Shown here: piece after piece, positions 1 through 64,000 of the stretch
Numbering within the stretch: position 1 is the stretch's first letter
Layout of the letters: every line of letters starts with the position of its first letter
NCBI RefSeq assembly: GCF_000233435.1
Contig: NC_016146.1
Span: 159,701 to 223,700 of the forward strand
DNA: 64,000 nucleotides
Direction of reading: 5' to 3'
From: Blattabacterium sp. (Mastotermes darwiniensis) str. MADAR
GTDB taxonomy: Bacteria; Bacteroidota; Bacteroidia; Flavobacteriales; Blattabacteriaceae
Program-made: the position numbers and the translations under genes
Notes under the pieces: generated by a model
Database searches by the model: none
What the model was told of the DNA's origin: nothing
Seen by the model: only the letters and a program-made list of their open reading frames with translations

Positions 1-436
1 TATTGGAAGTGCAATGAAAATAATCTACATGATCTGGAATGTGGTAATTTTTAGATATATAGGAATAGTTTTTTTCTATTCCTGAAAAAATAATTCTTAC
101 TTTTCCAAATTTTCTAGCTTCTTGAATAGCCTTATTAGCCCATATTCCTGTATCTAAATAAGCTGCTTCTTTTTTCATTAAATTATATGGGACCATTGTA
201 AATTGTAAAGTGGCTCCTCCTTGAAGAAAAAGAACGGCATAACCGTCATTTAAATTCATCAATCGTTTGACTAAATTTGTAGTTTTTTCCAATATTTCTA
301 GAAAATCTTTACTTCTATGAGATATTTCAAGCAAAGATAAACCATGTTGATGATAATCTATGACAGCTTGAGCTGATTTTTTAATCACTGTTTCTGGTAA
401 AACAGAAGGACCTGCATTGAAATTATATATTTTCAT
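1..436 (-). CDS. serC: phosphoserine aminotransferase, N-terminal part (runs off the left edge)
   Basis: PLP-dependent transaminase that converts 3-phosphohydroxypyruvate and glutamate to phosphoserine in serine biosynthesis; family members can also act in pyridoxal phosphate synthesis. About 145 residues are visible. The N-terminus MKIYNFNAGPSVLP is the SerC hallmark, followed by a YHQHGLSLLEISHRSK segment and the phosphate-binding FLQGGAT stretch. The PLP lysine and the C-terminus lie outside the window. The start is the ATG at 434-436. A possible promoter -7 element lies about 17 bases upstream, so the gene is probably transcribed separately from tilS, which ends its own unit here on the same strand. 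Confidence 0.93.
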   Translation of the reverse strand, partial: MKIYNFNAGPSVLPETVIKKSAQAVIDYHQHGLSLLEISHRSKDFLEILEKTTNLVKRLMNLNDGYAVLFLQGGATLQFTMVPYNLMKKEAAYLDTGIWANKAIQEARKFGKVRIIFSGIEKNYSYISKNYHIPDHVDYFHCTSN

Positions 437-452
437 AATAACTAATTTTTTC

Positions 453-460
453 CAAAATTA
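453..460 (-). promoter_or_regulatory. candidate Bacteroidetes -7 box for serC
   Basis: On the minus strand this reads TAATTTTG, an exact match to the Bacteroidetes -7 consensus TAnnTTTG. It lies 17 bases before the serC start codon. I see no TTG at the -33 spacing, so the assignment rests on the -7 box and its position alone. Confidence 0.35.
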
Positions 461-502
461 AAAAAATACTGATTGAATTTATTTTATTCTGGAATACAAA
501 AG

Positions 503-1828
503 TTATATTTTTACTCCTAATATCCTCTTTGTTTTCTCTGTAATTTTGAATCTATCATCCAAACGATTTCCTATGACCAAAATAATATTTCCATTTCCAT
601 TAACCAATAACCATGTTTGTTCTTTTTCCAAAAAAGAAAATTTTTTATCCTTATAATACTTGCTTAATTTTTTTTTCCCTTTCATATTCAAAGGAAAAAA
701 AAAGTCGCCTTTTCTCCATGTTCTTAATTGTAAAGGAAATTGAATCTTGTCAAAATCTATGAAGGACATATTCTTGTAATTTTCTTTCTTTGGATCCAAA
801 AAAAATTCTATTCTAATTGGCAAAAAGTCCATTATACAACAAAATTTTATATTTTGTATAATATGGACTTTTTTATTTTTTGCTTCAAGAAACTTTTTTT
901 CTACTAAAATCCAATAATCTCTATTTTTGACGATACGATATTTTTTTGATAGTAGTTGTTTTCCAGATTGTGCATGAAGAAGATGTTTTAAATTTTTTAT
1001 ATCACAAAATCCATATGGAAAAAAAAATTTGAATAAATAAAAAGACAAGGGTTGTAAATTTTTTATTTTTTTGCATTCTATTTTCCAAAGAAATGGATTA
1101 TTTTTTTTTTCCACTGTTATCTCTTGATGGATTCTTTGAATCTCTTTTTCTATAAAAGAATTTTCCTGATTAAGATATTCTATACTTTTTTTAAACCCCT
1201 TATAAAATAGATCTGAAAAAGTAGATGAAACCAAACGAATTTTATTTCTTATATATTTTTCATTTTTATTAGTACTATCCAATCTCCATTTTATATTTTT
1301 TATTTGAGCATAATGTAAAATTTCTTTTTTAGTAAAATTAGAAAGAGGACGAATAAATTTTCTTTTTTTTCTAGGAATTCCTAACAATCCTTTAATTCCT
1401 GTTCCTCTCATCATATTGATAAAAAAAGTTTCTATAGAATCGTTTAAATGATGTCCTAATGCTATATATTCATAATATTTTAATAGCTCCTCAAACCAAT
1501 CATATCTAAGTTTTCTAGCAGCCATTTGTATGGATAATTTTCGTTTTTTAGAAAAATCCAAAGTATTAAACCGCTTAATATGACATAAAATATGTTTTCT
1601 AACACAAAAATTTCTTACAAAAATTTCATCTTCATTAGATTCTTGATCTCTTAGGGTAAAATTACAGTGAGCCACACTTAATGTAATATTAGGAACATTT
1701 AGTAATAAATTCAGAAGAACCATACTGTCTACCCCTCCGCTTACAGCAACACAAATATTTTTTTTCTGATTATCAAAGGAAAAATATCTTATGATTTCCT
1801 CTAAAAAAAAATGATCATCTAACGTCAT
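503..1828 (-). CDS. tilS: tRNA(Ile)-lysidine synthase
   Basis: ATP-dependent enzyme that converts C34 of the CAU-anticodon tRNA-Ile to lysidine, so that it reads AUA and is charged with isoleucine. The 441-residue length is normal. The PP-loop ATP pyrophosphatase motif SGGVDS is at residues 30-35, and the GHHLNDSIETFFINM and RGTGIKGLLGIP segments of the N-terminal catalytic domain follow. The C-terminal third is the tRNA-binding region and is diverged and lysine-rich. The start is ATG at 1826-1828, two bases after the aroK stop, so aroK and tilS are probably co-transcribed. The enzyme should be essential in such an AUA-rich genome. Confidence 0.93.
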   Translation of the reverse strand: MTLDDHFFLEEIIRYFSFDNQKKNICVAVSGGVDSMVLLNLLLNVPNITLSVAHCNFTLRDQESNEDEIFVRNFCVRKHILCHIKRFNTLDFSKKRKLSIQMAARKLRYDWFEELLKYYEYIALGHHLNDSIETFFINMMRGTGIKGLLGIPRKKRKFIRPLSNFTKKEILHYAQIKNIKWRLDSTNKNEKYIRNKIRLVSSTFSDLFYKGFKKSIEYLNQENSFIEKEIQRIHQEITVEKKNNPFLWKIECKKIKNLQPLSFYLFKFFFPYGFCDIKNLKHLLHAQSGKQLLSKKYRIVKNRDYWILVEKKFLEAKNKKVHIIQNIKFCCIMDFLPIRIEFFLDPKKENYKNMSFIDFDKIQFPLQLRTWRKGDFFFPLNMKGKKKLSKYYKDKKFSFLEKEQTWLLVNGNGNIILVIGNRLDDRFKITEKTKRILGVKI

Positions 1829-1830
1829 AA

Positions 1831-2346
1831 TTAAACGATTAAATATTTTATAATTTCTTGAACTATTTCGTCTTTGGATTTTTCGGTCACATTAATTTTT
1901 TTATAAGATTTTTCATAAAAAAAAATTCTTTTTGAGAAATGCTTCATAATAAATTTAAATAATTCATTCTTAGAAAAATGAGATATTAATGGTCTATTCT
2001 TTTTTTCTTTATATAATCTTTTAAACAATGTGTAAATATTTGTCTTTAGATAAAAAGTTTTCGAAAATTTGTTTAATAAATAAATATTGTTGTAATAACA
2101 AGGAGTTCCACCTCCAACAGATAGAATATATTGTTTATGCTTTTTTAAAATTTTCTGAAGCATTAAATGTTCTATTTTTCTAAAAAATTTTTCTCCTTTT
2201 TTTTTAAAGATATTATCAATAGTATCCTGTTCTTTTTTGATCAGTATAGAATCTAAATCATAAAAATTCCATTTCAACTTGTAGGATAAAATTTTCCCTA
2301 TAGAAGTTTTTCCACAGCCCATATATCCAATTAAAGTTACTCTCAT
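1831..2346 (-). CDS. aroK: shikimate kinase
   Basis: Phosphorylates shikimate at the 3-hydroxyl with ATP, the fifth step to chorismate and the aromatic amino acids. The protein has 171 residues, the usual size. The Walker A motif GYMGCGKT covers residues 7-14, the shikimate-binding DLD is at about residues 30-32, and VGGGTPCY is the conserved glycine-rich motif in the middle. The RPL segment that contacts ATP is also present. It is the first gene of a short minus-strand unit with tilS; the tRNA-Lys gene lies just upstream on the other strand. No other shikimate-pathway gene is in the window. Confidence 0.93.
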   Translation of the reverse strand: MRVTLIGYMGCGKTSIGKILSYKLKWNFYDLDSILIKKEQDTIDNIFKKKGEKFFRKIEHLMLQKILKKHKQYILSVGGGTPCYYNNIYLLNKFSKTFYLKTNIYTLFKRLYKEKKNRPLISHFSKNELFKFIMKHFSKRIFFYEKSYKKINVTEKSKDEIVQEIIKYLIV

Positions 2347-2377
2347 AAAAACATAAAATTTCTAGTATATTTGTAAA

Positions 2378-2450
2378 GACCTGATAGCTCAGCTGGTAGA
2401 GCATTACACTTTTAATGTAAGGGTCCTGGGTTCGAATCCCAGTCAGGTCA
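2378..2450 (+). tRNA. tRNA-Lys (anticodon UUU)
   Basis: A 73-base cloverleaf. The acceptor stem GACCTGA pairs with TCAGGTC, the D arm is GCTC/GAGC, the anticodon stem TTACA/TGTAA encloses the loop CTTTTAA, and the T arm is CTGGG/CCCAG around TTCGAAT. The anticodon TTT at 2411-2413 reads lysine codons. The discriminator base is A and no CCA is encoded, so the end must be added by the Cca enzyme encoded at 37888-39315. It is the only tRNA gene I can see here, and it lies between two minus-strand genes. Confidence 0.97.
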
Positions 2451-2467
2451 TTTTTTATTCATTCTTT

Positions 2468-3232
2468 CTATTTTATTTCTAACACTGTTGGACAATGATC
2501 AGAATATGATATTTCAGAAAGTAAATAAGCATTGATCATTTCCTTCTTCAAAGAATGGCTTACCATTGCATAATCAATCCTCCACCCCTTATTATTTTTC
2601 TTTGCATTATAACGATAACTCCACCAACTATAATGTCTAGCTTCCTTAACATAATTCCTAAAACTATCGATAAATCCTAAATTTAAAAAATCATTCATCC
2701 ATTTTCTTTCCCTTGGCAAAAAACCTGAAATATCCCGATTGCGTACTGGATCATGAATATCTATTTTTTTATGGCAAATATTATAATCCCCACAAATAAT
2801 GAGATTTGGAAATTCTCTTTTCATCTTTTGTACGTAATCAAAAAAATGATCCATGAAATAAAATTTAAAATTTAATCTATTTTTCATATCCTTTCCTGAA
2901 GGAATATAAAGACTGATCACGGATATTTTTTTGAAGTCTAAGCGCAATATCCTTCCTTCTTGATCAATAGAATCTATTCCTATTCCATATTCTATATGAT
3001 CCGGTTTTTTCTTGCACAAAATTCCTACGCCACTATATCCTTTTCTTTTTGTTGAAGGGAACCAATAATGATAATACCCCAAATCATCAATTCTATTGGT
3101 TTCTATTTGTTCTGGAAAAGCTTTTATTTCTTGTAAACATAAAATATCTGGGTTGCTTTTTTCAATCCAATTGAACAACCCTTTTTTTATTCCAGATCTA
3201 ATTCCATTAATATTATAACTAACAATTTTCAT
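2468..3232 (-). CDS. xth: exodeoxyribonuclease III / AP endonuclease
   Basis: Metal-dependent 3'-5' exonuclease and apurinic-site endonuclease of base excision repair (exonuclease-endonuclease-phosphatase fold). The protein has 254 residues, the usual length. Visible family motifs are SYNINGIRSG at the N-terminus, LCLQEIKA with the metal-binding glutamate near residue 35, CGDYNICH in the middle, and the C-terminal YSDHCPTVLEI with the catalytic Asp-His pair. It is read away from the histidine operon across a 136-base divergent gap. The 17 bases between its stop and the tRNA gene leave no room for a hairpin terminator. Confidence 0.93.
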   Translation of the reverse strand: MKIVSYNINGIRSGIKKGLFNWIEKSNPDILCLQEIKAFPEQIETNRIDDLGYYHYWFPSTKRKGYSGVGILCKKKPDHIEYGIGIDSIDQEGRILRLDFKKISVISLYIPSGKDMKNRLNFKFYFMDHFFDYVQKMKREFPNLIICGDYNICHKKIDIHDPVRNRDISGFLPRERKWMNDFLNLGFIDSFRNYVKEARHYSWWSYRYNAKKNNKGWRIDYAMVSHSLKKEMINAYLLSEISYSDHCPTVLEIK

Positions 3233-3303
3233 AAAAAAAATTTTTTATTAAAAGTAATCGTTCCTAATAACAAAAATGGAAAATAATATTCAAAATAGTT
3301 TTT

Positions 3304-3311
3304 TATATTTG
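3304..3311 (+). promoter_or_regulatory. candidate -7 box of the histidine operon promoter
   Basis: TATATTTG matches TAnnTTTG exactly and lies about 58 bases before hisG in the 136-base gap divergent from xth (3233-3368). No TTG stands at the -33 distance. In the inferred leader I see neither a histidine-rich peptide nor a clear attenuator hairpin. The rest of the gap is AT-rich with nothing else recognisable. Confidence 0.4.
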
Positions 3312-3368
3312 CTCATTAAGAAATCCAGAGAGATTAATAAAAAGCTATAGTATTTATGTAGGTGTAGG

Positions 3369-4226
3369 ATGGATAAACTTAAAATAGCTATTCAAAAATC
3401 AGGTCGTCTTTATGAAGACTCCATCAAATTGCTTAAAGATTGCAGTATAGAAGTTAATATTGGAATAGACAAATTAAAAACAACAGCTCTTAATTTTCCA
3501 CTAGAAATACTTTTTCTACGAGATGATGATATTCCTCAATATTTAGAAGATGGAGTCGCTGATATAGGGATTGTTGGAAAGAATGTTCTTTTGGAGAAAA
3601 GAAAAAAAATAAAAATAGAAGAAACTTTGGGATTTGGTAAATGTCGTCTTTCTATAGCTACGCCAAAATCTTTAATTTACAAAAATATAGATGATTTAAA
3701 TGGAAAAAGAATAGCTACAAGCTATCCATTTTTGGTTAAAGAATTTTTTGAAAAAAAATATATAAAAGCAGAAATTCACGAAATATCTGGAGCTGTAGAA
3801 ATAGCTCCTGGAATAGGATTAGCAGATTGTATTTGCGATTTGGTTAGCAGTGGGTCCACACTTTTTATGAATGGACTAAAAGAAGTCGAAACAATTCTTC
3901 AATCTGAAGCAGTTTTAGCCTCAAATATTCATCTAGAATCTCCAAAAAGTATTATAATGGACAAATTGCTTTTTCGTATTCGATCTGTAAAAAAAGCTAA
4001 AAATAATAAATACATTCTTTTAAACGTTCCTAACGAACGATTAGAAAAAATAATATCCTATCTTCCAGGAATTAAAAGTCCAGTTATTCTTCCATTAGCA
4101 AATTCAAAATGTAGTTCTGTACATTCTGTAGTCAATGAAAATGATTTTTGGGGTATTATAGAAAATTTGAAATCTCTTGGAGCAAAAGATATATTAGTTC
4201 TTCCAATAGAAAAAATTATACTTTAA
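3369..4226 (+). CDS. hisG: ATP phosphoribosyltransferase, long form
   Basis: First and committed step of histidine synthesis, joining PRPP to ATP. The 285-residue length is that of the long HisG form with a C-terminal regulatory ACT-like domain (about residues 210-285), which does not need HisZ. The N-terminal LKIAIQKSGRLYEDS and the GLADCICDLVSSGSTL segment with the PRPP-binding loop are typical. The start is ATG at 3369 and it opens the eight-gene his operon. Since the regulatory domain is kept, feedback inhibition by histidine may still operate; that is inferred from the family. Confidence 0.95.
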   Translation: MDKLKIAIQKSGRLYEDSIKLLKDCSIEVNIGIDKLKTTALNFPLEILFLRDDDIPQYLEDGVADIGIVGKNVLLEKRKKIKIEETLGFGKCRLSIATPKSLIYKNIDDLNGKRIATSYPFLVKEFFEKKYIKAEIHEISGAVEIAPGIGLADCICDLVSSGSTLFMNGLKEVETILQSEAVLASNIHLESPKSIIMDKLLFRIRSVKKAKNNKYILLNVPNERLEKIISYLPGIKSPVILPLANSKCSSVHSVVNENDFWGIIENLKSLGAKDILVLPIEKIIL

Positions 4227-4239
4227 CATATTAACAATA

Positions 4240-5532
4240 ATGGATATTCAAGTATACACACATCCTCCATTTAATACCTGGAAATCTATTATAGAACGAC
4301 CTAAAAAAGAAGATTTACCAGATGTATCTACTATTATAAATAATGTGAGAATATATGGAGATATAGCTTTAAAAAGCTATACGAATAAATATGATGGCTT
4401 GAATATAAGATATATTCAAGTAACGAAAGAAGATATTGATAAAGCCAGTATGAAAATTTCAAATTCTTTGAAAGAATCTATTGAAATAGCATATGAAAAC
4501 ATTCTATGTTTTCATCAAAAACAAATTCATAAAGAATCTAAGATTGAGATTTTACCAGGAGTTACTTGTTGGAGAAAATCTGTTCCTATAGAAAAAGTAG
4601 GATTTTATATTCCTGGAGGTTCCGCTCCTTTATTATCCACTGTATTGATGTTAGGAATTCCAGCTAAATTGGCAGGATGCGAAGATATAATTCTATGTTC
4701 TCCTCCAAATAAAAATGGATCCATTCATCCTTCTATTCTATATACAGCTAAAAAATATATAGGAATTACACGAATATATCAAGTAGGAGGAGCTCAAGCT
4801 ATTGCAGCTATGGCTTATGGAACAGAAAGTATTCCTTCTGTATACAAAATATTTGGTCCAGGAAATTCTTATGTAACAATGGCCAAACAAATAGTATCCA
4901 AAAATTTAGCTGTTGCTATAGATATTCCTGCAGGACCTTCAGAAAGTGTTATATTGGCAGATAGTACAGCTAATCCAGAATATGTAGCTTCTGATTTTAT
5001 TTCTCAATCGGAACATGACATGGAAAGTTACATTCTTTTAGTTACTGTAAATGAATATGAATGGATAGAAACAGTAAAAAGTGAATTAAAAAAGCAATTA
5101 ATCAATCTTTCCAATAATAATAGAGAACATATAATTAAAAAGTCTTTGGAAAAAAGTAAAATGATTATTCTTTCTTCTTTAGAAGAATGCATTAATCTAA
5201 TCAATCAAGTAGCTCCAGAACATCTTATTATTAATTGTAATAATGCTTCTTATTGGAGTGAAAAGATAAAAAATGCTGGATCTATATTCCTGGGAAATTA
5301 TTCTCCGATCAGTGTCGGAGATTATGCTTCTGGAACTAATCATGTACTTCCTACATCTGGTTATGCTAAATTTTATAGTGGAGTATCTGTCAATAGTTTT
5401 ATTAAGAAAATAACTGTTCAAAAAATATCCAAGAAAGGATTGAGAAGTCTTTCAAAATGTATCAATGTATTATCTTCTGAAGAAGGGTTAATAGCTCATC
5501 AAAAATCCATTAATATTAGATTAAAAAATTAA
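4240..5532 (+). CDS. hisD: histidinol dehydrogenase
   Basis: NAD- and zinc-dependent enzyme that oxidises L-histidinol to histidine in two steps, the last reactions of the pathway. The protein has 430 residues, the normal size. Signature segments are EKVGFYIPGGSAPLLSTVLM, QVGGAQAIAAMAYGT, the FGPGNSYV loop, DIPAGPSE, and SQSEHD with zinc and substrate ligands; NHVLPTSGYA and the C-terminal GLIAHQKSI also fit. It starts 13 bases after hisG and ends four bases before hisC, so it sits inside the operon. Confidence 0.96.
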   Translation: MDIQVYTHPPFNTWKSIIERPKKEDLPDVSTIINNVRIYGDIALKSYTNKYDGLNIRYIQVTKEDIDKASMKISNSLKESIEIAYENILCFHQKQIHKESKIEILPGVTCWRKSVPIEKVGFYIPGGSAPLLSTVLMLGIPAKLAGCEDIILCSPPNKNGSIHPSILYTAKKYIGITRIYQVGGAQAIAAMAYGTESIPSVYKIFGPGNSYVTMAKQIVSKNLAVAIDIPAGPSESVILADSTANPEYVASDFISQSEHDMESYILLVTVNEYEWIETVKSELKKQLINLSNNNREHIIKKSLEKSKMIILSSLEECINLINQVAPEHLIINCNNASYWSEKIKNAGSIFLGNYSPISVGDYASGTNHVLPTSGYAKFYSGVSVNSFIKKITVQKISKKGLRSLSKCINVLSSEEGLIAHQKSINIRLKN

Positions 5533-5536
5533 ATGC

Positions 5537-6625
5537 ATGAGTAGTTTCAATTTAAATTCCTTAATCAGAGATAACATTTTAAAAATAGATCCTTATCTTT
5601 CTGCTAGAGAAGAATATTCTAAAAAAGGAAACGAATACATTCTTCTAGATGCTAATGAAAATTCTTTTGGAGCTCCTTTATCTTTTTCTAATTCTTACAA
5701 TAGATATCCGGATCCATTACAAATGGAATTAAAAAGAAAAATATCCGAAATAAAGAAAATTTCTCCATCCAAAATTTTTTTAGGAAATGGAAGCGATGAA
5801 ATTATTGATTTAATTTATCGTATCTTTTCTCGTCCAAACAGAGATCATTCCATTATTTTTCCTCCTACATATGGAATGTATGAAGTGAGTGGAAAAATTC
5901 ATGGAGTAGATATTGTGAAAGTTCTTTTAACTGAGGAAAATTATCAATTAAATTTGAAAAAGATAAAAGAAGTAATCAATCCATATAGTAGAATAATTTT
6001 TATTTGTTCCCCGAATAATCCTACTGGAAATAATTTAAAAAGAAAAGATATTCAAAAAATAATCAAAAAATTTACCGGGGTTGTTGTTTTGGACGAAGCT
6101 TATATTGATTTTTCAGAACAAGAATCTTTTTCTGTAGAAATAGAAAAATACCCTAATTTAATTATTTTACAAACACTTTCTAAATCTTGGGGATTAGCTG
6201 GATTAAGAATAGGAATAGCTATTACTTCTGAAGACATCATTCAGTGGATGAATAAAGTAAAGTTTCCTTATAATATCAGTAAAATTTCACAAAAAATAGC
6301 TATTCAAGCACTGGAAAATAAGGATTTATTTTTTTATCATCTAAAAAATATTCTTTCAGAAAGAAAATATATGGAGGAGGCTTTAAATAAAATTCCTATC
6401 ATACAGAAAGTATATCCTAGTTCCTCAAATTTTTTATTAGTTAAAGTTTCTTTTCCTTCAAGAAAAATTTATAAATATTTGGTTGAAAAAAACGTTATTG
6501 TTAGAGATCGTTCAAAAATAATTTTGTGTGATGAATGTTTAAGAATAACAATAGGTACTCATGAAGAAAATGAATATTTGATAAACCAAATGAAAAAATA
6601 CTCCGAAAAATTCATTATAAAATGA
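5537..6625 (+). CDS. hisC: histidinol-phosphate aminotransferase
   Basis: PLP-dependent class I/II aminotransferase that converts imidazole-acetol phosphate to histidinol phosphate with glutamate. The 362-residue length is normal. Seen are LDANENSFG near the N-terminus, YPDPLQMELK, FLGNGSDEIIDL, CSPNNPTGN, VVLDEAYIDFS, and the PLP lysine in QTLSKSWGLAGLRIG. The ATG at 5537 is four bases after the hisD stop. The stop overlaps the hisB start by four bases (ATGA), which indicates coupled translation. Confidence 0.95.
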   Translation: MSSFNLNSLIRDNILKIDPYLSAREEYSKKGNEYILLDANENSFGAPLSFSNSYNRYPDPLQMELKRKISEIKKISPSKIFLGNGSDEIIDLIYRIFSRPNRDHSIIFPPTYGMYEVSGKIHGVDIVKVLLTEENYQLNLKKIKEVINPYSRIIFICSPNNPTGNNLKRKDIQKIIKKFTGVVVLDEAYIDFSEQESFSVEIEKYPNLIILQTLSKSWGLAGLRIGIAITSEDIIQWMNKVKFPYNISKISQKIAIQALENKDLFFYHLKNILSERKYMEEALNKIPIIQKVYPSSSNFLLVKVSFPSRKIYKYLVEKNVIVRDRSKIILCDECLRITIGTHEENEYLINQMKKYSEKFIIK

Positions 6626-7761
6626 AAAAAATATTGTTTATTGATAGAGATGGGACCATCATCAAAGAACATCCTCCTACTTATCAAATTGATTCCCTGG
6701 AAAAAGTAAATTTTTATCCAAGAGTTATATTTTTTTTAACGAAAATAGTTCATGATTTGGATTATGATTTAGTTATGGTAACCAATCAAGATGGTTTGGG
6801 AACTGAAAAATTTCCTGAAAAAAATTTTTGGCCTATACATAATCATATATTAAAAATATTAAAAACAGAAGGAATCAATTTTTCTTCCGTTCATATAGAT
6901 AGAACTATTCCAGAAGAAAATTCTTCTACTAGAAAACCTGGTACAGATATGCTAAATATTTATTTAAAAAATCCGGATTACAATATTGAACATTCTTTTG
7001 TTATTGGGGATAGGATAACGGATATTTTATTGGCTAAAAACTTAGGATGTAAGTCCATATGGATAAATGAAGATGATAAAGAAAAAGAGTTTTCCATAAA
7101 AAAAAATTCTTTAAAAGAAGTAATAGTCTTAAAAACTGATAATTGGAAAAAAATTTACGAATATTTAAAATATGTATCTAATAAAAGATTTATACATAGA
7201 AGAAAAACATTAGAAACAGATGTAAAAATCACTATTCAACTTTATGGTGGAGAAGGAAAATCGGAGATACAAACAGGGTTAGGCTTTTTTGATCATCTTC
7301 TAGAACAAATGGCTTTTCACAGTGGAATAGATATGAATATTCATACAAAGGGAGATCTTAAGGTAGATGAACATCACACTATAGAAGATACTGCCATTAC
7401 TTTAGGAGAAGTTTTTCATCGATCTATAGATAAAAGAGGAATAGAACGTTATGGTTTTTTTTCTGTTCCTATGGATGATTGTTTAGCTACTGTAGCATTA
7501 GATCTTGGAGGAAGAAGTGAATTATCTTGGAAAGCAAAGTTTTTAAGAGAAAAAATAGGAAAAGTTCCTACGGATATGTTCATCCATTTTTTTAAATCTT
7601 TTTCTTTCCATGCTAAATGTAATCTATATATTAAAGCTATAGGAGAAAATGATCATCATAAGATAGAATCTATTTTTAAAGCTTTTTCTAGAGCTCTTAA
7701 AATGGCTATACAACGACGAATAAATAATAATAAATTACCTAGTTCTAAAGGTCTATTGTAA
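6622..7761 (+). CDS. hisB: bifunctional histidinol-phosphatase / imidazoleglycerol-phosphate dehydratase
   Basis: Two enzymes in one chain. The N-terminal half (about residues 1-165) is a HAD-type histidinol-phosphatase with the nucleophile motif FIDRDGTI at 6-13 and GDRITDILLAKNLG. The C-terminal half (about 185-379) is the dehydratase, with GLGFFDHLLEQMAFH, DEHHTIEDTAI and the second metal-binding set HHKIESIFKAFSRAL. The 379-residue length fits the fused form. The start overlaps the hisC stop by four bases. Hence no separate phosphatase gene is needed for a complete pathway. Confidence 0.95.
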   Translation: MKKILFIDRDGTIIKEHPPTYQIDSLEKVNFYPRVIFFLTKIVHDLDYDLVMVTNQDGLGTEKFPEKNFWPIHNHILKILKTEGINFSSVHIDRTIPEENSSTRKPGTDMLNIYLKNPDYNIEHSFVIGDRITDILLAKNLGCKSIWINEDDKEKEFSIKKNSLKEVIVLKTDNWKKIYEYLKYVSNKRFIHRRKTLETDVKITIQLYGGEGKSEIQTGLGFFDHLLEQMAFHSGIDMNIHTKGDLKVDEHHTIEDTAITLGEVFHRSIDKRGIERYGFFSVPMDDCLATVALDLGGRSELSWKAKFLREKIGKVPTDMFIHFFKSFSFHAKCNLYIKAIGENDHHKIESIFKAFSRALKMAIQRRINNNKLPSSKGLL

Positions 7762-7779
7762 AAATTTTGAGATAAAATT

Positions 7780-8370
7780 ATGAAAACAATTGTTATAAAA
7801 TATCCTGCTGGAAATGTACAATCTGTTCTTTTTGCTTTAGAAAGAATAGGAGTAGAAGCTGTTGTAACAAATTCCATAGAGTCCATTCAAAATGCGGAAA
7901 AAGTTATTTTACCTGGTGTAGGAGAAGCGAATTCCGCTATGAAATGCTTAAGAGAAAAGAAATTGGACCTTATTTTATCTAAATTGAAACAACCTGTATT
8001 GGGTATATGTTTAGGAATGCAATTACTTTGCCAATATTCAGAAGAAAGCAGCACAACCTGTATAGGTATTTTTGATTCATTGGTCAGAAAATTTCAATCA
8101 AAAAATAAAAAAAAAAAAATCCCTCAAATAGGTTGGAATACTATTCATCAATTAAAAGGACCTTTATTTGAAAATATTCCAGATGGAAGTTATCAATATT
8201 TTGTACATAGTTATTATGCTTCTTTAGGAAAATATACCATAGCTAAAACAGAATATATAGTTTCTTATAGTTCTGCACTTCAGAAAAAAAATTTTTATGC
8301 GGTACAATTTCATCCAGAAAAATCTTCTTATGTAGGACATAAGATATTAGAAAACTTTATTAGATTGTAA
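7780..8370 (+). CDS. hisH: imidazole glycerol phosphate synthase, glutamine amidotransferase subunit
   Basis: Class I glutaminase that passes ammonia to HisF for closure of the imidazole ring. The protein has 196 residues. The nucleophile cysteine lies in LGICLGMQLL, the catalytic His-Glu pair is in VQFHPEKSS near the C-terminus, and ILPGVGEANSAM is the family's N-terminal segment. The frame runs intact through a tract of 13 A at 8107-8119 (coding four lysines), a likely slippage site. It lies 18 bases from hisB and 18 bases from hisA, inside the operon. Confidence 0.95.
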   Translation: MKTIVIKYPAGNVQSVLFALERIGVEAVVTNSIESIQNAEKVILPGVGEANSAMKCLREKKLDLILSKLKQPVLGICLGMQLLCQYSEESSTTCIGIFDSLVRKFQSKNKKKKIPQIGWNTIHQLKGPLFENIPDGSYQYFVHSYYASLGKYTIAKTEYIVSYSSALQKKNFYAVQFHPEKSSYVGHKILENFIRL

Positions 8371-8388
8371 AATACAAAAAAACAATTA

Positions 8389-9117
8389 ATGAATATTATT
8401 GTAGCTATAGATCTTATTGATGGAAAATGTGTTCGTCTAACACAGGGCGACTATAGAAGAAAAAAAATTTATAACAAGGACCCATTAGATATGGCCTTAT
8501 TATTAGAAGATAATGGAATATCTAGATTACATCTAGTAGATTTAGATGGAGCAAAAAAAGGAAAAGTGATTCATTGGAATGTTTTGGAAAAAATAGCCAA
8601 ACATACACATCTCATTATTGATTTTGGAGGAGGAATTCATACGGATGAAGATGTACGTATTGTATTTGAAAACGGTGGAAATATGGCTACTATTGGAAGT
8701 ATTGCTGTTACAAAACCTTTTCTTTTAGAAAAATGGATTCATATTTATGGAGGAGAGAAAATACTTCTTGGAGTGGATGTAAAAGATAATAAAATAGCTA
8801 GTAATGGATGGACAAAATTTCATGAAATTCCTTTTTTTAGTTTTCTAGAAGAAAAAAATAGTCATGGAATAAAAAAAATTTTTTGCACGGATATATCTAA
8901 AGATGGTAAACTCTACGGTCCTTCTTTTTCCTTGTATAAAAAGATTATTCTTAAATTTCCGAATATTGAATTTATTGCTAGTGGAGGAATAAGGAATATA
9001 GAAGATATAAAAAATTTATATGATTTAGGTTGTCATGGCGTTATTATCGGAAAAGCTATATATGAAAATAAAATATTGCTTTCAGAACTGAAAGATATAT
9101 TGGTAAGTTTAAAATGA
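8389..9117 (+). CDS. hisA: phosphoribosylformimino-5-aminoimidazole carboxamide ribotide isomerase
   Basis: TIM-barrel isomerase (ProFAR to PRFAR), homologous to HisF. The protein has 242 residues, the family length. The catalytic aspartate is in AIDLIDGKCVRLTQGDY near the N-terminus; the phosphate-binding loops are FGGGIHTDEDV and IASGGIRNIEDI, and the second catalytic aspartate is in CTDISKDG. It lies seven bases before hisF. The motif ALIDLIDG and the arginine that follows separate it from HisF. Confidence 0.95.
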   Translation: MNIIVAIDLIDGKCVRLTQGDYRRKKIYNKDPLDMALLLEDNGISRLHLVDLDGAKKGKVIHWNVLEKIAKHTHLIIDFGGGIHTDEDVRIVFENGGNMATIGSIAVTKPFLLEKWIHIYGGEKILLGVDVKDNKIASNGWTKFHEIPFFSFLEEKNSHGIKKIFCTDISKDGKLYGPSFSLYKKIILKFPNIEFIASGGIRNIEDIKNLYDLGCHGVIIGKAIYENKILLSELKDILVSLK

Positions 9118-9124
9118 TTTTTTT

Positions 9125-9907
9125 ATGTTAGTTAAGCGTATTATTCCCTGTTTGGATATAAAAGATGGAAAAACTGTAAAAGGAGTTAATTTTAAATATC
9201 TAAGAGAGGCAGGAGATCCAATAGAACTGGTTCGTTGGTATACCAAACAAGGAGCAGATGAATTAATATTTTTGGATATAACAGCCACAAATGAAAAACG
9301 AAAAACGTTATCTAGTTTAGTTAAAAAAATATCTCGTTATATTGATATTCCTTTTACTGTTGGTGGAGGGATAAGGGAAGAACAAGACGTTGAATCTTTG
9401 TTAAATGCAGGAGCAGATAGGATATCCATTAATACATTTGGATTTAAAAATCCAAAAATTTTAGAAATTCTTTCTAGAAGATTTGGAAGTCAATGTATTG
9501 TTTTATCTATTGATACAAAATACGAAGAAAATGAATGGAGGGTATACTTAAATGGAGGAAGGATTCCAACTAGAAAAAAAACTTTAGATTGGGCTGAAGA
9601 AGGAGCCAATAGAGGTGCAGGAGAAATATTATTAACTTCAATGAATCATGACGGTACGAAAAATGGTTTTGCTATAGATATAATTAAAAAAATTTCTGAA
9701 CGCCTTTCGATACCTGTTATTGCTTCAGGTGGGGCTGGTAAATTAGAGGATTTTTATCAAGTTTTTAAAAATGGGAAAGCAGACGCCGCTTTAGCTGCAA
9801 GTATTTTTCATTATGGAGAAATAAAAATTCCTAATTTAAAATGTTATTTAAATCATTTTAATATTCCTGTTAGAATCACAACAATAAAAGACAATGAAAT
9901 TTCTTAA
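9125..9907 (+). CDS. hisF: imidazole glycerol phosphate synthase, cyclase subunit
   Basis: TIM-barrel cyclase that uses ammonia from HisH to make imidazole glycerol phosphate and AICAR; the AICAR can enter the purine route through PurH, which is encoded in this same window. The protein has 260 residues. Family motifs are RIIPCLDIKDGKTVKG with the catalytic aspartate, FTVGGGIR, SINTFG, LLTSMNHDGTKNGF with the second catalytic aspartate, and VIASGGAG. Its 3' end overlaps hisI by 14 bases. Confidence 0.96.
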   Translation: MLVKRIIPCLDIKDGKTVKGVNFKYLREAGDPIELVRWYTKQGADELIFLDITATNEKRKTLSSLVKKISRYIDIPFTVGGGIREEQDVESLLNAGADRISINTFGFKNPKILEILSRRFGSQCIVLSIDTKYEENEWRVYLNGGRIPTRKKTLDWAEEGANRGAGEILLTSMNHDGTKNGFAIDIIKKISERLSIPVIASGGAGKLEDFYQVFKNGKADAALAASIFHYGEIKIPNLKCYLNHFNIPVRITTIKDNEIS

Positions 9908-10499
9908 TCAAGAAACAGAAATAAATTTTCAAAAAGGATTAATTCCCGTTATTGTTCAAGATTCAAAAACCAATAAAGTTTTAATGCTGGGTTATATGAA
10001 TCAAGAAGCGTATAAAAAAACTATTGAAGAAAAAAAAGTTACTTTTTATAGTAGATCCAAAAAAAGATTATGGACCAAAGGAGAAGTTAGCAAAAATTAT
10101 CTTTTAATTAAAGATGTATTGATTGATTGCGATAAAGATTCTTTACTAATTAAAGCCGAACCTAAAGGTCCTATCTGCCATAAAGGAACAGATACATGTT
10201 GGAAAGAATCCAATAGAATGAATTTTTTATTTTATTTAGAAAATCTAATTTCTAATAGAATTAATAAAAAATATAAAAATTCTTATGTTTTTCAATTATT
10301 CAAAAAAGGAATTAATAGGATATCTCAAAAATTAGGGGAAGAAGCCGTAGAAATGATCATTGAATCCAAAGATAATAACAGTGTCTCATTCCTGAATGAA
10401 TCTGCAGATCTATTATTTCATTATCTTATTCTTCTACATAGTAAAGGATTTACTATTCAAGATGTAATAAATTTTTTAGAAAAAAGACATATTAACTAA
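9894..10499 (+). CDS. hisI: bifunctional phosphoribosyl-AMP cyclohydrolase / phosphoribosyl-ATP pyrophosphatase
   Basis: HisIE fusion covering steps two and three of histidine synthesis. The cyclohydrolase domain (about residues 1-110) has the LGYMNQEAYKKT and YSRSKKRLWTKGE motifs and the metal ligands in LIDCDKDSLL and GPICHKGTDTCW. The pyrophosphatase domain (about 115-201) has KGINRISQKLGEEAVEMIIES and NESADLLFHYLIL. It overlaps hisF by 14 bases. It ends the operon and overlaps the stop of the convergent queE by four bases, which leaves no room for a terminator. Confidence 0.95.
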   Translation: MKFLNQETEINFQKGLIPVIVQDSKTNKVLMLGYMNQEAYKKTIEEKKVTFYSRSKKRLWTKGEVSKNYLLIKDVLIDCDKDSLLIKAEPKGPICHKGTDTCWKESNRMNFLFYLENLISNRINKKYKNSYVFQLFKKGINRISQKLGEEAVEMIIESKDNNSVSFLNESADLLFHYLILLHSKGFTIQDVINFLEKRHIN

Positions 10500-11107
10500 G
10501 GGATATTTAATATCTTGTGTATTTGAAGAGATATTTTCCATTTAGGATGATTTTTTATATAAGAAATTATTTTTGGGATTATTTTTATAGTCTTTTTCCA
10601 TTCAGGCTGTAAAATGAATATGCAATTGTTTTTTTTAGCATAAAGAGCTTGTTCTTCTGCGAAAAAAAAATCACTTTCATCATCAATAATTATTTTTAAC
10701 TCATTCATTTTTTTGTAATTTTCTTCTAAAGGACGTTTTTTTTTCTTAGGGGAAAGAGTAATCCAATCAATATTTTTTTCATCAATTGGATAGGATCCTG
10801 ATGTTTCAACATGAATACGATATCCCTTTTTTTTAAGTATTCTTGTTAAGGGAGATAAATCCCACATCGTAGGTTCTCCACCAGTAATAACGATTGTTTT
10901 GACTTTCTCATTATTGATATTATTAATGATTTGTGAAATTGTTAAAAAATCCTTTTTTTTTATTTTCCAACTATATTTTGTATCACACCAATCGCATTGG
11001 ATATTACATCCTCCAAAACGAATAAAATATGCAGCGATTCCAAAATAATGACCTTCTCCTTGTAGAGAATAAAAAGTCTCTTTTATAGGAAAGGATATAC
11101 TTTTCAT
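10496..11107 (-). CDS. queE: 7-carboxy-7-deazaguanine synthase (radical SAM)
   Basis: Radical SAM enzyme that forms 7-carboxy-7-deazaguanine, a precursor of preQ0 and queuosine in tRNA. The protein has 203 residues, typical of the family. Near the N-terminus are TFYSLQGEG and FGGCNIQCDWCDTKYSW, whose three cysteines form the CxxxCxxC iron-sulfur site. VITGGEPT and HVETSGSYPI follow. It shares a four-base overlap with folD upstream, so it is the last gene of rsmA-folD-queE. No other queuosine gene is in the window. Confidence 0.93.
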   Translation of the reverse strand: MKSISFPIKETFYSLQGEGHYFGIAAYFIRFGGCNIQCDWCDTKYSWKIKKKDFLTISQIINNINNEKVKTIVITGGEPTMWDLSPLTRILKKKGYRIHVETSGSYPIDEKNIDWITLSPKKKKRPLEENYKKMNELKIIIDDESDFFFAEEQALYAKKNNCIFILQPEWKKTIKIIPKIISYIKNHPKWKISLQIHKILNIP

Positions 11108-11988
11108 TTAGAACTTCTATTTCTATTTAGTGCAGCCCTTAAAGTGTTTTTTATAAGCATAATTATAGTCATAGGACCTACTCCACCTGGAACAGGTGTA
11201 AGATAAGATGCTTTTCCATAAACACTATGAAAATCGACGTCCCCTTTCAAAAATAAATTTTTTCCATTTTTTATTCTGTTAATGCCTACATCTATAATTA
11301 CAGCTCCTTTTTTAATCATTTTTCCGGTTAAAAAACCTGGAATTCCAACAGAAATTATAATTATATCGGCTCTTTTTGTATAATATTTTATATTTGGAGT
11401 ATGGCTATGAGTAAGTGTTACAGTGCTGTTTCCAATATTTTTTTTTCTACTCATCAAAATGCTAATTGGTCTTCCTACAATACGACTTCTTCCAATAACT
11501 ACCGTATATTTTCCAGATATTTGGATCTTATATTTTTCTAAAAGAGTTAATATTCCTAATGCAGTCGCAGGAAAAAAAGCATTCATATTTAAAGACATCT
11601 TTCCGAAATTTTCTGGATGAAATCCATCTACATCTTTTTTTGGATTAATAGACAAAATAATTTTATCCGTATTGATATGCTTTTGAAGAGGTAATTGAAC
11701 AATAAAACCGTCTATTAATGGATTTTGATTCATTTTTTGAATTTCTTTTATCAATTCATTTTCTGAACTTTCTACAGGTAAATGAATTAAAGAAGATTGT
11801 ATTCCAATGTTTTTGCATTCTTGTATTTTTCTATTGACATAGAGGATACTGGAACTATTGTTCCCTAATAAAATAATTCCAAGATGAGGAATAGGTTTTT
11901 TTTTATTGCGTATTTTTTTTTCTATTTCCTTAGAAATTTCTTTTCTTATTTCTATAGCTAATTTTTTCCCATTTAATAATTTAGTCAT
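11104..11988 (-). CDS. folD: methylenetetrahydrofolate dehydrogenase / methenyltetrahydrofolate cyclohydrolase
   Basis: Bifunctional enzyme interconverting 5,10-methylene-, methenyl- and 10-formyl-tetrahydrofolate. It supplies 10-formyl-THF to the purine enzymes PurN and PurH of this window. The protein has 294 residues. Signatures seen are YVNRKIQECKNIGI with the catalytic lysine, DGFIVQLPLQKHI, PKKDVDGFHPENFG, VIGRSRIVGRPISILM, and the C-terminal YLTPVPGGVGPMTI. It overlaps rsmA and queE by four bases at either end (ATGA-type junctions), which suggests a translationally coupled operon. Confidence 0.96.
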   Translation of the reverse strand: MTKLLNGKKLAIEIRKEISKEIEKKIRNKKKPIPHLGIILLGNNSSSILYVNRKIQECKNIGIQSSLIHLPVESSENELIKEIQKMNQNPLIDGFIVQLPLQKHINTDKIILSINPKKDVDGFHPENFGKMSLNMNAFFPATALGILTLLEKYKIQISGKYTVVIGRSRIVGRPISILMSRKKNIGNSTVTLTHSHTPNIKYYTKRADIIIISVGIPGFLTGKMIKKGAVIIDVGINRIKNGKNLFLKGDVDFHSVYGKASYLTPVPGGVGPMTIIMLIKNTLRAALNRNRSSK

Positions 11989-12764
11989 TTTATAATTTCT
12001 ATTTCTTTTGCCAATTGAAGGAATTCTTTCACCGATAATTGTTCTGCTCTTTTATTTAAAAATGGAATATTATAAAAATTTTCACCTTTTTTGAAAGGTT
12101 TTAGTGAATTTTTCAATATTTTTCTTCTTTGACCGAAAGCCATTTTTACACATTGAAATAAAATATCTTTACTACACAAAGTTTTTACTTCTTTTCTTTT
12201 TAAGGATATCACGGCCGATTTTACGTTTGAAATAGGATAAAAAACATGTTTTTTAACAGTAAAAAGGTATTTTACATCATAAAATGTTTGTATCAGTACA
12301 GATAGAATTCCATAGTTTTTTTCCCCTTTATGAGATATTATACGTTCTACCACTTCTTTTTGAAACATTCCAATACATTCTGGTATATATTGATTATACT
12401 TTAATATATGAAATAATATTTTAGAAGAAATGCTATAAGGAAAATTTCCAATTAAAGCAAAATTTTGAAGTTTTATTTCTTCTGGATTCCATTTTAAAAA
12501 ATCTTTATGGATAATATTTTTATTAGAAATAGATAATTTTTTTTTTAAACTAAAAATTAGTTTATCATCAATTTCTATTAAAAAAACTTTATTTTTATTA
12601 CATGGAGCAGTTAATAAATAACGAGTTAATATACCTAAACCTGGCCCTAACTCTACTACTGTATTATAATTCTTAAAAGAAAGATTTTTTACAATTTTTT
12701 TAGCTATATTTTTATCCTTTAAAAAATATTGATCAAATTTTTTTTTCAAAAAAAATTGCTTCAT
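11985..12764 (-). CDS. rsmA: 16S rRNA (adenine(1518)-N6/adenine(1519)-N6)-dimethyltransferase
   Basis: KsgA family enzyme that dimethylates two adjacent adenines in helix 45 of 16S rRNA late in small-subunit assembly. The protein has 259 residues. Visible are the N-terminal FDQYFLKDKNIAKKIV, the SAM-binding VVELGPGLGILTRYLL, and the catalytic NFPYSISSKILF (an NFPY motif) at about residue 115. FGQRRKILKNSLK lies near the C-terminus. It is the first gene of rsmA-folD-queE and faces serS across a 40-base divergent gap. Confidence 0.94.
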   Translation of the reverse strand: MKQFFLKKKFDQYFLKDKNIAKKIVKNLSFKNYNTVVELGPGLGILTRYLLTAPCNKNKVFLIEIDDKLIFSLKKKLSISNKNIIHKDFLKWNPEEIKLQNFALIGNFPYSISSKILFHILKYNQYIPECIGMFQKEVVERIISHKGEKNYGILSVLIQTFYDVKYLFTVKKHVFYPISNVKSAVISLKRKEVKTLCSKDILFQCVKMAFGQRRKILKNSLKPFKKGENFYNIPFLNKRAEQLSVKEFLQLAKEIEIIK

Positions 12765-12804
12765 CTCGCAAAGATAGGAAATATATTATTTGTATCTTAA
12801 TATT

Positions 12805-14073
12805 ATGCTTCAAGTATCTTTTATACGGAATAACAGAGAAAAAGTTTTATCAGGTTTAAAAAAAAGGAACTTTCATAAAGTTAACTTAATCGATGAAATA
12901 TTAACTTTAGATAAAAAAAAAAAGAAAATACAAACTATTCTGAATAAAATTTCGGAAATAGAGAATACAATATCTAAAAGAATAAGTTGTATTATCAATC
13001 TAGAAAATAACAATATAAAATTAAATTCGTTAAAAGAAGAATCTCTTTCTCTAAAAAATAAAAAAAAAGATCTTAATATTCAATTAAAAAAAATTATTCA
13101 AAGTTTAGAAGAAAAACTGGATCAAATTCCTAATATTCCTGATGAAAAAGTAAAAAAAAATATCGAGGATAACGATTTTATTTTTCAAGATTGTCATATT
13201 CCATCATTAATGGAAGGTTCTCTTACTCATTGGGAATTGGCAAAAAAGTTTCATTTATTCGACTTATATTTAGGAGCAAAAATATGTGGATCTGGATTTT
13301 CCGTTTATATTGGGAAAGGAGCTAAATTACAAAGAAGTTTGATTCAATATTTTTTAGATCAGAATATACGTGCTGCATATACAGAATACAGTTTTCCTTA
13401 TCTTATCAATGAAAAATCTGGATACTCCACAGGACAAATTCCTGATAAAGAAGGGCAAATGTATCTAATAGAGAAAGATAATTTTTATCTTATTCCAACT
13501 GGAGAAATTCCTCTGATTAATTATTATAGAGACAATATATTAAAATATAAAGATTTACCTATAAAAGCAACAACTTATACTTCTTGCTTTAGAAGGGAAG
13601 CAGGATCTTATGGTTCTAAAGTAAGAGGTTTAAATAGGTTACATCAATTTGAAAAAGTAGAGATCATTCAAATTACTACCCCTGATTCTTCTTCTTATTA
13701 TTTAGAGGAAATGATTCTACATATTAAGAATATTTTAAAATCCTTAGAATTACCGTTTCGTGTTCTTCGTATAATTGGAAAAAATCTAGGATTTTCTTCT
13801 TCCATTACTTATGATTTTGAAGTTTATTCTATGGCACAAAAAAAATGGTTAGAAGTAAGTTCTTTATCTAATTGTACTAATTTTCAATCAGTTAGATCAA
13901 ATATACGGTATAGAACCATAACAGGAAAAATAGAATTTTGTCATACGCTTAATGGTAGCGCTTTAGCTTTACCACGTATTATGGCCGCTTTATTGGAAAA
14001 TAATCAAACTATAAATCAAATTAATATTCCTAAAGTTTTAATTCCTTATACAGGATTTGATAATATTAAATAA
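12805..14073 (+). CDS. serS: seryl-tRNA synthetase
   Basis: Class II synthetase that charges tRNA-Ser. From the ATG at 12805 it has 422 residues; an in-frame TTG at 12790 is a less likely start because flavobacterial SerRS begins with MLQV. The N-terminal coiled-coil tRNA-binding arm (about 30-105) is lysine-rich and contains an 11-A run at 12913-12923. The class II core follows, with TGEIPLINYYRD, the motif 2 region TSCFRREAGSYGSKVRGLNRLHQF split by its loop, and motif 3 NGSALALPRIMAALLENNQ. Confidence 0.95.
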   Translation: MLQVSFIRNNREKVLSGLKKRNFHKVNLIDEILTLDKKKKKIQTILNKISEIENTISKRISCIINLENNNIKLNSLKEESLSLKNKKKDLNIQLKKIIQSLEEKLDQIPNIPDEKVKKNIEDNDFIFQDCHIPSLMEGSLTHWELAKKFHLFDLYLGAKICGSGFSVYIGKGAKLQRSLIQYFLDQNIRAAYTEYSFPYLINEKSGYSTGQIPDKEGQMYLIEKDNFYLIPTGEIPLINYYRDNILKYKDLPIKATTYTSCFRREAGSYGSKVRGLNRLHQFEKVEIIQITTPDSSSYYLEEMILHIKNILKSLELPFRVLRIIGKNLGFSSSITYDFEVYSMAQKKWLEVSSLSNCTNFQSVRSNIRYRTITGKIEFCHTLNGSALALPRIMAALLENNQTINQINIPKVLIPYTGFDNIK

Positions 14074-14083
14074 AAAAGTTTTT

Positions 14084-15043
14084 ATGAAAGTGACGGATCA
14101 TATAGCTAAAGCAAAAAAAAGTTTATTTTCTTTTGAAATATTACCTCCTTTAAGAGGACATGATATAAAAGATATTTTTTCTACTTTAGATCCTTTAATG
14201 GAATTTAATCCTCCTTTTATTGATGTCACGTATCATCGTGAAGAATTTTTTTATGTAGAGAAAGAAAATGGACTCTTACAAAGAAGGATTATTTCACGAC
14301 GTCCAGGAACTGTAGGAATCTGTGCAGCTATTATGAATAAATATGGGATAGATGCTGTTCCACATCTTATTTGTGGTGGTTTTAATAAACAGATGACGGA
14401 AAATGCTTTAATAGATCTAAATTTTTTAGGGATAAATAATGTTTTAGTTCTTAGAGGAGATCCACTTAAATCAGAAAAGAGTTTTTTTGCAAAAAAAGAC
14501 GGACACAAATATGCAGTGGAATTAGTAGAACAAGTTCAAAATTTGAACATAGGAAAGTATCTTGATAAAACTTTTGAAAGAAAAGACTCTCCATTATTTG
14601 ATTTTTGTATTGGTATAGCTGGATATCCGGAAAAACATTTAGAAGCTCCAAATATGGAAAGCGATTTATTCTTTTTGAAGAAAAAGGTTGAAGCTGGAGC
14701 AAACTATATTGTTACTCAAATGTTTTTCGACAATAAAAAATACTTTTCTTTTGTAAAAAAATGTAGATCAAAAGGTATTTTTGTACCTATAATACCTGGA
14801 ATAAAACCTATTTCTTCTAAAAGACAGTTGAATAGTCTTCCTTCTCGTTTCTCTTTAAATATTCCTAATGAATTAGTGAAAGAAATTGAAAAAGCTAAGG
14901 ATAAAAAAATAATTTCTCATATCGGAATAGAATGGGCTATACAGCAATCTAAGGAGTTAAAAAATTCTGGAGTGGAAGTAATCCATTATTACACTATGGA
15001 CAAACCAGAAAATATTTATAAAATAGTTCAAGCCGTTTATTAA
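14084..15043 (+). CDS. metF: methylenetetrahydrofolate reductase
   Basis: FAD-dependent TIM-barrel enzyme that reduces 5,10-methylene-THF to 5-methyl-THF for methionine formation. The start is ATG at 14084 (319 residues); an upstream in-frame TTG at 14057 would overlap serS and adds residues unlike the family. The catalytic glutamate is in FSFEILPPLRG near the N-terminus. DVTYHRE, LVLRGDPL, GIAGYPEKHLEAPN and ANYIVTQMFFDN are typical. It lies ten bases after serS. Its stop overlaps the convergent pdhB stop by four bases. Confidence 0.94.
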   Translation: MKVTDHIAKAKKSLFSFEILPPLRGHDIKDIFSTLDPLMEFNPPFIDVTYHREEFFYVEKENGLLQRRIISRRPGTVGICAAIMNKYGIDAVPHLICGGFNKQMTENALIDLNFLGINNVLVLRGDPLKSEKSFFAKKDGHKYAVELVEQVQNLNIGKYLDKTFERKDSPLFDFCIGIAGYPEKHLEAPNMESDLFFLKKKVEAGANYIVTQMFFDNKKYFSFVKKCRSKGIFVPIIPGIKPISSKRQLNSLPSRFSLNIPNELVKEIEKAKDKKIISHIGIEWAIQQSKELKNSGVEVIHYYTMDKPENIYKIVQAVY

Positions 15044-16020
15044 ATTATATAAAGAGTTTCTCTGATGGATTTTATTACTTTTTCTTCATTAGGTAACCAG
15101 GATTCAATCAAGTTAGAAGCATAAGGGGCTGGAGTATCCAATAAAGTAATTCTATTGATAGGGGCATCAAGATAATCAAATGCTTTTTTTTGTACAATAT
15201 ACGAAACTTCAGAAGCTATTGAAGAAAAAGGCCATGATTCCTCTAATATTACCAAACGATTGGTCTTTCTTACAGAAGAAAGTATGGATTCGTAATCCAA
15301 TGGACGAATAGTGCGAATATCTATTACTTCTACGCTAATGTTTTCTTTATCTAATTTTTTTGCTATCCTTAAAGCAAGTTTCATAATTTTACCAAAAGAA
15401 ACCAAACTAATATCCGTCCCTTTTTTTTTTATATCCGCTTTTCCAATGGGAATAATATATTCCTCTTTTGGAATCATCATCTTATCCCCATACATTTGTT
15501 CAGATTCCATAAAGATTACGGGATTATTATCTCGTATAGCAGATTTTAACAAACCTTTAGCATCATATGGATTACATGGAATTATGACTTTTAATCCAGG
15601 ACAACTAGCATACCAACTTTCAAAAGATTGAGAGTGGGTTGCTCCTAATTGTCCAGAAAATCCAGTAGGACCTCGAAAAACAATAGGAATGTCCCATTGT
15701 CCTCCACTCATATAACGTATTTTTGCAGCATTATTGATAATTTGATCCATTGCTAATAAAGAAAAATTAAATGTCATAAATTCAATAATAGGTCGACAAC
15801 CGTTCATAGCAGACCCTACACCTATACCTGAAAAACCAAGTTCTGATATTGGGGTGTCAATGACTCTCTTTGGTCCAAATTCTTCTAACATACCTTTAGA
15901 AGCTTTGTAAGCTCCATTATATTGAGCTACTTCTTCTCCCATAAGATATACGGTTTTATCTCTTCTCATTTCTTCACTCATAGCTTCCGCTATAACTTCA
16001 CGAAAAGTTATTTCTTTCAT
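15040..16020 (-). CDS. pdhB: pyruvate dehydrogenase E1 component, beta subunit
   Basis: Transketolase-like beta subunit of the thiamine-dependent E1 of pyruvate dehydrogenase, making acetyl-CoA with E2 and E3. The protein has 326 residues. Family features are the N-terminal TFREVIAEAMSEEM, YLMGEEVAQYNGAYK, IDTPISELGFSGIGVGSA, and FRGPTGFSGQLGATHSQ with the catalytic histidine; the C-terminal transketolase domain starts at about residue 190. The alpha subunit is not in the window. The start codon lies only ten bases after the T-tract of a strong terminator, so its promoter is unclear. Confidence 0.92.
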   Translation of the reverse strand: MKEITFREVIAEAMSEEMRRDKTVYLMGEEVAQYNGAYKASKGMLEEFGPKRVIDTPISELGFSGIGVGSAMNGCRPIIEFMTFNFSLLAMDQIINNAAKIRYMSGGQWDIPIVFRGPTGFSGQLGATHSQSFESWYASCPGLKVIIPCNPYDAKGLLKSAIRDNNPVIFMESEQMYGDKMMIPKEEYIIPIGKADIKKKGTDISLVSFGKIMKLALRIAKKLDKENISVEVIDIRTIRPLDYESILSSVRKTNRLVILEESWPFSSIASEVSYIVQKKAFDYLDAPINRITLLDTPAPYASNLIESWLPNEEKVIKSIRETLYII

Positions 16021-16029
16021 GATCGGATC

Positions 16030-16073
16030 AAAAAAAAAAAAACAACGGAAAAGTGAATCACTTTCCCGTTGTT
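16030..16073 (-). terminator. strong intrinsic terminator of the lipoprotein gene
   Basis: On the minus strand a 15-base-pair stem (arms 16059-16073 and 16041-16055, one mismatch, three-base loop at 16056-16058) is followed by 13 T (16042-16030). It begins nine bases after the lipoprotein stop. It is the clearest intrinsic terminator in the window. Its T-tract ends ten bases before the pdhB start codon on the same strand. Confidence 0.9.
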
Positions 16074-16081
16074 TGGAATAA

Positions 16082-16681
16082 TTAATTATTTGTTTTTGTT
16101 GTTTGTTCGTTATTGTTGTTAGTAGATTTATTTTTTTGTAATTCTTCCTGCATTTTTTGAAGAGCTAGTTTTTCATTTTTAGCCTCTGTTATAGAATCAA
16201 TTAATTTATTCAAAAAAATATTCTTTTCTTTAATAATTTTTAATTTTTCTTTGCCATATTTTTTATGATCTTCAAATTCTTTTTGAGCTTTAAATTGTTC
16301 TGCAGATCCGTAAGGTTTAGATTTCATTACCATTCTTCTTCTCTTTACTTCATCCATAATTTTTTTCTGAGCACTGACTAGATCATAATATTCATTGTAA
16401 TGGACTTCGCTTTCTTTCTCTAATCTTTCTATTCTTTCTCCTATTTCCTTTATTCTTTTAGATAAATATTCAGGACTAATATCCGCAGGAATTGGAGGAT
16501 TGAAAACGGGAGGATTAGAAGGTTTATCTGAAGGATTAGAACTAGCAAAAGAAGTATCTGTATTCGTTGTCGTAGGATCATTAGAAGAAAAAGTGAGTGC
16601 ATCATCATTACAGGATACAAAAAGAATTCCTAACGATAAACAAATAGTTGGAATTATAAATCTCATGGTAGAAACATTCAT
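16082..16681 (-). CDS. orphan lipoprotein with a proline/serine/threonine linker and a coiled coil
   Basis: I do not recognise a family. The 199-residue protein begins with a signal peptide whose hydrophobic core (about residues 8-22) ends at Cys24 in the context FVSC, a plausible lipobox. The residues after the cysteine are N-D-D, which resembles the acidic signal that sends lipoproteins to the cell surface in Bacteroidetes. Then come a Ser/Thr/Asn/Pro-rich linker (about 30-70), a charged, probably coiled-coil region (about 72-180), and an Asn/Thr-rich tail. Met6 is an alternative start. It stands alone, with its own gap upstream and a strong terminator downstream, which suggests a separately and perhaps highly expressed product. 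Confidence 0.8.
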   Translation of the reverse strand: MNVSTMRFIIPTICLSLGILFVSCNDDALTFSSNDPTTTNTDTSFASSNPSDKPSNPPVFNPPIPADISPEYLSKRIKEIGERIERLEKESEVHYNEYYDLVSAQKKIMDEVKRRRMVMKSKPYGSAEQFKAQKEFEDHKKYGKEKLKIIKEKNIFLNKLIDSITEAKNEKLALQKMQEELQKNKSTNNNNEQTTKTNN

Positions 16682-16792
16682 AATAAAAATTGTATTTTAA
16701 ATTACAGTTACATTACATAATATAAAGAATTATTGAATATGACAACAATTTTTTTATAAAAATTTCTATATAATAATAATCCATAAATTTAT

Positions 16793-16800
16793 TATATTTG
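16793..16800 (+). promoter_or_regulatory. candidate -7 box for the DUF151 gene
   Basis: TATATTTG, an exact TAnnTTTG match, stands 26 bases before the start codon. It is in the 145-base divergent gap (16682-16826), the longest gap in the window. The remainder of that gap is AT-rich and must also hold the promoter of the lipoprotein gene; I see no other defined element in it. Confidence 0.4.
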
Positions 16801-16826
16801 ATGATAATCATTATTTCCTAATTGCT

Positions 16827-17435
16827 ATGGAACAACTCATCAGATTAGCTATACGTGGAATATCCTTAAGTCAAATACAATCTGGGATATATGTTTTATT
16901 ACTGGAAGAAGAATCTGGAAGAATAAAACTTCCTATTATTATAGAAAGTTTACAAGCTCAATCTATTGCTTCCGCCATAAGCAAAAGAGATCCATCCAGA
17001 TCTTTTACACATGATTTATTTCTAACTTTTGCAAAAGTGGTTCATATTAGGTTAAAATCAGTTGTTATATATAAATTGGTTAATGGAATATTTTTTTCCT
17101 ATATTCTTTTTGAAGGAGAAAACAAAGAACATAAAATAGATTCAAAAACTTCCGATGCAGTTGCTTTAGCTGTACGATTTCAAGCTCCTATTTATACTAC
17201 AAAAGAAATTTTTGATAAGGCTGGAATTTATTTCGAAAATGGAGTTCCCAAAGAAAATGAAAATTCTGAAGTAGGAATAGAATCTCGTTCCAATTTTTTG
17301 AAGGAAAAAAGTCAAAAGGACTTAGAAAAGATGACAGAAAAAGATCTTAATGCTTTATTGAATCATGCAGTAGTAAATGAATGTTATGAACTTGCAGCAA
17401 AGATAAAAAAAGAACTGGATAGAAGAGAAGAATAA
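16827..17435 (+). CDS. bifunctional nuclease (DUF151) family protein with a C-terminal UVR-like motif
   Basis: The first 130 residues match the BFN/DUF151 family, for which DNase and RNase activity has been reported in other organisms. Typical are GIYVLLLEEESGRIKLPIII, ESLQAQSIASAI, and SKTSDAVALAVRFQAPIYTT. The tail (about residues 160-202) has the pattern EKMTEKDLNALLNHAVVNECY followed by AAKIKKELDRR, a UvrB/UvrC-like helical motif found in the Bacteroidetes version. The protein has 202 residues. Its cellular role is not established. Its stop directly abuts the stop of the convergent folA. Confidence 0.8.
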   Translation: MEQLIRLAIRGISLSQIQSGIYVLLLEEESGRIKLPIIIESLQAQSIASAISKRDPSRSFTHDLFLTFAKVVHIRLKSVVIYKLVNGIFFSYILFEGENKEHKIDSKTSDAVALAVRFQAPIYTTKEIFDKAGIYFENGVPKENENSEVGIESRSNFLKEKSQKDLEKMTEKDLNALLNHAVVNECYELAAKIKKELDRREE

Positions 17436-17927
17436 TTAACCTTTTCTTTCGAATCGTACAAAACTATAATCATATAAATGATGTTTATCCTTTTCATAAA
17501 AAAATTCATATGTTTTCTTCCATTTGTTAGGATGGATTTTTGGGAATTTTTTGTCCCCATAAAATTTTTTATGAACAATGGTTAATTCTATAATATGGGA
17601 TTGATCTATAATGGAGGTATATATTTCCTCCCCTCCTATAACGAATATTTTTTCATAAGTTAAATCATAAACTTCTTTCATGGAAGAAAGAAGTTTAAAA
17701 TTTTCATTGTTGTAAGATGAAAAATATTTTTTCTTTGTTAAAATGATATTTTTTCTTCCAGGAAGAATTCTTCCAATGGATTCAAAAGTTTTTCTCCCCA
17801 TAAGAATGGGATTTCCTACAGTCATGTTTTTAAAACGTTTTAAATCATTGGGCAAATGCCACATTAATTTATTATTTTTTCCTATGAATCCATTTCTAGA
17901 AATGGAAGATATAAGTATAATTTTCAT
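17436..17927 (-). CDS. folA: dihydrofolate reductase
   Basis: NADPH-dependent reduction of dihydrofolate to tetrahydrofolate. The protein has 163 residues, normal for the family. Motifs are SSISRNGFIGKNNKLMWHLP at the N-terminus with the substrate loop, LPNDLKRFKNMTVGNPILMGRKTFESIG, PGRKNIILTK, and IFVIGGEEIY. I chose the ATG at 17925-17927 rather than an in-frame TTG one codon upstream. It is divergent from valS by 33 bases and ends one base from the convergent DUF151 gene. Confidence 0.95.
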   Translation of the reverse strand: MKIILISSISRNGFIGKNNKLMWHLPNDLKRFKNMTVGNPILMGRKTFESIGRILPGRKNIILTKKKYFSSYNNENFKLLSSMKEVYDLTYEKIFVIGGEEIYTSIIDQSHIIELTIVHKKFYGDKKFPKIHPNKWKKTYEFFYEKDKHHLYDYSFVRFERKG

Positions 17928-17960
17928 CAAATATTTTGATTTTTTTTATATTTTTAATTT

Positions 17961-20585
17961 ATGAATATTCCAATTAAATACAATCCAAAATCTGTGGAAA
18001 GAAAAATATATCGTTATTGGATGAATGGAAATTACTTTTTATCCTTTCCAGATAAGAGAACTCCTTATACAATTGTAATGCCTCCTCCAAATATCACTGG
18101 AATTCTTCATATAGGACACATATTGAATAATACCATACAGGATGTATTGATTAGATATGCTAGAATGAATGGGTATAACCCATGTTGGGTACCAGGAACA
18201 GACCACGCTTCTATTGCCACAGAAACAAAAATAGTTCATCAATTAAAAAAGAAAGGAATATCTAAAATTCTTATAGGAAGAGATAAATTTTTATCCCATA
18301 TTTTGGAATGGTCTAAGAAACATAGGAATATTATTTTAAATCAATTAAAAAAATTGGGATGTTCTTGTGATTGGAATCGTCTTCAATTTACGATGAACGA
18401 AAATTCATCCAAATCTATCACAAAAATTTTTATAGATTTATATGAAAGGGGATATATATACAGAGGATATCATGTGGTTAATTGGGATCCAGAAGCTAGG
18501 ACAACTATTTCGGATGAAGAAGTTATCTATAAAGAAAGTATAGGGGAACTTTATCAAATAAAATATCCAATAAAAGGAGAAAAAGATTTTGTTAGTATTG
18601 CCACAACTCGTCCAGAAACAATATTTGGGGATACAGCTATTTGTTTTCATCCAGATGATAAACGTTATTCTCATTTAAAGGGAAAATACGCGATAATCCC
18701 AATAATAAATAGAATCATTCCAATTATTCAAGATTCATATGTCGATCCAAATTTTGGGACAGGATGTTTAAAAATTACTCCAGCTCATGATATCAACGAT
18801 AAAAATATTGCGGATAAATATCACTTGGATATAATTGATATTTTTAATGAAGATGCAACTTTAAATGAAAAAGGACTTCATTATCAAGGAATGGATCGTT
18901 TTGAAGTCAAAAAAAAAATAATTAAAGAATTGGATGAATTAGGATTTATAGAAAATATAGAAGAAAATTTTCATCAAAGGATAGGTTTTTCAGAAAGAAC
19001 AAAATCGATGGTAGAACAAAAATTATCTCTTCAATGGTTTTTAAAAATGAAAGAAATATCAATTCCTGCTATAAAAGTAGTAAAAAATGGGGAAATTAAA
19101 TTTCATCCAAGTAGATTTAAAAAAAATTATTTTCAATGGATGGATAGAATCCGTGATTGGAATATATCAAGACAATTATGGTGGGGGCATCGTATTCCTG
19201 TTTATTATTATGGAAATTCTCCACATGATTTTGTTGTAGCAGAAAACTTGGAAGAAGCTTTAAAAAAAGTAAAACTAAAGATTCCTAATATAAGCTATGA
19301 TAAAATTTGGCAAGATTCGGATGTTTTGGATACTTGGTTTTCCTCTTGGATTTTGCCAATATCTGTATTTGATGGAATTTCTAATCCACATAATCATGAA
19401 ATGTCTTATTATTATCCTACTGAAGATTTGGTAACAGGTTCGGATATCTTATTTTTTTGGGTTGCTCGTATGATTATGGCCGGTTTACTTTTTAAGAAAA
19501 AAAAACCATTTAAAAATGTTTATTTTACTGGAATAGTGAGAGATTCTAAAAATAAAAAGATATCTAAATCTCTAAATAATTCTCCAAACCCTATAGATTT
19601 AATTGAAAAATATGGAGCTGATTCTGTTCGTATGGGAATTATGCTCAGAGCTAGTGCAGGAAAAGATTTTCATTTTGAGGATAATTTTTGTTTGCAAGGA
19701 AAAAATTTTTCTAACAAAATATGGAATGCTTTTCGTTTGATACAAAGTTGGAAAATAGTGGAAGAAAATAAGGAGCTTCATGAAGCTTCTAAGCAAGCAA
19801 TTGAATGGTTTGAAAATCGTTTTTATTATGTTTTAGAAATTTTTGAAAAACTTTTTAAAGAATATAAATTGGATGAATCATTGATGATTTTATACAAGTT
19901 AATTTGTAATGATTTTTGTTCTTTATTTCTTGAAATTATCAAACCTGTTTCTGGAAAGTGTATATCAAAAATAGAGTATTCTAACACGGTTAAATTGTTT
20001 GAAAATGTATTAAAATTATTACATCCATATATGCCTTTTCTTTCAGAAGAAATATGGAATCTTCTTAGAATAAGAACAAAAGAAGAAGCATTAATTATTT
20101 CTTCTTGGCCTAAAAAAAGATCGTATAATAAGAACTTATTAAGTTCTTTTGAAAGAACTACTAAAATTGTATCTAAAATACGTCATATAAGAAATAAAAT
20201 TCATATTCCTTATAAAACTAGTCTTATTTTATTTTCTATCGGAAAGAAAGAAGAATATCATTCTGTTATATTAAAATTGGCAAATTTATCTCAAATAATT
20301 TATGTAAAAAAACCTGAAAAACAACGGTTACTTTCTTTTTTTTTAGGAACGGATAGATACTTTTTATCCGTGGATAAAAAATACTATCATAGAATGGATA
20401 TTGTTGATATTGAAAAAAAAATTCAGTACTTTCATAATTTATTATCCATGATTCGTAAAAATTTGTCAAACGAAAAATATGTGAAATATGTGTCAAAAGA
20501 TATTCTTCTAAAGGAGAAAAAAAAAGAAAGTGACACTTTAAAAAAAATAGTTTATCTCAAAGAGATTTTGAATAAAATGGAATAG
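17961..20585 (+). CDS. valS: valyl-tRNA synthetase
   Basis: Class Ia synthetase with an editing function. The protein has 874 residues. PPPNITGILHIGHILNN near the N-terminus carries the HIGH motif; WVPGTDHASIATE follows. The CP1 editing domain is kept (ATTRPETIFGDTAICFHP at about residue 215). SGSDILFFWVARMIM-type residues and KKISKSLNNSPNP carry the KMSKS-like motif, and the anticodon-binding helix bundle follows. The C-terminal coiled-coil arm (about 800-874) is present but lysine-rich. In contrast to thrS, editing capacity appears intact here. Confidence 0.95.
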   Translation: MNIPIKYNPKSVERKIYRYWMNGNYFLSFPDKRTPYTIVMPPPNITGILHIGHILNNTIQDVLIRYARMNGYNPCWVPGTDHASIATETKIVHQLKKKGISKILIGRDKFLSHILEWSKKHRNIILNQLKKLGCSCDWNRLQFTMNENSSKSITKIFIDLYERGYIYRGYHVVNWDPEARTTISDEEVIYKESIGELYQIKYPIKGEKDFVSIATTRPETIFGDTAICFHPDDKRYSHLKGKYAIIPIINRIIPIIQDSYVDPNFGTGCLKITPAHDINDKNIADKYHLDIIDIFNEDATLNEKGLHYQGMDRFEVKKKIIKELDELGFIENIEENFHQRIGFSERTKSMVEQKLSLQWFLKMKEISIPAIKVVKNGEIKFHPSRFKKNYFQWMDRIRDWNISRQLWWGHRIPVYYYGNSPHDFVVAENLEEALKKVKLKIPNISYDKIWQDSDVLDTWFSSWILPISVFDGISNPHNHEMSYYYPTEDLVTGSDILFFWVARMIMAGLLFKKKKPFKNVYFTGIVRDSKNKKISKSLNNSPNPIDLIEKYGADSVRMGIMLRASAGKDFHFEDNFCLQGKNFSNKIWNAFRLIQSWKIVEENKELHEASKQAIEWFENRFYYVLEIFEKLFKEYKLDESLMILYKLICNDFCSLFLEIIKPVSGKCISKIEYSNTVKLFENVLKLLHPYMPFLSEEIWNLLRIRTKEEALIISSWPKKRSYNKNLLSSFERTTKIVSKIRHIRNKIHIPYKTSLILFSIGKKEEYHSVILKLANLSQIIYVKKPEKQRLLSFFLGTDRYFLSVDKKYYHRMDIVDIEKKIQYFHNLLSMIRKNLSNEKYVKYVSKDILLKEKKKESDTLKKIVYLKEILNKME

Positions 20586-20590
20586 TATAT

Positions 20591-21349
20591 TTACCAGTTT
20601 CCGCTGGATCCACCACCTCCAAATGTTCCACCTTCTCCAAATCCATCAAAATTATCTTCGTTTTCATGTTGGTAGTTTTTTTTTTGGAATAGAAAAAGAA
20701 AATCGGTTAAAAATAATGCATTGAATAATGAAGGTTCTATTCCTTTTCTTTGAAAAGGGAATAAGAATAAAAAAAACATAATAAAAAAAATACTAATAGG
20801 AATAAAAAAATTCAAAAGATGATTTTTATTATGTTTTTTTTTATATTCATATTTTTTATTTTTTAATATTTTAAATATTTCTTGAATACTATTATCTATG
20901 GCTTTAAAATAAAGATTATTCTTTAATAGAGGTTTTATTTTCTTTATGATGCGTTGAGTTGAAAAATCTGTGAGGTAAGGTTCTATTCCATATCCATTTT
21001 GTATAGATATCTTATGATCGTTTATGGATAACAAAATGACAATTCCATTATTTTCATTTTTTTTTCCTATACGCCATTTTTCTCCCCATCTATAAGCTAA
21101 AAAATTAGGATTTTCTCCATGAAGATCTTTAACTATAGCAACTAAAATTTCTGTTGAAGTTATTTTCGAATATTGAATAAGTTTTTTATTCAAATTTTCT
21201 CTTTGACTATTGGTAAGTACTCCTGCATAGTCGTTCACAGGATATATTTTTTTTGTAGTTTCAGGTATATAAAATTGTCCTTGTACAAAATTTGTGAAAA
21301 AAAGTAAAATTAATAATGAATTAAAAACTTTTTTTATGAAATTTTTCAT
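20591..21349 (-). CDS. TPM-domain membrane protein (YgcG-like)
   Basis: The protein has 252 residues. It begins with a signal peptide (about 1-24, ending near VQGQ), followed by the extracytoplasmic TPM domain (about 35-150) with VNDYAGVLTNSQRENLNKKL, EILVAIVKDL, NENNGIVILLSINDHK and QNGYGIEPYLTD. One membrane helix (about 175-195) and a glycine-rich C-terminus ending GGGGSSGNW follow, as usual in the family. The exact function is unknown; some relatives act in photosystem repair or respiratory assembly. It follows lemA by ten bases, the common TPM-LemA pair. Confidence 0.85.
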   Translation of the reverse strand: MKNFIKKVFNSLLILLFFTNFVQGQFYIPETTKKIYPVNDYAGVLTNSQRENLNKKLIQYSKITSTEILVAIVKDLHGENPNFLAYRWGEKWRIGKKNENNGIVILLSINDHKISIQNGYGIEPYLTDFSTQRIIKKIKPLLKNNLYFKAIDNSIQEIFKILKNKKYEYKKKHNKNHLLNFFIPISIFFIMFFLFLFPFQRKGIEPSLFNALFLTDFLFLFQKKNYQHENEDNFDGFGEGGTFGGGGSSGNW

Positions 21350-21359
21350 TTTTTTATGA

Positions 21360-21959
21360 TTATTGAAAATCTACAATAGGAACTTTTTCTGATCCTATCT
21401 TAGATCTAAAATATCCTTTTTCTTTAAATTTAGAAAATAAATTAGAGATAATAATCTTTGGAAACTTGTTCCTATAAGTATTAAAATTATTTACTTGATC
21501 ATTGAAACGGTTTCTTTCCACATTAATACGATTTTCTGTCCCTTCCAATTGATTTTGTAATTCTGAAAAATTTTGTGTAGATCTTAAATGAGGATAATTT
21601 TCTACAATCAATAGCAATCTGCTGATGGAATTGTTTAATCCTTCCTGTGTTCTTTGAAACTTACTAATTTGATTTTGATTCAAATTATTTGGATTTATCT
21701 TTATGGAAGTAGCTTTTGCTCTTGATTCTATTACTTGATTCAATGTATTTTTTTCAAAATTAGCAGATCCTTTTACTGTATTGACTAAGTTTGGAACTAA
21801 ATCTGCTCTTCGTTGATAAACATTTTCTACTTGACTCCATTGTGTTTTTATATTTTCGTTCAATTGAACTAATTGATTGTATGTTTCAGTAATCCAAAAA
21901 AAAATTAAAAATATTAATGCAACAATAGTGTAAATACTAATTAAAAAACCTTTTTTCAT
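21360..21959 (-). CDS. lemA: LemA family protein
   Basis: The protein has 199 residues. An N-terminal membrane helix (about 7-24) is followed by a helical bundle. The LemA signatures are ETYNQLVQLNENIKTQWSQVENVYQRRADLVPNLVNTVKGSA, seen in parts across about residues 25-68, ESRAKATSI, and AENYP-like VENYPHLRSTQNFSELQNQLEGTENRI further on. The biochemical role is unknown. It stands upstream of the TPM gene on the same strand, a conserved pairing in Bacteroidetes that suggests a joint envelope function. Confidence 0.87.
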   Translation of the reverse strand: MKKGFLISIYTIVALIFLIFFWITETYNQLVQLNENIKTQWSQVENVYQRRADLVPNLVNTVKGSANFEKNTLNQVIESRAKATSIKINPNNLNQNQISKFQRTQEGLNNSISRLLLIVENYPHLRSTQNFSELQNQLEGTENRINVERNRFNDQVNNFNTYRNKFPKIIISNLFSKFKEKGYFRSKIGSEKVPIVDFQ

Positions 21960-21996
21960 AAACTAAATATTTTATATACGAATTTTTTGTAATGTT

Positions 21997-22431
21997 TCAA
22001 TCAAAAAAAATTTCTCGATTAGAAAAATAAAATCGACATTCTTTAAAAGCTTTTTTATCGCTATCCGATCCATGAATAGCATTTCTTTCTAAAGAACTTG
22101 CATATAATTTACGTATAGTTCCTTTTTTTGCTTTTATTGGATTTTTATCTCCTATTAAAGTTCTAAAATCTTTGACTGCATTTTCTTTTTCTAGTAGAAC
22201 CAAGACTATCGGACCAGAAGACATAAAATCCACCAAAGATTCGAAAAATAAACTTTTTTTGTGTTCTTCATAAAATTTTTTAGCTGATTTTTTTGAAATT
22301 TTCGTCATTTTAAGTGCCTTTATACGAAACCCTGCACGAACTATATGAAATAAAATGGATCCTATATATCCATTTTCAACCGCATCAGGTTTTATAATAG
22401 CTAATGTTATTTTTCCTATTTTCACTCTCAT
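21997..22431 (-). CDS. ndk: nucleoside diphosphate kinase
   Basis: Transfers the gamma-phosphate between nucleoside triphosphates and diphosphates through a phosphohistidine. The protein has 144 residues. The active-site His120 is in NAIHGSDS; TLAIIKPDAVENGYIG at the N-terminus and the HKKSLFFESLVDFMSSGP segment complete the signature. It is the first gene of a possible ndk-lemA-TPM unit, with 37 bases to lemA. It is divergent from the E1 gene by 53 bases. Confidence 0.95.
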   Translation of the reverse strand: MRVKIGKITLAIIKPDAVENGYIGSILFHIVRAGFRIKALKMTKISKKSAKKFYEEHKKSLFFESLVDFMSSGPIVLVLLEKENAVKDFRTLIGDKNPIKAKKGTIRKLYASSLERNAIHGSDSDKKAFKECRFYFSNREIFFD

Positions 22432-22484
22432 ATTTTATGAAAATTACTGTATTTTCATATACAAAAAAATTAGTATTCATAATC

Positions 22485-24950
22485 ATGAATAAAAAAAAAG
22501 AAAATAGTAATAAATTTAGCAGTCTTTTTTATGATGGAGTCTCTTCTTTTGATTTTTTCAAAAAGATGATTCTAAATGATTATAAATTAGCAAAAATAAG
22601 TCGTGAAACAAGTATCTTAGGACGGAAAGAAGTATTAAATGGAAGAGCAAAATTTGGTATATTTGGAGATGGCAAGGAAATACCTCAACTAGCTATGGCT
22701 AAGGTTTTTAGAAATGGAGATTTCCGATCTGGATATTATAGAGATCAAACTTTCATGATGGCCATTGGCCTTTTAAAGGTTAGAAATTTTTTTTCTCAGT
22801 TGTATGCAGATTCTAATTTAAAAGAAGAACCTTTTTCTTCTGGTAGAATGATGACATCTCATTTTGGTTCACGTCTGTTGAATTATGATGGAAATTGGAA
22901 AAATCTCATGGAACAAAAAAATTCTATTGCAGATGTTTCTTCTACAGCTTCTCAAATGCCAAGATTATTAGGATTAGCTCATGCTTCCAAGATTTATAAA
23001 AATTTAAAAAATTTAAAAGAAACACATAAAATATTTTCTCATAATGGAAATGAAGTAGCATTTGGAACTATTGGAAATGCAAGCATTTCTGAAGGTTTAT
23101 TTTGGGAAACTATGAATGCTTCTTCGGTATTACAAATACCAATCATCCTTTCCGTTTGGGATGATGGATATGGAATATCCGTTCCTAATAAATATCAATT
23201 TTCTAAACAAAATATTAGTGATATTCTCTCTGGTTTTCAAAGGAATAAAAAAGAGAATGGAATAGAGATTTTTCGTGTAAATGGATCTGATTATATGAAA
23301 CTGACAAGAACATATATTCAAGCTGATAAAATAGCACGGAACGAACATGTTCCTGTAATCATACATGTTACTAATTTGACTCAACCACAAGGACATTCTA
23401 CTTCTTCATCTCATGAAAGATACAAATCAAAAGAACGTTTACAGTGGGAAATAAATAACGATGGAATAAAAAAATTTAGAGATTGGATTTTGAATTTTAG
23501 ATTGGAAACAGATTCAGGAATATTTCATAAAATAGCAGATGATCATGCTCTAGATAAAATAGATATAGATTCCAAAGAATATGTCCGTAATGAACAACAA
23601 AAGGCTTGGAAAGCTTTTCGAAAACCTATTGAAAAAATACAAAAAGAAGCCCTAAGTATTTTACAGAAAATACAGTTTTCATTCCCTTGTAAAAAATGGA
23701 TAGAAGAACAGATAAAAACATTGCAGATAGACAAAAAAAATTTACATGTATATCATACGAAAAAATCCATATTTAGTATCGTTAGAAAATCTTTATATTT
23801 ACTTTCTTCTAAAGAAGAATCTTATCCCAAAAATTGTCTTATAGAATGGTTAAAAAAAACATATAATAAAGAACAAGAAAATTATTCTTCTAATTTGTAT
23901 AGTATTTCTGAAAAATCATCGATAAACTTAACCGAAGTTAGTCCTATCTATAAAAAAAACTCTTGTAAAGTAGACGGAAGGATCATTTTAAGAGATAATT
24001 TTGACAAATTATTAGAACTGCATCCTGATCTTTTAATTTTTGGAGAAGATGTTGGGAAAATTGGAGATGTAAATCAAGGATTGGAAGGTCTTCAAAAAAA
24101 ATATGGAGAAATTCGTGTTTTCGATACTGGAATACGTGAATCTACTATTATTGGACAAGGTATAGGTCTTGCTATGAGAGGACTTCGTCCTATAGTTGAA
24201 ATTCAATATTTAGATTATCTTTTATATGCTCTGCAAATTATGAGTGATGACCTTTCTTGTTTACAATATAGAACAAAAGGGGGGCAAAAATCTCCAGTTA
24301 TTATTCGAACTAGAGGTCATCGTTTGGAAGGAATATGGCATTCTGGATCTCCTATGGGAGGAATTATTAATTATTTAAGAGGAATTTTAGTACTTGTCCC
24401 AAGAAATATGGTAAAAGCATCTGGATTCTATAATACTTTATTAGCAGGGGATGATCCTGCTTTAGTTGTTGAGTGTCTTAATGGTTATAGAATAAAGGAA
24501 AAGTTACCAGAAAACTTGGGTTATTTCAGAACTCCAATTGGAATAGTGGAATTAACTAGAATAGGAAATGATATCACCATTGTTACTTATGGATCTACAT
24601 GGAGAATCGTTCATGAAGCAGCAGAAGAATTATCTAAAATAAATATAGAAACTGAAATAATAGACATTCAATCATTATTACCTTTTGATCTTCCAAAAGA
24701 TATAGTAAAAAGTTTAAAGAAAACTAATCGATTGTTGATCATAGACGAGGATGTACCAGGAGGAGCTTCTGCCTACATATTACAAAAAATATTAGAAGAA
24801 CAAAATGGATATTATTATTTGGATAGTCCTCCTGTTACAATTACAGCTAAAGAACATCGTCCTCCTTATGGATCAGATGGAGATTATTTTTCAAAACCAT
24901 CTGTAGAAGATGTTGTAGAAAAAGTATTGCAAATTGTTCATGAAAAATGA
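22485..24950 (+). CDS. branched-chain 2-oxoacid dehydrogenase E1, fused alpha and beta subunits
   Basis: Thiamine-dependent E1 in one 821-residue chain. The alpha part (about 1-400) has YRDQTFMMAIGLL, DVSSTASQMPRLLGLAHA and the thiamine-diphosphate region GNASISEGLFWETMNAS with DDGYGISV. The beta part (from about residue 500) has GEDVGKIGDVNQGLEG, VFDTGIRESTIIGQGIGLAM and RGHRLEGIWHSGSPMGG. This fused form is known in Bacteroidetes. The start ATG at 22485 (MNKKK) is preferred to an upstream in-frame codon that would overlap ndk. The next gene, ilvE, acts on the same branched 2-oxoacids, supporting this substrate, though pyruvate or other oxoacids cannot be excluded. Confidence 0.82.
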   Translation: MNKKKENSNKFSSLFYDGVSSFDFFKKMILNDYKLAKISRETSILGRKEVLNGRAKFGIFGDGKEIPQLAMAKVFRNGDFRSGYYRDQTFMMAIGLLKVRNFFSQLYADSNLKEEPFSSGRMMTSHFGSRLLNYDGNWKNLMEQKNSIADVSSTASQMPRLLGLAHASKIYKNLKNLKETHKIFSHNGNEVAFGTIGNASISEGLFWETMNASSVLQIPIILSVWDDGYGISVPNKYQFSKQNISDILSGFQRNKKENGIEIFRVNGSDYMKLTRTYIQADKIARNEHVPVIIHVTNLTQPQGHSTSSSHERYKSKERLQWEINNDGIKKFRDWILNFRLETDSGIFHKIADDHALDKIDIDSKEYVRNEQQKAWKAFRKPIEKIQKEALSILQKIQFSFPCKKWIEEQIKTLQIDKKNLHVYHTKKSIFSIVRKSLYLLSSKEESYPKNCLIEWLKKTYNKEQENYSSNLYSISEKSSINLTEVSPIYKKNSCKVDGRIILRDNFDKLLELHPDLLIFGEDVGKIGDVNQGLEGLQKKYGEIRVFDTGIRESTIIGQGIGLAMRGLRPIVEIQYLDYLLYALQIMSDDLSCLQYRTKGGQKSPVIIRTRGHRLEGIWHSGSPMGGIINYLRGILVLVPRNMVKASGFYNTLLAGDDPALVVECLNGYRIKEKLPENLGYFRTPIGIVELTRIGNDITIVTYGSTWRIVHEAAEELSKINIETEIIDIQSLLPFDLPKDIVKSLKKTNRLLIIDEDVPGGASAYILQKILEEQNGYYYLDSPPVTITAKEHRPPYGSDGDYFSKPSVEDVVEKVLQIVHEK

Positions 24951-24961
24951 AATTCAATTCT

Positions 24962-24969
24962 TATTTTTG
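24962..24969 (+). promoter_or_regulatory. candidate -7 box before ilvE
   Basis: TATTTTTG fits TAnnTTTG exactly and is 31 bases before the ilvE start, in the 50-base gap after the E1 gene. No TTG is at the -33 spacing. It may give ilvE-argS-ffh a promoter in addition to read-through from the E1 gene. Confidence 0.3.
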
Positions 24970-25000
24970 ATTAGAAGTAATCTTTTGTCCAACCTAAAAT

Positions 25001-26062
25001 ATGAAAATAGAAAAAGTCTTAAATTCAAGGATAAATAATATGGATTTTAATAATATATCCTTTGGAAATTCCTATTCGGATCATATATTTTGTTCAGAAT
25101 TTAGAAATGGAAAGTGGATTAATCCCATTATTCAACCCTTTGAAAATATGATGTTTTCTCCTGGTTCTCTTGTTTTTCATTATGGACAAGCTGTTTTCGA
25201 AGGAATGAAAGCTTATAAAGATAAAAATGAAGAAGTTTTTTTATTTCGTCCGGAAGAAAATTTTAAAAGAATGAATCGATCAGCTATACGTTTGGAAATG
25301 CCTACTATTCCAAAATACATCTTTATGAATGGATTGAAAAATTTAATAGGTTTGGATAGAAATTGGATTCCAAAAAATTATGGACAGTCTTTATATATTC
25401 GTCCTTTATTGATTGCAACAGATGTTGGTCTATCCGTTAATCCTTCTAACGATTATTTATTTATGATCATGACTACACCTTCAGACGCTTATTATAAAAA
25501 TCCTTTAAAAATAAAAATTGAAGAAAAATACAGTCGTTCTTCTCCAGGAGGTGTAGGATTTACTAAATATTCTGGAAATTATGCTCCTTCTTTCTATCCT
25601 ATTAGATTAGCGAGGGAAGAGGGTTTTGATCAGATATTATGGACAGATTCTTCCACTCACACACTGATTGAAGAATCTGATACAATGAATGTTTGTTTTT
25701 GGTTAAAAGATAAACTAGTTACTCCACTAGCTAACGAAAAAATATTAAATGGAATAACATGTAAAAGTGTTCTTTCTTTGGCCAAAAAAGAAGGAATAGA
25801 TATACAAAAACGTAATTTAAGTGTTTCAGAAATCATAGATGGATTAAAAAAAGGTTTTTTAAAAGAAGCTTTTGGTTGCGGAACAGCAGTAGTTATTACC
25901 TATTTTCAAACAATTAGTTATAAAGGAAAGAATTTTTATTTACCGGATCTTCCAGATGAGGAAAGAATTTCTATTTTTTTGAAAAAAAGATTGTTAGATA
26001 TACAACACAATTTATCGGAAGATCCTTTTGGATGGAGATTAAAATTGGAAAAAATTTTATAA
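25001..26062 (+). CDS. ilvE: branched-chain amino acid aminotransferase
   Basis: PLP fold-type IV transaminase, interconverting valine, leucine and isoleucine with their 2-oxoacids. The protein has 353 residues. Signatures are LVFHYGQAVFEGMKAY near the N-terminus, FLFRPEENFKRMNRSAIRL in parts, YIRPLLIATD, the PLP lysine in GFTKYSGNYAPS, and EESDTMNVCFWL. The stop and the argS start share one base (TAATG), pointing to translational coupling with argS. As in other symbionts, transamination could use host-derived or bacterial 2-oxoacids. Confidence 0.94.
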   Translation: MKIEKVLNSRINNMDFNNISFGNSYSDHIFCSEFRNGKWINPIIQPFENMMFSPGSLVFHYGQAVFEGMKAYKDKNEEVFLFRPEENFKRMNRSAIRLEMPTIPKYIFMNGLKNLIGLDRNWIPKNYGQSLYIRPLLIATDVGLSVNPSNDYLFMIMTTPSDAYYKNPLKIKIEEKYSRSSPGGVGFTKYSGNYAPSFYPIRLAREEGFDQILWTDSSTHTLIEESDTMNVCFWLKDKLVTPLANEKILNGITCKSVLSLAKKEGIDIQKRNLSVSEIIDGLKKGFLKEAFGCGTAVVITYFQTISYKGKNFYLPDLPDEERISIFLKKRLLDIQHNLSEDPFGWRLKLEKIL

Positions 26063-27810
26063 TGAAAGGAAAATTTCAATATATAGAAAAAGTTACGAAA
26101 CAGTCTTTATCTATTTTATATAAATTGGACTCATGTCCAAAATTGGATTTTCAATATACTAAAAAAGAATATCCAGGAGATATTACTTTGATTTTATTTT
26201 CTTTATCTAAGAAGTTAAAACAACCTGTCGAAAAAATTGGAAATAGTATTGGAAATTATGTACAGAATCAATTAGGGGGTCTTATTTCTTTTTCTATTAT
26301 TGGAGGTTTTTTAAATTTTATTTTTAAGGATGGTTATTATATTCATCTTCTTAAAAGAATGTTAAATAACAATTTTTATTATAACTTAAAATCTTCCTCT
26401 GAAAATATAATGATAGAATATTCTTCTCCTAATGCCAATAAACCTCTTCATTTAGGTCATATTAGAAATAGTCTTATTGGTTTTTCTATATCCGAAATAT
26501 TGAAAATGATTGGGCATAAAATAACAAAAGTTCAGATAATTAATGACAGAGGAATACATATATGTAAATCTATGATTGCTTGGAAAAAATTAGGAGAAGG
26601 AAAAACTCCTGATAGTACAGGAATGAAAGGGGATCATTTTGTTGGTCGATATTATAGTTTATTTGATAAAATTTATCATAATCAATATAAAAAAAATTCT
26701 AAACCTAAAAAGATAGTACCTATTTTAAAAGAAGCAAGGAATTTATTAAAAAAATGGGAATCTGGAGATATTGAAACTATGAATATTTGGAAAAAAATGA
26801 ATAAATGGGTTTATGATGGTTTTAAAAAGACTTATAAAAAATTGGGAATAACTTTTGATAAAGTAGAATATGAAAGTAATGTTTATGAAATTGGGAAAAA
26901 TATTGTTATAAATGGTCTTGAAAAAGGTATTTTTTTTAAAAAAGAAGATGGGTCTATTTGGGTTAATCTGGAAAAAGAAGGTTTTGATGAGAAACTTTTA
27001 TTGCGGTCGGATGAAACTTCCGTATATATAACTCAAGATATAGGAACAGCTGTAGAACGTTTTAGAAAATATTCTATAGATCAATTGATTTACATTGTAG
27101 GAGAAGAACAAGATTATCATTTTAAAGTTCTTTTTAGGATATTAAAACATTTAGGATATGTATGGGTTAAAAAATTATCCCATCTTTCTTATGGAATGGT
27201 GGATTTACCAAGTGGGAAAATGGAATCAAGAAAAGGAAATATTATAGATGCTGATAGTTATATACTGGAAATTATTTCTATGGCAAAAAAAAAATTGTCA
27301 AATAATTTTTCCAATAAAAAAAAAGAAAAATATGCTGAAGTAATAGGATTAGGAGCTCTAAAATATAATTTTCTTCAAGTTGATCCTAAAAAAAGAATAA
27401 TTTTTCATCCAGAAAAATCTATGGATTTTTCTGGAAAAACAGGAACCTATATTCAATATGCTTATTCTAGAATTCGTTCATTGGAACGAAAATTTTTAGA
27501 TTTATGTTCTTTAACTAATGAAGATTGGTCGAACGCAAAATTAGATGTATATGAAAAAAATATGATTAAAATTATTCAAAAATATCCATTGATATTAAAA
27601 AAATCAGCAATGGATTTGAATCCTTCTTTAGTAGCGAATTATGTTTATGATGTTGCTAAAATTTTTAATCATCTATATCAAAATAAAAAATTAATTGATC
27701 CTTTAGATATTCTTCATAGTAATATTCGTATGAATATTATTCATGTTACAGGGAATATTTTAAAATCAGGAATGAGTTTATTAGGTATAAAAATGCTTGA
27801 TCATATGTAA
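26062..27810 (+). CDS. argS: arginyl-tRNA synthetase
   Basis: Class I synthetase for tRNA-Arg. From the ATG at 26062 it has 582 residues. It has the N-terminal tRNA-binding domain (about 1-105), EYSSPNANKPLHLGHIRNSL with the HIGH-type motif HLGH, YVVGEEQ-like YIVGEEQDYHFKVL, and a KMSK-type loop in SGKMESRKGN. The C-terminal helical anticodon domain ends with MSLLGIKMLDHM. A ten-codon upstream extension in frame lies inside ilvE and is unlikely to be translated as part of this protein. Confidence 0.94.
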   Translation: MKGKFQYIEKVTKQSLSILYKLDSCPKLDFQYTKKEYPGDITLILFSLSKKLKQPVEKIGNSIGNYVQNQLGGLISFSIIGGFLNFIFKDGYYIHLLKRMLNNNFYYNLKSSSENIMIEYSSPNANKPLHLGHIRNSLIGFSISEILKMIGHKITKVQIINDRGIHICKSMIAWKKLGEGKTPDSTGMKGDHFVGRYYSLFDKIYHNQYKKNSKPKKIVPILKEARNLLKKWESGDIETMNIWKKMNKWVYDGFKKTYKKLGITFDKVEYESNVYEIGKNIVINGLEKGIFFKKEDGSIWVNLEKEGFDEKLLLRSDETSVYITQDIGTAVERFRKYSIDQLIYIVGEEQDYHFKVLFRILKHLGYVWVKKLSHLSYGMVDLPSGKMESRKGNIIDADSYILEIISMAKKKLSNNFSNKKKEKYAEVIGLGALKYNFLQVDPKKRIIFHPEKSMDFSGKTGTYIQYAYSRIRSLERKFLDLCSLTNEDWSNAKLDVYEKNMIKIIQKYPLILKKSAMDLNPSLVANYVYDVAKIFNHLYQNKKLIDPLDILHSNIRMNIIHVTGNILKSGMSLLGIKMLDHM

Positions 27811-27825
27811 AAAAAATAAACGATT

Positions 27826-29178
27826 ATGTTTGAATACTTACAGAAAAACTTGAATAAAGCCCTTTATATTTTAAAGGGAAATAACAAAATAACTGAAATA
27901 AATATTGTAGAAACTCTGAAAGAAATTCATAGGGCTCTTATCGATGCGGATGTTAGTTATAAAATAGCTAAAACATTTGTTCAAAAGATTAAAGAAAAAT
28001 CTATTGGAAGAAAAGTACTAACTTCTTTAAATCCAAAGCAATTAATCATAAAAATTGTATATGATGAGTTAGTTCTTCTTATGGGAGAAAAAAAAATGGA
28101 TATAAACCTTTCCAATAATCCTTCCATTATCTTAATTTGTGGATTGCAAGGAAGTGGGAAAACTTCTTTTTCTTCTAAACTTGCTTTCTTTTTGAGAAAA
28201 AAAAACAAAACTCCTTTGCTAGTAGCTGCAGATATTCATCGTCCTGCAGCTATAGATCAATTAAAAATAATGGGTGATAAAGAAAATATTCCCGTTTTTT
28301 TTTTAAGAGAAAGTAAAAGTGTAATAGAAATTATGGAAAAATCTTTTATTTATGCTTCTGAAAAAAAACACAACGTTATCATCATCGATACGGCAGGAAG
28401 ATTGTCTATTGATCAAATTATGATGGATGAAATCAAAAAAATTCATCAATATTCTCAACCAAGTGAAACTCTATTTGTCGTGGATGCAATGACTGGACAG
28501 GATGCTATAAATACTGTTCAAGTTTTTTCTAAATATTTGAACATTGATGGAATAGTAATGACTAAATTGGATGGAGATAGTAGAGGAGGAGTAGCTATTA
28601 CTATGTCTAGCGTAGTTGGAAAACCTATTAAATTTATTAGTAATGGAGAGAAAGTAGAGGATATGGAAATTTTTTATCCAGAAAGAATAGCTAATAGAAT
28701 TTTAGGAATGGGAGATATAATTTCTTTTGTAGAAAAAGTTCAAGAACAATTTGATGAGGAAAAAACTAAAAAGATTTATAGAAAAATATCAAAAAATCGT
28801 TTTGATTTTGAAGATTTATTAGAACAAATACAACAAGTAAAAAAAATAGGAAGTATTAAAAATATTGTTTCCATGATTCCTGGAATGGCAAACTTCTTTG
28901 TCAAAGATAAAAAAGATTCTTTAAACCAAATAGAATCCATTATTTTGTCCATGACTCCTTATGAAAGAAATCATCCAAAAGTATTTACTGATGATATCAG
29001 AAGAAAAAAAAGAATCTCAAAGGGAGCTGGAGTTACATTGATGGATATGGATCTTTTTTTGAAACAATTTTATAACATTAGTAGGATGATGAAAACAATT
29101 AAGGAAAATTCAGGGAAAGAAATTATAAAAAATTTTTTATCAAAAATTATCAATAAAGAGAATAATAATATGCATTAA
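27826..29178 (+). CDS. ffh: signal recognition particle protein Ffh
   Basis: SRP54-type GTPase that delivers nascent membrane and secreted proteins to FtsY with the SRP RNA. The protein has 450 residues: N domain about 1-85, G domain about 95-295, M domain about 320-440. GTPase motifs are GLQGSGKTSFSSKLA, DTAGRLSIDQ, VVDAMTGQDA and TKLDGDSRGGVA. The M domain has the PGMANFF segment and the SRP RNA-binding RKKRISKGAG. It lies 15 bases after argS. The SRP RNA gene is not visible in this window. Confidence 0.96.
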   Translation: MFEYLQKNLNKALYILKGNNKITEINIVETLKEIHRALIDADVSYKIAKTFVQKIKEKSIGRKVLTSLNPKQLIIKIVYDELVLLMGEKKMDINLSNNPSIILICGLQGSGKTSFSSKLAFFLRKKNKTPLLVAADIHRPAAIDQLKIMGDKENIPVFFLRESKSVIEIMEKSFIYASEKKHNVIIIDTAGRLSIDQIMMDEIKKIHQYSQPSETLFVVDAMTGQDAINTVQVFSKYLNIDGIVMTKLDGDSRGGVAITMSSVVGKPIKFISNGEKVEDMEIFYPERIANRILGMGDIISFVEKVQEQFDEEKTKKIYRKISKNRFDFEDLLEQIQQVKKIGSIKNIVSMIPGMANFFVKDKKDSLNQIESIILSMTPYERNHPKVFTDDIRRKKRISKGAGVTLMDMDLFLKQFYNISRMMKTIKENSGKEIIKNFLSKIINKENNNMH

Positions 29179-29203
29179 TTTTCTTTTTTTTTGAAAATAT
29201 TTT

Positions 29204-29211
29204 TAATTTTG
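29204..29211 (+). promoter_or_regulatory. candidate -7 box of the glycerol operon
   Basis: TAATTTTG fits TAnnTTTG exactly and is 48 bases before glpD, in the 81-base gap after ffh. No TTG is at the expected -33 spacing. Confidence 0.35.
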
Positions 29212-29245
29212 TTGGTCCAATATGCGATATGGGGAGATCACGGAT

Positions 29246-29258
29246 ATGAATGATTCAT
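29246..29258. repeat. perfect inverted repeat against the glpD start codon
   Basis: ATGAATGATTCAT is a perfect six-base inverted repeat around one central G, ending one base before the glpD ATG. A second short one, ATAT-GCG-ATAT, is at 29220-29230. Either could be a protein-binding site for control of the glp genes or form RNA structure over the start. At this AT content short palindromes also arise by chance. Confidence 0.35.
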
Positions 29259-29259
29259 C

Positions 29260-30840
29260 ATGAAAAATTTTTTAAATAGAAATAGATTTCTAAGTATTTT
29301 AGAAAATAGAAAGATTTGGGATATGGTCATTATCGGAGGAGGAGCTACAGGTTTAGGTATTGCTTTGGATTCAGCTTCTAGAGGATATAAGACTCTACTT
29401 TTAGAACAATCTGATTTTTCTAAAGGAACTTCTAGTCGTAGTACAAAATTAATCCACGGAGGAATACGATATTTATCTCAAGGAAATATAAAATTAGTAT
29501 ATGAAGCCTTACAGGAAAGGGGTTTTTTGTTGAAAAATGCTCCTCATTTGGTTAAAAAAAAACGATTTGTTATTCCAATTTTTAGTTGGAGAATGGGTTT
29601 ATTGTATTGGATTGGTTTAAAAATTTATGAATGGTTGGCTGGATCATTGAGTTTTGGAAAATCACAATTTTTATCTAAAAATGAAACTATCAAAATATTT
29701 CCTGAAATTAGACAAAAAAGTTTGAAAGGAGGTATTTTGTATTATGATGGACAGTTTGATGATGCTCGTCTAGCTATTAATATAGCTCAAACTTGTGTTC
29801 ATAAAGGAGGTGTATTGTTAAATTACTTTCAAGTAAAAAATCTTATTAAGAAAATAGGAAATAAGATATCTGGGGTAATAGCTTATGATCTTGAAACTAA
29901 AAAAAAATATTCTATTCATTCAAAAACAGTAGTCAATGCTACTGGGGTTTTTTCCAATAATATTTCAAAAATGGATGAATCTACATGGCCTATTTTCATA
30001 AGACCTAGTCAAGGAACGCATATTGTATTAAAAAAATCTTTTTTTAGCAGTTCTGATGCTATAGTGATACCAAAAACTTCTGATGGAAGAATTCTGTTTA
30101 GCATTCCATGGTATGATCATGTTCTAATAGGAACTACAGATACTTTTTTAGAAGAAAGTGTTCTTGAACCTAAACCTCTAGAAAAAGAAATAGATTTTAT
30201 TTTGCACACTTTTAAAAAATATTTTGTATTTCATCCGAAAAAAAAGGACATATTAAGTGTTTTTTCTGGATTACGTCCTCTTGTTGTACCTCCTAATTCA
30301 TCTTCTACTACTTCCACTAAAGATATTTCTAGATCTCATAAACTAATAATTAGTCCTTCTGGATTAGTAACCATCATAGGTGGAAAATGGACTACATATA
30401 GAAAAATGGCGGAAGAAACGGTCAATAAAGCTATCGAAATAGGAAGATTAAATAAAGTTCCTTCTGTAACCAAAAATATAAAGATTTTTGGTTATAGTAC
30501 CTCTTTTTTTAAAAGTACTGATGGAAAAAAAGAATTGTATATTAAAAAATTAATTGAGGAAAATCCTTTATGGGGAGATCCATTGATATCTCAGTCTCCT
30601 TATTATTGTATAAAAGCAGAAGTTATATGGATGGTTCGTCATGAAATGGCTAGAACAATAGAAGATGTTTTAGCAAGGAGGTTTCGTTTATTGTTTTTGA
30701 ATGCTAGGAAAGCTATAGATATAGCCCCAATAGTAGCAGAATTAATGGCTCAAGAGCTTTCTAGAGATGAAAAGTGGAAAAAATCACAGATAGCTTCTTT
30801 TAAAGATTTAGCTATGCATTATTATTATCCTATCCAGTAG
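29260..30840 (+). CDS. glpD: glycerol-3-phosphate dehydrogenase (FAD, quinone-linked)
   Basis: Membrane-associated flavoenzyme that oxidises glycerol 3-phosphate to dihydroxyacetone phosphate and passes electrons to quinone. The protein has 526 residues. The FAD-binding motif [20 protein letters not shown] is near residues 22-41; [17 protein letters not shown] is the family signature, followed by [10 protein letters not shown] and [18 protein letters not shown] is the C-terminal FAD contact. It heads glpD-glpK-glpF, with 22 bases to glpK. The product enters glycolysis or gluconeogenesis; the aldolase FbaA is in the same window. Confidence 0.95.
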
Positions 30841-30862
30841 TAAGTATTGTAATTATATATGT

Positions 30863-32353
30863 ATGAAAAAATATGTGCTTTCATTAGATCAGGGAACTAC
30901 TAGTTCTAGAGCTATTATTTTTGATAAAATTGGAAATATTATTTCCGTAGCTCAAAGAGAGTTTACACAAATTTATCCTTACCCTGGATGGGTAGAACAT
31001 AATGCAGAAGAAATATGGTCTACGCAAGCTTCTGTTGCTTTAGAAGCTATTTTAAAAGCAAATTTAGAAGGGGAAAATATTGTTTCAATAGGAATAACTA
31101 ACCAAAGAGAAACTACTGTTGTATGGGATAAAAGAACGGGCGAACCTATTTTTAATGCTATCGTTTGGCAAGATAGACGTACATCCAACTATTGTGATCA
31201 AATAAAATATGATGGATTAACTGAAATGATTAGAAAAAAAACAGGTCTCGTTATAGATCCTTATTTTTCTGCTACGAAAATAAAATGGATATTAGAAAAT
31301 GTTCCAGGAGCAAGAGATAAAGCTAATTCTGGAAATTTAGCTTTTGGAACTATAGATTCATGGTTAATATGGAATTTAACCGGAAAAGAAATTCATGTAA
31401 CAGATGTAACCAATGCTTCTAGAACTATGCTGTTCAATATTCATACTCTTAGTTGGGATCAAGATTTAATCAATTTATTCGATATTCCATATACAATGCT
31501 TCCATCAGTAAAATCATCTAGTGAAATTTTCGGTTATACAACTGGTCATATACTTTCTCATAAAATTCCTATTTCTGGAATTGCTGGAGATCAACAAGCT
31601 GCACTTTTTGGTCAAATGTGCACGAAGATTGGAATGGTGAAAAATACTTATGGAACGGGTTGTTTTATGTTGATGAATGTAGGAGAGACTCCTGTTTTTT
31701 CTCAAAATAATTTAATAACTACTATTGCTTGGAAAATTAAAGATAAAATTCAATATGCTTTAGAAGGTAGTGTTTTTATAGCAGGGGCAGTTGTACAATG
31801 GCTTAGGGATGGATTAGGTTTACTGTTATCTTCAAGTGAAGCAGAACTACTTGCTTCTTCAGTAGAAAATACAGAAGGGTTGTATATGGTACCAGCTTTT
31901 TCCGGATTAGGAGCTCCTTATTGGGATCAAAAAGCAAGAGGAACCATTGTAGGAATAACAAGAGGGACTTCTTCTGCTCATTTTGTACGTGCAGCTTTGG
32001 AAAGTATTGCTTTTCAAAATATGGATGTATTGAAAGCCATGGAGGCTGATTCAGGAATTTCTATCAAAGAACTTCGTGTAGATGGAGGGGCAACAGTCAA
32101 TAAATTATTGATGCAATTTCAATCTGAGATCCTCAATGTGAAAGTAGTTAAATCCAAAATTTCTGAACTTACAGCAGCAGGAGCAGCTTATCTAGCAGGA
32201 TTAGCCGTAAATTATTGGACTGGTCTTGAAGAAATTCAGGAGAACTGGAAATTAGAACATATTTTTGAACCAAAAGGAATGTCAAGTCGTTTGGAAAGAA
32301 TTAAAGGTTGGAAAAGAGCAATAAAAACTACCAGATCTTGGTCTAGTAAATAA
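30863..32353 (+). CDS. glpK: glycerol kinase
   Basis: FGGY kinase that phosphorylates glycerol after entry through GlpF. The protein has 496 residues, the standard length. [15 protein letters not shown] at the N-terminus, [24 protein letters not shown], and the C-terminal [16 protein letters not shown] and ATP-binding [16 protein letters not shown] are all present. [15 protein letters not shown] in the middle is the second FGGY signature. It sits between glpD (22 bases) and glpF (seven bases), a complete glycerol uptake and oxidation set. Confidence 0.96.
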
Positions 32354-32360
32354 TTTTTTT

Positions 32361-33083
32361 ATGATAAAATTTTATGCAGAGATTATAGGAACTATGATTT
32401 TAGTTTTTTTAGGAAATGGAGTGGGAGCAAATGTCCTTTTGTCCAAAACAAAAGGACATAAGGATGGTGGATGGTTAACCATTACTATAGGATGGGCTTT
32501 AGCTGTTTTTATGGGAATCATAGTATCTTTTCCTTATAGTGGAGCCCATTTAAATCCATCTGTAACGATAGGTTTAGCCATAGTTGGAAAATTCAATTGG
32601 GGTCTTGTTCCGTTTTATATTTTATCTCAATTTATTGGGTCTATGTTAGGAGCTTTATTAGTATGGATTTTATACAAGGATCATTTTTTGATAACTGAAA
32701 ATGAAAAGTATAAATTATCTGTTTTCGCAACATGTCCCTCTATAAGAAATTTTACATCCAATTTTTTAAGTGAAGTATTAGCTACTTTTATTTTTATGTT
32801 TTTGAATTTTAACCTTACAGAAGGATCTATTTTTTTTCATGAAAAAAAATATTCTATAGCTTTTCCATTATCTTTGATTGTATTGGGAATTGGATTATCT
32901 TTAGGGGGGACTACTGGATATGCTATTAATCCTGCTCGTGATCTAGGTCCAAGAATTATATATTCTTTAATCAAAATTCCTGGGAAAGGAAAAAGTAATT
33001 GGGATTATGCTTGGATTCCTGTATTAGGTCCTGTTATTGGTAGTTCTATTGCCTCTATATTATATTTGTTGTTTTCAAAATAA
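32361..33083 (+). CDS. glpF: glycerol uptake facilitator
   Basis: Six-helix aquaglyceroporin of the inner membrane. The protein has 240 residues. The second pore motif GYAINPARDLGPR has the canonical NPA and the aspartate typical of glycerol channels. The first pore motif reads HLNPSVTIG, with NPS instead of NPA, a small change at a normally fixed place. Other hydrophobic segments are at about 5-25, 40-60, 85-105, 130-150, 165-185 and 215-238. It ends the glp set; the 71 bases to thrS hold no visible terminator. Confidence 0.92.
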   Translation: MIKFYAEIIGTMILVFLGNGVGANVLLSKTKGHKDGGWLTITIGWALAVFMGIIVSFPYSGAHLNPSVTIGLAIVGKFNWGLVPFYILSQFIGSMLGALLVWILYKDHFLITENEKYKLSVFATCPSIRNFTSNFLSEVLATFIFMFLNFNLTEGSIFFHEKKYSIAFPLSLIVLGIGLSLGGTTGYAINPARDLGPRIIYSLIKIPGKGKSNWDYAWIPVLGPVIGSSIASILYLLFSK

Positions 33084-33154
33084 ATGAAAAAAACTCGTAA
33101 CTTTTTTTTATTGGAAATAAATATTCGAATACTTTTTTTAAGTTAAAACCCAGT

Positions 33155-34357
33155 ATGGATCACAGGAAAATAGGGAAAAAACTAAAATTTTTTATTTTTT
33201 CTGATAGAGTTGGGACAGGTTTACCATTATGGTTACCAAGAGGGACCATTTTTAGAAACAATTTGGAAAAATTCTTGACCGATATTCAAAAAGAATATGG
33301 ATACGAAATGATTGTTACTCCACATATTGGACATAAAAAATTGTATGTTAGAAGCGGTCATTGGAATAAATATGGAAAAGATAGTTTCAAACCTATTCAA
33401 ACTCCTCGTTCGAAAGAAGAATTTTTATTAAAACCAATGAACTGTCCTCATCATTGCGAAGTTTATCGTTCCCAAGAATGGTCTTATCGTGATCTCCCTA
33501 AACGTTTTGCAGAATTTGGGACCGTGTATCGTTATGAACAAAGTGGTGAGCTTCATGGTCTTACAAGAGTTAGAGGGTTCACCCAAGATGATGCACATAT
33601 TTTTTGCACTTATGATCAATTAGTGGAAGAATTTAAAAAAGTAATAAATTTGGTTTTTTACGTATTTCGTCGTTTAGGTTTTTTGGAATATACGATAAGA
33701 GTCTCACTTAGAGATACAAAAAGAATAGAAAATTATATTGGGTCTGAAAAAAATTGGATAAAAGCTGAAGAAGCTATACTTAGAGCTGTTAGAGAAGAAA
33801 AGATAGAAGCTCCTATTCATTATGGAGAAGCAGCCTTTTATGGCCCAAAATTGGATTTTCTTATCAAAGATTCTTTGGGACGAGATTGGCAGTTAGGAAC
33901 TATTCAAGTTGATTATAATTTACCTGAAAGATTTGATTTATATTATAAGGGAAAAAATAATGAAAAACATCGTCCTGTAATGATACACAGAGCTCCTTTT
34001 GGTTCTTTGGAACGTCTTATAGCCATTCTTATAGAACATACAAAAGGAAATCTTCCATTCTGGTTAGTTCCTAATCAAGCGGTTATACTTCCTATAAGTG
34101 ATAAATATATAGTTTATGCAAAAAAAATTTTAAATTTGATGTTAAATTGTGGAATTCGTGTTTTTATTGATAAAAGAAATGAGAAAATAGATAAAAAAAT
34201 CAGAGATTCGGAAGAAAATAAAATTCCATATATGATTGTTGTAGGAGAAAAAGAAGAAAGAAATGAAACTATTTCATTGCGCCGACATGGTTTAGGTCAT
34301 ATGGGAATATTTTCTATTTCCAATGGAATAGACACTATTTTTAAAGAAACTAATTAA
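33155..34357 (+). CDS. thrS: minimal threonyl-tRNA synthetase without TGS and editing domains
   Basis: Class II synthetase of only 400 residues where the family usually has about 640. The chain begins at DHRKIGK, which is where the catalytic domain begins in full-length ThrRS, so the TGS and N2 editing domains are absent. An in-frame stop at 33098-33100 and no remnant in the 71-base gap rule out a longer start. The catalytic core is intact: zinc ligands Cys97 (MNCPHH), His148 (DDAHIF) and His278 (MIHRAPFG), then the anticodon domain (about 300-400). The order thrS-infC-rpmI-rplT is ancestral, so this is the native gene. It should charge tRNA-Thr but not clear serine from it in cis. Confidence 0.92.
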
Positions 34358-34370
34358 ACTTATAAATATC

Positions 34371-34952
34371 ATAAAAAAGAAATTTTTTAGATCTAGAGGA
34401 GGTAAAAAAAAGAGAATATATCGTCCATTTACACAACAAAAAAAGGATACACATCGTATTAATAATCATATAGATTCTCATCAAGTTCGTTTGGTTGGAA
34501 ATTGTAGTATAGAAAATGGGATTTACTCTATACAAGAAGCTATTCAATTTGCTAGACATAAAGGACTTGATTTAGTGGAAATTAATCCAAAAGTGGATCC
34601 TCCTGTATGTAAAATACTGGATTATCAGAAGTTTTTATATGAACAAAAGAAAAAAAAGAAGCAATTTAAAGCGAAACAAATTAAAGTGAATACTAAAGAA
34701 ATTAGATTTGGCCCTCAAATAGGAGATCATGATGGAAAGGTTAAAATAAAAAGTGCTGAAAAATTTCTAATGCGAGGGGATAAAGTAAAAGTTTTTGTTT
34801 TCTTTAAGGGACGTTCAATAGTATATAAAGATCAAGGAAAAATAAAATTGTTAAAATTCGCAGAAGAAATTGAAGAATATGGAAGGGTAGAAAAAATGCC
34901 AGTTATGGAAGGCAAAAGAATGTACATGATTTTAGCTCCAAAAAAAGTTTAG
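34371..34952 (+). CDS. infC: translation initiation factor IF-3 (non-AUG start)
   Basis: Binds the 30S subunit and checks start-codon choice. The N-domain [33 protein letters not shown] and the C-domain [31 protein letters not shown] and [15 protein letters not shown] are typical. The frame is open back through 34353 with no ATG, and family alignment needs residues well before the TTG at 34491 ([15 protein letters not shown]). The start must therefore be a rare codon: ATA at 34371 (193 residues, used here), ATT at 34353, or ATA at 34416, which lies 12 bases after a strong GGAGGT at 34398-34403. Rare infC start codons are known and let IF-3 control itself. Confidence 0.88.
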
Positions 34953-34953
34953 T

Positions 34954-35142
34954 ATGCCTAAATTAAAAACAAAATCAGGATCAAAAAAAAGATTCAAAAA
35001 GACAGCTAATGGATCTATAAAAAAAAAACATGCATTTAAAAATCATCTTTTAACTAAAAAATCGAAGAAAAGAAAACGTAAACTTTCAGTATTTTCTTTA
35101 TTGAAGAGATCCGATCAAAAAAATATAGACAAACAATTATAA
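34954..35142 (+). CDS. rpmI: 50S ribosomal protein L35
   Basis: Small basic ribosomal protein of 62 residues. The N-terminal [21 protein letters not shown] and the [14 protein letters not shown] block are the L35 signature. It starts one base after the infC stop and ends one base before rplT. The C-terminus is slightly short and lysine-rich, as expected at this AT content. Confidence 0.95.
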
Positions 35143-35143
35143 A

Positions 35144-35491
35144 ATGCCAAGATCTACAAATTCCGTTTTTTCTAGACGAAGACGTAAAAAAATACTTAAA
35201 TTATCAAAAGGTTTTTATGGAGCAAGAAGTAAAGTTTATACAGTAGCTAAAAATGCTGTAGAAAAATCTTTGATCTATGCCTTTTCAGGAAGAAAAAAAA
35301 AGAAAAAATATTTCAGATCTCTTTGGATTCAACGTATTAATGCTGGGGTTCGTCAATACGGAATATCCTATTCCGTATTTATGAAAAAACTATCTGATAA
35401 AAACATTAAAATTAATAGAAAATTCCTTTCATATTTTTCTATGAACGATCCAGATTCCTTAAAAAAAATAGTAGATCATATCACCTCATAG
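35144..35491 (+). CDS. rplT: 50S ribosomal protein L20
   Basis: Early-assembly 23S rRNA-binding protein of 115 residues. Recognised by the basic N-terminal arm with RRRRKKILKLSKGFYGARSK in parts, ALIYA-like SLIYAFSGRKKKKKYFRSLWI and the RINAGVRQYGISYS segment. It ends the thrS-infC-rpmI-rplT unit. Its last 11 bases overlap the end of the convergent def reading frame, so neither gene has a separate terminator. Confidence 0.95.
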   Translation: MPRSTNSVFSRRRRKKILKLSKGFYGARSKVYTVAKNAVEKSLIYAFSGRKKKKKYFRSLWIQRINAGVRQYGISYSVFMKKLSDKNIKINRKFLSYFSMNDPDSLKKIVDHITS

Positions 35492-36006
35492 ATAATTTTA
35501 TTTTTTCCAAAAAATAGATCATTTTTTTTTCTATCGATTTTTTTTTCATGGAGGACAAATAATCTATAAAAAGTTTCCCTTCAATATGATCATATTCATG
35601 TTGTATTACTCTTGCACAGATCCCTTTAAAAGTTTTTTTTTTTTTTCCAGTTATGATCGTAGTATTCTATTAATACATGAGATTTTCTTTTTATATATCC
35701 CATAATTCCAGGAAAACTTAAACAACCTTCATTGAAGGAATATTCTTTCCCATAAATTTTCAATATTTTAGCGTTAATAAAAACTTCTTTATATATATCT
35801 TTTTCCGATGAATAAGGCGTTTCAACTATAAAAAGTCGTATACTTTTTCCAATTTGAGGAGCAGCCAATCCTATTCCTTTTACTTTATGTATAGTTTCAA
35901 ACATATCCTTTATCAATTGACTAGTTTTCTTTCGGAAAGAGATATCTATATCTATACATTTCTTTCTTAAAATAGGATGACCATAAATGACTATAGGTAA
36001 AATCAT
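35481..36006 (-). pseudogene. def: peptide deformylase interrupted by a +1 shift in a 14-A tract
   Basis: Removes the formyl group from nascent N-termini, normally essential. From ATG at 36006 the frame has GIGLAAPQ at 44-51 and EGCLSFPG at 93-100, then stops after 126 residues just past a run of 14 A in the mRNA (T at 35633-35646). In the next frame the protein continues without a gap through TFKGICARVIQHEYDHIEGK, which has the metal-binding HEYDH motif, to a TGA at 35481-35483. With 13 A the gene would code for 174 residues, a normal length. All three motifs and the tail are conserved, so the break is recent, an assembly error, or is corrected by transcriptional slippage. Confidence 0.9.
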
Positions 36007-36009
36007 AGA

Positions 36010-36435
36010 TTAATTTTTTTCTCTTCTTTTAATGGAAAGATAAGATTGTAAAATAAGGATGGCACTAATTTTATTTAAAATTTCTTTTTTTCTTCTCTTT
36101 TTTTTTTTTAAACCTAATTTTATCATTGTGTGAAATGCCATTTTAGATGTCAAACGTTCATCCAGTCGATCTATTATAATTTTAGGATGTTTTCTCTGAA
36201 ATTTATAAATAAATTTTTTAATAGACTTTTCTATTAAAAACTCTTTATTGTTAAATGTTTTAGGTAATCCTATAACAATTTTTTTTATCCGTTCATGATC
36301 TATAAAAATATCTAAAAAATTCATTAATTTATTAGTCGGAATGGCTTTTAGTCCAAATGCAAATTCTTGTGAAGAGTCTGTTATAGACAAACCTGTTATC
36401 ACTTCTCCGTAATCTATTCCCAATATTTTTTTCAT
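36010..36435 (-). CDS. ruvX: putative pre-16S rRNA nuclease / Holliday junction resolvase-like protein
   Basis: RNase H-fold protein of the YqgF/RuvX family, in E. coli implicated in 16S rRNA 5'-end maturation. The protein has 141 residues. GIDYGEVITGLSITD at the N-terminus, KKIVIGLPKT, and IIDRLDERLTSKMA hold the acidic active-site residues. A run of 12 A (plus-strand T at 36098-36109) codes KKKKRRKK-type sequence in frame. Its stop is three bases before the def start, so the two are co-transcribed. It faces dapD across a 50-base gap. Confidence 0.88.
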   Translation of the reverse strand: MKKILGIDYGEVITGLSITDSSQEFAFGLKAIPTNKLMNFLDIFIDHERIKKIVIGLPKTFNNKEFLIEKSIKKFIYKFQRKHPKIIIDRLDERLTSKMAFHTMIKLGLKKKKRRKKEILNKISAILILQSYLSIKRREKN

Positions 36436-36465
36436 TATAGTGTAACAAATATATTATTTATTTAC

Positions 36466-36473
36466 TACTTTTG
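36466..36473 (+). promoter_or_regulatory. candidate -7 box before dapD
   Basis: TACTTTTG fits TAnnTTTG exactly and is 13 bases before the dapD start codon, in the short gap divergent from ruvX. No TTG at the -33 spacing. Confidence 0.35.
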
Positions 36474-36485
36474 CTTTTTATCAGT

Positions 36486-37301
36486 ATGAATAAATTAAAA
36501 TTAGAAATAGAAAAGGCTTGGAATAAAGAAACATGGTCTACAGATAGTAATATAAAGAAAATAGTAATTCATGTGATTGATTATGTAGAACAAGGATTAA
36601 TAAGAGTTTCTGAATCCAGAAATGGAAAGTGGAGGGTAAATGAATGGATAAAAAAAGCTATAATTATGTATTTTTCCATTAAAAGGATGAATACCATAGA
36701 ATTAGGACCATTAGAATTTTATGATAAAATACCAATAAAAAATAAATTTAAAGAAAAGGGAATTCGCGTAGTTCCTCATGCAATAGCACGTTATGGTTCT
36801 TATATTTCTCCTGGAGTTATACTTATGCCTTCTTACGTAAATATAGGAGCATATATAGGAGAAAAAACAATGATAGATACATGGGCAACAATAGGAAGTT
36901 GTGCTCAAGTTGGAAAACGCGTTCATATAAGTGGAGGAGTTGGAATAGGAGGGGTATTAGAACCAATACAAAAGAATCCAGTAATTATTGAAGATGATGT
37001 TTTTGTTGGATCTAGATGTATTTTAGTGGAAGGTATTCTTATAGAAAAAGAAGCAGTATTAGGAGCAAATGTTGTTATAACTTCTTCTACTAAAATATTT
37101 GATGTTACAAATGAAAAACCTATAGAGATGAAAGGAGTAGTTCCTAAATACTCCGTAGTAATACCTGGATCTTATCCCAAGAAATTTCCTTCAGGAATAT
37201 ATCATATTCCATGTGCCATGATTATAGGAAAACGAAAATATAGCACTAATAAAAAAACCTCTTTAAATGAGGTATTGAGAACTCATCATATTGTTGTGTA
37301 A
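36486..37301 (+). CDS. dapD: 2,3,4,5-tetrahydropyridine-2,6-dicarboxylate N-succinyltransferase
   Basis: Succinylates tetrahydrodipicolinate in the succinyl branch of the lysine and diaminopimelate pathway. From ATG at 36486 it has 271 residues. The left-handed beta-helix (about 100-230) carries hexapeptide repeats such as GVILMPSYVNIGAYIG, GTMIDTWATIGSCAQVGKRVH-like sequence, and VFVGSRCILVEG; the C-terminus has the usual PGSYPKKFPSGIYHIPCA segment. An in-frame codon five residues upstream is possible but less typical. It begins the tight unit dapD-tsaC-cca-nrnA. Confidence 0.93.
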   Translation: MNKLKLEIEKAWNKETWSTDSNIKKIVIHVIDYVEQGLIRVSESRNGKWRVNEWIKKAIIMYFSIKRMNTIELGPLEFYDKIPIKNKFKEKGIRVVPHAIARYGSYISPGVILMPSYVNIGAYIGEKTMIDTWATIGSCAQVGKRVHISGGVGIGGVLEPIQKNPVIIEDDVFVGSRCILVEGILIEKEAVLGANVVITSSTKIFDVTNEKPIEMKGVVPKYSVVIPGSYPKKFPSGIYHIPCAMIIGKRKYSTNKKTSLNEVLRTHHIVV

Positions 37302-37303
37302 TT

Positions 37304-37882
37304 ATGTCTTTTCATAAAGAAATAGAAATAAGTGTAAAAATATTAAAAAAAGGAAAAGTTCTATTATATCCTACAGATACTGTATGGGGACTGGGGTGTG
37401 ATGCTTTTAATTTAAATGCTATAGAAAAAATATATAAAATAAAGAATAGAGATATTTCTAAATCTATGATTGTTTTAGTAGAAAAAATAGATCGTTTATA
37501 CGAATTAATAGAAAGAATTCCTAATTTAGTTAAGAGAATTATTCAGGATAATCATATAAAAAGAAAAAAACCTATTACTATAGTGTATGACAATCCTAGT
37601 AAAAAGATTTATAATCTATTGATAAGGGATAACACTTTAGCCATACGCCTAACTAACGATCTTTTTTGTAATAGTTTGATTAAAGAATTAGATAGACCAA
37701 TTGTATCTACTTCTGCCAATTTATCAGGATTTCAAAATCCTAAATACTTTTCGGATATTCATCCTTCTATATTAAGTAAAATTGATTATGCTGTGAATTT
37801 TCGTAGAAAAGAAAAGTCCCGTTATAATCATTCTTCTATAATAAAAATTATTTCAAATAAGGTTAAAATATTACGTGTATAA
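37304..37882 (+). CDS. tsaC: threonylcarbamoyl-AMP synthase (Sua5/YrdC family)
   Basis: Makes threonylcarbamoyl-adenylate from threonine, bicarbonate and ATP for t6A37 in ANN-decoding tRNAs such as the tRNA-Lys of this window. The protein has 192 residues, the single YrdC-domain form. Seen are GKVLLYPTDTVWGLGCDAFN near the N-terminus, KIYKIKNRDISKSMIVLV, TIVY, LAIRLTND, and PIVSTSANLSGF. It lies two bases after dapD and five before cca. Confidence 0.9.
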   Translation: MSFHKEIEISVKILKKGKVLLYPTDTVWGLGCDAFNLNAIEKIYKIKNRDISKSMIVLVEKIDRLYELIERIPNLVKRIIQDNHIKRKKPITIVYDNPSKKIYNLLIRDNTLAIRLTNDLFCNSLIKELDRPIVSTSANLSGFQNPKYFSDIHPSILSKIDYAVNFRRKEKSRYNHSSIIKIISNKVKILRV

Positions 37883-37887
37883 TTTCC

Positions 37888-39315
37888 ATGAATTTAATTT
37901 CTGCTGTTCATCGGTCTATATTTCGTATTGTTAGTCAATCTGCTCAAAATATACAACAAGATTGTTATGTTGTAGGGGGTTATGTTCGGGATTTCCTACT
38001 TAGAAGAAGTAGTCATCTTTTTTACAAAGATTTAGATATTCTAACAATAGGAGAAGGAATTAAATTAGCTCAAGAAGTATCTAAACATATAAAACCTTCT
38101 CCTAGAATAAATATATTTAAACGTTTTGGAACTGCTATGTTAGAATATAATAATCAAAAAATAGAGTTTGTTGGATCTAGAAAAGAATCGTATCATTTAT
38201 ATAGTAGAAAACCTATAATAAATTTCGGTACATTACAGGATGATCAAAATAGAAGAGATTTTACAATTAATGCTTTAGCTATTAGTTTAAACCAAAAAAA
38301 TTATGGAGAATTGATAGATCCATTTGGAGGTTTATTAGATTTGAAAAAAAAAATTTTAAGGACTCCATTAAATTCAGACAGAACTTATTCGGATGATCCA
38401 TTACGAATGATGCGTGCTATACGATTTGCTACTCAACTTAAATTTATCATAGAAGAATCTTCTTTTCAGTCCATTCAGAAAAATAAAAATAGAATAAACA
38501 TTGTTGCTATAGAAAGAGTAACAGAAGAATTTAATAAGATTCTTCTATCTAAGAATCCTTCTATAGGTTTATTTCTATTATATAAATCTGGATTATTATC
38601 AATGATATTACCGGAACTCACTCTATTGAAAGGGATAGGAGAAAAAGACGGTTATAAGCACAAAGATAATTTTGATCATACTTTACAAGTAGTGGATAAT
38701 ATAAGTCAAAAAGAAAAAAATTCTATTTGGTTAAGATGGGCTGCTTTACTTCATGATATAGGAAAATCCTACACTAAAAAATTTTTTCCAAAAACTGGTT
38801 GGTCTTTTCATGCACATGAATTTGTAGGATCAAAAATGGTCCCTAATATCTTTCAACGTTTAAAATTACCAAAAGGGAAACCTATGAAATATGTGAAAAA
38901 AATGATTCAGCATAGTTACAGGCCTATTTCGTTAATAGGAACTATCACTAGTGATTCTGCTCTTCGTAGATTATTATTTGATATGGGAAAAGATATAGAA
39001 GATTTAATCAATCTATGTATAGCGGATATTACTACAAAGAATATAGAAAAAAAAAATAGATATAAAAAAAATTTATTTTTTCTAATGGAAAGGATTAGAA
39101 AATTAGAAGATAGAGATCGTATTAAAAACTGGAAATCTCCTATATCAGGAAACGATATAATGAATGCTTTTCATATAGACCCATGTAAAAAAATAGGAAT
39201 CATAAAAAATTTTATTAAGGAATCTATTTTGGAAGGAAGAATATCCAATGAATTTCATTCTGCCTATTTTCTTATGTTAAAAAAAGGAAAAGAATTAGGA
39301 TTGAAAAAAAAATAA
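37888..39315 (+). CDS. cca: CCA tRNA nucleotidyltransferase with HD domain
   Basis: Adds or repairs the 3' CCA of tRNAs without a template. The protein has 475 residues. The nucleotidyltransferase head has VVGGYVRDFLLRR, KDLDILTIG with the metal-binding aspartates, RRDFTINALAI and DPLRMMRAIRFATQL. A C-terminal HD domain follows (LRWAALLHDIGKSYTK with the HD pair, MIQHSYRP). It is needed because the tRNA-Lys at 2378-2450 lacks an encoded CCA. It lies inside dapD-tsaC-cca-nrnA. Confidence 0.93.
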   Translation: MNLISAVHRSIFRIVSQSAQNIQQDCYVVGGYVRDFLLRRSSHLFYKDLDILTIGEGIKLAQEVSKHIKPSPRINIFKRFGTAMLEYNNQKIEFVGSRKESYHLYSRKPIINFGTLQDDQNRRDFTINALAISLNQKNYGELIDPFGGLLDLKKKILRTPLNSDRTYSDDPLRMMRAIRFATQLKFIIEESSFQSIQKNKNRINIVAIERVTEEFNKILLSKNPSIGLFLLYKSGLLSMILPELTLLKGIGEKDGYKHKDNFDHTLQVVDNISQKEKNSIWLRWAALLHDIGKSYTKKFFPKTGWSFHAHEFVGSKMVPNIFQRLKLPKGKPMKYVKKMIQHSYRPISLIGTITSDSALRRLLFDMGKDIEDLINLCIADITTKNIEKKNRYKKNLFFLMERIRKLEDRDRIKNWKSPISGNDIMNAFHIDPCKKIGIIKNFIKESILEGRISNEFHSAYFLMLKKGKELGLKKK

Positions 39316-39317
39316 AT

Positions 39318-40331
39318 ATGTTTTTTTCTAGTATTAACGGGGAATATAAAAAAAGAATTATATTATTACCACATCCTCATCCAGATGGAGATGCTTTAGG
39401 TTCATCTTTAGCACTTTTACTCTATTTAAGAAAACTTAAACATGATGTAGATTTAATATCGCCTACAGAATATTCTGAATTTTTCAAATGGATGCCTGGG
39501 ATTCAAAATCTTATTGTTTTTTCTGAAGAAAAAAAATACCTTATAAGAAAAAAAATAGTAGATTCCGATTATATTTTTTTTATAGATTTCAATAATCCAT
39601 CAAGATTAAAAACATTGATAAATTTTTTGGAATATTCTCAAGCAAAAAAAATATTAATAGATCATCATCCTTATCCTTATCCCTTGTATTTTGATTTTAT
39701 GTTTTTAGATCCAACGGCAGCTTCTACCAGTATTTTAGTATTTAGATTTCTATCTAAAATGAATGATTTAGACAAAATTGATCAAGAAATAGCTACCTGT
39801 TTATACGTTGGTTTAATGACAGACACTGGTTCTTTTCGTTTTCCTTCTGTTACCTATGAAACTCATTTTATTGCTGGGAAGTTGATAGAAAAGGGAATTA
39901 ATATTGAAAACATCTATAATCATTTACACGAAAGATATAACGAAAATAGGTTAAAAATTTTGTCTACAGCCTTGAAAAAACTAAAAGTAATAGAAAAATA
40001 TCGTACAGCATATACCAGCATTAATGCCTCTGATATAAATTTATACTCATACCAACAAGGGGATACCGAAGGTATTATTTCCTATGGATTAGGAATAAAA
40101 AATATTGTTTTTTCCGTTTTCTTTTTTGAAGAAAAAGAACTATCTCCGATTAGAGTTTCTTTTCGTTCAAGAGGGAATTTCGATGTCAACATCTTTGCTA
40201 GAAAACATTTTGGAGGGGGTGGACATAAAAATGCTGCTGGAGGAATATTGGAAAAAAGTCTATACGAAACAATTGAATACTTTTTAAGTATCATTCCTAA
40301 TTATCATAAAAATCTTATACTTTCCATTTGA
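39318..40331 (+). CDS. nrnA: DHH-family phosphoesterase (NrnA-like oligoribonuclease / pAp phosphatase)
   Basis: Probable nanoRNase that degrades short RNA oligomers and dephosphorylates pAp. The protein has 337 residues. DHH motifs are PHPHPDGDALGSSLALLLYL near the N-terminus, IDFNNPSRL, ILIDHHPYPYP with the DHH core, GLMTDTGSFRF, and the DHHA1 motif FGGGGHKNAAGG at the C-terminus. It starts two bases after cca. The 3' end overlaps the convergent thioredoxin-family gene by 17 bases. Confidence 0.87.
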   Translation: MFFSSINGEYKKRIILLPHPHPDGDALGSSLALLLYLRKLKHDVDLISPTEYSEFFKWMPGIQNLIVFSEEKKYLIRKKIVDSDYIFFIDFNNPSRLKTLINFLEYSQAKKILIDHHPYPYPLYFDFMFLDPTAASTSILVFRFLSKMNDLDKIDQEIATCLYVGLMTDTGSFRFPSVTYETHFIAGKLIEKGINIENIYNHLHERYNENRLKILSTALKKLKVIEKYRTAYTSINASDINLYSYQQGDTEGIISYGLGIKNIVFSVFFFEEKELSPIRVSFRSRGNFDVNIFARKHFGGGGHKNAAGGILEKSLYETIEYFLSIIPNYHKNLILSI

Positions 40332-40878
40332 TATTACATCCGTAACTTGGTTTTATTTTTGGATATGTTATTTTTTCTATTCCTTCTAAAATATCTTGTA
40401 ATATTTCTCTCACATCGTTTCCTGTAACAGGAATTCCATTTCCTGGTCTAGAATCATCTAATTGTCCATGATAACATAAATTTCCTAGACCGTTAAATAT
40501 AAAAAATTCAGGAGTACATTTAGCCCCATAATACTTAGCTACTTCTTGTTTTTCATCAAAAAAATAAGGAAATGGATAACCCAATTGATGAGATATTTTT
40601 TTCATTTCCTCAGGAGAATCTTCTGGATATTTTTCGATATCGTTAGAATTTATAGCCAAAAAAGAAACTCCTTTAGGAATATATTCCTTAGTTAAACGTA
40701 CTAATTCTGGATTAATATGTTTGACATACGGACAATGATTACAAATAAACATAATGACAGTAGCTTTATCGGAAAAAAAATTTTTAAGAAATTTATTCTT
40801 TCTTGATATAGATTCTAATAATTCAAAATTTTTTATTTTTATTTTTCTAATCTCATTAGAAGAATGGGTAACGACCAT
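40315..40878 (-). CDS. thioredoxin-fold protein (redoxin / AhpC-TSA-like)
   Basis: The 187-residue protein has a thioredoxin fold with VIMFICNHCPYVKHI near residues 40-55, holding two cysteines in a CNHC arrangement. AINSNDIEKYPEDSPEEM, YFFDEKQEVAKYYGAKCTPEFFIF and the later HGQLDDSRPGN segment are typical of a family widespread in Bacteroidetes. It lacks a clear signal peptide and so probably acts in the cytoplasm as a peroxidase or reductase; substrate unknown. It is the last gene of the minus-strand group nif3-like, coiled-coil protein, thioredoxin, and overlaps nrnA by 17 bases. Confidence 0.85.
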   Translation of the reverse strand: MVVTHSSNEIRKIKIKNFELLESISRKNKFLKNFFSDKATVIMFICNHCPYVKHINPELVRLTKEYIPKGVSFLAINSNDIEKYPEDSPEEMKKISHQLGYPFPYFFDEKQEVAKYYGAKCTPEFFIFNGLGNLCYHGQLDDSRPGNGIPVTGNDVREILQDILEGIEKITYPKIKPSYGCNIKWKV

Positions 40879-40896
40879 ACATATTTATTTTTTTAA

Positions 40897-41688
40897 TTAT
40901 TTTTTTGAACAAAAAACAAAAGATTTCTTCTTTTCTTCTTCAGCTAATTCTTCGTCTATTAATATCCTTCCACTATGTTCATCTATTAAAAGTTTATTTC
41001 GTTGTATTAGCTCGGAATACTTTTGTGGAGTTATAGAAAGATAGGATCCTAATGGAGCTCCTCTTTGAACTGGAGCAACAGCTATTCCATTTTTAACCCT
41101 ATTTCTTATTTTTTTATAAGTTTTTAATAAATTATTATCTACTTTTTTAGCAAAAAATATAGATTTTTCTAGTAAAATTTTTTCTTCTTTTTCATTTTCT
41201 AATAAAATTTTATTTAATTCTTTTTTTTTATGAAAAAGATGTTCTTTTTGATTTCTAAAAATTTCTTCTTTATTTTCTAAAAGTTTCTTACTTTTATAAA
41301 TTTTAAGATTCATTTCTTGTATTCTTTTTTCAGATAATTGAATTTCTAATTTCTGATAATCAATTTCTTTTTCTATAAAATATAATTCCTTGTGATTTCT
41401 TACAACATTATCCTTTTGTTTCTCATATTGTTTGATCAAATTCTCAGAGTATTTAATTTCTTTGTTTTTTTTATCAATATTTTGTTCGATAGAAATAATT
41501 TCCTCATAAATATCTTTTAATGTTATTTTTACCTTTTCAAGTTCTTCTTCCAATTTATTTATTTCCACGGGTATATTTATACGGAAGTTTTTTATTTCAT
41601 CCATACGAGAATCTATCAATTGAAGATTGTATAAAACTCTTAATTGATCTGCAACTTTGGTAACAGTTTCTTGTATTTTATTTTCCAT
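40897..41688 (-). CDS. CT398-type coiled-coil protein with a cysteine-free zinc-ribbon region
   Basis: The protein has 263 residues. Residues 1-190 are a long coiled coil; residues 205-250 align with the C-terminal zinc ribbon of the CT398/DUF164 family (GIAVAPVQRGAP, then DEHSGRILIDEEL). The four positions that hold the zinc cysteines in other phyla are here P212, S215, D236 and S239, so no zinc can bind there; the only cysteine is C260. I think flavobacterial relatives share this, but cannot check. Function is unknown; in Chlamydia the relative interacts with sigma-54 and flagellar-type proteins. It sits eight bases after the nif3-like gene, a common pairing. Confidence 0.8.
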   Translation of the reverse strand: MENKIQETVTKVADQLRVLYNLQLIDSRMDEIKNFRINIPVEINKLEEELEKVKITLKDIYEEIISIEQNIDKKNKEIKYSENLIKQYEKQKDNVVRNHKELYFIEKEIDYQKLEIQLSEKRIQEMNLKIYKSKKLLENKEEIFRNQKEHLFHKKKELNKILLENEKEEKILLEKSIFFAKKVDNNLLKTYKKIRNRVKNGIAVAPVQRGAPLGSYLSITPQKYSELIQRNKLLIDEHSGRILIDEELAEEEKKKSFVFCSKK

Positions 41689-41696
41689 GATATTTT

Positions 41697-42800
41697 TTAA
41701 TAAAAATATTTAACTGGACTAGTATGAATTTCTGATTCGTAAATAGGAATATGAACAAATTTTTTATCTAAAAAAGATTTTAGTAAATTCTTATTGAATT
41801 TTTCAGATTCATAATGCCCTATATCTACAATTAATATTTTATTTTCCGATTTAAAAAAATCATGATATTTAAAATCAGATGATATAAAAACATGAGCATT
41901 CTCTTTTATAGCTGTTTCAATACCAAATCTTCCTGAACCTGTAATCATCGCTATTTTTCTAATTTTTCTTCCTATGAATGGAGAATGTCTAATACAGAGC
42001 AAATTCATTCTATTTTTTAAATAAAGAAGAAAATCATATTCATTCATTTCTTCCAGTAAATATCCTATTATTCCTATACCTATATAGGGATTAATATTTT
42101 CAATATTATAAATCTCATAGGAGACTTCTTCATAAGGATGACTTTTAAAAAGAGCTTCTTTAATTATATTTAATTTATGAAATGGAAAAACCACGTTAAT
42201 ACAAGTTTCTTTTTCCATATGAAAATCTCCTTTTTTACCAAAAAGAGGTTTAGAATTTTCATTCCCCATAAAACTTCCAAATCCATCAAAGTTATAACTG
42301 CAACGGCTATAATTAGAAATATTTCCAGCTCCTGCCTCAAATAAAGAATTTCTAACTTTATCAGCATAAGAAACTGGGACATAAGTTGTTAATTTTCTTA
42401 TAGTTCCTTTCTTAGGAAAAATTACCTTTTCTCTATTTAATTGCAAAAATTTTGATATATAAGAAGTAGATCCTTCCCATATTACGTCCAAATTAGTATG
42501 AATGACATAAATGGATACATCATTTTTCAATGCGGAAATAACAACTCTTTCTGATAAATTTTTTCCTGTTAAACTTTTTATAGATTGTAAAAATATAGGA
42601 TGAAAGGATATGATAAGATTGCATTTTTTATTTATAGATTCTGAAAGTACCTCTTCAGTAAGATCTAAAGTTATCAGTATTTTTTTTACTTTTTGATCAT
42701 ATGAACCGACTATTAATCCTATATTATCATAAGATTCTGCATATTCTATAGGAGCTAAACCTTCTAATTCTTTAGCGATATCTCGTACTAAGATTTCCAT
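41697..42800 (-). CDS. Nif3-like dinuclear metal centre protein
   Basis: The 367-residue protein belongs to the Nif3/YbgI/YqfO family (also annotated as GTP cyclohydrolase I type 2 homologue), which forms hexamers with a two-metal site; its biochemical role is unsettled. The N-terminal half has ELEGLAPIEYAESYDNIGL, LIISFHPIFL and YVIHTNLDV with metal-binding histidines. The insert (about 130-230, with LYEAGAGNISNY-like and SHPYEEVSYEIY sequence) is PII-like. The C-terminal half has MITGSGRFGIETAI and ILIVDIGHYESEKF. It heads the minus-strand unit and is divergent from lipA. Confidence 0.88.
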   Translation of the reverse strand: MEILVRDIAKELEGLAPIEYAESYDNIGLIVGSYDQKVKKILITLDLTEEVLSESINKKCNLIISFHPIFLQSIKSLTGKNLSERVVISALKNDVSIYVIHTNLDVIWEGSTSYISKFLQLNREKVIFPKKGTIRKLTTYVPVSYADKVRNSLFEAGAGNISNYSRCSYNFDGFGSFMGNENSKPLFGKKGDFHMEKETCINVVFPFHKLNIIKEALFKSHPYEEVSYEIYNIENINPYIGIGIIGYLLEEMNEYDFLLYLKNRMNLLCIRHSPFIGRKIRKIAMITGSGRFGIETAIKENAHVFISSDFKYHDFFKSENKILIVDIGHYESEKFNKNLLKSFLDKKFVHIPIYESEIHTSPVKYFY

Positions 42801-42851
42801 AAAAAGATAAAAAAAAACACAAGAAAAAGTATGACAAATTTATAAAAAAAA

Positions 42852-42881
42852 TTGATTTTATTGTATTTAAAATTATATTTT
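42852..42881 (+). promoter_or_regulatory. candidate promoter of lipA
   Basis: TTG at 42852-42854, then 19 bases, then TATATTTT at 42874-42881. This has the Bacteroidetes -33/-7 arrangement (TTG-N19-TAnnTTTG) with one mismatch in the -7 box. It is the most complete promoter I can see, and lies 23 bases before the lipA start in the 104-base divergent gap. Confidence 0.5.
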
Positions 42882-42904
42882 TAATTATAAACTAAAAAAT
42901 AATC

Positions 42905-43759
42905 ATGAATTTAATTCAAAAAAAACCTAATTGGATAAGAGTTAAATTTCCTATTGGAAAGAATTATAATAGATTACAAAAATTAGTGGCCTTACATAAA
43001 TTAAATACAATTTGTCAAAGTGGAAGTTGTCCTAATATAGGAGAGTGTTGGGAAAAAGGTGTCGCTACTTTTATGATATTGGGAAATGTTTGTACAAGAT
43101 CCTGTAGATTTTGTGGAGTAAAAACAGGACGTCCTGAAAACGTAGATTGGGAAGAACCAGAAAAAGTAGCAAGATCCATTAAAATATTGAAAATTAAACA
43201 TGTGGTTATTACTTCTGTGAATAGAGATGATTTAAAAGATATGGGTGCTTCTATATGGAGAAAAACCATACAATTAACCAAAGATATCAATCCATCTATA
43301 ACAATAGAAACCTTGATACCTGATTTTAAGGGAGAAAAAAAAATCATAGAAAAAATAATATCTTCCAAACCGGAAGTAATTTCTCATAATGTAGAAACTG
43401 TTCCTAGGTTAACAAAGAAAATTCGTATTCAAGCGAAATACGATCGTAGTCTTAAAGTATTACAATACATTAAGGAAAAAAATAAAAATATTCGGACAAA
43501 AACTGGAATCATGTTAGGATTAGGAGAAAAAATAGAAGAAATATTGGAAACCATGAAGGATATAAAAGACTCTAAAGTAGATATTCTTACAATAGGACAA
43601 TATTTGCAACCTTCTTTCAAACACTTTCCCGTACATTCTTTTGTTTTACCAGATCAATTTCAAAAATTGAAAAAAATTGGATTAAAATTGGGTTTTAAAT
43701 ATGTAGAGAGTGGACCTCTAGTTCGTTCTTCTTATCATGCGGAAAAGCATGTAAAATAA
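42905..43759 (+). CDS. lipA: lipoyl synthase
   Basis: Radical SAM enzyme that inserts two sulfurs into octanoyl groups on the E2 and H proteins. It serves pyruvate and branched-chain dehydrogenases, whose E1 genes are in this window. The protein has 284 residues. The auxiliary cluster is in CQSGSCPNIGECW and the radical SAM cluster in CTRSCRFC; ITSVNRDDL, SHNVETVPRL and the C-terminal VRSSYHAE also match. It is monocistronic: divergent from the nif3-like gene and convergent with the helicase gene 13 bases on. Confidence 0.95.
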   Translation: MNLIQKKPNWIRVKFPIGKNYNRLQKLVALHKLNTICQSGSCPNIGECWEKGVATFMILGNVCTRSCRFCGVKTGRPENVDWEEPEKVARSIKILKIKHVVITSVNRDDLKDMGASIWRKTIQLTKDINPSITIETLIPDFKGEKKIIEKIISSKPEVISHNVETVPRLTKKIRIQAKYDRSLKVLQYIKEKNKNIRTKTGIMLGLGEKIEEILETMKDIKDSKVDILTIGQYLQPSFKHFPVHSFVLPDQFQKLKKIGLKLGFKYVESGPLVRSSYHAEKHVK

Positions 43760-43772
43760 AATGAAATATTTT

Positions 43773-46346
43773 TTAATCATTTTTTTTCTCTATTCCAAAA
43801 GAATACTGTAATTTCGTTTCTTTCCATAATTTTTTTTCCTTGAGAAAATTTTTAATATAAAACGATACAGATTTATCATTTCCATGTTTAGCAAAAATAA
43901 TGAGTTGTTCCATGGGACGGGTAGTAGCAACATACAATAAATTAAGATTGTCAAATCTTATCTTAGATAGATATTTTTCATAAGAATTTATGATACAATT
44001 ATCATCTATTTGTTCAAAATACGGTTGTATCTCTTCTAAATAGATAGAATCCAAACCATGATATAAATTAGGACATACATCTATCCATGTTCCTTCCTTT
44101 TTTTTTGAGACAATATTCCAATCGGTGAAAGGAAGAATGACTACAGGAAATTGCAATCCTTTAGATTTGTGAATAGTCATAATTCGAATAGCATCTATAT
44201 TCTGATCATCAGAAATAATGATACTTTCTTTTTCTTTTTTATATTCCCAATATTCCAAAAAATCTACAATAGAATTTCCTACGATTTTCATATACCTATG
44301 AACGAAATCTAAAAAAGAATAGATAGATGAAGTGTTATATGAATTTAATAATCCAAATATAGAAATTATCTGTTCTGCTATATTGTATATAGATTGATTG
44401 TATAAATTTTTTAAATCTAATGAATGTTGTTTTGAACCAACAATTTTTTTTAAGAAAAGATTCAATGGAAGAAAAAGAGTTTCTATAAGAAAATCATGAT
44501 CTTCTTTTTTAGTACGAATTAATTTTTTTTGCAATAATAATAAAATTAAAGTAGCTCTTTTTTGATAACAAAGAGGTTTAAAAAGAATATAAAAAAAATG
44601 TACAATTATTTCTATTTCCAGATGATTTTTAATAAGAAGCGAAACGGAAGTATTGACCATAAAACCGTCTTCCATAAGTTTTTCAGATAATAAATTTCCA
44701 TCTTCATTATTTCTTACTAAGATAGCTATATCCGATAATTTGTATCTCTGTTTTAATAATTTTTGTATCTTATTTTTTATTTGACAATAAATATATTGTT
44801 TGTAATTAATTTCACCCAAACAAACGAAATTTAATTCAACATATCCTCCAGGTTTTTTGAATACTTTTTGTTTAGTTTTATTATATTTATAAAGAGTAGA
44901 ATTAAAAATTTTATATACCGATTGATAAAGGGAATTATTAAATTTTACAATTTCTTCATAGCTACGAAAATTAGTTTCTATAGTGAATACTTCTTTATGA
45001 TAAGATTTAGATGAAGAAGAAATTATATGAATCAAAGACTTAGAATCCCCACCTCTCCAATTATATATAGATTGTTTAGGATCTCCTACAATCATTGCTG
45101 ATCCATTTTCTGATAAAGCATTTTCAACTAATATTCGAATATTTTCCCATTGTAACAATGAAATATCCTGAAATTCATCGATCAAATAATGTTTGTATTT
45201 TTCCCCAATTTTTTCATAAATATGAGGATAGGGTTCTTGGATAATCCTTTCATGAAGTATTTTATTTAATTCTGGGTATAAAAGAATATTTTTTTCTTCT
45301 TTTAAAGAATGAATTTCTTTTTCTATTTCATGTATTATAGATAAAAAATTAAAATTTTTTAAAAAAAGTTTATCTAAAATATAAGAGTCAATATATTTAT
45401 CATATAAAAATTTTGTTTCTTGATATAAGAAAAGTATTTCTTTTTGATTTTCTTTTATCAGTTTTTTTTGATCTATTCTAGTGTTTTTATTATAAAATAT
45501 TCCTATTTGAATAGATTTTTCAAGACGTTTATTCAAAGTATTGAATATTATATCTCCCATACGTAATTTTTGAAAAAATTTTGGGAAATCTTCATAAGGA
45601 AATGAATGTTTTTGAATGGATTTTTTTTTCAGTAAATCAAAAAATTTTTCCCCTTGTTCTTTACATTTTTTTTCAAATTCTTTTGTTCTTTTTAACAAAG
45701 TTTTCTTTAAAAAAATCCAATCATCCAAAGATTTTTCTTTAATTTTTTTTATAGGAAAAAAACTATTTTCTTCTACTAGAAGATGAGCTATTTTAAATAA
45801 TTCTTTGCGTATATCCCAATTTTTTCCTTTTTTTAATTGCTCTAAAGAAAATTGTCCCAAAATATGGGACCATTTTTCTGAATTTTTTAATTTATTATAT
45901 AGATTATCTACAACATTCCATAAAAAATTATGAGGATCCATTTCTAAATCCATATTTTTTTTTGAAAAAGATCGAATAGTACGGTAAGTAAATTTATCTA
46001 TAGTACTTATAGAAAAAGAAGAAAAATCGTATAATATTTCAGATAATATTTTTTTAGAATGTTCGGATAGTTGACTTTTTGTCAATTTTAAATCTTTTTT
46101 AAGAGAATCAAACAAAAAGTAATATTCCTTACTTATTGTTTGATTGGAAAATTCTTTTATACATTGTAGAATTCTTCTCTTCATTTCTTCAGAGGCCTTA
46201 TTTGTAAAGGTTAAAGCTAAAATATGTTTAAATTCATCATAATGAGAACTTTGAAATAGAATGGTAAGGTAATTTTTTACTAGAAAAGAAGTTTTTCCAG
46301 AACCTGCTGATGCGTTATATATTTTTAATGTAGCTGGAAGAATCAT
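43773..46346 (-). CDS. UvrD/RecB-type helicase lacking the C-terminal nuclease domain
   Basis: Superfamily 1 helicase of 857 residues from ATG at 46346; a 24-residue longer start at 46418 is possible but family members begin close to the Walker A motif. Motif I is NASAGSGKT at 11-19; LTFTNKASEEMKRRI (motif Ia), DEFQDISLLQWENI (motif II), MIVGDPKQSIYNWRGG (motif III), TNFRS (motif IV), IMTIHKSKGLQFPVVIL (motif V) and LLYVATTRP (motif VI) are all present. The chain ends about 45 residues after motif VI. Flavobacterial homologues usually have some 200 more residues carrying a RecB-like nuclease domain. It is probably an AddA/RecB relative used in recombination, reduced to the motor. Confidence 0.82.
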   Translation of the reverse strand: MILPATLKIYNASAGSGKTSFLVKNYLTILFQSSHYDEFKHILALTFTNKASEEMKRRILQCIKEFSNQTISKEYYFLFDSLKKDLKLTKSQLSEHSKKILSEILYDFSSFSISTIDKFTYRTIRSFSKKNMDLEMDPHNFLWNVVDNLYNKLKNSEKWSHILGQFSLEQLKKGKNWDIRKELFKIAHLLVEENSFFPIKKIKEKSLDDWIFLKKTLLKRTKEFEKKCKEQGEKFFDLLKKKSIQKHSFPYEDFPKFFQKLRMGDIIFNTLNKRLEKSIQIGIFYNKNTRIDQKKLIKENQKEILFLYQETKFLYDKYIDSYILDKLFLKNFNFLSIIHEIEKEIHSLKEEKNILLYPELNKILHERIIQEPYPHIYEKIGEKYKHYLIDEFQDISLLQWENIRILVENALSENGSAMIVGDPKQSIYNWRGGDSKSLIHIISSSSKSYHKEVFTIETNFRSYEEIVKFNNSLYQSVYKIFNSTLYKYNKTKQKVFKKPGGYVELNFVCLGEINYKQYIYCQIKNKIQKLLKQRYKLSDIAILVRNNEDGNLLSEKLMEDGFMVNTSVSLLIKNHLEIEIIVHFFYILFKPLCYQKRATLILLLLQKKLIRTKKEDHDFLIETLFLPLNLFLKKIVGSKQHSLDLKNLYNQSIYNIAEQIISIFGLLNSYNTSSIYSFLDFVHRYMKIVGNSIVDFLEYWEYKKEKESIIISDDQNIDAIRIMTIHKSKGLQFPVVILPFTDWNIVSKKKEGTWIDVCPNLYHGLDSIYLEEIQPYFEQIDDNCIINSYEKYLSKIRFDNLNLLYVATTRPMEQLIIFAKHGNDKSVSFYIKNFLKEKKLWKETKLQYSFGIEKKND

Positions 46347-46480
46347 AATAGAATCAAATAAGCCAAAAAGTAAAAAAAAATGAATAATATTAGACCTCTC
46401 ATCAATTATTAATTGCATAAATTTGAAAAAAGAATCATAATTTTGGATATTCTTTTTTCCATATTAAATTAAAAAAATAC

Positions 46481-47548
46481 ATGTATAAAAAATTTCCTTA
46501 TGGAGTAGCAACTGGTAGTCTTGTTCAAGAAATATTTGAATATGCTAAGGAAAAAATATTTGCTATACCTGCTGTAAATGTTATTGGATCTAATACAATG
46601 AATGCGGTAATGGAAACCTCTGCAGAAGTAAATGCTCCTGTAATCATTCAATTGTCTAATGGTGGAGCTACTTTTCATGCAGGAAAAGGGTTAAGTAATC
46701 AGGAACAAAAAGCGGCTATAAAAGGATCTATAGCTTGTGCCAAACATATTCATGAATTAGCAAAATATTATAAATCTACTGTTATTCTTCATACAGATCA
46801 TTGTTCTAAACCAAATACTTCATGGATAGATGGATTAATACATGCTAATGAAGAACATTATAAACATTTTGGAAGAACTTTATTTAGTTCTCACATGTTG
46901 GATCTTTCTCAAGAATCTTTAGAAATAAATATTGGTATTTGTGAAAAATACTTTGAAAGAATGAATAAAATTAATATGACCATAGAAATAGAACTTGGAG
47001 TAACGGGAGGAGAAGAAGATGGAATGGACAATTCTCATATAGAAAACAATAAACTTTATACTCAACCAAAAGAAGTTTCATATGCTTATGAAAGATTGAT
47101 GAAAATCAGTAAAAATTTTATTATAGCTGCTTCCTTCGGAAATGTACACGGAGTCTATAAACCTGGAAATGTGGTACTTCGTCCTGTTATATTAAACCAT
47201 ACCCAAAAATATATACAAAAAAAATTTGATACTAAAGAAAAACCAGTTTTTTTTGTTTTTCATGGAGGATCAGGATCTTCTGTAGAAGAGATTCAAGAGT
47301 CTATTAGTTATGGAGTGGTAAAAATAAATGTAGATACAGATTTACAATATGCTTTTACCTGTGGGGTTAGAGATTACATGAATAAAAATAAGGAATATTT
47401 AAAGCAACAGATAGGAAATCCAAAAGGAAAATATCTTCCAAATAAAAAATATTATGATCCTAGAGTATGGCTTAGGGAAGGAGAAAAATCATTCAAGTCA
47501 CTTCTGAAAAAATACTTTGAATTAATGAATAATATTAACACTTTATAA
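46481..47548 (+). CDS. fbaA: fructose-bisphosphate aldolase, class II
   Basis: Zinc-dependent aldolase that splits or forms fructose 1,6-bisphosphate, central to glycolysis and gluconeogenesis from glycerol. The protein has 355 residues, the class IIA size. Seen are [31 protein letters not shown] with a zinc histidine and the catalytic aspartate, [27 protein letters not shown] with another zinc histidine, and [10 protein letters not shown]. Its stop shares one base with the accD start (TAATG). Confidence 0.95.
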
Positions 47549-48387
47549 TGACTTGGTTTTTAAGAAAGAAAAAAAATATTATTACTCCTATAGAAGATAG
47601 AAAAAATTTTCCAAAAGGCCTTTGGTATAGGACTCCAAGTGGAAAAATTATAGATGCGGAAGAACTAAAAAAAAATGCCTATGTGAGTCCAGAAGATGGA
47701 TATCATGTAAGAATTCATAGCAAAGAATATTTTGAAATCCTTTTCGATAATGGAAAATTTTCAGAAATGAATGTTAAAATGATTAGTAAAGACCCTATAA
47801 AATGGATAGATAGTAAAAAATATACAGATAGAATAAAGGAAGCAATAAAAAAAACAAATTTATACGATGCAATTAGAACGGGAGTTGGAAAAATGAAAGA
47901 CATTGACATGGTGATATCCTGTATGGATTTTTCCTTCATAGGAGGTTCTATGGGTTCCGTAGTAGGAGAAAAGATATCTAGAGCTATAAAATATTGTATT
48001 GAAAAGAAATTTCCATATGTATTAATATCTAAGTCTGGTGGAGCAAGAATCATGGAATCTTCTTTTTCCTTAATGCAAATGGCTAAAACAATAGCTAGAT
48101 TAACTCAATTACGTGATGCAAAAATTCCTTATATATCCGTTCTTACAGATCCAACAACAGGAGGAGTTACAGCATCTTATGCTTTACTTGGAGATGTAAA
48201 CATAGCGGAACCAGGGGCTCTTATTGGATTTGCTGGTCCTAGAGTAATTAGGGAAACTATTGGAAAAGACCTTCCAGAGGGTTTTCAAACTTCAGAATTT
48301 CTTCTGGAACATGGTTTTATAGATTTAATTTCTTCTAGAAATGAATTAAAAAAAAATATATCCAATCTTGTTTCTATGATGATGTAA
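47548..48387 (+). CDS. accD: acetyl-CoA carboxylase carboxyltransferase subunit beta, without zinc-finger cysteines
   Basis: Beta half of the transferase that carboxylates acetyl-CoA to malonyl-CoA for fatty-acid synthesis. The protein has 279 residues. The N-terminal part aligns with the zinc-finger segment of other bacteria ([13 protein letters not shown] and [12 protein letters not shown]), but no cysteine is present in the first 55 residues, so the four-cysteine finger is gone; I believe this is shared by Flavobacteria. The catalytic domain is normal: [33 protein letters not shown], and [12 protein letters not shown]. It is coupled to fbaA. It converges with guaA at six bases. Confidence 0.93.
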
Positions 48388-48393
48388 TAAAAT

Positions 48394-49923
48394 TTATTCC
48401 CATTCTATAGTTGCTGGAGGTTTAGAAGTAATATCGTATACCAAACGATTAATTCCATCTACTTCATTAATAATTCTATTCGAAATTTTTTCTAAAAAAT
48501 TGTAAGGCAAATGTGAAAAAGTAGCAGTCATAAAATCTTCTGTATTTGTAACACGTAATACAGCAGTATATTCATATGTTCTTTTATCTCCCATAACTCC
48601 TACAGATTTTATGGGTAATAGGATGATAAAAGCTTGACTTACGGATTCATAAAGATCATAATCTTTTAATTCTTGTAAAAGAATACTTTCCGCTTTTTTA
48701 AGGATGGAAATTTTTTTCTGATTGACTTCTCCAAGAATACGAATGCTCAATCCAGGACCAGGAAATGGATGACGATATAAGATTTCTTTTGGAATTCCCA
48801 ATTTTTTACCTATTTTACGCACTTCATCTTTAAATAAGTATTTTAAGGGTTCCAGAAGTTTTAATTTCATTAAATGAGGTAATCCTCCTACATTATGATG
48901 AGATTTAATCAATGATGATGATGTAGAAGATTCAATCACATCCGAATAAATAGTTCCTTGTGCTAAAAATTCTACATCTTTAATTTTTTCGGATTCTTTT
49001 TGAAAAATAGAAATAAATTCTTTTCCGATAATTTTTCTTTTCATTTCAGGATCAGTTATTCCAGTTAAAATGGATAGAAAACGTTTTTTAGCATCTATTA
49101 TTTTAACGAATAGATTCATTTTTTTACATAAAAAAGATATTTTTTCTTTTTTTAAAAGTAACCCAGTATCAACGAAAATGCAATGTAAAGAGTCTCCAAT
49201 AGCCTTATGAATTATATGAGCGGCTACAAAAGAATCTATTCCTCCTGAAAAACCTAATATGACTTTTTTACTATCTACACGTTTTCTTATTTTTTTTACA
49301 ATAGAATCGAGTACAAAATGATTTAATTTCCAATTAAGATTACATTTACAAATATGAAGAATAAAATTTTTCATTATAGAAATTCCGAATTCTGTATGAC
49401 TCACTTCTGGATGAAATTGAACGGCATAAATATCTTTCTTCTCATGAATTAAAGCAGCAATAGAACAAGATGAAGTATGTCCTATCACTTTTAATGTTTT
49501 TGGCAGCTTTTTCACTTCATCAAAATGACTCATCCAAACAATAGATTTCTTAGGTATTCCATGGAATAAATCATTGTTATAACAATCTATAATAAAATTG
49601 GATTTTCCATATTCTTTATATTTGGATTGTTCTATTTCTCCTCCAAAAAGAAAAGAAATAAGTTGCATTCCATAACAAATTCCAAGTATAGGAATATTTA
49701 ACTGGAATATGTTTCTGGATATTAATGGAGGATTTTTCTCATAAACAGAAAAAGGCCCTCCTGATAAAATAATTCCTTTTGGTTTTTTTGATAAAATATT
49801 ACGAATAGAAAGAGAATAAGGACATAAAAGTGCATATACTCCTATTTCTCTAATTTTCCTTGTAATTATCTGGCTGTATTGAGAACCAAAATCCAATACC
49901 AAAATGAAGTCTTTATAATCCAA
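48394..49923 (-). CDS. guaA: GMP synthase (glutamine-hydrolysing), TTG start
   Basis: Converts XMP to GMP with glutamine and ATP. The amidotransferase domain (about 1-190) has VLDFGSQYSQII, SGGPFSVY, LGICYGMQL with the nucleophile cysteine, and the VQFHPEVSHTEFG His-Glu pair. The ATP pyrophosphatase domain has GFSGGIDSF; the dimerisation domain has RHPFPGPGLSIRILGE and ends KPPATIEWE. No ATG can serve: TTG at 49923 gives 509 residues, close to the family length, and TTG at 49950 gives 518. The start lies 11 bases inside purD, so it is probably coupled to purD translation. It ends the purine cluster. Confidence 0.94.
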   Translation of the reverse strand: MDYKDFILVLDFGSQYSQIITRKIREIGVYALLCPYSLSIRNILSKKPKGIILSGGPFSVYEKNPPLISRNIFQLNIPILGICYGMQLISFLFGGEIEQSKYKEYGKSNFIIDCYNNDLFHGIPKKSIVWMSHFDEVKKLPKTLKVIGHTSSCSIAALIHEKKDIYAVQFHPEVSHTEFGISIMKNFILHICKCNLNWKLNHFVLDSIVKKIRKRVDSKKVILGFSGGIDSFVAAHIIHKAIGDSLHCIFVDTGLLLKKEKISFLCKKMNLFVKIIDAKKRFLSILTGITDPEMKRKIIGKEFISIFQKESEKIKDVEFLAQGTIYSDVIESSTSSSLIKSHHNVGGLPHLMKLKLLEPLKYLFKDEVRKIGKKLGIPKEILYRHPFPGPGLSIRILGEVNQKKISILKKAESILLQELKDYDLYESVSQAFIILLPIKSVGVMGDKRTYEYTAVLRVTNTEDFMTATFSHLPYNFLEKISNRIINEVDGINRLVYDITSKPPATIEWE

Positions 49924-51148
49924 TGTCTTTTCGATAATATAAGTTCTCAAAATGAATTTTTTTTACCTTATTATAAGCCATTTTTATAGCCTCATCCATA
50001 GTTTTCCCTAATCCTACCATATTTAAAACACGTCCATGTGACGTTATCCATCTTTCCTTTTCTTTTTTAGCTCCAGCAATATAAAAAGGTTCCATTAAAG
50101 AATTTAATCCCTTTATAATTTTTCCACTTTCATATTTTTCAGGATATCCTTTTGAAGATAAAACAACACAACAAGAACATAATTTTTTCCAAGAAATAGA
50201 TACCTTTTTTTGAAGAAGAGCGGACTGTATTATATGAAAAAAATTGCTGTTCATTAAAGGCAATAAAGCTTGAGTTTCAGGATCCCCCATTCTAGTATTG
50301 TATTCTAATAAGTATACATTATTCGAAGTGATCATTAATCCAAAATAAATAAATCCAAAAAAAGTTAATTTTTCTAAAAGTAAACCTTCTAAAGTTGGAG
50401 TCAATATATTTTTTTTAAAATCCATCCAAACCTCATTGGTCATATATGGATTAGGAACTATAGTCCCCATTCCTCCCGTATTACTTCCTGTTTCTTTTTC
50501 TCCTATTTTTTTATAATCTTTAGCAGATAAAAAAGGAGTGATCTCTTTTCCATTAAATATGGATATGATGGAGGATTCCTGTCCTTTCAAAAATTCTTCT
50601 ATGATAATTGTATTTCCAGATTTTCCAAATTTTTTATCTATCATGATAGAATTTAAAGCATTTTTTGCTTCAGTTTTATTTTTCGCTAATATCACTCCTT
50701 TTCCTGCAGCTATTCCACTAGTTTTTATAACTACGGAATAATGTGTTTTTTCTAAAAAATCTACAGCTTTTTGATAGGAAGAAAAAACTTTGTATTTAGG
50801 AGTACGTACTCCATATTTTTTCATAAATGATTTAGAAAAAACACGATCTACCTCTAGTCTAGCAGCAAGGTAATGTGCCCCCATTATTGCTAATCCGAAA
50901 TTTTTGAACACGTCTACAATTCCATCATATAGAAAAGTTTCAGATCCTACAATAGTTAGATCTATAGAATTTTTTTTAGCAAATAAACACAAATCCAATG
51001 TTGTATGATGATCCTCAATATTTTTTCCTATTTGATTGGTTCCTCCATTCCCAGGATAAAAATAAAGATCCACTGAGTGACAATCTTTGAAAATTTTTTT
51101 TCCAATAGCATGTTCACGTCCTCCATTTCCAAGAATTAAAACTTTCAT
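49913..51148 (-). CDS. purD: phosphoribosylamine-glycine ligase
   Basis: ATP-grasp enzyme joining glycine to phosphoribosylamine, step two of purine synthesis. The protein has 411 residues. Motifs are MKVLILGNGGREHAIG at the N-terminus, VGSETFLYDGIVDVF, SYVIKTSGIAAGKGVILAK-like sequence, IIEEFLKGQESSIISI, GSNTGGMGTIVPNPYM and YNTRMGDPETQALLPLM. It lies four bases after purH and overlaps guaA by 11 bases. Confidence 0.95.
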   Translation of the reverse strand: MKVLILGNGGREHAIGKKIFKDCHSVDLYFYPGNGGTNQIGKNIEDHHTTLDLCLFAKKNSIDLTIVGSETFLYDGIVDVFKNFGLAIMGAHYLAARLEVDRVFSKSFMKKYGVRTPKYKVFSSYQKAVDFLEKTHYSVVIKTSGIAAGKGVILAKNKTEAKNALNSIMIDKKFGKSGNTIIIEEFLKGQESSIISIFNGKEITPFLSAKDYKKIGEKETGSNTGGMGTIVPNPYMTNEVWMDFKKNILTPTLEGLLLEKLTFFGFIYFGLMITSNNVYLLEYNTRMGDPETQALLPLMNSNFFHIIQSALLQKKVSISWKKLCSCCVVLSSKGYPEKYESGKIIKGLNSLMEPFYIAGAKKEKERWITSHGRVLNMVGLGKTMDEAIKMAYNKVKKIHFENLYYRKDIGL

Positions 51149-51152
51149 AATA

Positions 51153-52673
51153 TTAATGTTTAAAATATCTTTTTCCCGTAAAAGCCATAGCTATACCATA
51201 TTCATCACAAGCTTTTACAGATTCTTCATCACGAATAGATCCTCCTGGTTGAAGAATAGCTTTTATTTCACCAGAAATAGCGGCTTCATCTACTACATCA
51301 CGAAAAGGAAAAAAAGCATCAGAAACAAGGACTAATTTTTTTTTCTTTTTTTCTAAAGCTCTTTCTATAGCTTGACGAGCAGCCCAAAGTCTATTCGTTT
51401 GACCTCCAGAGATTCCTAAAGTTTGTGTTCCTTTAGCGACGACAATAGCATTAGATTTTACATATTTTACCACTTTTTGAGCAAAAAATAAAGATTTTAT
51501 TTCTTGTTCGGAAAATTTTTTCTTTGTGACTATTTTATAATCATAAGAAAAAAAATGATCAACTTGTTGAACCAATACTCCTCCATCTATTTTCACATAT
51601 TCTAGTTGATCAGAAATAGGGTATTTTATCCTAATAATTCTTAGATTCTTTTTATTTTTTTTTAAAATACTTAATACATCTGTTTCATAACTAGGAGCTA
51701 AAATAACTTCTAAAAAAATACGATTTATTTCCTTAGCTAATTCTTTTGTGATGGAAACATTGAAGGCCATAATTCCTCCAAAAGAAGAAATAGAATCCGC
51801 ATAATAAGTTTTTTTAAAAGCCTCAATAACATTCTTCCCTAATGCAACTCCACAAGGAGTCGTATGTTTCACCGTGCAACAAGCTGGTTCATAAAATTGA
51901 GATACGACTTTCCAAGCTATATCCATATCTCTTAAATTATTAAAAGAAAGTTCTTTTCCATGTAATTGATGAAAATTACGCATTGCTCCATGGTGAATAG
52001 TGCTAACATAATAAGCTGCTTTTTGATGAGGATTTTCTCCATAACGGAGATTCATCTTTTTTTCATAAGAAGAATGTAAATAAGGAGGAAAATTTTCTTC
52101 CATTAAAAAATATTGAGAGATTGCAGAATCATAAGCAGAAGTTAGATTGAATACTTTTCCTGCTAATTTTTTTCTTAATTTTAATGAAGTTTCACCATAG
52201 GTATCAATTTCCCTTTTCACTAATAGGTAATCGTTTTTATCGGTGATAGGGGTAACATGAAAAAAATTTTTTGCTGCTGCTCGAAGCATAGAAGGCCCTC
52301 CTATATCAATAAATTCAATCAATGAAGGATTTATTCCCTTTAATAATTTATCAAAAAATGGATAGAAATTTACCAATACAATATCAATGGGATGGATCTT
52401 GTGAAAACGAAGATATTCCATATGTGCATCAATAGAACGATTAGCCAAAATCCCCCCATAAATATATGGATGAATAGTTTTTATTCTTCCATCTAATATT
52501 TCAGAATATGAGGTGATGTTTTCTATTTTTAGAATATTAGATATTCCATGTTTTTTTAAATATTGATAGGTCCCACCAGTAGAAATAATTCGATATCCTT
52601 TTTTATCCAAAAAACTGACAAATTCGAATAATTCTATATTTTTTTCATAAACACTAATTAAAGCTCTTTTCAT
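51153..52673 (-). CDS. purH: bifunctional AICAR formyltransferase / IMP cyclohydrolase
   Basis: Last two steps to IMP. The protein has 506 residues. The cyclohydrolase domain (about 1-195) is MGS-like with RALISVYEKNIELFEF, IISTGGTYQYLKKHGI and DGRIKTIHPYIYGGIL. The transformylase domain has NLRYGENPHQKAAYY, KELSFNNLRDMDIAW, CTVKHTTPCGVALG and, near the end, SDAFFPFRD and AILQPGGSIRDEE. It uses 10-formyl-THF from FolD and can recycle AICAR released by HisF. It is four bases upstream of purD. Confidence 0.95.
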   Translation of the reverse strand: MKRALISVYEKNIELFEFVSFLDKKGYRIISTGGTYQYLKKHGISNILKIENITSYSEILDGRIKTIHPYIYGGILANRSIDAHMEYLRFHKIHPIDIVLVNFYPFFDKLLKGINPSLIEFIDIGGPSMLRAAAKNFFHVTPITDKNDYLLVKREIDTYGETSLKLRKKLAGKVFNLTSAYDSAISQYFLMEENFPPYLHSSYEKKMNLRYGENPHQKAAYYVSTIHHGAMRNFHQLHGKELSFNNLRDMDIAWKVVSQFYEPACCTVKHTTPCGVALGKNVIEAFKKTYYADSISSFGGIMAFNVSITKELAKEINRIFLEVILAPSYETDVLSILKKNKKNLRIIRIKYPISDQLEYVKIDGGVLVQQVDHFFSYDYKIVTKKKFSEQEIKSLFFAQKVVKYVKSNAIVVAKGTQTLGISGGQTNRLWAARQAIERALEKKKKKLVLVSDAFFPFRDVVDEAAISGEIKAILQPGGSIRDEESVKACDEYGIAMAFTGKRYFKH

Positions 52674-52692
52674 AACAACAATTCAATTAATT

Positions 52693-53265
52693 CTAATTGA
52701 GCCCAATAAAATAAGTCAAATATTGAATGAGAATCTCTTTTTCTATGAGAGATATTTTTTTGTATAAAGAGATAGGAGTTTCTTGTGAAGAAATCCTACA
52801 TGATTTTCTTAAAATTATATTTCCAGAATCAATATCCTTTGTGACATAATGAATGGTAGCTCCTGATATTTTCTCTTTATTTTTTAAAACTTTTTGATGA
52901 ACTCTCATTCCATACATTCCTTTTCCTCCATATTTAGGTAAGAGAGATGGATGAATATTGATGATTCTTCCTTCCCATTTTTTACAAAATTCTGCATCTA
53001 ATATGGAAATAAAACCAGAAAGTACTATAAGATCTGGAATATCTTTTAACAAAAGATTGTCTATCTCTTTGGATAAATTTTTAGTATTGGCTAAAGAAAA
53101 AGTTGTAATATTCTCTTTCAATGCATATTGAATGGCTTCACAGTCTCTATCAGCAATCACTAAATTAACTTTAATTTTTTCATGAAGTACTCCATCGGTA
53201 ATAGATTGTAGAATATGCCGCATACTTGTTCCTTTTCCAGAAACTAAAATAGCTATTTTTTTCAT
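52693..53265 (-). CDS. purN: phosphoribosylglycinamide formyltransferase
   Basis: Formyl-THF-dependent step three of purine synthesis. The protein has 190 residues. KIAILVSGKGTSMRHILQS at the N-terminus binds phosphate; the catalytic segment WEGRIINIHPSLLPKYGGKGMYG holds the Asn-His pair, and ISGATIHYVTKDIDSGNII has the catalytic aspartate. It lies six bases after purM and 19 before purH. This makes a formate-dependent PurT unnecessary. Confidence 0.94.
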   Translation of the reverse strand: MKKIAILVSGKGTSMRHILQSITDGVLHEKIKVNLVIADRDCEAIQYALKENITTFSLANTKNLSKEIDNLLLKDIPDLIVLSGFISILDAEFCKKWEGRIINIHPSLLPKYGGKGMYGMRVHQKVLKNKEKISGATIHYVTKDIDSGNIILRKSCRISSQETPISLYKKISLIEKEILIQYLTYFIGLN

Positions 53266-53271
53266 ATGAAT

Positions 53272-54261
53272 TTATTTCAAAAAAACTTTTTTATTTCCTT
53301 TAATCATATGACCAAATACAAAGGGTTTTTCTCCTAATAAACGTAATTTTTGCAAAATAGGACATTTGTCTTTAACAGAAACTATTAGAATCATTCCTAC
53401 TCCCATATTAAAAGTATTCCACATTTCTTGATCAGATAAAAGCCCTTTTTCTTGAATATGATTAAAAACAGGTGGAATAGGGATTTTTTTTTTCTCTACT
53501 ATAGCTTCCAAATTTTCTGGAATAACACGAAATAAATTCTCGTATATTCCACCTCCAGTAACATGAACCAATCCATGTATTAAAAAATCTTTTAATAAAA
53601 GATGAATAGTCAAATGATAAATTCTAGTTGGAATTAGAAGAGTCTCATAAAATGGTTTTTTTTGAAATTGTTGCATCAACAAATCCTCCGTATAAAAAAT
53701 TTTTCTAATTAAAGAAAATCCATTGCTATGAACCCCAGAGGAAGGAATTCCAATTAAAACATCTCCTTCTTGAAGGTTTTTTTTTCCATCTATAATGTTT
53801 TTTTTTTCTACAATTCCTACACAAAATCCCGCTACATCATAATCTTTAATCTTGTAAATTCCAGGCATTTCAGCAGTCTCTCCACCAATAAAACACGTAT
53901 TGTTCCTTTTACAGGAGATAGCTATACCTTGTAGAATTTTTTCTACTACCTTGTCATCAAGTTTTCCGCACGCTAAATAATCTAGAAAAAATAAAGGTTG
54001 GGCACCATGACATAATACATCATTGACACACATAGCGAAACAATCTTCTCCAATTATCCCATATTTCTTATAATCAATAGCCAAACGAAGTTTGGTTCCT
54101 ACTCCATCTACTCCAGATACTAAAACAGGTTCTTTGTATCCACATACAGACATTTTATAAAGAGAAGAAAAATTATCCAATGTGCTAATAACATTATCGT
54201 TATAAGTTTTTTCCAAAATTTTACTGATTTTAGATATGGGACTACGATGATTTTCTTTCAT
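53272..54261 (-). CDS. purM: phosphoribosylformylglycinamidine cyclo-ligase (AIR synthetase)
   Basis: ATP-dependent ring closure giving AIR, step five. The protein has 329 residues, the compact canonical form; many Flavobacteria, as I recall, use a longer divergent PurM of about 390. Seen are VSGVDGVGTKLRLA, GEDCFAMCVNDVLCHGAQPLFFLDYLA in parts, FIGGETAEMPGIYK, GIPSSGVHSNGFSLIR, VHVTGGGIYENLFRVIP, and FNMGVGMI. It is 35 bases downstream of purF and six upstream of purN. Confidence 0.94.
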   Translation of the reverse strand: MKENHRSPISKISKILEKTYNDNVISTLDNFSSLYKMSVCGYKEPVLVSGVDGVGTKLRLAIDYKKYGIIGEDCFAMCVNDVLCHGAQPLFFLDYLACGKLDDKVVEKILQGIAISCKRNNTCFIGGETAEMPGIYKIKDYDVAGFCVGIVEKKNIIDGKKNLQEGDVLIGIPSSGVHSNGFSLIRKIFYTEDLLMQQFQKKPFYETLLIPTRIYHLTIHLLLKDFLIHGLVHVTGGGIYENLFRVIPENLEAIVEKKKIPIPPVFNHIQEKGLLSDQEMWNTFNMGVGMILIVSVKDKCPILQKLRLLGEKPFVFGHMIKGNKKVFLK

Positions 54262-54296
54262 GATGAATTTATTACCACTTATACATTAATATACAA

Positions 54297-55709
54297 TCAT
54301 TTTTTTTTATGAATCGGATAGCTTCCAGTAAAACAACCAAAACAATAATTTTGGCTTCCGAGAACATCGATTAAATTGGTCATACTTAAAAACTCTAAAC
54401 TATCTACATCTAGAAATTTAGCTATACTTTCCTTATCCATATTGTATGAGATTAGGTCTTTTTGACTTGGAGTATCTACTCCTAAATAACATGGAGCTAT
54501 AATAGGTGGAGAAGCACTTCTGAAATGAATCTCTTTTGCTCCTGCTTTTTTCAATATATAAACTAATCTACGACTTGTAGTACCACGAACAATCGAATCA
54601 TCAATAATGACGATACGTTTTCCTCTTACTTCATTTAAGATAGAATTTAGTTTTAAATTAACCATTTTTTCACGAATTTCTTGTTTAGGGAGAATAAAAG
54701 ATCTCCCAATATATTTATTCTTTACTAAAATTGGTTTAAAAGGAATTCCAGATGCTTTAGAGTATCCAATAGATGCTGGGACCCCAGAATCTGGAACACC
54801 AATAACAACATCTGCTTCTACTGGATGTTGATGATAAAGTCTTTCTCCACTTTTTTCACGAATTTCATAAACGTTGATATTGTCAATTATAGAATCAGGA
54901 CGAGAGAAATAAATATATTCAAAGGAACATATTCTTCGTTTGGTTGTATGTCTATTTTTTCTAAGAATAGTAAAATGAATAGACTTTTTATCTACTAGGA
55001 CCATTTCTCCTGGGAATAAATCTCTTACATAATAACCCCCTACAGAATCTATTCCACAAGTTTCAGAACTAAATATATACGTTTTTTCATTTAGCATACC
55101 ATAACATAAGGGACGAATTCCATTTGGATCTCTAAAAGCCGCAATTTTATTATTATCCATAAGAACTATTACGGAATAGGCTCCTTGAATATCAAGAGTT
55201 GTTTTTTGAACAGCTATTTCTAGGTTATTATCATATTTTGATAAATATTTTTGTATTAAACGTAAAATAACTTCTGAATCTGAATTGGATATAAAATTGA
55301 TTCCTTTTGATTCTAGATTATTACGAATTTTATTAGCATTTACTAAATTTCCATTGTGTACGATAGAAATCGTACTTTTTCCATAAGAATTTTCTCCAAA
55401 GAATGGTTGAATATTTTTTTTGCTCTGTCCCCCCTCTGTAGAATAACGTGTATGTCCAATAACAGCATTTCCATGATAACATTCAGAATTTGAAATTTCT
55501 CGAAAGGAATCCAAAACAAGACCTTCACTTTTATGAGATAAAATAAAACCATCTCGTAAAACAGAGAAACCACAAGCTTCTTGACCTCGGTGCTGTAAGG
55601 AAAATAATCCAAACTGTATGAGAGAAAATGTATCTATCTTATGATTGGAATAAATACCGAAAACACCGCATTCCTCATGAAATTTATCAATAGGAAATAA
55701 TTGAGACAT
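54297..55709 (-). CDS. purF: amidophosphoribosyltransferase (propeptide-bearing compact form)
   Basis: First committed purine step, PRPP to phosphoribosylamine with glutamine. The protein has 470 residues, the Bacillus/Clostridium-like size. The glutaminase nucleophile Cys14 is in HEECGVFGIY, preceded by a 13-residue propeptide that must be cleaved. HRGQEACGFSV, HTRYSTEGGQ, IVHNGNLVNA, CSFEYIYFSRPDS, GVPDSGVPASIGYS and the PRPP loop VIIDDSIVRGTTS follow; cysteines near the C-terminus (YCFGCFTGSYP) may bind an iron-sulfur cluster as in Bacillus. The 62-base gap to purC is the widest of the cluster, with an AGAGG just before the ATG but no clear promoter. Confidence 0.95.
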   Translation of the reverse strand: MSQLFPIDKFHEECGVFGIYSNHKIDTFSLIQFGLFSLQHRGQEACGFSVLRDGFILSHKSEGLVLDSFREISNSECYHGNAVIGHTRYSTEGGQSKKNIQPFFGENSYGKSTISIVHNGNLVNANKIRNNLESKGINFISNSDSEVILRLIQKYLSKYDNNLEIAVQKTTLDIQGAYSVIVLMDNNKIAAFRDPNGIRPLCYGMLNEKTYIFSSETCGIDSVGGYYVRDLFPGEMVLVDKKSIHFTILRKNRHTTKRRICSFEYIYFSRPDSIIDNINVYEIREKSGERLYHQHPVEADVVIGVPDSGVPASIGYSKASGIPFKPILVKNKYIGRSFILPKQEIREKMVNLKLNSILNEVRGKRIVIIDDSIVRGTTSRRLVYILKKAGAKEIHFRSASPPIIAPCYLGVDTPSQKDLISYNMDKESIAKFLDVDSLEFLSMTNLIDVLGSQNYCFGCFTGSYPIHKKK

Positions 55710-55771
55710 CCTCTTTTTTTTTTCTGTAAAAAGAAAATATTTGTCCCTTTCTTAAATTTAAATGGATTAAA

Positions 55772-56506
55772 TTAAGATGAATTTTCATTCAATCTTTTGA
55801 AGATTTCCATATAAGTATTAAGAATAACCTCTTCATTGCATCCACTCCTAAATTTATCTTTATCAAGTTTTGTCATAGTTTTTTTATCCCAAAGACGACA
55901 TGTATCCGGACTGATTTCGTCAGAAAGTAAAATTTTCTTTGTTTGATCCTTTCCAAATTCTATTTTAAAATCTACCAATATAATATTTTTATCTAAAAAA
56001 TATTTTCTAAGAATATCGTTAGTCCTAGATACAATTCGATTGATTTTATTCAATTCTTCATAAGAAATTATATTTAAAAATACAGCATGATGATGGTTTA
56101 TCCATGGATCTTTCAATACATCATTCTTATAAAATATTTCAAAAATTGTATTCTTTATTGGGGTTCCTTCTCTGATGCCCAAACGCCTAGACATACTTCC
56201 AGAAACAATATTACGAACAACAAATTCTAATGGAATAATCTCCACCTTATGACATAATTGTTCTCTTTCATTGATTTTACGAATGAAATGAGTTTTTATT
56301 CCATAAGAATTAAGAAATTTAAATATGAATGTTGTTATTTCGTTGTTTAAAATTCCTTTATTCTGTAAAAATATATTTTTTAATCCATCTAAAGCCGTGA
56401 GGCTATCCTTGTAATGAATAATAATCTTATGTGGATTATCTGTAGCATATATTTTTTTTGTTTTTCCTTCTGATAACTTTTTTCTTCTACTACTATCGAT
56501 ACTCAT
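55772..56506 (-). CDS. purC: phosphoribosylaminoimidazole-succinocarboxamide synthase
   Basis: SAICAR synthetase. The protein has 244 residues, the compact class seen in Firmicutes and E. coli; many Flavobacteria, as I recall, have a 310-residue class. Motifs are KLSEGKTKKIYAT at the N-terminus, PLEFVVRNIVSGSMSRRLGI, ILVDFKIEFG, and LSDEISPDTCRLWD with the ATP- and metal-binding residues. It lies two bases after purE. Confidence 0.95.
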   Translation of the reverse strand: MSIDSSRRKKLSEGKTKKIYATDNPHKIIIHYKDSLTALDGLKNIFLQNKGILNNEITTFIFKFLNSYGIKTHFIRKINEREQLCHKVEIIPLEFVVRNIVSGSMSRRLGIREGTPIKNTIFEIFYKNDVLKDPWINHHHAVFLNIISYEELNKINRIVSRTNDILRKYFLDKNIILVDFKIEFGKDQTKKILLSDEISPDTCRLWDKKTMTKLDKDKFRSGCNEEVILNTYMEIFKRLNENSS

Positions 56507-56508
56507 AA

Positions 56509-56982
56509 TTATTTTTCTATTTTAGTGAATAGTTTATCTTTTCTAAATTTCAACAAGGATTCTTTTATTTCTTTGTATTTTACAGCTAATATATGAACGG
56601 ATAATAAGGCCGCGTTATAGGCATTATTGATTCCAACTGTAGCTACAGGAACATCTTTAGGCATTTGAACAATAGAAAAAAGAGCATCCATTCCACCTAA
56701 TAATCCATTTTTTTTATCCAAAATAGGAACCCCTATAACGGGTAAAATAGTTTTTGAAGCTATTATTCCTGGTAAATGTGCGGATAATCCAGCTCCTGCA
56801 ATAATAACCTCCACTTCTTTTACAGATTCTATTTCTCTTATTGTATGGGATAATATATCTGGTAAGCGATGTGCAGATATAACATAAGTTTGATTTTTTA
56901 TATTAAATTTATTTAGTATTTCTTCCGAAATTTTCATCGTTGGTTTATCGGATCTACTTCCACAAAATATAGCTACTTTCAT
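56509..56982 (-). CDS. purE: N5-carboxyaminoimidazole ribonucleotide mutase / AIR carboxylase
   Basis: Carboxylation step at AIR. The protein has 157 residues. CGSRSDKPTMKI, SAHRLPDILS with the catalytic histidine, IAGAGLSAHLPGIIAS, PVIGVPI, and GGMDALFSIVQMPKDVPVATVGI are class I PurE features. This class works on the product of PurK, yet no purK is in the cluster or window. It may be elsewhere, or the enzyme may use carbon dioxide directly in a CO2-rich host cell. It sits between purL (14 bases) and purC (two bases). Confidence 0.94.
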   Translation of the reverse strand: MKVAIFCGSRSDKPTMKISEEILNKFNIKNQTYVISAHRLPDILSHTIREIESVKEVEVIIAGAGLSAHLPGIIASKTILPVIGVPILDKKNGLLGGMDALFSIVQMPKDVPVATVGINNAYNAALLSVHILAVKYKEIKESLLKFRKDKLFTKIEK

Positions 56983-56996
56983 ATGATGAATTATAA

Positions 56997-59900
56997 TTAT
57001 AAAAAGTATTGAACTGCATTTTTAAAAATAGAATGTTCGTTGATATCAGGGATATTTTGTAATAATCCATAATTATAACGCTCTGGATGAGTCATTCTTC
57101 CATAAATTTTTCCATCTTCACTTAATATCCCTTCCACAGCTTCTACAGATCCATTTGGATTATAGCGTCTATCTAAAGTTGGGTGTCCTTTTAAATCTAC
57201 ATATTGCGTTGCTATTTGATTCTTTTTTAATAAAATATTGGTTATGTTTTCACTGGCATAAAACCTCCCTTCACTATGAGAGAGCGGTACAGTATATACT
57301 TTATCTTTCATTCCTTTTAACCATGGAGATTGATCCGAAATAACTTTTATATGAACACACTGGGATATATGTTTTCCGCTTTCGTTATAGGTTAGTGTAG
57401 GAGACTTATGATGACGAACTCCTATTTTCCCATAAGGTAATAATCCAGATTTTATTAGTCCCTGAAATCCGTTACAAATACCTAAAATCAATCCATCATG
57501 ATCAAGAAAATATTTCACAGACTCTTGTATGTATGGATTATGTAATACAGACGTAATAAACTTTGCCGAACCATCGGGTTCATCTCCAGCACTAAATCCT
57601 CCACAAAGCATAAATATTTGTACAGATTTTATATATCTTTCCATTTGAGATATGGATTCAATAAGAATATCTTTATCTATTGAGTTTTTAAATACATAAT
57701 TTTTTACTATGGCTCCTTCTTTTTCAAAAGCTTGAATAGATTCAAATTCACAATTTGTTCCAGGAAATATTGGAATAAATACACGTGGTACTACTTTTTT
57801 ATTCGATTTCCATATTGAAATAGATTGAGGTTTTTTTCTTTTTTTTCGTAGAATATTTTTTTTATGGATAATTCCATGGTTAAAAATAGGGGTTAATGTT
57901 TTTAACCAAATTTTTATAGCTTCCTCTATATTAATAGAAACTCCATTAAAATTCAAATTTTTAGACGATACAACTTCTCCTATTAATAGGAACTCTTTTG
58001 AAGAAATAAAATCAGAGGTCTCTATGATTAATGAACCTATATGGGTTTCAAGAAAATGGTCATTGTAATGAATAACAACACCTAAACGATTTCCAAAAGA
58101 CATTTTGGCAATAGCAACGGAAATTCCTCCATCTTTTACAGTTTTTACAGAAACTATTTTTCCAGAACAAATATCTTTATAAACTTTATCGTATGCATTT
58201 TTCAGAGAATCAAAATCTGGCATTTCATTTTTTAAAGGTTTATGATGATACAAATATATTTTATTCCCTATTTTTTTTAATTCAGGGGATACTATATTCC
58301 AACAGGAACCTGTTGTTACTCCAAAAGCTATTAATGTTGGAGGGACGTGTATATTTTTATATGTTCCAGACATGCTGTCTTTCCCTCCAATAGAAGCTAA
58401 ACCAAAAGCAATTTGTGCATGATAAGCTCCTAACAAAGAAGAAAATGGTTCTCCCCATTTTTTTGGATCGTTTCCTAATTTTTGATAATATTCTTGAAAA
58501 CTAAAATAAGTATTTTTATAATTTCCACCCATAGCAACAATTTTAGCAACACATTCCACTATAGCATAAGCTCCTCCATGAAGAGGACTCCAAGTAGAAA
58601 TATCTGGATGAAAACCCCAAGAAGCTAAGCTTACCGTTGTAGTTTCTCCATAATATACAGGAATTTTGTGTACACTTCCTTCAGATGGAGTTATTTGGTA
58701 CTTACCTCCGAAAGGCATCAATATGGTAGTAGCTCCTACAGTACTATCAAACATTTCTACCATACTTTTTTGAGAAGAAATATTTAATTGAGAAAGAGAT
58801 TCTAAGAACGTTTCTTTACTGAAATTAACATCCTTTGATTTTTGAAAAGGAGAAAGTTCAGTAGTAGGAGAGTTGACATGAACCACCTTTTTTTTATTAG
58901 CTCCACCTGTATTTAAGAAAGAACTTTTCAAGTTCAATATTTTTTTTCCTTTATGATAAAATATTATACGTTCATTATCCGTTACTACAGCTATTGGGAC
59001 GGAAAGAATATTTTCTTTACGAGCTAACATCATAAATTTTTTTACATCATATGGATCTAATACAACAGCCATCCGTTCCTGGGATTCTGAAAGTGCTATT
59101 TCTAAAGGATCTAAATAGGTGTTTTTTTTTATTGGAATTTTATCCAAATGAAGAACTAAACTATTACTCAATTCACCTATAGCTACTGAAGCTCCTCCTG
59201 CTCCAAAATCATTGCATTTTTTTATCAATGATATTACTTCTTTTTTTCTAAAAAATCTTTGTATTTGTCTTTCTATTATTGGATTTCCTTTTTGAATTTT
59301 TTTCATATTGGAATTCTTATCCTCGTATTTTTTAGAAGATTCCGTAGCGCCTCCTATTCCATCCCTTCCTGTCCATCCACCTATCAATAGAATAATATCT
59401 CCTTTTTTTGGTGGCTTTATTTTTACATAATCAACTGGAACAGCTCCTATAACCATTCCTACTTCCATTTTTTTTGCTCTATACCCTTCATGATAAATTT
59501 CATGGATATGGCTAGTGGCTACTCCGACTTGATTTCCATAAAAACTATAACCATAAGCGGATTCACAGCATATTTTACGTTGTGGTAATTTTCCATTCAA
59601 TGTTTTTGTAGTGGTGGTAGGATCAGAGGCTCCACTTAATCGAATAGATTGATAGACAAAACCTCTTCCAGACAAAATATCTCTAATTGCCCCTCCTATA
59701 CAAGTAGAAGCACCTCCAAAAGGATCAATTTCCGTAGGATGATTGTGAGTTTCATTTTTAAATAATAAATACCACTCCTCTTTTTCTTTTTTTTTATCCA
59801 TATCTATAATATCTACGTCTATTTTCATCATACAAGAATTACGTTCTTTCAAAGAGGATACATAGTTTTTCAATTTTCCTTTTTTAGAAAGTATCTTAGC

Positions 59901-60731
59901 AGGAAGATTAGACAAATCCATCAAATTTATAGGATGGTCGGATCTTCCTATAGAATTACGATCTTTTAAATATTCGTTAAAAATATTTTGATACGTTTCT
60001 TTAAATTTTCCATCAAAAGTTATATCTACCAATGTAGTAAAAAATGTAGAATGACGACAATGATCCGACCAATAGGTATCTAAAATACGTAATTCCGCTT
60101 CTGTAGGATCACGATTTTCTTCTTCATAAAAATATTGTTGAATGAACAATAAATCATTTAAATCAATAGAAAAATTCCATTCTTTATGAATTTTTTTTAG
60201 TTCTTCATGAGTAAAATGAATAAAACCTTCTACAATTTTAAGATTCTTTTTGTTTCCATTTTTTTTCTTGAAAGAAGAAGAAAAATGTGGCTCCATTTCT
60301 TTAAGATTTTTCTCCTTATAAACATTTGGATTGATACAATAATTTTTTATGTTATAAATATCCTCATTTGGATTCAATCCTATTAATTCGATTAATCGAC
60401 CTGTTTTTATAAATACTGTAGATAAAGGATCCATAATTTTTAAGCATTGCATAGCAGCATCTGCACGTGGATCATATTCTCCTGGTAAATATTCTATAGC
60501 AAAATATGGATTCTTTAAATGTATTTTTTTACGGTAAATATCTGTTACAGGATCCACAAAAACTTTATACAAAGTATCTGTAAAAAATTTTTTTTCGATA
60601 TGAAAGATATCGTATATATGATAAACAATTACTTGATCTAATGAGATATCCATATCTTTTAATTCCTGATATAATTTTATAGAATAAATGTCAAAAGAAA
60701 CTCTTTTTTGTATATATATCCTAAAATCCAT
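56997..60731 (-). CDS. purL: phosphoribosylformylglycinamidine synthase, PurL-PurQ fusion of the clostridial-like class
   Basis: ATP- and glutamine-dependent FGAM synthase. The single chain has 1244 residues. The N-terminus has PYFAIEYLPGEYDPRADAA, then RILDTYWSDHCRHSTF; the ATP-binding FLLKN-like LFKNETHNHPTEIDPFGGA, LIGGWTGRDGIGGAT and the second PurM-like repeat with FGLASIGGKDSMSGT follow. The C-terminal glutaminase domain (about 985-1244) has FPGTNCEFES, CGGFSAGDEPDGSA and LILGICNGFQGL with the nucleophile cysteine. The N-terminal third resembles the class I associate with Clostridia and not the E. coli-type PurL. No purS or purQ is needed. Confidence 0.94.
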   Translation of the reverse strand: MDFRIYIQKRVSFDIYSIKLYQELKDMDISLDQVIVYHIYDIFHIEKKFFTDTLYKVFVDPVTDIYRKKIHLKNPYFAIEYLPGEYDPRADAAMQCLKIMDPLSTVFIKTGRLIELIGLNPNEDIYNIKNYCINPNVYKEKNLKEMEPHFSSSFKKKNGNKKNLKIVEGFIHFTHEELKKIHKEWNFSIDLNDLLFIQQYFYEEENRDPTEAELRILDTYWSDHCRHSTFFTTLVDITFDGKFKETYQNIFNEYLKDRNSIGRSDHPINLMDLSNLPAKILSKKGKLKNYVSSLKERNSCMMKIDVDIIDMDKKKEKEEWYLLFKNETHNHPTEIDPFGGASTCIGGAIRDILSGRGFVYQSIRLSGASDPTTTTKTLNGKLPQRKICCESAYGYSFYGNQVGVATSHIHEIYHEGYRAKKMEVGMVIGAVPVDYVKIKPPKKGDIILLIGGWTGRDGIGGATESSKKYEDKNSNMKKIQKGNPIIERQIQRFFRKKEVISLIKKCNDFGAGGASVAIGELSNSLVLHLDKIPIKKNTYLDPLEIALSESQERMAVVLDPYDVKKFMMLARKENILSVPIAVVTDNERIIFYHKGKKILNLKSSFLNTGGANKKKVVHVNSPTTELSPFQKSKDVNFSKETFLESLSQLNISSQKSMVEMFDSTVGATTILMPFGGKYQITPSEGSVHKIPVYYGETTTVSLASWGFHPDISTWSPLHGGAYAIVECVAKIVAMGGNYKNTYFSFQEYYQKLGNDPKKWGEPFSSLLGAYHAQIAFGLASIGGKDSMSGTYKNIHVPPTLIAFGVTTGSCWNIVSPELKKIGNKIYLYHHKPLKNEMPDFDSLKNAYDKVYKDICSGKIVSVKTVKDGGISVAIAKMSFGNRLGVVIHYNDHFLETHIGSLIIETSDFISSKEFLLIGEVVSSKNLNFNGVSINIEEAIKIWLKTLTPIFNHGIIHKKNILRKKRKKPQSISIWKSNKKVVPRVFIPIFPGTNCEFESIQAFEKEGAIVKNYVFKNSIDKDILIESISQMERYIKSVQIFMLCGGFSAGDEPDGSAKFITSVLHNPYIQESVKYFLDHDGLILGICNGFQGLIKSGLLPYGKIGVRHHKSPTLTYNESGKHISQCVHIKVISDQSPWLKGMKDKVYTVPLSHSEGRFYASENITNILLKKNQIATQYVDLKGHPTLDRRYNPNGSVEAVEGILSEDGKIYGRMTHPERYNYGLLQNIPDINEHSIFKNAVQYFL

Positions 60732-60751
60732 TAGAATTATACGATATGAAA

Positions 60752-62188
60752 CTAAACTTTAATATTTCTACTACTACTATTGGAATCTATAAAACGATGA
60801 AATCGATCCAAGACTGGATTGACTTCTTTTTCAATAAATTCTAAGGATTGATCGGAAGAAAATCCGATAAATTTTTTAGGATCCATCATTTTATTTATTT
60901 TATCCCTATTGATAGGAATTGTTTCATCGTTTAAAATACGTTCGATAAAATCATTTTCTTTTCCTTCTAATTTTATTTTTGAGTTTGTTTTCATGGAATG
61001 AATTCGTATTCTATCATGAACTTTTTGTCTATCTGCTCCATTTTTTACACTTTCTACAAGAATAGATTCAGTTATTAAAAATGGAAATTCTTGATGGATA
61101 TTTTTTTCTATCATTTTAGGATAGACAACAATATTTTCCAATACATGATTCCAAATCATTAAAATAGAATCTATTGCTAGAAATGCTTGTGCAATAACCA
61201 ATCTTCTATTGGCTGAATCATCTAAAGTACGTTCCAACCACTGAGTTGCTGCAACCATAGCTGAACTATTCGATAGAGAAATAACATATTTGGCTAAAGA
61301 CGCTATACGTTCACTAAGTATTGGATTTTGTTTATAAGCCATAGCACTGGATCCAATTTGTTCTTTTTCAAATGGCTCTTCTATTTCTTTCAAATTTTGT
61401 AACAAACGTAAATCGTTGCTAAATTTGTGAGAAGTTTGAGAAATATTGGATAATAAATTTAATATTTGTGCATCCACTTTTCTATCGTAAGTTTGACCTG
61501 TAACAGGAAAAACTTTTTGAAATCCAAATTTATTGGATAATTCTTTTTCCATTATTTTTACTTTCTGTAAATCTCCATCAAATAATTCTTTGAAACTAGC
61601 TGCTGTTCCTACAGTTCCTTTAACTCCTCTGAAAAAAATATTTTCTAATCTAAATTCTAATTCTTTTACGTCCATTAGTAAACTTTGTATCCATAAAGAG
61701 GATCGTTTTCCAACAGTAGTCAGTTGAGCAGGTTGGTAATGAGTAAAAGCTAAGGTAGGTAGATTATGATATTCTAAGGTAAAATTTCTCAGACGAAAGA
61801 GAACATTGATTAATTTATTAAGGATAATTTCTAATCCATCTCGTATGAGAATAAGATCAGTATTGTCGACTAGAAAAGCACTTGTAGCACCCAAATGAAT
61901 AATTGGTTTAGCTATAATCGCTTTTTCTCCAAAAGCATATAGATGAGCCATGACATCATGACGTAATTTCTTTTCATAAAAAGCAACCCTTTTCCAATCG
62001 ATATCATATAAATGTTTTTTTAAATCATTGATTTGTTCTTCCTTAATATTTAAACCTAATTTTTTTTGTATCTCCGCTAAAGAGAGCCAAAGTTGCCTCC
62101 ATGTAGTAAACTTTTTTTTTGGAGAAAAATTATACAACATTTCTTTACTACTGTATCGTTCGATTAAAGGATTTTTATATTCTTTCAC
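60752..62188 (-). CDS. purB: adenylosuccinate lyase, animal/clostridial-like class
   Basis: Releases fumarate from SAICAR and from adenylosuccinate. The protein has 478 residues from a GTG at 62188. KKFTTWRQLWLSLAEIQ, KKLRHDVMAHLYAFG, IIHLGATSAFLVDNTDL, FTHYQPAQLTTVGKRSSLWI, FRGVKGTVGTAASF, EKEQIGSSAMAYKQNP with the catalytic serine loop, and WLERTLDDSANRR match the class I know from vertebrates and Clostridia. It differs from the roughly 450-residue E. coli-type PurB found in many Flavobacteria. It is between purA (23 bases) and purL (20 bases). Confidence 0.95.
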   Translation of the reverse strand: MKEYKNPLIERYSSKEMLYNFSPKKKFTTWRQLWLSLAEIQKKLGLNIKEEQINDLKKHLYDIDWKRVAFYEKKLRHDVMAHLYAFGEKAIIAKPIIHLGATSAFLVDNTDLILIRDGLEIILNKLINVLFRLRNFTLEYHNLPTLAFTHYQPAQLTTVGKRSSLWIQSLLMDVKELEFRLENIFFRGVKGTVGTAASFKELFDGDLQKVKIMEKELSNKFGFQKVFPVTGQTYDRKVDAQILNLLSNISQTSHKFSNDLRLLQNLKEIEEPFEKEQIGSSAMAYKQNPILSERIASLAKYVISLSNSSAMVAATQWLERTLDDSANRRLVIAQAFLAIDSILMIWNHVLENIVVYPKMIEKNIHQEFPFLITESILVESVKNGADRQKVHDRIRIHSMKTNSKIKLEGKENDFIERILNDETIPINRDKINKMMDPKKFIGFSSDQSLEFIEKEVNPVLDRFHRFIDSNSSSRNIKV

Positions 62189-62211
62189 AAGAAATGATTT
62201 TTTTGTAAATA

Positions 62212-63516
62212 TTAAGAAAAAATTTTAAAAAAAGAAGATTTATTTTTGATAATGTTTTGATTTCTCTCAGAACCTACAGAAATTAATAGAATCTCCAAAT
62301 TTAAATAACTTTCTATAAAATTAACATATTTTTTGCAATTTTTTGGCAAATACTCATACTCATATATATGAGATATATCTTTTTTCCAACCAGGAAAATC
62401 TATATAAATAGCTTCTACCTTTTCTTCAAACAATTCTATGCTTGCTGGAAAATATTGGATTCTTTTTCCATTTATTTTGTATTCTACACACACTTTAATG
62501 AATTCCAATTCACTTAAAACATCCATCTTTGTAATGATTAAATGAGTAATTCCATTAATCATGCAGGAATACTTTAGGGATAGAAGATCCAACCATCCGC
62601 ATCTTCTTGGTCTATTGGTGGTTGATCCATATTCATTTCCCCTTCGACGGATTATATCGCTCATATTATTCCTAATCTCTGTAGGAAAAGGGCCAGAACC
62701 TACACGTGTACAGTAAGATTTTGCTACTCCTATAAAATTTTTTAAAAGATTAGGAGGAATTCCGGACCCTGTACATACTCCACCTGTAGAAGTTGAAGAA
62801 GTAGTAACATATGGGTAAGTCCCATAATTTATATCCAATAGCATAGCTTGAGCTCCTTCAAATAAAATTTTTTTTCCTTTATGAAAAGCGTTATGTATCT
62901 CATATACAGAATCTATAATACGAGGAGAAAGAGTTTTCGCGTACTCTATATATTCTTCATATATGGACTGAAAGGAAATAGAGGGCCTTTTATATACTTT
63001 TGTTATAATTTTATTTTTATAATCTATGTTTTCCTTTAATTTTTTATAAAAAATTTTTAAATTTAAAAAGTCTAATACACGGATTCCTATACGAGCTATT
63101 TTATCTTCATAAGTAGGTCCAATTCCACGGTGTGTAGTTCCAATAGATCTATCTCCTAAATATTCTTCTTTATATTGATCCAGTAAACGATGATAAGGCA
63201 TGGTTATATGCGCACGTTTCGACAAAAAAACTTTAGAAGTATTGATCCCTATAGATTCTATATCTTTGATTTCTTGAATCAAAGATTTTGGATCTATCAC
63301 TACTCCAGGACCTATAATACATTTAATGAAAGGATAAACAACTCCAGATGGAATTAAATGAAGAATAAAATAACGATTATTAATATGAATAGAATGACCA
63401 GAATTATTTCCCCCCTGATAACGGATTACATAATCTGAATTTTTAGCAAGTAGATCTGTGATTTTTCCTTTTCCCTCGTCACCCCATTGGAGACCAACAA
63501 TAACATTTGAAGGCAT
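62212..63516 (-). CDS. purA: adenylosuccinate synthetase
   Basis: GTP-dependent first step from IMP to AMP. The protein has 434 residues. VGLQWGDEGKGKITDLLA at the N-terminus holds the GTP P-loop and catalytic aspartate; GGNNSGHS, GIGPTYEDKIARIGIR, EGAQAMLLDINYGTYPYVTTS in parts, and RRCGWLDLLSLKYS are typical. It is the first gene of the purine cluster, with a -7 type promoter box 29 bases upstream. The last residues are diverged and phenylalanine-rich. Confidence 0.96.
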   Translation of the reverse strand: MPSNVIVGLQWGDEGKGKITDLLAKNSDYVIRYQGGNNSGHSIHINNRYFILHLIPSGVVYPFIKCIIGPGVVIDPKSLIQEIKDIESIGINTSKVFLSKRAHITMPYHRLLDQYKEEYLGDRSIGTTHRGIGPTYEDKIARIGIRVLDFLNLKIFYKKLKENIDYKNKIITKVYKRPSISFQSIYEEYIEYAKTLSPRIIDSVYEIHNAFHKGKKILFEGAQAMLLDINYGTYPYVTTSSTSTGGVCTGSGIPPNLLKNFIGVAKSYCTRVGSGPFPTEIRNNMSDIIRRRGNEYGSTTNRPRRCGWLDLLSLKYSCMINGITHLIITKMDVLSELEFIKVCVEYKINGKRIQYFPASIELFEEKVEAIYIDFPGWKKDISHIYEYEYLPKNCKKYVNFIESYLNLEILLISVGSERNQNIIKNKSSFFKIFS

Positions 63517-63544
63517 GATATCTTTTTAAATTCTTTTTTGTTTA

Positions 63545-63552
63545 CAAATATA
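63545..63552 (-). promoter_or_regulatory. candidate -7 box of the purine cluster
   Basis: On the minus strand TATATTTG, an exact TAnnTTTG match, 28 bases before the purA start in the 58-base gap after ruvB. No TTG is at the -33 spacing, and the inferred leader of about 20 bases is too short for a purine riboswitch. Confidence 0.45.
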
Positions 63553-63574
63553 AATAGATAATAAAAAAATTGTT

Positions 63575-64000
63575 TTATTTTTTTTGTATTTTTCGTTTTA
63601 GATGTTCATAAGCTAACATTGTGGCCTTTCTTCCTCTAGGGGTTCTTACTAAATATCCCTCTTGAATAAGAAAAGGTTCATATACTTCTTCTATTGTATC
63701 GGAGTTTTCACTTACAGCTGTTGCTATGGTATTAATTCCCACAGGACCTCCCTTAAAGTGATCAATAATATACAGAAGAATTCTATTATCCATCTCGTCC
63801 AATCCATGTTGGTCTACATTAAGCGATTGCAATCCTAAATTACATATTTTAATATCTATAGTTCCGTTTCCTTTTATTTGAGCGAAATCACGAATTCTAC
63901 GAAGTAAAAAATTCGCTACACGTGGAGTTCCACGACTTCTATTAGCTATTTCATAAGAAGCTTCTTCGGTGATTGGAATTTTTAATATTTTGGCACTACG
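63575..64000 (-). CDS. ruvB: Holliday junction branch migration helicase RuvB, C-terminal part (runs off the right edge)
   Basis: The frame is open from the window end to the stop at 63575 (142 residues). It covers the RuvB middle and C-terminal domains: ITEEASYEIANRSRGTPRVA with the arginine sensor, NFLLRRIRDFAQIKGNG, GLDEMDNRILLYIIDHFKGGPVG, and the winged-helix end GYLVRTPRGRKATMLAYEHL. The Walker motifs are outside the window. An internal ATG at 63832 is not the true start because upstream homology continues. RuvB drives RuvA-RuvB branch migration. Confidence 0.95.
   Translation of the reverse strand, partial: RSAKILKIPITEEASYEIANRSRGTPRVANFLLRRIRDFAQIKGNGTIDIKICNLGLQSLNVDQHGLDEMDNRILLYIIDHFKGGPVGINTIATAVSENSDTIEEVYEPFLIQEGYLVRTPRGRKATMLAYEHLKRKIQKK

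Follow-up and report, generated by a model that had tools for sequence, protein, structure and literature searches.

The window analysed here is a stretch of 64,000 nucleotides from the genome of Blattabacterium sp. (Mastotermes darwiniensis) str. MADAR. Its minus strand contains a complete ORF for a lipoprotein of 199 aa, whose N-terminus reads MNVSTMRFIIPTICLSLGILFVS-CNDD. The locus comprises the following features:

15040-16020, minus: pdhB, downstream neighbour (named from reading the translation, not from a family search)
16040..16074, minus: intrinsic terminator between the lipoprotein gene and pdhB (stem plus T-run; stem core common to most strains)
16082..16681, minus: complete ORF of the 199-aa lipoprotein (ATG start; stop codon 16082-16084; syntenic orthologues)
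16613..16681, minus: type II signal peptide, residues 1-23, ending ...FVS (S23 invariant; median dN/dS about 0.2 over 18 strain pairs)
16610..16612, minus: putatively lipidated Cys24, position +1 (invariant in 41/41 copies; Lgt and LspA in 49/49 genomes)
16601..16609, minus: post-Cys N-D-D, +2 to +4, putative lipoprotein export signal (conservation; match to polar-D-D signals, PMC5080379)
16475..16600, minus: flexible Ser/Thr/Pro/Asn/Asp linker, residues 28-69 (low pLDDT; composition; median dN/dS about 0.65)
16319..16474, minus: helix 1 of a predicted hairpin, residues 70-121 (AlphaFold pLDDT 97-98)
16304..16318, minus: hairpin turn, residues 122-126, K-P-Y-G-S (AlphaFold; among the hairpin's best-conserved stretches)
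16088..16303, minus: helix 2 of the predicted hairpin, residues 127-198, including a variable tail (AlphaFold; conservation)
16827-17435, plus: bifunctional-nuclease-like gene, divergent upstream neighbour (named from reading the translation, not from a family search)

The ORF confirms the arrangement described in the first-pass annotation, a signal peptide up to Cys24 followed by N-D-D and a Ser/Thr/Pro linker. The gene stands alone, 61 nt from pdhB on the same strand and 145 nt from the divergent gene upstream. That it has its own gap and the strongest terminator of the window also holds, as the structure at 16074..16040 (-20.0 kcal/mol) is the most stable stem-plus-T-run and the runner-up reaches -14.1 kcal/mol. 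The stem core AACGGAAAAG...CTTTTCCGTT is found again downstream of most orthologues, and the lipoprotein gene thus probably forms its own transcription unit. This stem is kept between strains although the gene upstream of it evolves fast, and it may also serve other genes of the genome. A sigma-70-like promoter candidate 36-64 bases upstream of the gene scores 8.85 matches across strains versus 8.77 in shuffled sequence; as this is no better than chance sequence, no promoter is claimed.

Distribution and constraint

In line with the search for homologues suggested earlier, we read the interval that precedes pdhB in each of the 49 Blattabacterium genomes. In 41 of them it contains a syntenic ORF of the lipoprotein family, flanked on the other side by the bifunctional-nuclease gene. 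Three of these copies are diverged or eroding (G010, G029, and G063, with that of G029 truncated to 130 aa). The other 38 are good, well-aligned orthologues with the same layout, which indicates that the architecture is more than chance. No family ORF is present in this interval in the remaining eight genomes (G015, G017, G020, G021, G024, G026, G034, and G036). G021 still has a recognisable remnant, interrupted by stops (E 6e-12), and in G034, G036, and G026 only 68-135 bases of the interval are left. The plasmid matches of the MADAR genome are all Blattabacterium, and the pdhB tree groups this genome with three others, among them those that match plasmids of Cryptocercus strains. In this tree, the absences are scattered and amount to about three changes, at least two of them forced by well-supported branches. 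The neighbouring nuclease gene is likewise decayed or gone in several lineages that lack the lipoprotein gene.

Outside Blattabacterium, the orphan status assigned to the protein is upheld. No family member occurs in 19 other genomes of the bacterial family, and a search of 396 Flavobacteriales genomes (about 350 of them outside Blattabacterium) returned no credible homologue and only five weak matches in free-living organisms (E about 1e-4 to 1e-3). These align at the signal peptide and low-complexity linker only, read SCNDS, SCNDD, SCSND, SCNSD or SCSDE, and were rejected as unrelated lipoproteins. Pfam, NCBIfam, and PDB gave no profile match above the curated cut-offs and no recurrent match among 37 members. 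A single-protein scan of the genome contigs found no confirmed relative, and the family alignment has no stretch conserved enough for scanning. Many genomes also gave weak matches (E 0.007-0.2) at ~420-465 kb, which run across a stop codon in nearly all cases and were treated as low-complexity similarity.

The selection analysis proposed for the linker and the coiled coil used the Nei-Gojobori method on 18 independent strain pairs, with medians taken by hand; the values are rough, as some dS are high. The signal peptide as far as the Cys has a median dN/dS of 0.2, the linker one of 0.65, the hairpin one of 0.48, and pdhB one of about 0.07. Region by region, the protein thus is constrained, but only loosely outside the targeting region, where values of 0.5-0.65 might point to weak constraint and not to a demanding function; no claim of positive selection is made.

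These values, well above the 0.07 of the neighbouring enzyme, could also indicate a marginal relic that is kept by inertia, is being lost, and has no particular surface or symbiosis role. The absence of the gene from eight genomes, the stop-riddled remnant in G021, the erosion in G029 and G010, and the scatter of losses over the pdhB tree in at least 2-3 events would be in line with such a fate. We nevertheless regard it as quite improbable, because an unconstrained ORF of 600 bases would not be expected to remain open in 38 diverged genomes, because these retain an intact signal peptide, an invariant S-C, and a near-invariant N-D-(D/E), and because dN/dS of the hairpin lies below 1 in 17 of the 18 independent pairs. 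The first-pass annotation had taken retention in a reduced genome as a hint at a symbiosis role, to be doubted if the gene were absent or decayed in sister strains. Both are observed in part: 8 of 49 genomes lack the gene and 2-3 more copies are eroded or strongly diverged, against 38 good ones. Given these repeated losses, some partnerships do without the gene, and its retention is no proof of a universal symbiosis role. We propose that the lipoprotein is useful but dispensable and was lost from several lineages.

Post-cysteine motif and lipoprotein sorting

That the protein is a lipoprotein is supported. The S at -1 and the Cys are invariant in 41/41 copies, and both Lgt and LspA are encoded in 49/49 Blattabacterium genomes, which predicts lipidation. 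Behind the Cys, N occupies +2 in 38/41, D occupies +3 in 39/41, and D or E occupies +4 in 36/41 copies. Mean pairwise identity is 1.00 at +1, 0.86 at +2, and 0.90 at +3, position +4 is acidic in 88%, and conservation collapses from +5 onward (identity 0.1-0.26). Synonymous codons vary at the signal positions (GAT/GAC, GAA/GAG, AAT/AAC), so that the residues of the signal are kept and not the DNA. The net charge at +2 to +6 ranges from -1 to -3 in all copies except G010 and G029; these eroding copies lose the acids at +3/+4, G029 (CDTK) wholly and G010 (CNDK) partly. Purifying selection acts on the signal peptide, the Cys, and N-D-(D/E).

Export signals of surface lipoproteins in Bacteroidota, the phylum that also includes Blattabacterium, likewise follow a type II signal peptide. 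They read C-X-K-(D/E)2 in Capnocytophaga, SDDDD in Bacteroides fragilis, and SDDFE in Flavobacterium johnsoniae (Lauber et al., 2016; PMC5080379). The acids of the B. fragilis signal lie mostly at +3 and +4, whereas D/E is absent from +3 in the Capnocytophaga consensus; both SDDDD and SDDFE export a reporter in C. canimorsus, at lower efficiency (PMC5080379). The first-pass annotation had proposed an acidic export signal after the Cys. This proposal stands insofar as the motif is conserved, selected, and of the B. fragilis/F. johnsoniae type in position and chemistry, with a polar residue at +2, acids at +3/+4, and a negative net charge over +2 to +6. It does not extend to the Capnocytophaga type, K-(D/E)2 or Q-A-(D/E)2 with acids at +4/+5, as the Blattabacterium acids are at +3/+4 and K or Q is lacking. 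The Blattabacterium motif also has N at +2 where published signals have S, Q or K, and no published export signal reading exactly N-D-D was found. In a further difference from the published surface lipoproteins, no Sus-like partner gene lies beside that of the Blattabacterium protein, for which surface exposure is predicted from sequence. First drawn from a single sequence, the proposal of an export signal is now strengthened by a motif that is conserved and selected, with controls from inside the genus. We class the protein, from its sequence features, as a genus-restricted member of the Bacteroidota lipoproteins with export-like signals.

The encoded OmpA, YfiO/BamD-like, and OstA/LptA-like proteins imply an outer membrane, as does BamA, which occurs in 48/49 genomes; G017 has no match with the BamA model. 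The Pfam Omp85 model missed the BamA of MADAR (G000:C1:522402-524285), which the BamA model detects. This protein matches from model position 146 on only, as would be the case if the first POTRA domain had been lost or had diverged too far. Blattabacterium retains lipoproteins, Lgt, and LspA, but no LolA was found above the Pfam cut-off in the 49 Blattabacterium genomes, which puts classical Lol sorting in doubt; a lolD pseudogene has been described in two strains (Vicente et al.; PMC6039017). Absence of LolA and LolB would be no obstacle to surface export, because in F. johnsoniae the export of a signal-bearing reporter is independent of both (PMC11885536). As the flippase for surface lipoproteins, the BAM complex of Bacteroidota has been proposed on indirect evidence (PMC12611786).

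Alternatively, the protein could be a lipoprotein of the outer or inner membrane that faces the periplasm, with the acids acting as a Lol-type sorting signal and the hairpin serving as a periplasmic spacer, an envelope tether or a chaperone-like arm. In E. coli, lipoproteins with acidic residues near +2/+3 are held back in the inner membrane. A periplasmic spacer could plausibly take the form of a long helical hairpin on a linker too, and the lack of an exact N-D-D among published signals also fits this explanation. However, two Bacteroidota signals with a polar +2 and D at +3/+4 have been tested and both lead to surface export (PMC5080379), and the failure of LolA to reach the Pfam cut-off in 49/49 genomes makes sorting by a classical Lol system doubtful. 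Furthermore, the variable C-terminus has no conserved cell-wall-binding motif and no Pfam spacer or chaperone match. A periplasmic orientation therefore seems possible, though rather unlikely.

Linker, hairpin, and putative role

AlphaFold, run with 37 orthologues, models helices at residues 70-121 and 127-198 with pLDDT 97-99 over most of their length and a short turn between them, and pLDDT falls below 50 at residues 22-44. The confident prediction for the C-terminus is thus a hairpin of two antiparallel helices, carried by a disordered tether. The long, charged helical C-terminus noted earlier reappears as this hairpin of residues 70-198. The Asn/Thr tail described with it is found in the MADAR protein, but the tail is Lys/Glu-rich in most orthologues. 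Conservation within the hairpin is highest in the turn region and at residues 132-140. The linker varies from about 30 to 106 aa among strains and in sequence, but not in composition; S/T/P/N/D/E/G make up 73% of it versus 37% in the genome's ORFs. Glycosylation of the linker was considered and dropped, as the Bacteroidota O-glycosylation motif D-[ST]-[ALIVMT] is rare and absent in 31/41 members.

The top Foldseek matches are Vipp1/PspA (ESCRT-III-like) and other two-helix hairpins, with a best E-value of 0.036 at ~12% identity and none below 0.001. The antiparallel hairpin shared with Vipp1/PspA is a generic fold and no evidence of homology. Another helical lipoprotein of the outer membrane is the Braun-type lipoprotein Lpp. 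Unlike Lpp, the Blattabacterium protein has no conserved C-terminal Lys anchor and no Pfam match, and it is predicted to form a two-helix hairpin on a linker of 30-100 residues.

With moderate confidence, the motif and the structural model are best explained by a genus-specific outer-membrane lipoprotein, probably displayed on the surface, with a rigid hairpin on a flexible tether. Lgt and LspA would lipidate Cys24, and N-D-D/E would act as a Bacteroidota-type export signal that sends the protein to the outer membrane's outer leaflet. Kept in composition and free in sequence, the Ser/Thr/Pro linker would hold the hairpin off the membrane, and the hairpin might have a binding partner at the envelope or at the host interface, or form a structural coat. 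Judged from sequence, a host-facing role is plausible, and the lipoprotein may be one of the few proteins that the symbiont shows its host. To our knowledge, very little is known about the proteins that ancient insect endosymbionts display to their hosts. With its selected export-like signal, this genus-restricted lipoprotein of a ~600 kb genome is a concrete, antibody-ready candidate. If the proposed display is true, a genome of about 600 genes has kept the surface-lipoprotein pathway of Bacteroidota, and simple genome comparison would then leave fewer candidates for the components of this pathway.

Other Blattabacterium lipoproteins

Very few lipoproteins were seen in a 464 kb sample of the MADAR genome. 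Those compared do not carry N-D-(D/E), although they are few in number and known by sequence, not by location: a small disordered lipoprotein reads C-N-N-K, the YfiO/BamD-like lipoprotein CYVK, and a cytochrome lipoprotein CWLD. The C-N-N-K protein (L111:4806-5066, plus strand; G000:C1:448506-448766) is present in 49/49 genomes and, in 28 copies, is free of acidic residues from +2 to +4. With ~86 aa, almost entirely low-complexity N/T/E/K, this SCNNK lipoprotein is more universal than the 199-aa protein.

A second small lipoprotein family, annotated as 'hypothetical protein' (e.g. WP_110509455.1), reads C-[NHY]-D-[DE] in 7/7 aligned copies:

L163:264-557, plus: second-family lipoprotein
L164:286-585, plus: second-family lipoprotein
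L169:345-680, minus: second-family lipoprotein
L170:190-501, minus: second-family lipoprotein
L174:486-749, minus: second-family lipoprotein
L175:1477-1755, minus: second-family lipoprotein
L177:1471-1761, minus: second-family lipoprotein

In most carriers this family resides on the Blattabacterium plasmid, and in G035 and G064 on the main contig; it was not found in the MADAR genome. Like the chromosomal protein, its members show the post-Cys motif and a Ser/Thr/Pro linker followed by a charged helix, but they have only about 90-110 aa and one short helix in place of the long hairpin. A profile comparison of both families gives 96% probability and E 1.6e-9, scores of a kind that biased composition inflates. 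Paralogy is likely, with the similarity residing mostly in the signal peptide and the biased composition. Going further, this obligate intracellular mutualist might have given rise to a few host-facing lipoproteins of its own, the chromosomal hairpin and its short plasmid-borne relative. These would reach the surface by a minimal N-D-D/E signal and interact with the host vacuole or bacteriocyte, and they would evolve fast while the signal stays fixed. We offer this scenario as speculation and deem it unlikely as a whole. On the plasmids of related strains, the small lipoprotein gene lies beside dut. The MADAR plasmid (3088 bases) has no such gene and contains, at L165:23-440, short-period tandem repeats that are open in several frames.
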